IMG/VR virus record: IMGVR_UViG_3300025131_000488
Location: 1 to 21,974 of that record
Origin: a virus
Strand: one strand, 5' to 3'
DNA: 21,974 nucleotides
Position numbers and translations under genes: made by a program. Shown one piece after another: positions 1-21,974 of the stretch (within the stretch, counting starts at the first letter, position 1; every line of letters begins with the position of its first letter). The notes under the pieces are model-generated. The model did no database searches. It was not told the DNA's origin and worked only from the letters and a program-made list of their open reading frames with translations.

Positions 1-751
1 CATCAAACGCGCCTGCAACGTCATCGACATTACTTACGCCAGCAGTTACAGGTTCAGATGTAGTTGAGTTAGTTTCCGTAGATGTAGTTGGTTTGTCTTC
101 ATCTTCAGGATTCAACCATGCTTCAAGTGCAGCTTTAAGATCATCATACGATGGTTCTTTAAAGATTTTAGTCAATTCTGGTTGATCTCCCACAATTTTA
201 TCTAAAATATTTTTATCATCCGAAACATGTGATGTATTTGGTTTTACCCTAATACTTGTTTTTGGATAGCCTCCACCCTCAGCAGGTGTAAATTCTACTA
301 CAATATCACGTCCATTAACTGGATCGGTAATATCACCGTAATCTGGATCTGCAATAAATCCTAATAACTCTTGGTAAACTGTTTTACCGAAACCCCAAAG
401 TTTAACACCTTCAGATTCTAGGCCTCGAACTATAACTGGAACGTAAGTTCTCATAATTGGTTCAAGTTTTTTACCAAGTTTCCATTCATCAGAATTACCT
501 GATGCTTTTAACTTTTCAGCAAACTCTGCAACCGGATCAGGTCGTCCATGAGTCATAGGAGAAAGATAATTTTTCTTTCCTAAATTGTAATGGAACAACA
601 ATTCATTGAACGGATTTTCCTTATTATATTGATAAGGTACTATTCGAACGATTTGTTTTCCGGGATCTGGTTTCCAAAGATTATTTTGCTTTGTAGTTTG
701 TGATTGTAACTTGTTGAGTTTTGCTTTAATAGCGTCTAAATTAATTGCCAT
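1..751 (-). CDS. gp32: gp32-like single-strand DNA-binding protein (3' end outside window)
   Basis: The visible 250 residues match the T4 gp32 layout: a basic N-terminus (residues 1-32), an OB-fold core containing GKQIVRIVPY (31-40) and LKASGNSDEWKLGKKLEPIM (81-100), and an acidic, Ser/Thr-rich C-terminal linker from about 214. In T4-like phages gp32 coats single-stranded DNA and binds replication and recombination proteins through its acidic tail; the last residues of that tail lie outside the window. The ATG at 751 is preceded by a strong GGAGGAA Shine-Dalgarno site. In T4 gp32, His64, Cys77, Cys87 and Cys90 bind zinc. Here the aligned stretch runs from H54 through S64-P-M-T-H-G to D72-P-V-A75, so all three cysteines are replaced, and there is no cysteine in the visible protein. 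The gene has its own TATAAT-type promoter candidate and lies at the end of the tagged-ORF cluster. Family assignment is firm; loss of zinc binding is inferred. Confidence 0.88.
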   Translation of the reverse strand, partial: MAINLDAIKAKLNKLQSQTTKQNNLWKPDPGKQIVRIVPYQYNKENPFNELLFHYNLGKKNYLSPMTHGRPDPVAEFAEKLKASGNSDEWKLGKKLEPIMRTYVPVIVRGLESEGVKLWGFGKTVYQELLGFIADPDYGDITDPVNGRDIVVEFTPAEGGGYPKTSIRVKPNTSHVSDDKNILDKIVGDQPELTKIFKEPSYDDLKAALEAWLNPEDEDKPTTSTETNSTTSEPVTAGVSNVDDVAGAFD

Positions 752-781
752 TTTTTATTCCTCCATTTTTAATTGTTATTA

Positions 782-787
782 ATTATA
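782..787 (-). promoter_or_regulatory. candidate sigma70-type -10 box for gp32
   Basis: The minus strand reads a perfect TATAAT about 30 bases upstream of the gp32 start and just before its Shine-Dalgarno site. No good -35 (TTGACA) hexamer lies 17 bases upstream. It may therefore be an activator-dependent middle promoter, as T4 gene 32 uses, but no T4-type MotA box is obvious. The surrounding gap (752-869) is very AT-rich and otherwise holds only a short palindrome, ATCCTTAGGAT. Confidence 0.35.
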
Positions 788-869
788 CTTAATATATGAA
801 CTTTTATTCGTATATCCTAAGGATTTCTGAAAAAAGTTTGAAAAATTTTTATTTATTATTTTTTAATTT

Positions 870-1190
870 TTATCGGTACCGTTCAAAGGAGCCTCTTTCA
901 ACTGTCCATTTGATATTGCCGTCTGCATCAATCTTTGCATCAAGAGCAACTAAATCAGCATTAGCTTTACCAAGCCGGGTATTAATCCATGCCAATGTAA
1001 ATGCAGTCCAGTCCGGTGAATTGTCTGGATGTCTAACACTTTCAAGAAACTCTAAAAACTCGTTTTGATCTAACATAGCTATTTTCATCATCTGAGTATC
1101 GTCTAATGTTTTAGCTTCAACGAATAACTTTTTATCAGTGGTGGCTACTCTGGCTTTAAATAATCTTTTATATTGCTCTTGTAGGTTCAT
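870..1190 (-). CDS. tagged ORF 1: unidentified 106-residue protein with shared N-terminal tag
   Basis: I do not recognise the body of this protein. Its first 21 residues (MNLQEQYKRLFK, then ARVATTDKK) match the start of the 221-residue protein two genes upstream except for one residue, and the coding DNA is nearly identical too. After residue 21 the two diverge. The tag is followed by LFVE-A at residues 22-26, resembling the (L/I)-X-E sites cut by the T4 gp21 prohead protease, although the P3 residue is Phe. The body is mildly acidic with no membrane segment or cysteine. The start has an AAGGA site and lies 8 bases after the stop of the previous gene. Inferred role: capsid-internal cargo protein. 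Confidence 0.75.
   Translation of the reverse strand: MNLQEQYKRLFKARVATTDKKLFVEAKTLDDTQMMKIAMLDQNEFLEFLESVRHPDNSPDWTAFTLAWINTRLGKANADLVALDAKIDADGNIKWTVERGSFERYR
1155..1190 (-). repeat. tag repeat copy 1 (36 bp)
   Basis: First 36 bases of tagged ORF 1, encoding MNLQEQYKRLFK. Identical over its full length to the mini-ORF copy and one base different from the copy at 2221-2256. Confidence 0.85.
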
Positions 1191-1198
1191 TTATTCCT

Positions 1199-1537
1199 TT
1201 ATTTATGATTCTTTTTTATGTATGGAAATGCAACCTTTTCCATCCAATCATCAACTGTATAACCTTTCTTTGGGTCTAACGCGACCAATTCATCTGTTAA
1301 ATCTTCACTATATCCACCCCCGTACCCATCCATCCATGAATCTTCCCATACATCATAGCTATCGAAATTCTCCATCCTATCATTTTCCATGGCTTTCAAC
1401 ACTTCCTCTGCTTTAGACTCGAATGCTGGTGATGGATATGAAAATTTGAAATCGCTCATGTTTTCTCGTAACAAGATCTTGTCATTGGTGCTTGATCTTC
1501 CTTTAAATAATCTTTTATAATTTTCTTGTAGATTCAT
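1199..1537 (-). CDS. tagged ORF 2: unidentified acidic 112-residue protein with shared N-terminal tag
   Basis: The N-terminus (MNLQENYKRLFKGRSSTNDK) is a diverged version of the tag on the neighbouring ORFs, followed by ILLRE-N at residues 21-26. L-R-E fits the (L/I)-X-E consensus of the T4 gp21 prohead protease. The rest is unrecognised: strongly acidic in the middle (MENDRMENFDSYDVWEDSW), with a Gly-rich turn and a basic C-terminus. A short C-terminal likeness to tagged ORF 1 (LVALD followed by charged residues) suggests the bodies may be distantly related or partly shuffled. The start codon overlaps the stop of the 17-residue mini-ORF by four bases (ATGA), so translation is probably coupled to it. 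Inferred role: packaged internal protein. Confidence 0.75.
   Translation of the reverse strand: MNLQENYKRLFKGRSSTNDKILLRENMSDFKFSYPSPAFESKAEEVLKAMENDRMENFDSYDVWEDSWMDGYGGGYSEDLTDELVALDPKKGYTVDDWMEKVAFPYIKKNHK
1502..1537 (-). repeat. tag repeat copy 2 (36 bp, diverged)
   Basis: First 36 bases of tagged ORF 2. It is the most diverged of the four copies: third-position changes plus a Gln-to-Asn change at residue 6, with YKRLFK conserved. Confidence 0.8.
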
Positions 1538-1587
1538 AATTTTTCTCTTTCTTTAAATAATCTTTTATATTGCTCTTGTAGGTTCAT
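1534..1587 (-). CDS. 17-residue mini-ORF consisting of the tag alone
   Basis: This short frame encodes MNLQEQYKRLFKEREKL and then stops. Its first 36 bases are identical to those of tagged ORF 1. It begins a few bases after the stop of tagged ORF 3, with an AGGATA site in front, and its TGA overlaps the ATG of tagged ORF 2 by four bases. It could be a real peptide, a leader that delivers ribosomes to ORF 2, or the stub left after deletion of a former tagged gene. A deletion remnant seems most likely to me, but the intact start, ribosome site and coupled stop mean it is probably translated. Confidence 0.5.
   Translation of the reverse strand: MNLQEQYKRLFKEREKL
1552..1587 (-). repeat. tag repeat copy 3 (36 bp, in mini-ORF)
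   Basis: Copy of the tag DNA inside the 17-codon mini-ORF. It is identical to copy 1, so duplication or gene conversion between them was recent. Confidence 0.85.
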
Positions 1588-1590
1588 TTT

Positions 1591-2256
1591 TTATCCTATT
1601 ATATCTAGTAATGCTTGTGCTGCGTCTGCTTGCTCCGGCGGCGTGCCGTCTATTGTTCCTCTTAAATCATCATATACTTGTATAAGTTCTGTATCGTTAC
1701 TATCATATACACCATCATAAAAATCACCTAATTCGTCTGTAATATCATCTGTCATATTTCGGCCATCGGACGACTCATCGCGTATAAATTGAACAACCTC
1801 TATAAAATCTTGATTGTTTCTAAACTCTTTATTTATTCCACCTTTCTTTGGCTTGTTATAATAACCTGTGTTGAACCAGATTTCAACTCTACCACTGGAC
1901 CAAACTCTAACCGCATCATAATCCCGGTCCTCTTTCATACCCATTTGAGTCAATATTGATTTTAGCTCCTTCTGGAACTCTGGAGTGCCAGGAGCATTTG
2001 GGTCATTTTTTTCAGGGAACGGCAGATGGATCACATCTCCGGAATGCCGGTCGCGACCTTCTTTTTCTTTAGTCAATTCTGGACTGTCACCCATGCCTAG
2101 CTGTTTTATTTTAGAATTAATTTTTATTTTCGTAATCCACTTCTTTGGAAACTGTTCTGGGTTTCCATGTACATTAGTGGCTTCTTCAATTATTTTTTTA
2201 TCGGTAGTAGCTACTCTACCTTTAAATAATCTTTTATATTGTTCTTGTAGGTTCAT
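1591..2256 (-). CDS. tagged ORF 3: unidentified 221-residue protein with shared N-terminal tag
   Basis: The first 21 residues are MNLQEQYKRLFK plus GRVATTDKK, followed by IIEE-A at residues 22-26. I-E-E then Ala is a textbook match to the (L/I)-X-E cleavage motif of the T4 gp21 prohead protease, and in T4 internal proteins an N-terminal capsid-targeting sequence ends at such a site. The body (26-221) is unrecognised: a charged N-terminal half with the segment DYDAVRVWSSGRVEIWFNTG (about 112-131), and a very acidic C-terminal half. There is no Shine-Dalgarno site. The ATG directly follows an ATATTTAT promoter-like motif, so the mRNA may be leaderless, or translation may be coupled to the preceding gene. 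Confidence 0.75.
   Translation of the reverse strand: MNLQEQYKRLFKGRVATTDKKIIEEATNVHGNPEQFPKKWITKIKINSKIKQLGMGDSPELTKEKEGRDRHSGDVIHLPFPEKNDPNAPGTPEFQKELKSILTQMGMKEDRDYDAVRVWSSGRVEIWFNTGYYNKPKKGGINKEFRNNQDFIEVVQFIRDESSDGRNMTDDITDELGDFYDGVYDSNDTELIQVYDDLRGTIDGTPPEQADAAQALLDIIG
2221..2256 (-). repeat. tag repeat copy 4 (36 bp)
   Basis: First 36 bases of tagged ORF 3, encoding MNLQEQYKRLFK and differing from copy 1 at one position. Similarity continues past base 36 through residue 21 of the protein. Confidence 0.85.
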
Positions 2257-2261
2257 TTTAT

Positions 2262-2269
2262 ATAAATAT
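2262..2269 (-). promoter_or_regulatory. ATATTTAT motif, candidate late promoter, upstream of tagged ORF 3
   Basis: The coding strand reads CATATTTATATAAA directly in front of the ATG at 2256, between the stop of the 130-residue gene and the start of the tagged cluster. If this is a -10 element, transcription would begin at or next to the ATG. Confidence 0.45.
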
Positions 2270-2272
2270 GCA

Positions 2273-2665
2273 TTAGATATCTATTCTCTTATATAATTCT
2301 AATTTAATTCTTCGTAATTCGGTATTATTTGTTAATAAAAGAGTATTCTTATATAACGTCCAATCAATAATAAATGTCTTATCTAAAAGACCGTTATTAG
2401 CATTTTTGATTATTTCGTTTAAAGCGTTAACTGTATATAATGAGTTCGTTTCCTTTTTCCGGTGAATCAAAATAGTATTTTCAGCTTTTTTATATTTTTG
2501 AGATATATCTACATTATACGTACAATATAAATCATTTGGTGCTTCTGCGTTATTAAAAACAAAAATCTTTTTCTCTACTATATTATATGATGTAGTTACA
2601 TAATCAATTATTAGATTAAGGTCTTTTCGATGAGCAAATGTGCATAGTAATTGTGTTTTTTCCAA
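2273..2665 (-). CDS. unidentified 130-residue protein, TTG start
   Basis: A small soluble protein with no domain I can name with confidence. Visible features are a hydrophobic first helix/strand (MEKTQLLCTF), a central NTILIHRKKETNSLYTVNALNEI segment (about 63-85) and a C-terminal Leu-rich, basic region. The start codon is TTG: GGAGA precedes it by a normal distance, the upstream gene stops four bases before it, and no in-frame ATG lies near. The compact sequence with a central HRKKET-type motif looks like a conserved phage protein. It lies between the nuclease-like gene and the tagged cluster, so a role in DNA metabolism or late expression is conceivable, but nothing in the sequence shows it. 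Confidence 0.7.
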   Translation of the reverse strand: MEKTQLLCTFAHRKDLNLIIDYVTTSYNIVEKKIFVFNNAEAPNDLYCTYNVDISQKYKKAENTILIHRKKETNSLYTVNALNEIIKNANNGLLDKTFIIDWTLYKNTLLLTNNTELRRIKLELYKRIDI

Positions 2666-2668
2666 AAT

Positions 2669-4018
2669 TTATTCTCCTGGTTCAAAAAATTTAATACCAT
2701 TTTGACTTATAGTCGAATATATAAATTCCTTTGCTCGATCTTTATTAATAATTTTAGCACGGATGTTACTAGCTGTTCCTCTAAATACCATCCAAAAGTG
2801 TGCCTGGCCTTCTTTTATAATGGTTTCTACGGCGCCATCCAAATCAGCTTCAAATTTATCAGGGTTTCTTACATACTCTAATTTTTTAAAGTAATTTACT
2901 ACAGACTCTTTCCTTGGGTCTGATGTACGATCTAGTATGTTAACCGTAAATTTACCCGTCTTAGGAACTTTCTTTAACGGTATTGGATCGACTATTATAG
3001 AAACAGGTTCTTGGTTCGGTCCTTGAGCAACCAATTGATTAATATCTGTAGAGCCAATTTCGCCTAAAATTTTATTCATTGTTTCATAAAACTGTTTAAA
3101 ATTTTTTGTATCTGTTTTATTAAATTCTCCAGTTACTATTTTCATTTTCTCTTCGACTCTATCTATTATATAATCTTTTAAAGAGTAACTGGTTTTCTTT
3201 TTTCCTTTAATCTCTGAAGTAACAGGATCCCTGAATAGTTTTAGCCAATTAGCCGAGGGCTTATCTTTATCATATCCAGGCAAATTGTTCCATACCTTCG
3301 GATCGGTATTCGCTTTTTTAACTCTCCTAACAGTATCTAATATGTTATCCCATACTGGAAATTTAGTAACTGAGCCTTCTACTCCTACTCGGATCGCATT
3401 TTTATTTTCCTTTTCAGTTTTCCCTTCCTCTTCCTTTTTACCAGAATAATCTTTTACTTCATATAAAGTTGCATTAATATCTACATCAAATGATTCATTT
3501 CCTCCTTGTATTTCTGCACCAATAAATATCCATGCACAATATAATTCTCCCTTTCCTATTCCTTTTGCCTCTAGATGAAAAATATCATTATCAATACCAG
3601 ATCCAAGATTAAAAGATTCTTTGGGAGCTGTCTCTGAATATAACTTTTCCATAAATTCTTTTAAATCTTCCGGTGATAAACTTAATAAATATTTATACAT
3701 CGAACCTCTAACAGCTTCTTTATCTCCACCTGGTAACAAGGCCAGGAACCTTTCAAACTGACCACGTTTATCATGGGCATCTGCTGCTTTCATTAATGAA
3801 TCTATGTTCTGGTCTTCACTGAGTGGTTTTTCTAATTCCTCAACCGGTTTTGCATCTAAGAATGCCTGATCTAATTGATCAACTTCATTCAATGAGGTAC
3901 CATACTTAGCCAGTACTTCATCTAAAACTCTTAATTCTTTTTGTGAATAAGGATGTTCAGCGTAACCATTTGGAAGTTCGTAAAACCAGTCTCTTATAAT
4001 GTTATCAATCTTTTCCAT
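2669..4018 (-). CDS. unidentified 449-residue protein with a PD-(D/E)XK-like motif
   Basis: The N-terminal part (1-130) is charged and helical. The middle contains GIGKGE (153-158), then GG-NESFDVD (172-180) and LYEVKD (185-190). A conserved-looking Glu, an Asp about 20 residues later and E-V-K nine residues further is the spacing of PD-(D/E)XK nucleases such as T7 endonuclease I. This is motif reading only. An alternative is a structural or scaffold-like protein with a chance EVK. The region after residue 190 is basic and Lys-rich. The gene follows the DNA polymerase after 21 bases, with an ATATTTAT motif between them and no Shine-Dalgarno site, so it is either leaderless or coupled to the polymerase. 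It ends four bases before the next gene. Confidence 0.75.
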   Translation of the reverse strand: MEKIDNIIRDWFYELPNGYAEHPYSQKELRVLDEVLAKYGTSLNEVDQLDQAFLDAKPVEELEKPLSEDQNIDSLMKAADAHDKRGQFERFLALLPGGDKEAVRGSMYKYLLSLSPEDLKEFMEKLYSETAPKESFNLGSGIDNDIFHLEAKGIGKGELYCAWIFIGAEIQGGNESFDVDINATLYEVKDYSGKKEEEGKTEKENKNAIRVGVEGSVTKFPVWDNILDTVRRVKKANTDPKVWNNLPGYDKDKPSANWLKLFRDPVTSEIKGKKKTSYSLKDYIIDRVEEKMKIVTGEFNKTDTKNFKQFYETMNKILGEIGSTDINQLVAQGPNQEPVSIIVDPIPLKKVPKTGKFTVNILDRTSDPRKESVVNYFKKLEYVRNPDKFEADLDGAVETIIKEGQAHFWMVFRGTASNIRAKIINKDRAKEFIYSTISQNGIKFFEPGE

Positions 4019-4027
4019 AATTTTTTA

Positions 4028-4035
4028 ATAAATAT
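4028..4035 (-). promoter_or_regulatory. ATATTTAT motif, candidate late promoter, upstream of the 449-residue nuclease-like gene
   Basis: The coding strand reads TATATTTATTAAAAAA between the polymerase stop and the ATG at 4018. The motif ends only nine bases before the ATG and no Shine-Dalgarno site follows, so transcripts starting here would have almost no leader. Confidence 0.45.
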
Positions 4036-4039
4036 ACAC

Positions 4040-5389
4040 TTATTGTACTTTATCGCTCATATCCATCATATGGTGATAGGTTTTTCCGGCGTGTATTTTG
4101 ACTGGATATCGGTTATCATCTGAGATTCTTTTGCGTAATAACATTAATAAATCTTTTCCATCATTAATATTAAAATCAAATAAAAAGCTATCATAGGTAT
4201 ATAAAATGATTTTACTATCATAACCTTGTAATATATCGTTTATTTCTTGGATTACTGTTATACTATATTCCGTTTCTAACGCTTGTAGAAAATAATTAAA
4301 TAATTTGCTTGGATTCATATCTGTCATAGAATTTCTAAACATTTTTCTTTCTACGATTGCTGTTTTAATGTAACCTTTTTCTTGAAAATCATTCCATAAA
4401 AATCTACTAAAATCTTTTACCTTTTTAAAAAATTCTATATTTTCAAATTCTTTTGTTACTCCGCCGTATAATAATTTAAAAGAAGCTTGTTTACTTTGAG
4501 CATATTCTTCTTCTGTTAATGCATCTTTTCCGAAATATTGTTTTCCAAAATATTCATGTACAGATCCTTCCGGAAATTTATATCCAACTATATCTGCAAT
4601 TAATCTTAAGTGGTAACTATCAAAATCAAATTCTACTAACATTCCATTTTGAAATCTACTTACAAAAGATTTCCGAGCACCATCTTCTTTATTAAGAGCT
4701 GCATAATTAACTCCTCCATATCTGTTACTTGGTCTTCCGGTGGTTGTGTAAATATTATATTCTGTATGAACTGTATTGTCTTGTATATTATTTGATTGAA
4801 ATGAATTAACAAATTCATTATAATTTATCCGTAATCCATTTCTTTCTATTGCATATAAATTGTCTATGAACAATGAATTATATTGATCAAATGATTTTGG
4901 CTTTCGAAATGTCCGGAAAGACTCTATAAACTTATCTTTAATCTCAGAACACTTTTCATAGTGGTTTACAATAGGAATAAAGTCATTTACATTGGTTTCA
5001 TTATAAAATTTCTTATTAAAAAAATCATGAGCCGGTGTATCTGTATCATCCAATTGTAATGTATTATTGCTTTGAAAATACTCAACTAAATTGGCATCAT
5101 AAGTCTCAAAAGAGTAAAATGCTAGGAATTGTTTTTTACCCAGTATATAGATATCCGCATGACTTGTAGCCTGTTGTAGCCGTTCGGTTTCGAGGGATAT
5201 ACAGTCCTTATGATGGAATGATATTATATAGTCCATTCCAGTATCAATAAGATAAATGTATATAAAACTCAATCTATTATTTACGTAATGCTTATATTGA
5301 TCAGAGTAAACGGGTATCCAAAAGCTTTTGCTTTTATCCAGTTCCTGTTTGAACAAGTCAAACTGTTGTTCGTTCTCGATTAATATCAT
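4040..5389 (-). CDS. family A (Pol I-like) DNA polymerase, variant active site
   Basis: The C-terminal 240 residues carry the family A polymerase motifs in order: TTTGRPSNR with a following N (215-228); motif A EFDFDSYHLRLIAD (253-266), with catalytic D255; motif B SKQASFKLLYGG (299-310), with K300, F304 and Y308 matching E. coli Pol I K758, F762 and Y766; and motif C LYTYDSFLF (396-404), with catalytic D400. Unusual points: the motif A Glu (Pol I E710, a steric gate) is His260, the motif C His-Asp-Glu is Tyr-Asp-Ser, and the motif B Arg four residues before the Lys is missing. The N-terminal 150 residues could be a degenerate 3'-5' exonuclease domain, but I see no intact DEDD motifs. At 449 residues it is short for the family. 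T4-like phages usually replicate with a family B enzyme (gp43), so this may be a second or replacement polymerase. An in-frame stop closely precedes the ATG, and there is no Shine-Dalgarno site. Confidence 0.85.
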   Translation of the reverse strand: MILIENEQQFDLFKQELDKSKSFWIPVYSDQYKHYVNNRLSFIYIYLIDTGMDYIISFHHKDCISLETERLQQATSHADIYILGKKQFLAFYSFETYDANLVEYFQSNNTLQLDDTDTPAHDFFNKKFYNETNVNDFIPIVNHYEKCSEIKDKFIESFRTFRKPKSFDQYNSLFIDNLYAIERNGLRINYNEFVNSFQSNNIQDNTVHTEYNIYTTTGRPSNRYGGVNYAALNKEDGARKSFVSRFQNGMLVEFDFDSYHLRLIADIVGYKFPEGSVHEYFGKQYFGKDALTEEEYAQSKQASFKLLYGGVTKEFENIEFFKKVKDFSRFLWNDFQEKGYIKTAIVERKMFRNSMTDMNPSKLFNYFLQALETEYSITVIQEINDILQGYDSKIILYTYDSFLFDFNINDGKDLLMLLRKRISDDNRYPVKIHAGKTYHHMMDMSDKVQ

Positions 5390-5440
5390 ACAGTATTAAT
5401 ATAATGATTTTTTTTCAAATAACCAAATTGTGTTTTATGA

Positions 5441-6019
5441 TTACCAAATGGATGAGTAAGTTGAAAACTCTAATAAATTCGTAAGGTAAGATGGTAGCCC
5501 CGGGGCTTTTAAAACTCCACCAAATATTTTTTTTCTATTGGTAGATGCTATTTCAGATGGTTCTCCCATTAATCGCCAACGTAATGAATATTTATCATAC
5601 AACCAATTATCTATCTTTTTCTTATTATTATATGAAATGCCATCATATTGTTTTTTATCCACTTCAATAATAGATGTAATTGGTTCGTTACGTTTAAATA
5701 CAAAATATCGATTAAACCATCCTCTTTCAAAATCTTCATCTAATGGCCTTGGTAAATGGTATTTAGGAGCTATATATTCATCAACCTGAATGTTAACTAT
5801 TTCTTTATATTTTTTATCTGAGTTGGATTGTGGTTTCCAAGGAATTAATTTTACTGATCCCTTGAAAAAGGTTCCGCCGGTATAGACATTACCATCAGTA
5901 TAAGTATGATAAGGACCGGCATAATCTGTTCCGTCCATTTCCATCCATTGACCACCAAGAGTAAACAAGCCATTTGTGATTTGTGATTTTGGATAATATA
6001 CTTTTAATCTATTTGCCAT
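5441..6019 (-). CDS. unidentified 192-residue protein, probably virion/baseplate
   Basis: The protein is rich in Tyr, Gly and Trp in its first half (LGGQWMEMDGTDYAGPYHTY, about 21-40, then TGGTFFKGS), a composition typical of phage tail and baseplate proteins, and ends in a C-terminal segment APGLPSYLTNLLEFSTYSSIW. There is no signal peptide, membrane segment or cysteine. It follows the hub-like gene by six bases and ends the structural block, with the polymerase next. I recall similar hypothetical proteins in marine T4-like phages but cannot assign a function. The start has an AAGGTGG-type site upstream. The 51-base gap to the polymerase holds no clear regulatory site. Confidence 0.7.
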   Translation of the reverse strand: MANRLKVYYPKSQITNGLFTLGGQWMEMDGTDYAGPYHTYTDGNVYTGGTFFKGSVKLIPWKPQSNSDKKYKEIVNIQVDEYIAPKYHLPRPLDEDFERGWFNRYFVFKRNEPITSIIEVDKKQYDGISYNNKKKIDNWLYDKYSLRWRLMGEPSEIASTNRKKIFGGVLKAPGLPSYLTNLLEFSTYSSIW

Positions 6020-6025
6020 AATTTA

Positions 6026-7975
6026 TTAACCCACCTTATTTACTAACCGACAAATCGTTTTAAGGGACGTAGTCCATTTCATTCTTCCACCAACCTTGGA
6101 AAATTTCTGAGTAACATTTAGTACAGTAAATACTAAAACTACACCTAAACCAGGGGTATTTAATGACTTATATCGATCCGGTAAAAAAGTTGTAGTTACA
6201 CAATCTCCAAATTGAAATCCTTCTATTCCCCGAAGTGTTACCGTAAGAGTTAATGGAAATGCCTGGACTGCCTGTTCTGTTTTTTGTATTGCAGGAAGGA
6301 TTTGAAGTTGATGTTTGAGTACTGCCTTTGCTGCTGTTTGTGTATCTGCATCGAATGAACCGTCTGGTATTATTATTGTACGAGCTTCTTTTGGAGTAGG
6401 TACCTCTTCCTCCGGAATAACGGTAGGCTGCTGTTTTTCAAGTCCAGTAACTGTGGTTTTTTGATCTTCTACTGTTCCTGCAGATTTTTTTGACTTGCCG
6501 GCAAAGGCTTCTGCGGCCATGGCACTTGGAACTTTTGATCCTATTGATATAGCTACTAGATTTTTATCATCCGAAACGTCAAATTCGTATGGCTTTGGTG
6601 CCGTAAAGGCAGCCGCTGGTTGATCTTGGTTTACGATCAACAATACATTTTCATCGTCCGGGTCTTGTATTACAGAAAGATTAAATGCTCCTCCAGAAAC
6701 ATCAGTAATTTTATCAAAAATAGTTTTTAAAAATTTATCAATAGTAAAATCTTTTCCTTCGCCTGCAGAGCCTTGTATTTGTCTTAAAAAATCTCTACTT
6801 ATTAATATGTTTGATATTGCTGCTTGGGGTTCCCCAGTATTATATACTTTGTACCCTGAATTTTTAAATTTACCGGAATTAAAATTTTTTCCGGTGATCT
6901 TTGTTTGGCCGCCGCCCTTTCCACCACCGGTGTGTTCTTCTCTACTATAATTCAGTTGATTGTCGTCACCTGTAATTAAAACATTAAATGGTTCAGCTGA
7001 AAACATCCATTTTCTATAATTTCCTCCTACAGTTGTTTCAGGATCACATTTATATCGTTTGTTCTTAATAGCATCCGGCAGATCTAGTGCATTATTATTT
7101 AATAATTCATGATTAATTAATTTATCTACTATGTAACCCAGTGATGCATAACTTATATATTGAGTAGCATTTATACCTAGGAAGTGACTAACCATACCTT
7201 GATCTGGATTTTCGTATGCATCAGGTGCTTGAAAAATAACTATAGGCTGGGAGTACTTTCCTTTGGGCGTCTTAAACGCTGCCACATGACCATCTTCCGC
7301 GGTAAATCCTCCAAATACATCCAATTGGTCTGTTGCAGATTGGACATCAAAATCAAATACATCAAAAATTGTAGTTACTGGCGAGTGTAAATTATCATTC
7401 CTATATCTGCTAATAAATATTCTTTCTGTCGCCAATTTTTTTAAACTGCCGCCGGCGTTAACCTTAGTAATAAACGAGCCGGCGCCTACACATTTTATTG
7501 TTATAATAGTGCTCCAATGCTCATATGATTTCATGGGATCTCCAAAATTATATGAAAAATCATACACTACTAACTTATATTCTTTGGATTTGCCAGAGTC
7601 TAACTCACCAGGACCAGTAGATTCAGAATAAGCATACTTCACTATAATAGGCGTTCCTATAGATAATTCTTTGTCTATAAGATTCAATTGATTCATTCCT
7701 GTAGGCGGGGCTCCTTTGGCTACAAAGTTAAATGTACCTTTAATTAAAGACCCATAATCGCCGGCTATTGAAAGTTCATTATCTTTATCAGCTAATCGAG
7801 CTTTACCTTGAGCCTTTCCAATAGCTGTTCCATATATAAGACCAGCCTTTTTTCCGGCATCATCAACAGCATATATCTCAAGCGTGGCATTCTTTGTGGA
7901 CATACCGGACATAGTAGACCGAGTCTCTAAATCCGATGTTATTTTAGGTGTCTTAAAAAATGCTGATTCTTCCAT
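6026..7975 (-). CDS. putative baseplate hub protein (gp27/gpD-like)
   Basis: A 649-residue protein in the baseplate gene run. Its beta-rich N-terminal half contains stretches such as IIVKYAYSES and YKLVVYDFSYNFGD (about 105-150). The C-terminal end has TVTLRGIEGFQFGDCVTTTF followed by VFTVLNVTQKFSKVGGRMKW-TT, a pattern seen at the end of contractile-tail hub proteins, where a beta-barrel ends in a conserved Trp-Thr strand. The middle (about 330-540) is low-complexity: Gly/Lys-rich, then Pro/Glu/Thr-rich. In T4 the equivalent protein forms the trimeric hub between the tube and the spike. The assignment rests on position and these end motifs only. It starts ATG after CAGGAG and its upstream neighbour stops three bases before it, so it is translationally coupled. 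Confidence 0.55.
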   Translation of the reverse strand: MEESAFFKTPKITSDLETRSTMSGMSTKNATLEIYAVDDAGKKAGLIYGTAIGKAQGKARLADKDNELSIAGDYGSLIKGTFNFVAKGAPPTGMNQLNLIDKELSIGTPIIVKYAYSESTGPGELDSGKSKEYKLVVYDFSYNFGDPMKSYEHWSTIITIKCVGAGSFITKVNAGGSLKKLATERIFISRYRNDNLHSPVTTIFDVFDFDVQSATDQLDVFGGFTAEDGHVAAFKTPKGKYSQPIVIFQAPDAYENPDQGMVSHFLGINATQYISYASLGYIVDKLINHELLNNNALDLPDAIKNKRYKCDPETTVGGNYRKWMFSAEPFNVLITGDDNQLNYSREEHTGGGKGGGQTKITGKNFNSGKFKNSGYKVYNTGEPQAAISNILISRDFLRQIQGSAGEGKDFTIDKFLKTIFDKITDVSGGAFNLSVIQDPDDENVLLIVNQDQPAAAFTAPKPYEFDVSDDKNLVAISIGSKVPSAMAAEAFAGKSKKSAGTVEDQKTTVTGLEKQQPTVIPEEEVPTPKEARTIIIPDGSFDADTQTAAKAVLKHQLQILPAIQKTEQAVQAFPLTLTVTLRGIEGFQFGDCVTTTFLPDRYKSLNTPGLGVVLVFTVLNVTQKFSKVGGRMKWTTSLKTICRLVNKVG

Positions 7976-7978
7976 TCA

Positions 7979-8293
7979 TTACTCCTGTTGAGCCTGCTGG
8001 AGTTCAGTAAGTAAATTATTTATTATTTTTTGTGATGGAATCCGTAACTGGTTTGCCGGTGGTACGCTTAAAGTACCTTTACCTAAATTATTTACTAACG
8101 CTATGATCCACCATAATCCAGCATCTTGGTAATACTCATACGCCAAATTATCCAATCTATCACCGGTACGGGTCCGTATATATGTATCTTCAGAAGTCGG
8201 ATCTAAAATAGGATATCTAGTACTTTGATATGCCTGCACTTGCCTTTCGTCTAAATTACTACCAGTTATTTCTGTATATAAATATCTATCCAT
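7979..8293 (-). CDS. gp53: baseplate wedge protein with LysM-like fold (gp53-like)
   Basis: The 104 residues are essentially one LysM-type module: TYIRTRTGDRLDNLAYEYYQ (37-56), DAGLWWIIALVNNLG (57-71), then a proline-containing PPANQLRIPS (78-87). This TGDRLD-LA-YY-LWW-IA-N-LRIP pattern is shared by T4 gp53 and P2 gpX-type tail proteins, which hold together wedges or hub in the baseplate. T4 gp53 is 196 residues, so this is a shorter version. An AAGGA site precedes the ATG, which lies 11 bases after the stop of the large baseplate gene. Confidence 0.7.
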   Translation of the reverse strand: MDRYLYTEITGSNLDERQVQAYQSTRYPILDPTSEDTYIRTRTGDRLDNLAYEYYQDAGLWWIIALVNNLGKGTLSVPPANQLRIPSQKIINNLLTELQQAQQE

Positions 8294-8303
8294 TAATTAA
8301 TCC

Positions 8304-11300
8304 TTATGTTACATTTGATAATCCAGTATATATAGTCGAAGTTGAATTTGAAACATATGCAGACCTGAGATCTAGTATGATAGATAAATCTATAGTCCAA
8401 TACATTGGTAATTCTGCATCAATATCCCATGGAGTTTCTGGATCTATATCTACGCTAAATCCAGATATCCAGCCACGGCGATTCACTATTAAATTACCTA
8501 TAGTAACCATCATTTTTTGCGCTGTAAAGTCGCTTGCTCCCATGGGTAACATTATCTGTGATAATCTATCTGTTTTTTCCCATAATATCTTTAATTCTTC
8601 TTTCGTCGTGGCTGCGACTATAAAGGTTATGCTTATCTCACGCGTAAGAGTTTCAATACCATAAATTGGTGAAGTGTCACCTTGCTCTTGCTCGGCCGAC
8701 CACGTTGGATTTATACTGTCTCCAATATTTTGTATAAATGCTCTAAAAATAATTGGCGTTTGATGTACTTGAAATTTAAATTTTATAAAATCTTTTTTGT
8801 CTTCACCATAATCATTACCTTTAGATAACATGTTGATTGGGTCAGAAAGTCCGGTTGACTTTGTAAAATCACTTCTATCTACTCCTACTTTACCCGAATC
8901 TGGAATACCATATTTTGTTTGTATATTTTTTTCTGCATATGCAGCGGCCTTAGATGACCCCATGAACTTAACACTATCAGATTTATCAATAAGTGATCGA
9001 AAATCATGAAATGATGATGGTGTTATTGCTTTTTCTTTAGTTGGTAATTTACCATAAGATACAGTTGCATATTTTTGAATATTAGGTAGCTTTTTTAAAG
9101 GATCCGGATCCGTTGGTGTTGCTGGCTGTGAATATCCGTTTATTTCCGTTGGTGGTACATTTTTATCTTTCTCATTTGCTTTTAGTAACGGTGGTTTACC
9201 AAAGAACGACTGGTGTTCAAATCCAACGTTAGGCAGCTGTGGAGGGCGAAAATGAGCTTTTAGTTTCCGTTTATCAGCCGCCTTTAATCGACCTGTAGGA
9301 GATAGATTTGTACTAATACTCGGCGATAATAATGATGCATACTGATTCTGTTGTCTTGGATAGCCATTTAGAGCCATATAATCATTAGTCCACTTCCCTC
9401 TTGAATCTACGGCTCTAGATATTCCAATTATCGGATTACCTGTTAATGTACTTGTTCCTGGTATTCCGTATAATGTATTTGGTCCGTTAACATTTCCTAG
9501 ATTTGGAATTTTCTTTGTGAGAGCGACGGCGAAATTGGTAAATATTCCAGCACCTTTCCTTTCACCGGTCTTATATAATCGATTAGCGGCCTTACCATCC
9601 AGATTAAGTAACGAATCTCTGAACTTAAAAATAGCTTCATATCTACCAACTGTTGGACCTGGTAATATTCCATGTCGCTGCCAATGTAATCCTAAAGCAT
9701 TAGTAGCTACATTAGCTAATGTATTAATGGGTGTCCAAATTTTATTCATTTGGGCCAATGGCATGCCCGGTGTTCCACTAAAGCTTTCATAAGTAGGATT
9801 TGACTGCTGCAAACCAAATTGCTTAACCATCCATAAAATACCTTTAGGTTTAATCAACCACTTGCCAATTCTTAAAACATCCATTGCTAATCGGTCAACT
9901 GAGGCAACTACTCCGGCTCGCATTAGTCCGTCATCAGCCCAAGGCCCACTAACACCAAATCCCCATCTTTGATTTTCTGTTTTACCGGGTCTCTGTATTC
10001 CTCTTAAAATAAAAGGTTCTCTTGCATATCCAACTGGATTAAAAGCTTCATCACGTACAACAAATTTATTGTACATATCATCAATTGGAGAATTGGTCGT
10101 ATATGTATCTGCTAATCCAAAATTTGTATTAGGTTTGGTTTTGGAATTAATTCCAACTACATCTCCATATCTTGAATTAGGATTCCAACCTGTATGTTTA
10201 AGTGGTTTCCAATCATACTGTGTTCCATCAAATGAAGGAAATGGATATCCTTGACCGCCTTGATTAAGGAAAGATGCATCGCCGTTGACATTATATGTTT
10301 TATCATCAATCCAAAACTTATTTTTAGCTTCTCTATCTTGATAAGATACATCTAATGATCTTCCGATTGGAACTTTAGTAAATGGCCGTAATGTATCTTT
10401 GTTAAAAGAAAATCTAGAACCGTCTGCTTGAAATCCGACTACATTCCCTTCTGGAACATATTTTGGAGAGAATTTTGTATTTACTGTACTACCTAATTTT
10501 TTATCAGGCATACGTTCGTTATAAAATCCATATGAACTTAATATTGTAGCTGGATAATCATATGTCCAATCACTTGGAGAAATGCCTCGAAACAAACTTC
10601 GCTTGTTTAAGGGTCGGTACTGTATGTCTGGAGTAAATCCTAAAGCAGCTGTATTATGAAGATTATCTACTACTGTAGTTCCAGGATTGAATTTTCCGGG
10701 CATAGTTGTATTGTAGAAACCATATGAACTTAATATTGTAGCTGGATAATCATATGTCCAATCACTTATAGTAATTCCTTGAAATTGACTTGGAGACCGG
10801 TGTATTAAATCTGGTGTAAATCCTTTTGCTGCTGTATTATGAAGATTATCTACATTACCTAATACAGTACTGAAAACACTTGGTCTATTAAAAAATAAAT
10901 CAGGAGCTGTACCTGTTACTCCGGTAAACTCGGTTGGATCTAATTGTTTCCGGCCTAAGGTAAATCCGGTTTGGTCAACATTAGAACTTGGAGGACCGGC
11001 TGGATTAAACGCTCCATCATAAGCACCTATAATTGTATTTGGAACAGCTGGCCTACTAAATTCAAGAGCTCCTGGTCCTCCGGTTACTCCGGTAAATTCC
11101 GTTGGATCTAATTGTTTCCGGCCTGGAGTAAACCCAGATGCATCAGTGTTAATCCAATTATCTGTAAAACCTAATACGGTACTAAAAACATTTGGTCTAT
11201 TAAAACTTAAAGTAGGAGATGCTCCTGTTACTCCTGTAAATTCGGTTTCATCTAGATGCTTTCGACCTGGAGTAAATCCGGTTTGATGTTCGTTTGTGCC

Positions 11301-11387
11301 TGAAATGCCTTGAGGATTTTGAGCTCCATCATAAGCGGGTGGAGTTCCGTACCAAGTTAAATCCGATATTAAATCTATTAGTGCCAT
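8304..11387 (-). CDS. 1027-residue baseplate/tail structural protein with N-terminal internal repeats
   Basis: The N-terminal 300 residues are imperfect repeats: GFTPGRK-LD-TEFTGVTG occurs at 37-55, 85-103 and 141-159; related GFTPD at 189 and 250; and SDWTYDYPATILSSYGFYN twice, identically, at 208-226 and 272-290. The C-terminal 150 residues (QVHQTPIIFRAFIQNIGD, TREISITFIVAATTKEEL, WDIDAELPMYWTIDLSI) look like a tail-tube-type domain as in T4 gp48/gp54 tube-initiator proteins, so the protein may connect baseplate to tube. The middle (about 310-860) is Asn/Gly/Pro-rich and unrecognised. The ATG overlaps the tape measure stop (TAATG), giving strict coupling and suggesting joint assembly. Structural role is likely; the gp48/54 relation is inference. 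Confidence 0.7.
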   Translation of the reverse strand: MALIDLISDLTWYGTPPAYDGAQNPQGISGTNEHQTGFTPGRKHLDETEFTGVTGASPTLSFNRPNVFSTVLGFTDNWINTDASGFTPGRKQLDPTEFTGVTGGPGALEFSRPAVPNTIIGAYDGAFNPAGPPSSNVDQTGFTLGRKQLDPTEFTGVTGTAPDLFFNRPSVFSTVLGNVDNLHNTAAKGFTPDLIHRSPSQFQGITISDWTYDYPATILSSYGFYNTTMPGKFNPGTTVVDNLHNTAALGFTPDIQYRPLNKRSLFRGISPSDWTYDYPATILSSYGFYNERMPDKKLGSTVNTKFSPKYVPEGNVVGFQADGSRFSFNKDTLRPFTKVPIGRSLDVSYQDREAKNKFWIDDKTYNVNGDASFLNQGGQGYPFPSFDGTQYDWKPLKHTGWNPNSRYGDVVGINSKTKPNTNFGLADTYTTNSPIDDMYNKFVVRDEAFNPVGYAREPFILRGIQRPGKTENQRWGFGVSGPWADDGLMRAGVVASVDRLAMDVLRIGKWLIKPKGILWMVKQFGLQQSNPTYESFSGTPGMPLAQMNKIWTPINTLANVATNALGLHWQRHGILPGPTVGRYEAIFKFRDSLLNLDGKAANRLYKTGERKGAGIFTNFAVALTKKIPNLGNVNGPNTLYGIPGTSTLTGNPIIGISRAVDSRGKWTNDYMALNGYPRQQNQYASLLSPSISTNLSPTGRLKAADKRKLKAHFRPPQLPNVGFEHQSFFGKPPLLKANEKDKNVPPTEINGYSQPATPTDPDPLKKLPNIQKYATVSYGKLPTKEKAITPSSFHDFRSLIDKSDSVKFMGSSKAAAYAEKNIQTKYGIPDSGKVGVDRSDFTKSTGLSDPINMLSKGNDYGEDKKDFIKFKFQVHQTPIIFRAFIQNIGDSINPTWSAEQEQGDTSPIYGIETLTREISITFIVAATTKEELKILWEKTDRLSQIMLPMGASDFTAQKMMVTIGNLIVNRRGWISGFSVDIDPETPWDIDAELPMYWTIDLSIILDLRSAYVSNSTSTIYTGLSNVT
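10528..10575 (-). repeat. 48-bp direct repeat, copy A, within the large baseplate gene
   Basis: Encodes most of the second SDWTYDYPATILSSYGFYN block. By eye it is identical base for base to 10720-10767, which is notable because flanking repeat units have diverged. Confidence 0.9.
10720..10767 (-). repeat. 48-bp direct repeat, copy B, within the large baseplate gene
   Basis: Partner of the copy at 10528-10575, 192 bases away (an exact multiple of three). Recombination between them would delete or add one 64-residue unit in frame. Confidence 0.9.
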
Positions 11388-14104
11388 TAGCTAACTAACG
11401 CTCCTCCCGTTCCGATTCTATATGATGAGTTAATACTACCTTCTACTTTTATTGCATCTACTACTCTATCGCCTACTACAATTTGAACTTCTTTATTATC
11501 TATAGCTGTTAATAAAGTTTTAATTTGATTTAAGGCACTAACTACTCCAGACATATCGGTTCCGCCACCACCGGATGCTCCATGGCCCGGGCTCATTGAT
11601 ACGCCATCATTTTTAGTGCCTTGGAATAACGTGCCTTCTTTAGGCGAAGCTACGACAGGTCCACCATTGGGGTCCATTGCTAAATCACCAACGCTCGAAA
11701 ATTTAGTATACAATGCTGCTACTGCTCCTGCTACACCAAATGCTGCTGGGATACCAAGGCCAAAAGGTATTTTAGCGAACGATGCAAATATACTGCCGAT
11801 TGCTTGTGCAATTGCTAATCCTGCATTAATTAATGCCTTGCCGGCCAAAATAACCATATATGGAATTAAAACACCGCCAATTATTCCACCCATTGTTTCC
11901 AGTACCGTTGATATTACTGTTACGAGTCCTGAGGCCCATTCAAATTTTAATGAAAGCTCATCCCATAATTCTTTAATCCATGTAATAACCTTGCCTATTG
12001 CATGAAAAGGTGCTAAGAGTCCTTTAATAATTGGTTCAATTCCTTGGAATACGGCCATGAGACCTTCTGCTGCCGGCAATAGTGCAGAAATAAACGTGTT
12101 CTTTACTTTCTCAAATGATTTCATTACTTGGTCCGTCTTTTGAGCTTGCTGTCCTCTAGCAAGTAATGATTGTGCATCAAGGTCTGCCATTTCTGCCGCC
12201 GACAAATTCATTTTAGCAATTAAGTCGGCTTCTTCTTTGGTCATGTCTTTTGTCTTTTCTGCCAACATTGTAGCTTGCAGTAATTGATCAACTTCCATTC
12301 CAGCTGCTTTTGCTATAGCCTTTTTCTCCAACAAGGTCCTACCTTGTAGTTCTTTATATGACCCTGCTTCTTTAAGAACTTCTTTTGACATTCCAACAAG
12401 ATCACCTTCTAATGCTAATCGCCTGGCTGCGTCAAAATTAATCGGTTTTCCTAATAAAGCTTGTGCTTCAAATTGCGATGTTAACGATCCTTCAATGTCG
12501 AGAAAATTTTCTGCGGTCGCGGCCATTTCATCTAAAGATACGCCTATTTTTGCTGCATATACTGCTGCCTTGGCTAAGGCCTTTGGGGTGCCGGCGAAGT
12601 ATTTAGCTGCCGTTTTTGAACTTTTTGCAATATCTTTCATTACCTTGCCAGGTGCAACGCCAGCAGCTTCAGATAAGGAAGCTGTAAATATTTGTATGTT
12701 TTCAGCAAATTTTTCATCTGCTCCCATAAGCATTAATGATGATTGAACCTTGGCGGCTTCGGCAGCGCCATAGCCAAATGCCTTTCCTATTTCTGAAACG
12801 TTTAATACCGCTTGATCAGAAAGCATATCCATTCTTCCAAATTGTTCTACCATGGTAGATTGAACAGCTACTATATCTTCTGTTGATGATAATAAATTTG
12901 TGTTAGATTCTTGTAAATGTTTACTGGATAAATATAATTCTTTTGATTGAGTTACAGACAATCCGGTTTTTTCTGCAATTTCTTTAGCGTGTTTTGCGAC
13001 GTGGCCGTATACTGCAACTAAAGCGGTCATTGTAACTAACGCTATGCCAATTGGACTAAACGCAAATTTCATTATTCCTTGAAGTACTTTTGACGATTTT
13101 ACTAATTCCTTAAATTTACCAACACCTTCAGTTAAACCTCCTGGCGGTCCAATTAGCCCCTTCTGAATGGACTCTGTAACTATGGAAGTCATTTCTTTCT
13201 TAAACGCACCTAATCCTAATATTTTGCTTAACTGTCCACCAAATGGTAATTTTCCTATTGCAGATTCAAGTGCATCGAACGGAGCCATAACTGCAGCTGA
13301 CATTCCTTCAGATTTCTCTATTAAAGTGTCATACGCTCCAGCTGCAAATTCAAGTTGGTGGACTGAACCTTTAAGATCATTTAAGTATTGGTTGGCCTCT
13401 GCCCTTTGGTCATGTAAAGTAGCTAATTGGTTTGCTAAAGCGATTGCTTTTGCGTTTTGTACTTTTCCGGTGAACAAATCTATTTGTCCGCCTTCCTTTT
13501 TTGCCTGTTCAATATCTTTCATGAGTTGTGCTTCTTGATCTGCTAAATCTATAAGTCCAACTCGATGAGCTTCTTCAGCTCTCAACATTGCTTCTTTAGC
13601 TCCTGCTAAATTAAGACTTTGGAGCTCTCGGTCTCCTATATTAGTTAAATTATCTAATTCTTCCCGTCTTAATTGTGCAATATAACCAACTGCAGGAGTC
13701 ATGGCTTCTGTAATATTTTTAATATTTGATGTTTCATCTGCTGCATGTTTTAAAATATCTGCATATATTTTAGATTCATTTGCGGTTGAGTGTATAAGAT
13801 CGTTAACGACCTGCTGGAGCCGGCCAAATTCTTTTCCGCTCTTAACATGCTGAGTAAGTATTTTTGATATATCACCTAATTCGGTTGCATGGTCTTTAGT
13901 TTTACTAAGTATACTTCCGTGGATCTTATCTGATATCTCTAATAACTTATTTATTTTTTCTTGAGTTCCAGCTAATTCTATTCGTAACTTTTTTTCTTGT
14001 TCGGAGGCACCGGATTTCCGGGCTTTTTTAATCGCCTCGTTTAGATTGAGTTCTTTTTGCAGTAACTTATTTCTTTCTTTTTGATCTTTATTTTTATCGG
14101 CCAT
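11387..14104 (-). CDS. tail tape measure protein
   Basis: 905 residues, Lys/Glu/Ala-rich and largely helical. The first 330 residues are coiled-coil-like (KERNKLLQKELNLNEAIKKA and similar). Two hydrophobic regions follow, at about 343-370 (GIMKFAFSPIGIALVTMTAL and beyond) and 738-800 (a long Gly/Ala/Ile-rich stretch), then a Gly-rich tail. This arrangement, together with position just after tail-assembly genes and before baseplate hub genes, is typical of tape measure proteins, which set tail length and reach the host membrane during DNA entry. In T4 the role belongs to gp29 (590 residues); a longer protein would imply a longer tail tube if the proportionality holds. A weak AAAAAGA site precedes the ATG. 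The stop overlaps the next start. Confidence 0.82.
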   Translation of the reverse strand: MADKNKDQKERNKLLQKELNLNEAIKKARKSGASEQEKKLRIELAGTQEKINKLLEISDKIHGSILSKTKDHATELGDISKILTQHVKSGKEFGRLQQVVNDLIHSTANESKIYADILKHAADETSNIKNITEAMTPAVGYIAQLRREELDNLTNIGDRELQSLNLAGAKEAMLRAEEAHRVGLIDLADQEAQLMKDIEQAKKEGGQIDLFTGKVQNAKAIALANQLATLHDQRAEANQYLNDLKGSVHQLEFAAGAYDTLIEKSEGMSAAVMAPFDALESAIGKLPFGGQLSKILGLGAFKKEMTSIVTESIQKGLIGPPGGLTEGVGKFKELVKSSKVLQGIMKFAFSPIGIALVTMTALVAVYGHVAKHAKEIAEKTGLSVTQSKELYLSSKHLQESNTNLLSSTEDIVAVQSTMVEQFGRMDMLSDQAVLNVSEIGKAFGYGAAEAAKVQSSLMLMGADEKFAENIQIFTASLSEAAGVAPGKVMKDIAKSSKTAAKYFAGTPKALAKAAVYAAKIGVSLDEMAATAENFLDIEGSLTSQFEAQALLGKPINFDAARRLALEGDLVGMSKEVLKEAGSYKELQGRTLLEKKAIAKAAGMEVDQLLQATMLAEKTKDMTKEEADLIAKMNLSAAEMADLDAQSLLARGQQAQKTDQVMKSFEKVKNTFISALLPAAEGLMAVFQGIEPIIKGLLAPFHAIGKVITWIKELWDELSLKFEWASGLVTVISTVLETMGGIIGGVLIPYMVILAGKALINAGLAIAQAIGSIFASFAKIPFGLGIPAAFGVAGAVAALYTKFSSVGDLAMDPNGGPVVASPKEGTLFQGTKNDGVSMSPGHGASGGGGTDMSGVVSALNQIKTLLTAIDNKEVQIVVGDRVVDAIKVEGSINSSYRIGTGGALVS

Positions 14105-14120
14105 ATTAAAGTCTTTTTAT

Positions 14121-14411
14121 TTACATTAAGCCTAATTTTTTTAATAATTTTATCCGACGTTTTTCCTTTGCAGTTGGGTCTTTTAGATCCGCTAGAATAT
14201 CGGCACTTCCTTGCAAGTTAGTAGCAAGATCATGGGTGGCTTTAATATATGCATCTATTGCATCACCAACTTTACCATCTTTTCCTGCTTGTTTCAACAC
14301 ACGTTGTATTCGTGAAGAAAATAATTTTTTGAATAATTTACCAACAAGTCCTTCATTGATTTGATTTATTTCCTTTAGCTGCTTTTGCTCTATTGATTTA
14401 CCTTTTTGCAT
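14121..14411 (-). CDS. small basic helical protein between gp51-like frame and tape measure
   Basis: 96 residues, Lys-rich at both ends, predicted all-helical, with LVGKLFKKLFSSRIQRVLKQ (about 22-41) amphipathic. Unrecognised. It has its own ATATTTAT motif about 30 bases upstream and a TAGGA site, so it starts a transcription unit that includes the tape measure gene 16 bases downstream. Position next to the tape measure suggests a tail-assembly accessory or a tape-measure-associated protein. Nothing in the sequence proves it. Confidence 0.7.
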   Translation of the reverse strand: MQKGKSIEQKQLKEINQINEGLVGKLFKKLFSSRIQRVLKQAGKDGKVGDAIDAYIKATHDLATNLQGSADILADLKDPTAKEKRRIKLLKKLGLM

Positions 14412-14441
14412 AGTACGTCCTATTGATTCATTTTCTTTTAT

Positions 14442-14449
14442 ATAAATAT
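14442..14449 (-). promoter_or_regulatory. ATATTTAT motif, candidate late promoter, upstream of the small basic gene and tape measure
   Basis: The coding strand reads CATATTTATATAAA just after the stop of the gp51-like frame and about 30 bases before the ATG at 14411, leaving room for a short leader with a TAGGA site. Confidence 0.55.
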
Positions 14450-14461
14450 GTTAGAATAGAA

Positions 14462-14704
14462 TTATCTGCGTGGTTTTCGGAAGTTAGGCTTTTTGATATT
14501 AGAGGTTGCCTTCTTCGAAGCTTTCGTTTCAGCATCAGCTTTATCTTTAAGTGCTTTCTCAATACTTTTAATGTAAAAGGTACGTAACCAGATAGGCATA
14601 TCGTAAACATCAGACCAATTGAAGCCACCATTGCCATAGTAGATCAGATCAAATATCTGTCGGTGCAGAACGGGCCTATAGTTAGGCCCTAGGCCAAAAA
14701 AAGT
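14462..14704 (-). CDS. gp51: gp51-like frame, expressed by frameshift from gp26-like
   Basis: This frame encodes HRQIFDLIYYGNGGFNWSDV, YDMPIWLRTFYIKSIEKALK and a Lys/Arg-rich C-terminus, which I recall from gp51-type proteins of marine T4-like phages. It opens directly after an in-frame TAA that abuts a seven-T run at the end of the gp26-like gene. Between that stop and the conserved block there is no ATG, GTG or TTG; the first in-frame ATG falls inside the conserved block (the M of DMPIW). The only evident route of expression is a frameshift from gp26-like after Phe288 (+1, or -2), giving about 77 extra residues and a 365-residue fusion. A single-base homopolymer error would instead make one continuous fused gene. 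A different-frame ORF starting at 14637 overlaps this one and is not the gene. Confidence 0.75.
   Translation of the reverse strand, partial: TFFGLGPNYRPVLHRQIFDLIYYGNGGFNWSDVYDMPIWLRTFYIKSIEKALKDKADAETKASKKATSNIKKPNFRKPRR
14672..14702 (-). other. probable programmed frameshift site with stimulatory hairpin
   Basis: On the coding strand a run of seven T (14702-14696, read AAC TTT TTT TGG in the gp26 frame) is followed after six bases by a perfect hairpin: GGGCCTA, loop ACTA, TAGGCCC. The gp26 stop codon (14684-14682) lies at the base of the loop. The spacing suits a stimulatory structure. A -1 shift would stop after two codons; +1 or -2 enters the gp51-like frame. Confidence 0.65.
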
Positions 14705-15560
14705 TTATATTTATGGGAAGGTCTATATCGAAAGGTTCATCAGTATTATTATCTATAAATTCAATATTTAAATCTACATCTGGTGTTACTGATGATATAT
14801 AATCTCTAAATGCTTTAGAATCTATTGCAAGAAATTCATCATTAACAAAGGTTCTTATAGTTCCTTGTGCTATATCACCATCTATGGCAGTAATTGTATG
14901 TATTAATCGAGTTGTTAATTGTGCATCACCCATACCAGTTCTTTTAAAAGCTCTCTTTTTTGCCTTTAATTCTTCATCTATTTGATTTATATTTTTATGT
15001 GATAACACTTTAAAGGAAATAGTTCTTTTGGATGCCGGTAATTGAAATGTAAATTCATTGACTCCAGGAGTAATTAATGATTCATCAAATTCTTTATGAT
15101 CTAATTGAGTTAAATCAATAGTTTCTTTTTGTTGTTCTCCGGATGGTCCTGTAACCGTTACTTCGTAATCTTTTCCATATCCTAAAACTCTAGCTGCGAT
15201 CATTACAGCATTCTTATCTCCAACTAATAAATCATTATAATTAATTTTTTCGCCTTTTCCATTTCCAATAATTAAAGCTCTAAATAATTTATCTAAAACA
15301 ACTCCTTGTTTAATATATGATTGTGTAGTAAGAATATCTTCTTCCCTTGCAGTCATATATTTCATTTCTATTTGTCCTTGGGATAAAGGATTATCTTTAT
15401 CATACAACAATCCTTTACTTGGAAGATCTATTATTTCGGTTGGAAATTTATGTTCTCGTGCTTTTGTTTCTTCATACTGCTTAACTGCAGCTGCTTTAGC
15501 TCGTTCGTCTGTCATCTTTGCTTTCGTTTTTCCTGGATACTGGTCTGTAACTGTTGGCAT
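14682..15560 (-). CDS. gp26: gp26-like tail/baseplate assembly protein
   Basis: 292 residues when read to its own stop. The block FPTEIIDLPSKGLLYDKDNP (39-58), with QIEMKYMTAREEDILTTQSY (63-82) and IKQGVVLDKLFRALIIGNG shortly after, is characteristic of gp26-type baseplate proteins in cyanophage and other marine T4-like phages (T4 gp26 is 208 residues). The N-terminus is Lys-rich and the C-terminal half is beta-rich and acidic. It lies between the tube gene and the tape measure, the place where other tailed phages keep tail-assembly chaperones made as short and frameshifted long forms. Its last codons hold the slippery T run leading into the gp51-like frame. It has an AAAGGAA site, a long leader, and a promoter motif just after the tube terminator. 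Confidence 0.75.
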   Translation of the reverse strand: MPTVTDQYPGKTKAKMTDERAKAAAVKQYEETKAREHKFPTEIIDLPSKGLLYDKDNPLSQGQIEMKYMTAREEDILTTQSYIKQGVVLDKLFRALIIGNGKGEKINYNDLLVGDKNAVMIAARVLGYGKDYEVTVTGPSGEQQKETIDLTQLDHKEFDESLITPGVNEFTFQLPASKRTISFKVLSHKNINQIDEELKAKKRAFKRTGMGDAQLTTRLIHTITAIDGDIAQGTIRTFVNDEFLAIDSKAFRDYISSVTPDVDLNIEFIDNNTDEPFDIDLPININFFWPRA

Positions 15561-15602
15561 ATTATGTTTCCTTTTTTGTCATTAACTCTTTAAGTATTTA
15601 AT

Positions 15603-15610
15603 ATAAATAT
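15603..15610 (-). promoter_or_regulatory. ATATTTAT motif, candidate late promoter, upstream of gp26-like
   Basis: The coding strand reads CATATTTATATTAAA immediately downstream of the tube terminator and 43 bases before the ATG at 15560, restarting transcription for the gp26/gp51 unit. Confidence 0.6.
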
Positions 15611-15618
15611 GATGAAAC

Positions 15619-15648
15619 AAAAAAAATCCCACCTAATGGTAGGATTTT
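15619..15648 (-). terminator. intrinsic terminator after tail tube gene
   Basis: On the coding strand AATCCTACC, loop ATTA, GGTGGGATT forms a 9-bp stem (one G-U pair) followed by a run of eight T. It lies 20 bases after the tube stop and just before the next promoter motif, so sheath and tube transcripts would end here. Confidence 0.85.
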
Positions 15649-15667
15649 CAATACTCGCAAGGTCAAT

Positions 15668-16156
15668 TTAGAATTGTAATATTGCGTAATCGTATTTTAT
15701 AGTTAGTTCAATGTTGATGGCATCTTCTGTTGCCCAATCCATATCACCAAATGTAGCAGAGCTAATCCAAGCTCCTTTTATTGTCCATTCTTCAACTTTA
15801 TCACCAACTGGACCTAAAGCATTTAAGATTAAATCCTTTTTATAGAAATCACTATATCCATCTCTACCTGTTACTGATTCATGATGTAAACGAACCCATT
15901 CCATTACTGATTGAGCGCCTGATGGAACTACTGGATCATATAATGTTAATGTTATATCTTGCCATCTAGATTTTCCTTTTAACTTTCGCTCTACATTGAT
16001 ATGATCAAGAATTAATTCTCCTTGGTCTATTGATGGCCGGCTGGCCGCTTTTACGATATAGGAAGGAATTCCTTCTACATACATTATAAACCTATTTGCT
16101 ACTTTAGGTTCGAATGCCGTAAACATTACCTCGGTTGGATCTAATAATTCTGCCAT
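15668..16156 (-). CDS. gp19: tail tube protein (gp19)
   Basis: 162 residues, almost the same length as T4 gp19 (163). FEPKVANRFIMYVEGIPSYI (15-34), ISSATFGDMDWATEDAINIE (131-150) and the closing LTIKYDYAILQF are the tube-protein pattern, with paired beta strands forming the inner barrel of stacked hexamers. It directly follows the sheath gene, as in T4, and is bracketed by its own promoter motif, an AAGGAG site and an intrinsic terminator, matching a protein needed in many copies. Confidence 0.92.
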   Translation of the reverse strand: MAELLDPTEVMFTAFEPKVANRFIMYVEGIPSYIVKAASRPSIDQGELILDHINVERKLKGKSRWQDITLTLYDPVVPSGAQSVMEWVRLHHESVTGRDGYSDFYKKDLILNALGPVGDKVEEWTIKGAWISSATFGDMDWATEDAINIELTIKYDYAILQF

Positions 16157-16181
16157 TTATAATTCTCCTTATTATTTTAAT

Positions 16182-16189
16182 ATAAATAT
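16182..16189 (-). promoter_or_regulatory. ATATTTAT motif, candidate late promoter, upstream of tail tube
   Basis: The coding strand reads CATATTTATATTAAAA in the sheath-tube gap, 25 bases before the tube ATG and followed by AAGGAG. Confidence 0.6.
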
Positions 16190-16192
16190 GCA

Positions 16193-16212
16193 GAAACTAA
16201 AAAATTAGCTTC
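16193..16212 (-). other. small hairpin in sheath-tube gap
   Basis: The coding strand has GAAGCTAA, TTTT loop, TTAGTTTC: an 8-bp stem with one G-U pair directly upstream of the tube promoter motif. There is no T tract after it, so it is at best a weak terminator or an mRNA 3'-end structure for the sheath message. Confidence 0.3.
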
Positions 16213-16237
16213 CACATATTATATCAAATCATTTTCC

Positions 16238-18418
16238 TTATTCTGGAAATGCAGCTCCGGTAGGTAAGATATTGAAATCAATAATAATAAATTCTGCAGT
16301 CTTGGCTGGTTGCAAGAATATTTGTCCCACCATTTCATTTCTATCAATTACATCTGGTGTATTATTTGATTCATCCATTACTACTTTAAATGCATATAAT
16401 CCTTGTCTCTGCTGTACACTTTCCAAATATGGATTAACTATATTTAAAAATCTATTTCTAGTAGCTGCAGTATTGTTTTCAAATACCAAATACCTGGTAG
16501 CTGAAGCAATAAATTTCTTAGCTGCTATCAATAATCTTCGTACATTTACTCTATCTAACGCGGATGCCTTTTTCTGCAACGTTTTTTGTCCCCAAGCTGT
16601 TACACCTGCATTTGGAAAGGTTGCAATAGGATTAATATTTCCTTCATATAAAGTATCCCTATTCACATGCGTCAATTTTCTTTCTGCCTGGACTGCCATA
16701 TCAATTCCACCTCTATTCAAACCTGCAGGTGCAAACCATTCAGCTGCTACAGAATCGTTAAAGGCATATACTCCACCCATTAAAGTGGATGGTGGAACCC
16801 AAACATAATTACCAACTAGGTTATCATATACCTGCATCCAAGGATAATACATAGCAACATAATTACTATCATATCCTTCCGCTTGAGTGGTGGCAGTTCC
16901 TAATGTCGAATTATAAGTAGTAGGATCTGCTATATAAAAACAATCTCCTCTATTTTCACACATACTAACTGCTTTATCAACAATGGAAGAATGAACACTA
17001 TTAACAATACCAGGCATCAATAATAAATTAATATCAAATTCGTCTTGATTACTTAATATATTAATTGCATCTTCATATGAAGTTTTTCCTGATCCGGCTG
17101 TTTCTGGCAATAATCCTTGAGACTGCAATCCAATGTTTTCATAAAAATTTGCTGGTACTTGTACTGTTCCATCACTACCTCCAGAAAAGGTTCCAGAAAC
17201 TGCTGCTGGGAGAGATCCTGAAAGTGAATTGGTTCTTATAGTACCGTTAGAATTTAAATAATTCATAGTAGTTAAAACAGGTGCTACTCTTACATATTTT
17301 GATTTATTTGGATAAGATCCTGATAATTGAAGGAATGGTGATGTTGTTCCACCATCTCTTACTGTCATGACCTGGTCTCCAATTACCTTAGCAATATAAT
17401 TTGGTGAATTAGGATCTAACGTCAAATTATTATATTGTTCCATATATGTTTTACGCTTAATCGTATCATCACCTCTTCGTATACCTAAATTAAAAGTTCC
17501 TTTTGCATTATTTACATTTGATATTTCCCATCGCATGTTATCTACTGAACCAGATTGTTGTACTAAAGCATTATTTGTTGTTTCATCAGATGTTGAACCT
17601 GAGCCGTCTGTAGATGCTTGGGTTCTTCCACTATTCATTAATTTCCCATCAGCTAATGTATGTAGTACAAAAGATGGTCCGGCATTTGTACCGGTTGTAG
17701 TACTAGTTCCTCCTGCTGTCGTAGCTACTACATTACCAACGCCTGCTGTTGCAGAACTGGTTGCCATTGTTATGCCATTATATGTTGCGCCGGCTGCTGA
17801 TCCTGATATTCCAAATAATCCTGCTATAAAAGATGCTGAAACTGATCCTGATAATGCTGAATTATTTACTTCTATAGTTAAGTTTGTAGCTGTTGCAGTT
17901 ACAGACGAACCGGTGGAAAAGAAATAAAGTTTCCCATCGGGATCATCAGCTGGTATAGGATCGCCAGATGCAATAAATCTCCATGTTGCACTATTTTCAT
18001 CTACGATTCGCATTTCTTGATTATCTACCCATGCTGCATCAAAAGTAACAGATGCGCTCGCAAAAGTGTCACCGGTGGTGGTAGTTGTTCCTGATGAAGC
18101 AACGTTTGATTGTGCTCCACTATAAGAACCGGCTAATATTCTTACTACTGTTAATGTATTTCCGGCATTTAAATATGATTTAGCAGTATATGATGTTAAA
18201 TACTGATATGATTTTTCTGATGCTCCAGAACCGCTTATAAATTTGTCTCCAAACATTTGTTGGTATTCAGAATAGCTACTTACTATTTTTGGTACGCCTG
18301 CTGGTCCTTTTACGGTGGGGCCTACTACTGCGGCGCCAATAGCAGCAATTCCTGCGGGTAAAAACGATTGATCAACTTCTCTCGTAAATACGCCAGGACT
18401 TACAATTTTTTCGGCCAT
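16238..18418 (-). CDS. gp18: tail sheath protein (gp18)
   Basis: 726 residues (T4 gp18: 659). The N-terminus MAEKIVSPGVFTREVDQSFL is the classic sheath opening; the C-terminal third carries RRLLIAAKKFIASATRYLVF, NNTAATRNRFLNIVNPYLES and the closing EFIIIDFNILPTGAAFPE. These C-terminal strands knit neighbouring subunits into the contractile lattice. Residues about 105-280 are a Ser/Thr/Gly/Ala-rich low-complexity domain, probably surface-exposed and a variable insertion relative to the core. It has a strong AAGGAG site and promoter motif, and the tube gene follows. Confidence 0.95.
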   Translation of the reverse strand: MAEKIVSPGVFTREVDQSFLPAGIAAIGAAVVGPTVKGPAGVPKIVSSYSEYQQMFGDKFISGSGASEKSYQYLTSYTAKSYLNAGNTLTVVRILAGSYSGAQSNVASSGTTTTTGDTFASASVTFDAAWVDNQEMRIVDENSATWRFIASGDPIPADDPDGKLYFFSTGSSVTATATNLTIEVNNSALSGSVSASFIAGLFGISGSAAGATYNGITMATSSATAGVGNVVATTAGGTSTTTGTNAGPSFVLHTLADGKLMNSGRTQASTDGSGSTSDETTNNALVQQSGSVDNMRWEISNVNNAKGTFNLGIRRGDDTIKRKTYMEQYNNLTLDPNSPNYIAKVIGDQVMTVRDGGTTSPFLQLSGSYPNKSKYVRVAPVLTTMNYLNSNGTIRTNSLSGSLPAAVSGTFSGGSDGTVQVPANFYENIGLQSQGLLPETAGSGKTSYEDAINILSNQDEFDINLLLMPGIVNSVHSSIVDKAVSMCENRGDCFYIADPTTYNSTLGTATTQAEGYDSNYVAMYYPWMQVYDNLVGNYVWVPPSTLMGGVYAFNDSVAAEWFAPAGLNRGGIDMAVQAERKLTHVNRDTLYEGNINPIATFPNAGVTAWGQKTLQKKASALDRVNVRRLLIAAKKFIASATRYLVFENNTAATRNRFLNIVNPYLESVQQRQGLYAFKVVMDESNNTPDVIDRNEMVGQIFLQPAKTAEFIIIDFNILPTGAAFPE

Positions 18419-18451
18419 TATATACTCCTTTTTATTTCTTTAAATTTATTA

Positions 18452-18459
18452 ATAAATAT
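18452..18459 (-). promoter_or_regulatory. ATATTTAT motif, candidate late promoter, upstream of sheath
   Basis: The coding strand reads ACATATTTATTAATAAA 33 bases before the sheath ATG, with AAAAGGAG between. Confidence 0.6.
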
Positions 18460-18480
18460 GTACATTAAATGTTAAACATA

Positions 18481-18756
18481 TTATTCTACTGGCTTAAATG
18501 TACCACTATCTAAATCAAGTGTTCCGGCGCCATATTTTTTATTTAATTCTTCAACTAAAGCTTTTTCTTTTTCCTGTAACGATTTAAAATCTTCTTCTGC
18601 TTGAGCTTCTGCTCTATATAATTCTTCTAATCGTTGTTTTGTTAAAAATATTTCAATCTTTAACTGTCCAAATTCAACTACTTTATTTGAACTTGCATCT
18701 CTTAATTTAGAGACTTGTTTAACTTCTTCATCCGTAAACTTTATTTCCTGTGCCAT
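18481..18756 (-). CDS. small coiled-coil protein upstream of sheath
   Basis: 91 residues from the ATG at 18756, which has AAGGA upstream; an earlier ATG at 18792 lies next to the promoter motif, lacks a ribosome site and is rejected. The sequence is a long charged helix with heptad-like Leu/Ile spacing (KIEIFLTKQRLEELYRAEAQ, EKEKALVEELNKKYG), then a short tail GAGTLDLDSGTFKP. Similar small coiled-coil proteins occur beside sheath genes in marine T4-like phages as I recall, but without a known function. Possible roles are assembly chaperone or minor virion protein. Confidence 0.7.
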   Translation of the reverse strand: MAQEIKFTDEEVKQVSKLRDASSNKVVEFGQLKIEIFLTKQRLEELYRAEAQAEEDFKSLQEKEKALVEELNKKYGAGTLDLDSGTFKPVE

Positions 18757-18794
18757 AACGTATAATTCCTTTTTTTTAAAATAACTAATCATAA

Positions 18795-18802
18795 ATAAAT
18801 AT
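18795..18802 (-). promoter_or_regulatory. ATATTTAT motif, candidate late promoter, upstream of coiled-coil gene
   Basis: The coding strand reads CAATATTTATTTATGA 38 bases before the chosen ATG. It overlaps the end of a perfect 16-bp palindrome. Confidence 0.5.
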
Positions 18803-18817
18803 TGAAATATATTTCAA
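18802..18817 (-). promoter_or_regulatory. perfect 16-bp palindrome next to promoter motif
   Basis: TTGAAATATATTTCAA, a perfect inverted repeat, directly abuts the upstream side of the ATATTTAT motif in the gap between gp15 and the coiled-coil gene. It could be an operator-like protein site. It is too AT-rich and loop-poor for a convincing terminator. Confidence 0.35.
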
Positions 18818-18841
18818 ACCAACCAATTATTTTCTGTAATT

Positions 18842-19732
18842 TTATAGAAGTTTTTTGAAATTTCCATTCGTATTATCAGTATATCCTTCAGGTGGAGGGT
18901 TTGTTACATTTGCATTAAATGTCTCAGTCTCACCTTTAAAAGAAATCCGTTTGACTGAATATGCCTTTTTCATAGTTTCTTGACGCAACTCATCTTGCAT
19001 TAATAATGTACCTTTTGTTAGTAATGGTAACGTAGCTCTCACCATTCTATCCTGACCAATATCGTTCATAGTTTCAAAAGTATAATCTTGTATGTAGGTT
19101 GTAAATTTCCATGTATCACCCCAAGCAAATCCACCCGTTGGCATGATCTGTTCAATTATCGAATTTAACTGTTCTACATATTCTGCCCAAATAAATAATT
19201 CATATGCAACATCAATAAATTCTGGGACTGCGGTTACAAAAAATTCTTCGGTTGGTTTTGAATTTTGTAACATGCTAAATCTATCATATTTATTAGCCAA
19301 TGTATATTTGTTTTTCATTAATTGAGCATTGCCGGCGGGATTAAGATTAACGTCTAATTTCTTTAACATATCTCGTTCAGTAATTGTCGATCTCCGTAGT
19401 GTCATTAACGGTGTCATTAACTTACCAGTTGAATCTCGCATATAACCATGTTTCTGTATCTGACTCCATTTTTCTCCATTTGCGTAAGATAAAGGAACAT
19501 CTAAAGTATTATCATTTTCTATAATTTGGGGCCGGATGGCATTTCGTATGTACCACATTATCGCATAGTCAATATCATATATTGTACATCTAGGAGTTTT
19601 AACTGTATCAGTGTCTCTACGTACCTCATTGGCTCTTCCGGGTGCATCTTGTACAGGATCGCCAGCGGTATCAGTTATACCTGAATTTTCTATAAACGTT
19701 GAATATGTTCTATGTAATTTTGGTTTTGCCAT
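18842..19732 (-). CDS. gp15: tail completion / sheath terminator protein (gp15)
   Basis: 296 residues (T4 gp15: 272). VAYELFIWAEYVEQLNSIIE (175-194) with QIMP following aligns with the T4 segment YELSIFTRYEDDMFQIVEQILP, and TLDVPLSYANGEKW (76-89) with T4 FIRVPITYASKEHF; the C-terminal NVTNPPPEGY also matches T4's proline-rich end. In T4, gp15 hexamers cap the finished tube and sheath and join the tail to the neck. It follows the gp14-like gene after three bases, with an AAGGAATT site. Confidence 0.82.
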   Translation of the reverse strand: MAKPKLHRTYSTFIENSGITDTAGDPVQDAPGRANEVRRDTDTVKTPRCTIYDIDYAIMWYIRNAIRPQIIENDNTLDVPLSYANGEKWSQIQKHGYMRDSTGKLMTPLMTLRRSTITERDMLKKLDVNLNPAGNAQLMKNKYTLANKYDRFSMLQNSKPTEEFFVTAVPEFIDVAYELFIWAEYVEQLNSIIEQIMPTGGFAWGDTWKFTTYIQDYTFETMNDIGQDRMVRATLPLLTKGTLLMQDELRQETMKKAYSVKRISFKGETETFNANVTNPPPEGYTDNTNGNFKKLL

Positions 19733-19735
19733 ATA

Positions 19736-20275
19736 TTATAAATTCCTTGGTAATTGATATTCAGTATTTACTCCGCCGCTTCTTACTTCTACTAAATTTA
19801 ATCTATTTCTTCTGGTTACATGGGTATCACAAACAATACTTACACTATACCCAAATTCTGTTATTTCTCCTTCTGTAAATCCTAGATTTGTATCTGGATT
19901 CCTTCCTGACCAATATTGGCTACCATGTACGACATCAACTTCATGATATTCTAAATCCCACCATAAGATATCTCCAGTTTCGATTATAGCACTAATATCT
20001 TTTAAATCATCCCGGAGGAACGCAAAAGTACCGGTACGTGTACCTTCTAATCCATAATCATCTCCTGCCATTTCTAATGGTTCTTTAAGTACCAAACAAT
20101 GTAACTTTACAGGTCGATAATATTGTTTATTATCCGATTCACCGTATATATTTTCGCGTGTATCAGGCAAAGAAAGTTTATACCATTCAATTTCAACATC
20201 AACATATCGGTTAATAAGTTCTCTATTAACACTTCTAATTAAACTTGCATCTCTGCCACTTCCAAATAAAGCCAT
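19736..20275 (-). CDS. gp14: neck protein (gp14-like)
   Basis: 179 residues, between the gp13-like and gp15 genes, which is the T4 gene order 13-14-15. It has an ENIYGESDNKQYYRPVKLHC segment (about 41-60) and a beta-rich core GDILWWDLEYHEVDVVHGSQ (101-120) with YWSGRNPDT after it. T4 gp14 is 256 residues, so this is shorter. In T4 it forms the neck ring with gp13, joining filled heads to tails. The assignment is from position plus these weak patterns. It begins two bases after the gp13-like stop, with TAGGA in front. Confidence 0.6.
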   Translation of the reverse strand: MALFGSGRDASLIRSVNRELINRYVDVEIEWYKLSLPDTRENIYGESDNKQYYRPVKLHCLVLKEPLEMAGDDYGLEGTRTGTFAFLRDDLKDISAIIETGDILWWDLEYHEVDVVHGSQYWSGRNPDTNLGFTEGEITEFGYSVSIVCDTHVTRRNRLNLVEVRSGGVNTEYQLPRNL

Positions 20276-20277
20276 AA

Positions 20278-21438
20278 TTATCCTACATAAATTTTAAGCG
20301 GTATCTTATTTAATTGCAATTGTAAAGCATCAGACTCAGCTTGTTTTCTTTCTAACTGAGCTTGTCTGGATAAAGTTTCTAACGTTTCTTTTAACTCAAG
20401 TATTAACGCTTCCTTTTCTGTGCCGGCTGCGGCAATTAGATCTGCTCCATTTAAAGTTAATTCTGCGTTAGGTATTGGTAACGTTGCATACTTTCCTCTT
20501 ATATAACCTAACATTTCTTTAGCTAGAGCTAGTGTATATTTTCTAATCCATTGTCGTCCGACTGAATTAATAGTCGTATATTTCATATTATCATACGGAA
20601 TATTACTATAATCTGATATACCAGCGTAATTACTACGTAATGGCCGGCCACGATCAGCTTGATCTATATAATTAAACCATAACTTAAAATTATAAGTAGG
20701 GATTGGAAATAATCTCAATCTACTGTCATTAGTTAATTGAAATCCGTATCCAGATTTTCGTATCTGATCATTAAATTCTATTCCTTGAATTCGAAGTACA
20801 TCGGCATACATCGGCATCATCATAAATGAAACGCCAGGAGAATAATTACCCCATCCAAACATTTCTAACATGTTCTGGGATCCTAATCCAGTACCTATAA
20901 ATGGATCAAAATATTTTACTATAGCAGGTGGTGGGTCATGGAATATTCTAGTTACTTCAAAATTAGTAGTTGCTGGAGAACCACTTTCGAATGACACCAG
21001 ACTAGTATCTGTTAAATCATAAAACGACTTACCGGTGGTAACTGTTAAAGATCCGGTGTAAACATTATATGTTCCTCCACTACCAGCTTCAGAACCATAT
21101 TCTTTAGCTAAAGTAATTAGCCCACCAAAATTTGCCGATACATATTTTTGTGTTAAATTAGAAGATGTCGATTCGCCTTGCAAATTAATTAAGTTATCAC
21201 GTATATTAGATGTATTTACTTGATTACTATATTCTGATACTGCTTCTTCTAAACAAGTATAAAAGTTTATATCCTGAAGTTCAATATCATTTATTGGATA
21301 TCCTAATCTTCTCGCACACCATTCGGCAGCATTATCTGCTTCGGTTTGAAATAATAGTTCGTTATCATAAAATCCGAAGGGAGTATCTCCCGGAAAGAAT
21401 GATGATGATCCGGGCCAAATTGGAATGTTTACTGCCAT
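20278..21438 (-). CDS. gp13: neck protein (gp13-like)
   Basis: 386 residues (T4 gp13: 309). Visible blocks are FGFYDNELLFQTEADNAAEW (22-41), LGYPINDIELQDINFYTCLE (45-64) with EAVSEYSNQV after it, and near the end RQWIRKYTLALAKEMLGYIR (about 290-309), then GKYATLPIPNAELTLNGADL and a charged coiled-coil-like tail to KIPLKIYVG. The pattern and position fit the gp13 neck/connector protein of marine T4-like phages, forming the ring under the portal with gp14. A variable Ser/Gly/Thr-rich stretch (about 115-165) looks like an insertion. A promoter motif and AAAGGT site precede the ATG. Confidence 0.62.
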   Translation of the reverse strand: MAVNIPIWPGSSSFFPGDTPFGFYDNELLFQTEADNAAEWCARRLGYPINDIELQDINFYTCLEEAVSEYSNQVNTSNIRDNLINLQGESTSSNLTQKYVSANFGGLITLAKEYGSEAGSGGTYNVYTGSLTVTTGKSFYDLTDTSLVSFESGSPATTNFEVTRIFHDPPPAIVKYFDPFIGTGLGSQNMLEMFGWGNYSPGVSFMMMPMYADVLRIQGIEFNDQIRKSGYGFQLTNDSRLRLFPIPTYNFKLWFNYIDQADRGRPLRSNYAGISDYSNIPYDNMKYTTINSVGRQWIRKYTLALAKEMLGYIRGKYATLPIPNAELTLNGADLIAAAGTEKEALILELKETLETLSRQAQLERKQAESDALQLQLNKIPLKIYVG

Positions 21439-21453
21439 TGTTTACCTTTTTAT

Positions 21454-21461
21454 ATAAATAT
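21454..21461 (-). promoter_or_regulatory. ATATTTAT motif, candidate late promoter, upstream of gp13-like
   Basis: The coding strand reads GATATTTATATAAAAAGG with the ATG at 21438. It follows a short CTTCCGGAAG palindrome plus five T, which could be a weak terminator for the upstream gene. Confidence 0.55.
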
Positions 21462-21510
21462 CAAAAACTTCCGGAAGCAACTTAATTATAAACAGAAAAC
21501 TAATCCTCAT

Positions 21511-21974
21511 TTATCCTTTGGAAATACAAAGTACATTTAGGTCTAATGACCCGCCGAATGCATTTGAACTAGTATAAAATAATTCGCCAAAATTTCCTGG
21601 GTCACCAGTTGCTATTCCAAATCCTGAATAGTAGTAACATGATATTTGTATTGCATCTACCTGAGGTCCATATGTGAATCCGGATGCTACACCTCTTCCA
21701 TTTTCTGTTTGATAATTTATCCCAAAATTCTCATCATTAACTTCAGCTGGAGTCCAAGTTTGTCCAAAAGAGGATGAAGGCGAACCAAATGAAGCAGTTT
21801 CTACTGTTAAAGTAAGAGGTGCCCTATGATTATTATAATCAACATAACCACTTAAATTAGAACCGGTATCATTGGATTCAATAGAAGCAGTATAATTTTT
21901 TATTAAACTTACATTATAATCTACTACTCTGTAATTTGTAGCTGGGCCAGCTGCTATATTTGCTTTACGGACTA
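21511..21974 (-). CDS. C-terminal part of an unidentified, probably structural, protein
   Basis: An open frame runs in from the right edge for 153 residues to a TAA at 21511-21513. It is beta-rich, Asn/Gly/Ser/Tyr-rich and low in charge (SFGSPSSSFGQTWTPAEVND, VDAIQISCYYYSGFGIATGD), a composition common in phage fibres, decoration proteins or neck appendages. Its start lies outside the window. Position upstream of the neck genes would suit a virion surface or neck protein. I do not recognise the family. Confidence 0.65.
   Translation of the reverse strand, partial: VRKANIAAGPATNYRVVDYNVSLIKNYTASIESNDTGSNLSGYVDYNNHRAPLTLTVETASFGSPSSSFGQTWTPAEVNDENFGINYQTENGRGVASGFTYGPQVDAIQISCYYYSGFGIATGDPGNFGELFYTSSNAFGGSLDLNVLCISKG

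Follow-up and report, generated by a model that had tools for sequence, protein, structure and literature searches.

A shared N-terminal leader in a hypervariable gene island of marine T4-like phages resembles a capsid-targeting sequence

Leader-bearing genes in the window and beyond

The window, a stretch of 21,974 nucleotides, is a 22-kb IMG/VR fragment with T4-like tail genes, and Flavobacterium phage immuto is its nearest annotated isolate when sheath proteins are compared (46% identity). Three genes that begin with a common leader lie between two conserved flanking genes, together with a leader-only mini-ORF (Table 1). The syntenic immuto counterpart of the ssDNA-binding flank carries the annotation 'ssDNA binding protein'. 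We refer to the part of each product that follows the leader as the cargo. The cargo of gene 1 is acidic (pI 4.7, 22 kDa) and has a MTDDITDELGDFYD C-terminal domain, and that of gene 2 recurs at 79% identity in two other contigs (L012/L024). The stop codon of the mini-ORF overlaps the start of the next gene. The mini-ORF recurs in two near-identical contigs and is likely the scar of a cassette loss or of recombination.

Table 1. Features of the window (a slash marks the predicted cleavage site)
Feature	Position	Strand	Description
DNA polymerase family A-like	4040..5389	-	outer conserved neighbour; PF00476, E 6.6e-10
449-aa protein	2669..4018	-	outer conserved neighbour; function not assigned
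130-aa protein	2273..2665	-	island flank; conserved; HRKKETN(S/T)LYTVNALN motif; function not assigned
Leader + cargo gene 1	1591..2256	-	221 aa; N-terminus MNLQEQYKRLFKGRVATTDKKIIEE/A
Leader of gene 1	2182-2256	-	codons 1-25; predicted cut KKIIEE/ATNV
Leader-only mini-ORF	1534..1587	-	MNLQEQYKRLFKEREKL followed by stop; 17 aa, without cargo
Leader + cargo gene 2	1199..1537	-	112 aa; N-terminus MNLQENYKRLFKGRSSTNDKILLRE/N
Leader of gene 2	1463-1537	-	predicted cut ILLRE/NMSD
Leader + cargo gene 3	870..1190	-	106 aa; N-terminus MNLQEQYKRLFKARVATTDKKLFVE/A
Leader of gene 3	1116-1190	-	predicted cut KLFVE/AKTL; P3 is F instead of L/I
ssDNA-binding protein, gp32-like	1..751	-	island flank; MAINLDAIKAKLNKLQ...; cut by the window end
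1027-aa protein	8304-11387	-	tail gene region; N-terminal-side repeats GFTPGRKxLDxTEFTGVTG and SDWTYDYPATILSSYGFYN

The first-pass annotation had described three ORFs with nearly the same N-terminus on unrelated bodies. This observation is correct but understated, the leader-only mini-ORF having been overlooked. All three products carry a 25-residue leader ending in [L/I/F]xE; residues 23-25 read I-E-E, L-R-E and F-V-E as claimed, two of the three fitting (L/I)xE, and the bodies are mutually unrelated (best BLASTP E 0.016). Viewed as DNA, the leader forms a direct repeat of 79 nt, whose four members are 68-85% identical to the reference copy. The leader also reaches well beyond the window: with degenerate DNA patterns and a leader HMM applied to related viral contigs, about 60 copies were collected on some 50 different bodies, and the HMM matches single copies in other contigs with E-values down to about 1e-18. 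Many of these bodies are without any match, and some have single domains in common, in differing combinations. Neither the 26-aa leader nor the 221-aa protein had a tblastn match among isolate phages, and the exact leader pattern was not found in bacterial and archaeal genome contigs.

The leader is made up of a short basic stretch, probably helical, followed by SND..L[LI]xE, and L3, Y7, F11, D19 and E25 do not vary among the 28 leaders aligned. Pairwise comparison of 31 leaders gave a median pS of 0.65, with synonymous sites near saturation, against a pN of 0.22, so that the amino acids, and not the DNA alone, are under constraint; a purely neutral DNA repeat was rejected by this codon analysis. 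Taken with the HMM E-values, the same figures indicate that the sharing of the leader is not due to chance.

A predicted cleavage site in common with head proteins

The leader had been likened to a capsid-targeting sequence (CTS) with a gp21-type cleavage site, and the comparison is supported: every check on sequence that the annotation proposed came out in its favour, and so did the position of some copies in the prohead operon and the exchange of leaders. Among 59 copies, 57 have [LIMVF]xE at the leader end (58 when one truncated by the contig end is counted), and the only true exception, lacking the motif, is L033:528 (LLTTSEA). P3 is L or I in 54 of the 57 sites, and P1' is mostly A, S, N, G, D or E. 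Leaders that are one residue shorter or longer retain the site (KMLIE/A, IILE/Q, LLLE/S).

Because the window is a fragment without gp21 or gp23 (PF03420 is absent, as expected of 22 kb, and gp23 likewise), we infer the gp21 protease of its phage from syntenic relatives. A gp21-type protease (PF03420) is indeed present in the clade, also on four contigs that carry leader ORFs (G006, G022, G026 and G028). The capsid sites share the leader motif, as the annotation had proposed to check: the predicted gp23 site of the clade is QLV[ST]E/A or close to it in 35 of 41 sequences. The last predicted gp23 site before the mature part reads V[ST]E/A in 35 and V[ST]E/V in five (n=41), mostly within QLV[ST]E, and nearly equals the commonest leader ends (LISE/A and LLSE/A) from P4 to P1'. 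Predicted LxE sites are also carried by gp21 and by core proteins (QINE/S, ILNE/K, RLNE/A).

The leader itself occurs in the prohead operon. Leader variants were found on the second gene after gp21 (L079, L080, L086, L112, L115, L116, L121 and L127), giving eight prohead operons with a leader variant on a core gene just downstream of the protease. A leader ORF lies between gp21 and gp22 in L039 and L064, the gene order of the former being gp21, 86 aa, 108 aa, leader ORF, core protein, 85 aa, gp22 and gp23. One 103-kb contig (G028) has one leader in its prohead operon and another far off (MNLGKKYKQLFEGKTRSNDATLIKE/N), and a contig of 127 kb (G026) combines gp21, gp23 (QLVTE/A) and a two-leader ORF.

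The island adjoins genes for an ssDNA-binding protein and a DNA polymerase-like protein and not capsid genes, as might be expected if the leader served another compartment or machine (tail, membrane or replication complex) and LxE were coincidental or the site of another protease. We consider this improbable, given that the same leader stands on genes inside the gp21-gp22-gp23 operon and that its site matches the gp23 site of the clade. Site-bearing N-termini are also uncommon elsewhere: [LI]xE[ASG] within residues 7-40 occurs in 26 of 190 non-leader ORFs of five phages, and several of the 26 are head-core genes. On these comparisons, the leader very probably sends proteins into the head and is then removed by the head-maturation protease.

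The hypervariable island, exchange of leaders and polyproteins

The clade consists of uncultured marine T4-like phages with a gene island whose content is swapped in and out. In about 30 contigs the order is the polA-like gene, the 449-aa gene, the 130-aa gene, the cassettes and the ssDNA-binding protein gene. Searching with the 130-aa family identified 73 distinct islands, which span 110 to 3191 bp and hold between 0 and 5 ORFs; leader cassettes are absent from about 10 of them, and the island cassettes are mostly unrelated to each other. The motif [LI]xE[ASGN] is found in residues 6-45 of 61 out of 98 distinct island ORFs; shuffled sequences gave 11.0 +/- 3.2.

The islands contain at least five leader families: A (MNLQENYKRLFKGR..SND..LLSE/), B (MKLKKLLE/), C (MIKLAGLAKPFLKE/), D (MKKPLLDTFNRIGGKRLNE/) and F (MKKSEFRSLLREEIRKVVNE/). 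Leader D also opens a prohead-operon gene in L081. Such leaders are missing from a minority of the island ORFs (MADVY..., MAYRIV..., MFNSQRW...). Small leaderless proteins of the form MADVY.ADFK.FNTGDIITE...WFGYP adjoin the ssDNA-binding protein gene in five islands (L203, L196, L207, L188 and L074). Separately, N-termini reading MKxSEFRxLIREEIxxVLxE or MKLTxLLxE were seen on many T4-like proteins (the L225, L223, L229 and L211 islands; L140 and L150); they may represent a further head-targeting leader family, which could mark many more packaged proteins.

The idea of a modular leader onto which different cargo is placed is borne out by homologous bodies that follow unrelated leaders, joined exactly at the LxE site. 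The AWER body was found on three leaders (LLSE/AMAWER, MKLKKLLE/GMAWER and GGKRLNE/AHAWER). Other swap pairs are SLINE/AVAEPN and AKGLIKE/AVAKPN (body identities 33/60), LLNE/APMVQAFPKMKT and GTLNE/APMKRAFPKMKT, and MVISE/ANSAMRLK and KLKTLLE/DYSTMSLK, and the MTDDITDEL domain of window ORF3 comes after leader D in G006 and L031. With the junction of leader and cargo placed precisely at the protease site, one cargo could freely replace another. The AWERxPGxPLPTLKD module, about 30 aa long, follows different leaders in L061, L002, L013, L102 and L226; as it often ends in LNE/A or LKE/A, it may be a second removable propeptide.

A second leader stands in frame in several ORFs: L012 (402 aa), G001/L020 (339 aa), L071 (373 aa), L074 (332 aa), L032 and L040. 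In the last two, the inner leader retains its cleavage half only (GRISSNDKMLISE/A or GRISSNDKMVISE/A), and the same bodies also occur in other places behind a complete leader (L033:882, L032:5799). A gp21-type site lies just upstream of the inner leaders (LNE/S, LDE/G, IEE/G, LLE/N; MME/S in L042), so that in the two-unit ORFs such sites stand on both sides of the inner leader. In the T4 CTS, the N-terminal part targets and the C-terminal part is processed (PMC9026906). By analogy, loss of the N-terminal half in the inner copies would fit this division. A leader in L042 (5013-5108, plus strand) forms the C-terminal end of a 116-aa frame that stops five residues past the site; it is either a truncated cassette or a C-terminal tag. 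Misassembly was considered as a source of the polyproteins and is unlikely, because several contig lineages have two-unit ORFs and contigs of different metagenomes have one junction in common; single contigs could still be chimeric.

These arrangements bear on a reading in which the leader is a DNA recombination anchor or an expression element whose encoded protein has no function. It would account for the direct repeat in the window, the leader-only remnant at 1534-1587 and the shuffling of cassettes at the leader. It is nevertheless highly improbable: the 31 leaders keep their amino acids at the pS and pN given above, LxE is preserved in the indel variants, unrelated leaders replace the shared leader at the same junction, and several inner copies of the polyproteins retain the protein motif without a start codon. 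A further proposal, which we make tentatively and at somewhat less than even odds, is a dedicated plug-in island in which any cargo may be combined, at the protease site, with any of several prohead-targeting leaders, and in which effectors joined in one polyprotein are separated by the prohead protease within the capsid. If true, this would amount to a means of loading effectors into the virion, with cargo that is legible from sequence.

Cargo, relation to known systems and significance

The cargo is acidic, with a median pI of 4.45 compared with 5.6 for other ORFs of the same phages, and it does not show the basic character of the mature T4 internal proteins; partly for this reason we do not call the cargoes T4 internal proteins. 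Further internal sites are not depleted in the cargo (33 observed, 32.5 expected), which gives no sign that the cargo survives intact. When 32 leader proteins were scanned with Pfam, PHROGs and PADLOC, the matches were weak and scattered, none was accepted, and no cargo domain was recognised. AlphaFold models of two cargo families are of low confidence, with mean pLDDT values of 55 and 60, the leader being below 50 in both. Foldseek returned nothing significant for one cargo model (best E 0.17), and its match to AcrIF13 (E 0.38) was treated as noise.

These properties give some weight to a reading in which the leader targets the prohead and gp21 cuts it, and the cargoes, instead of being effectors for the host, serve in building the head as accessory core or scaffold proteins and are degraded or kept in it. 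Leader variants sit on slot-2 core genes of the prohead operon, the cargo is acidic as the scaffold protein of the operon looks from its sequence, internal LxE sites show no depletion, and AWER..PLPTLKD modules are common to an operon gene and to island cassettes. Cassettes that are highly variable, missing from about one island in seven (10/73) and mostly unrelated are, however, what is expected of accessory effectors, and we regard this reading as unlikely for the cargo as a whole. Because of the acidity and the undepleted sites, some cargo may still have a role in the assembly core.

As to the leader, we consider it likely that it is a removable prohead-targeting tag cut at LxE, and that the cargo is packaged and probably enters the next host. 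Late in infection, the leader would draw each leader-bearing protein into the prohead core. During head maturation, the gp21-type prohead protease would cut after the glutamate of [L/I]xE and free the cargo inside the capsid. There the cargo would be packaged alongside the DNA, and it would probably be carried into the next cell that the phage infects. A variety of leader-cargo cassettes would gather at the hotspot enclosed by the genes for the 130-aa and ssDNA-binding proteins, some of them fused into polyproteins for the protease to separate. Prohead targeting and cleavage are well supported by sequence, and packaging is what we infer; that the cargo is injected, and that it acts against restriction or the host in another way, is suggested by analogy with T4 IPI-III only.

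In our preferred reading, the system operates in the manner of the T4 capsid-targeting sequences and internal proteins but differs in its leaders, its acidic cargo and its polyproteins. In T4, the internal proteins IPI, IPII and IPIII and their CTS combine a short N-terminal leader with otherwise unrelated small proteins, and the CTS ends at a gp21-type (L/I)xE and varies between related phages (PMC9026906); all of this applies here. The leader also appears, as in T4, to divide into one part for targeting and one for processing. The likeness is functional, the protease of the clade belonging to the gp21 family (PF03420), whereas the clade leader has a different sequence and about 25 residues instead of the 10 of T4. 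Also unlike T4, the clade has several interchangeable leader families in one island, tandem polyproteins, the same leader on a prohead-operon core gene, an island fixed between the 130-aa and ssDNA-binding protein genes, and cargo that is acidic where the T4 internal proteins are basic.

The Ip1-3 proteins of T-even phages share only the leader and inhibit different GmrSD enzymes (PMC12373910). The injected anti-restriction proteins of these phages come from an accessory-gene hotspot, share the leader only and number several per phage (PMC12373910), as here, but the cargo of the clade has no family match and anti-restriction is an analogy only. The head propeptides and the inner-body or ejection proteins of phiKZ and SPN3US offer another parallel, as there too a prohead protease cuts head proteins after glutamate, as described in parts of PMC5694885 and PMC9026906. 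The same parts describe paralogs with identical N-terminal leaders and multiple sites in one propeptide, both of which have counterparts here; their motif is (S/A)xE and not LxE, several SPN3US propeptides exceed 100 residues, unlike the leaders here, and swapping of cargo between unrelated leaders, which we observe, was not found described in them. The DarA/Hdf proteins of phage P1 are head-associated and tied to head assembly and anti-restriction defence (PMC12810830), and their likeness to the present proteins lies in these roles. To our knowledge, no shared-leader cassette island is known for DarA/Hdf.

Immuto, the cultured counterpart, has a leader of its own, MENFDLKKFLVENKLTxNSKLINE/G or close variants, on four unrelated proteins, which start at genome positions 1803 (KNV73_gp003), 103806, 117631 and 118632. 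KNV73_gp003 of immuto stands at the syntenic island, between the relative of the 130-aa protein and the annotated ssDNA-binding protein. The immuto leader pattern MENFDLKKFLVENKLT.NS.L..E was located in proteins at L236:1803-2318, L240:47806-48354, L015:5632-6633 and L015:6633-6932. One of the four immuto leader proteins is annotated as cob(I)alamin adenosyltransferase. The immuto sequence (L239:12607-31015) is also annotated with queuosine-pathway and DpdA genes, which suggests 7-deazaguanine DNA modification in this phage, a possible context for anti-restriction cargo.

We did not find the same system described for marine or Bacteroidota T4-like phages in the open-licence literature, nor did we find in such papers several exchangeable leader families within an island, a leader in common with a prohead core gene, or such polyproteins. 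Proteins carried in phage heads are hard to recognise, because the cargo lacks family resemblance. The leader and its LxE junction mark the cargo and the flanking genes pinpoint the cassette hotspot, so candidates can be listed from sequence across many uncultured marine phages, and immuto offers a cultured phage for a direct test of the leader-cargo system. Each phage of the clade appears to package a protein set of its own, which may be delivered into the host. If confirmed, the system would extend the internal-protein principle of T4 well beyond the T-even phages and add to it alternative targeting leaders and polyproteins processed by the prohead protease.

Follow-up and report, generated by a model that had tools for sequence, protein, structure and literature searches.

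A conserved seven-T site and a downstream open frame point to a predicted forward frameshift in a T4-type tail assembly chaperone gene

The making of a short and a long tail assembly chaperone by ribosomal frameshifting, the G/GT strategy, is known across phages in -1, -2 and +1 versions, and the chaperone genes of T4-like phages are likewise already known (PMC5009743, PMC10885494 and PMC12846349). Under the model for lambda, the tape measure protein is covered by gpG, and gpGT contacts the tube subunit through its T domain (PMC5009743). For Mu a -2 shift is reported, and the tail chaperone of the haloarchaeal myovirus HSTV-2 has been reported as very likely +1 shifted (PMC5009743). A 2016 review treated T4 as the exception to G/GT frameshifting (PMC5009743). 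According to PMC10885494 and PMC12846349, Vladimirov, Gautam and Davidson identified the tail assembly chaperones of T4-like phages in 2022 and argued for a mechanism other than G/GT frameshifting in these phages; the two citing papers give differing accounts of that work. In T4, matches to phrog_150 and PF12322 are found for gp26 as well as for gp51, which carries about 45 more C-terminal residues; gp26 corresponds to the short, G-like form and gp51 to the long, GT-like one. The locus described here resembles T4 gp26/gp51 in family (PF12322/phrog_150 for the N part), in a homologous C-terminal extension and in inferred role. It differs in that T4 has a separate gene for each form, with the long form fused already, whereas here there would be one gene and a frameshift. 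With lambda gpG/gpGT, P2 E/E+E' and Mu it shares the arrangement of a two-form chaperone made, as we propose for this locus, by frameshifting between the tube and tape measure genes. Lambda, however, uses a -1 shift at another site, and its likeness to our locus is one of arrangement.

We analyzed a window of 21,974 nucleotides, the whole of positions 1 to 21,974 of IMG/VR virus record IMGVR_UViG_3300025131_000488 (Table 1). A preliminary description, made from this DNA alone, had a gp51-like frame opening at the seven-T run that ends a gp26-like gene, with no ATG, GTG or TTG before its conserved block. Re-reading the run and the frame on the minus strand bore this out. The gp26-like ORF ends in AAC TTT TTT TGG CCT AGG GCC TAA, and its T run (14702-14696) is exactly seven long. 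Skipping T14696 (+1) or shifting by -2 enters the same frame, GGC CTA GGG and onwards, which stays open for 77 codons up to a TAA at 14464-14462 and contains no ATG, GTG or TTG before codon 32. Translation also reproduced the fusion of 365 residues described for a +1 or -2 shift (365 being the length of the +1 product) and the immediate end of the -1 frame, which reads Leu-Ala-stop. The seven-T run alone proves nothing, because about one TTTTTTTGG is expected by chance in 22 kb, and the case rests on conservation.

Table 1. Features of the tail chaperone locus, in coordinates of the window
Feature	Coordinates	Strand	Basis or remark
Tail tube protein, upstream neighbour	15668..16156	-	phrog_4542 tail tube, 1.4e-25
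TAC-N, short tail assembly chaperone, gp26-like, 292 aa	14682..15560	-	PF12322, phrog_150, AlphaFold2, structure matches
TAC-NC, predicted 365-aa frameshift product, GT-like	14462..15560	-	translation with a single +1 step
Putative shift site AAC TTT TTT TGG	14694..14705	-	P-site TTT 14699-14697, predicted skipped T 14696, A-site TGG
7-bp hairpin with ACTA loop	14672..14689	-	six bases past the T run; spans the zero-frame stop
C-terminal extension of the long form, 77 codons and stop	14462..14695	-	+1 frame
96-aa ORF between chaperone and tape measure	14121-14411	-	no family match
Probable tape measure protein, 905 aa, downstream neighbour	11387..14104	-	position; immuto equivalent; homologues

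The gp26-like protein matched PF12322 (T4_baseplate; 1.4e-6, 28.6 bits against a cut-off of 24.5) and phrog_150 (baseplate hub; 8.3e-11), and a family search with the extension alone gave no match. The N part, modelled with AlphaFold2, and the extension were folded separately. For the N part (pLDDT 86), Foldseek against the PDB returned no significant match (2ob9 at E 2.7), and a sequence search among solved structures returned none. When the top 1000 Foldseek chains were re-aligned with VIA-align (998 chains), the first two were 3klu (Z 5.5) and 2ob9 (Z 4.9), over 80-91 residues; because these Z values are middling, the fold match is support and not proof. The 2ob9 entry (HK97, gp13) is titled as a tail assembly chaperone, and 3klu is YqbN, which we take to be a tail-chaperone relative. 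The extension model consists of three predicted helices, for which a fold search gave no convincing match. The gene order is sheath, tube, chaperone, small ORF and tape measure. Apart from the window's own copy, 36 related loci have homologues of the tape measure ORF, and the equivalent gene in Flavobacterium phage immuto is annotated as tail tape measure. The earlier assignment of this locus to the tail-chaperone position, ahead of the tape measure gene, is thus upheld by its tube and tape measure neighbours. The small 96-aa ORF occurs in only two related loci besides the window's own copy.

A search with the gp26-like protein found 80 viral-contig loci as well as phage isolates, and nearly all of these loci carry T7 (or TTTCTTT) shortly 5' of the zero-frame stop, with the +1 frame open for about 200-330 nt further. 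To avoid selecting on the shift site, we ran an independent search with the extension peptide pattern alone, which showed that at least 593 stretches encode a relative. Among the 80 loci kept from this search, 79 have the gp26-like frame in the +1 relation to the extension, and TTTTTTTGG or TTTCTTTGG is kept in 68 of 69 distinct junctions. The 21-base DNA motif TTTTTTTGGCCTNGGGNCTRA occurred in 119 viral stretches, and all 88 distinct ones are this chaperone junction; queries with SP-15 and LR756508 yielded no further viral relatives. In a dereplicated set of 38 representatives (<80% identical), every junction has TTT followed by TTT or CTT and then T, together with an open +1 frame. Both Phe codons are TTT, save one CTT. 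No representative has a +1-frame stop within 150 nt, and each has a stop in at least one other frame. The flanking codons are similarly biased in this set: 25 of 27 Asn codons before the run are AAC (background 25%), and all 22 Asp codons after the shift site are GAC (background 23%). The extension evolves, as judged from these sequences, as a protein, with differences distributed over codon positions 1/2/3 of the +1 frame as 30/17/53% (38 representatives). The base preceding the run is T in none of 75 distinct extension-found junctions, compared with a 38% background, and no run of eight Ts occurs in the extension-found set. The constant non-T base suggests avoidance of the U UUU UUY heptamer present in many -1 relatives; the site stands outside that class in two respects, having no T before the run in the extension-found set and, in the window, a -1 frame that stops within three codons. 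In one locus (L304:1180-1260), TTC TTC TGG replaces the T run and the extension lies in -1, which may reflect a single change of direction or an erroneous indel.

The preliminary description had read the locus as a gp26-like gene fused to a gp51-like frame. The gp26-like half of that reading stands; the downstream frame falls short of a whole gp51, its match to T4 gp51 being confined to the C-terminal ~45-50 residues. Its further proposal, that gp26/gp51 are counterparts of G/GT, is supported and is not new, having been published in 2022 according to PMC10885494 and PMC12846349, which cite it. What it did not foresee is a -1 extension in the rest of the T4-like superfamily. Directly after gp26, an extension in the -1 frame is present in P-SSM2, S-RIM14, S-SZBM1, HTVC008M, phiM7, nt-1, Desulfovibrio phage 7757, Ackermannviridae and others, commonly at the site T TTT TTC and often annotated as a separate small 'gp51'. 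We aligned TAC-NC with 27 relatives read with the same +1 step, and hhalign matched the +1 extensions to the -1 extensions plus the T4 gp51 C-terminus (Prob 90.7, E 1.3e-6; reversed control 0.3). In cyanophages, pelagiphage HTVC008M, Emdodecavirus, Ackermannviridae and nt-1, as in the +1 clade, the short form is directly followed at a T-rich site by this extension in another frame. There the extension is in -1, commonly with a T before the run, whereas the +1 clade has it in +1 at V TTT TTT T, where V is any base but T. In a tree of the N part, the -1 group, which includes T4, is split from the +1 group with strong support. A 595-kb phage (LR756511.1) on the +1 side of this tree, on a long branch, has a -1 extension with an ATG overlapping the gp26-like stop. 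In four loci (L013, L023, L029 and L073), the N part has CxxC pairs like those of T4 gp26/gp51, which are absent in the window protein, possibly a zinc site gained or lost. No second, separate and complete long-form gene was found in the 22-kb window, which is a fragment, so that a distant copy is possible.

The perfect 7-bp hairpin described six bases after the run was found as well (GGGCCTA/TAGGCCC, arms 14689-14683 and 14678-14672), and in the window's own clade it is accompanied by paired changes and extreme codon bias. All seven pairs form in 61 of 92 distinct sequences of the GGG subclade. The Pro codon that pairs with GGG is CCC in 73 of 76 cases versus about 10% in the gp26-like genes of the set, and the Arg codon in the hairpin is AGG in 53 of 78 versus 9% elsewhere in the same genes. 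Only free hairpin positions count, because the DNA search pattern fixed part of the 5' arm. Two pairs show covariation (p=1.8e-6 and 0.003), with P-values that are too small because they take no account of shared ancestry, so that the dereplicated counts given above are safer. We rejected a universal downstream hairpin, as it is missing in most relatives outside the window's own clade. Set against well over 200 related loci, the hairpin and the missing start given in the preliminary description both stood up, the hairpin as a feature of the window's own clade. Its absence outside the GGG subclade suggests that it would tune rather than enable the shift.

Together, the conserved site and frame, the tube-chaperone-tape measure order and the middling fold matches point to a programmed frameshift making a G/GT-type pair, a proposal of the preliminary description that well over 200 related loci now support. 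Going by sequence, there is little doubt that a ribosome slip at the seven Ts lets the virus produce its tail chaperone in a short and a long form. We consider it likely that this is a T4-type tail assembly chaperone in which a minority +1 slip gives TAC-NC, with a hairpin in this clade that tunes the shift and with lambda-like partner roles. From site, frame, conservation, homology and fold resemblance we infer that the frameshift occurs, as well as its direction, its efficiency and the partner contacts. Most ribosomes would end at the short form, TAC-N. In a minority, the P-site tRNA-Phe on UUU would re-pair with the overlapping UUU one base forward (C UUU UUU U GG) while the A-site UGG waits, and one U would be skipped. 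These slipped ribosomes would bypass the zero-frame stop and append the 77-residue helical extension to give TAC-NC, and in the window's clade the hairpin six bases 3' of the run would modulate the shift. If lambda G/GT is a guide, the N part may coat the tape measure protein, and tail tube subunits may be recruited by the C extension. A P-site tRNA that slips forward is also the point of likeness to prfB, whose +1 site is CUU UGA, to Listeria PSA tsh/cps and to HSTV-2; prfB and PSA differ in the codon, which in the window is UUU before a sense codon, and in the genes concerned.

Inside the seven Ts, perfect re-pairing of the P-site UUU is possible at +1 as well as at -2, and the variant TTT CTT TGG allows both; Flavobacterium phage immuto has a CTT TGG junction (FLG). 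In a Mu-like -2 shift, aided by the hairpin, the P-site tRNA-Phe would move back two bases and add one extra Phe (FFFGLG versus FFGLG), so that the predicted junction peptide, which in the +1 product would end ...NINFFGLGPNYR, would carry FFF. Exact re-pairing, the report of -2 in Mu (PMC5009743) and a conserved hairpin at a spacing typical for backward shifts all speak for such a shift, to which we still allow a small chance because downstream hairpins usually go with backward shifts (PMC10885494). Most relatives, however, keep the site though they lack the hairpin. Moreover, Streptococcus phage GXN1 (GAA TTC TTT CGT) and LR756508 (AAC TTT CTA TTC) both keep a homologous +1-frame extension at sites where -2 re-pairing is poor (TTC TTT CGT and TTT CTA) and good re-pairing (UUU to UUC) is confined to +1. 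The GXN1 evidence is supportive and not decisive, because its gp26-like protein is just 24% identical. The frame given earlier for a +1 or -2 shift is confirmed, and the GXN1 and LR756508 sites favour +1 over -2 as the probable direction.

Besides a ribosomal slip, both proteins could come by ordinary translation from mixed mRNAs if RNA polymerase slipped on the T run, which is strictly seven long in most members. We regard this as improbable, since the frame relation is unchanged at TTTCTTTGG and TTT-C sites, where the Ts number no more than three or six, the run never reaches eight in the extension-found set, and the bacterial cases cited have runs of nine (PMC5009743). Nor do we give much credence to the extension being a separate small gene with a non-standard start or re-initiation at the gp26-like stop, the T run being a by-product of the Phe-Phe-Trp C-terminus. 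Many relatives do have a chance in-frame start upstream, databases list the piece as its own small ORF, and FFWP is conserved in the zero-frame protein. Yet we found no conserved start: 37 of the 69 distinct extension-found junctions have none at all, and 13 of the 38 representatives have no ATG, GTG or TTG before extension residue 12. Sequence conservation, furthermore, sets in at the first base past the run, and the synonymous choices TTT, AAC and GAC are constrained far above background. That a sequencing or assembly indel split a single gene is extremely doubtful: homopolymers are prone to error, but the arrangement recurs in independent metagenomic contigs, in isolates (four Flavobacterium 'immuto' phages and Microcystis phage Mel-JY01) and in relatives whose site, TTTCTTTGG, has no homopolymer.

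A +1 slip at the seven Ts would mean that a large T4-related sister clade, comprising hundreds of metagenomic viral contigs, keeps the frameshift and makes it forward, not backward. We lean slightly towards a view in which one chaperone family has three ways to its two forms, namely a -1 shift, a +1 shift and, in T4, a duplicated gene fused in frame. The non-T base and exactly seven Ts of the +1 clade may then suppress unproductive -1 shifts, and the hairpin added in one subclade may stimulate a forward shift, which is unusual in bacteria. As homologous sites would shift opposite ways, they offer a natural set useful for learning what sets direction. In the literature, with Vladimirov 2022 represented by its title and the papers citing it, we found no description of a +1 clade of the T4-type family or of the exclusion of T before the run. 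Our analysis also corrects annotation: in the public relatives checked, the extension is missed or called a hypothetical protein, and the records of immuto, Mel-JY01 and Bacillus phage SP-15 give it as a short hypothetical protein with no frameshift noted. Elsewhere in the window, three adjacent minus-strand ORFs (870-1190, 1199-1537 and 1591-2256) have near-identical first 20 residues, MNLQE(Q/N)YKRLFK(A/G)R..., and are wholly divergent thereafter, as if their common N-terminus were a shared targeting or packaging tag.
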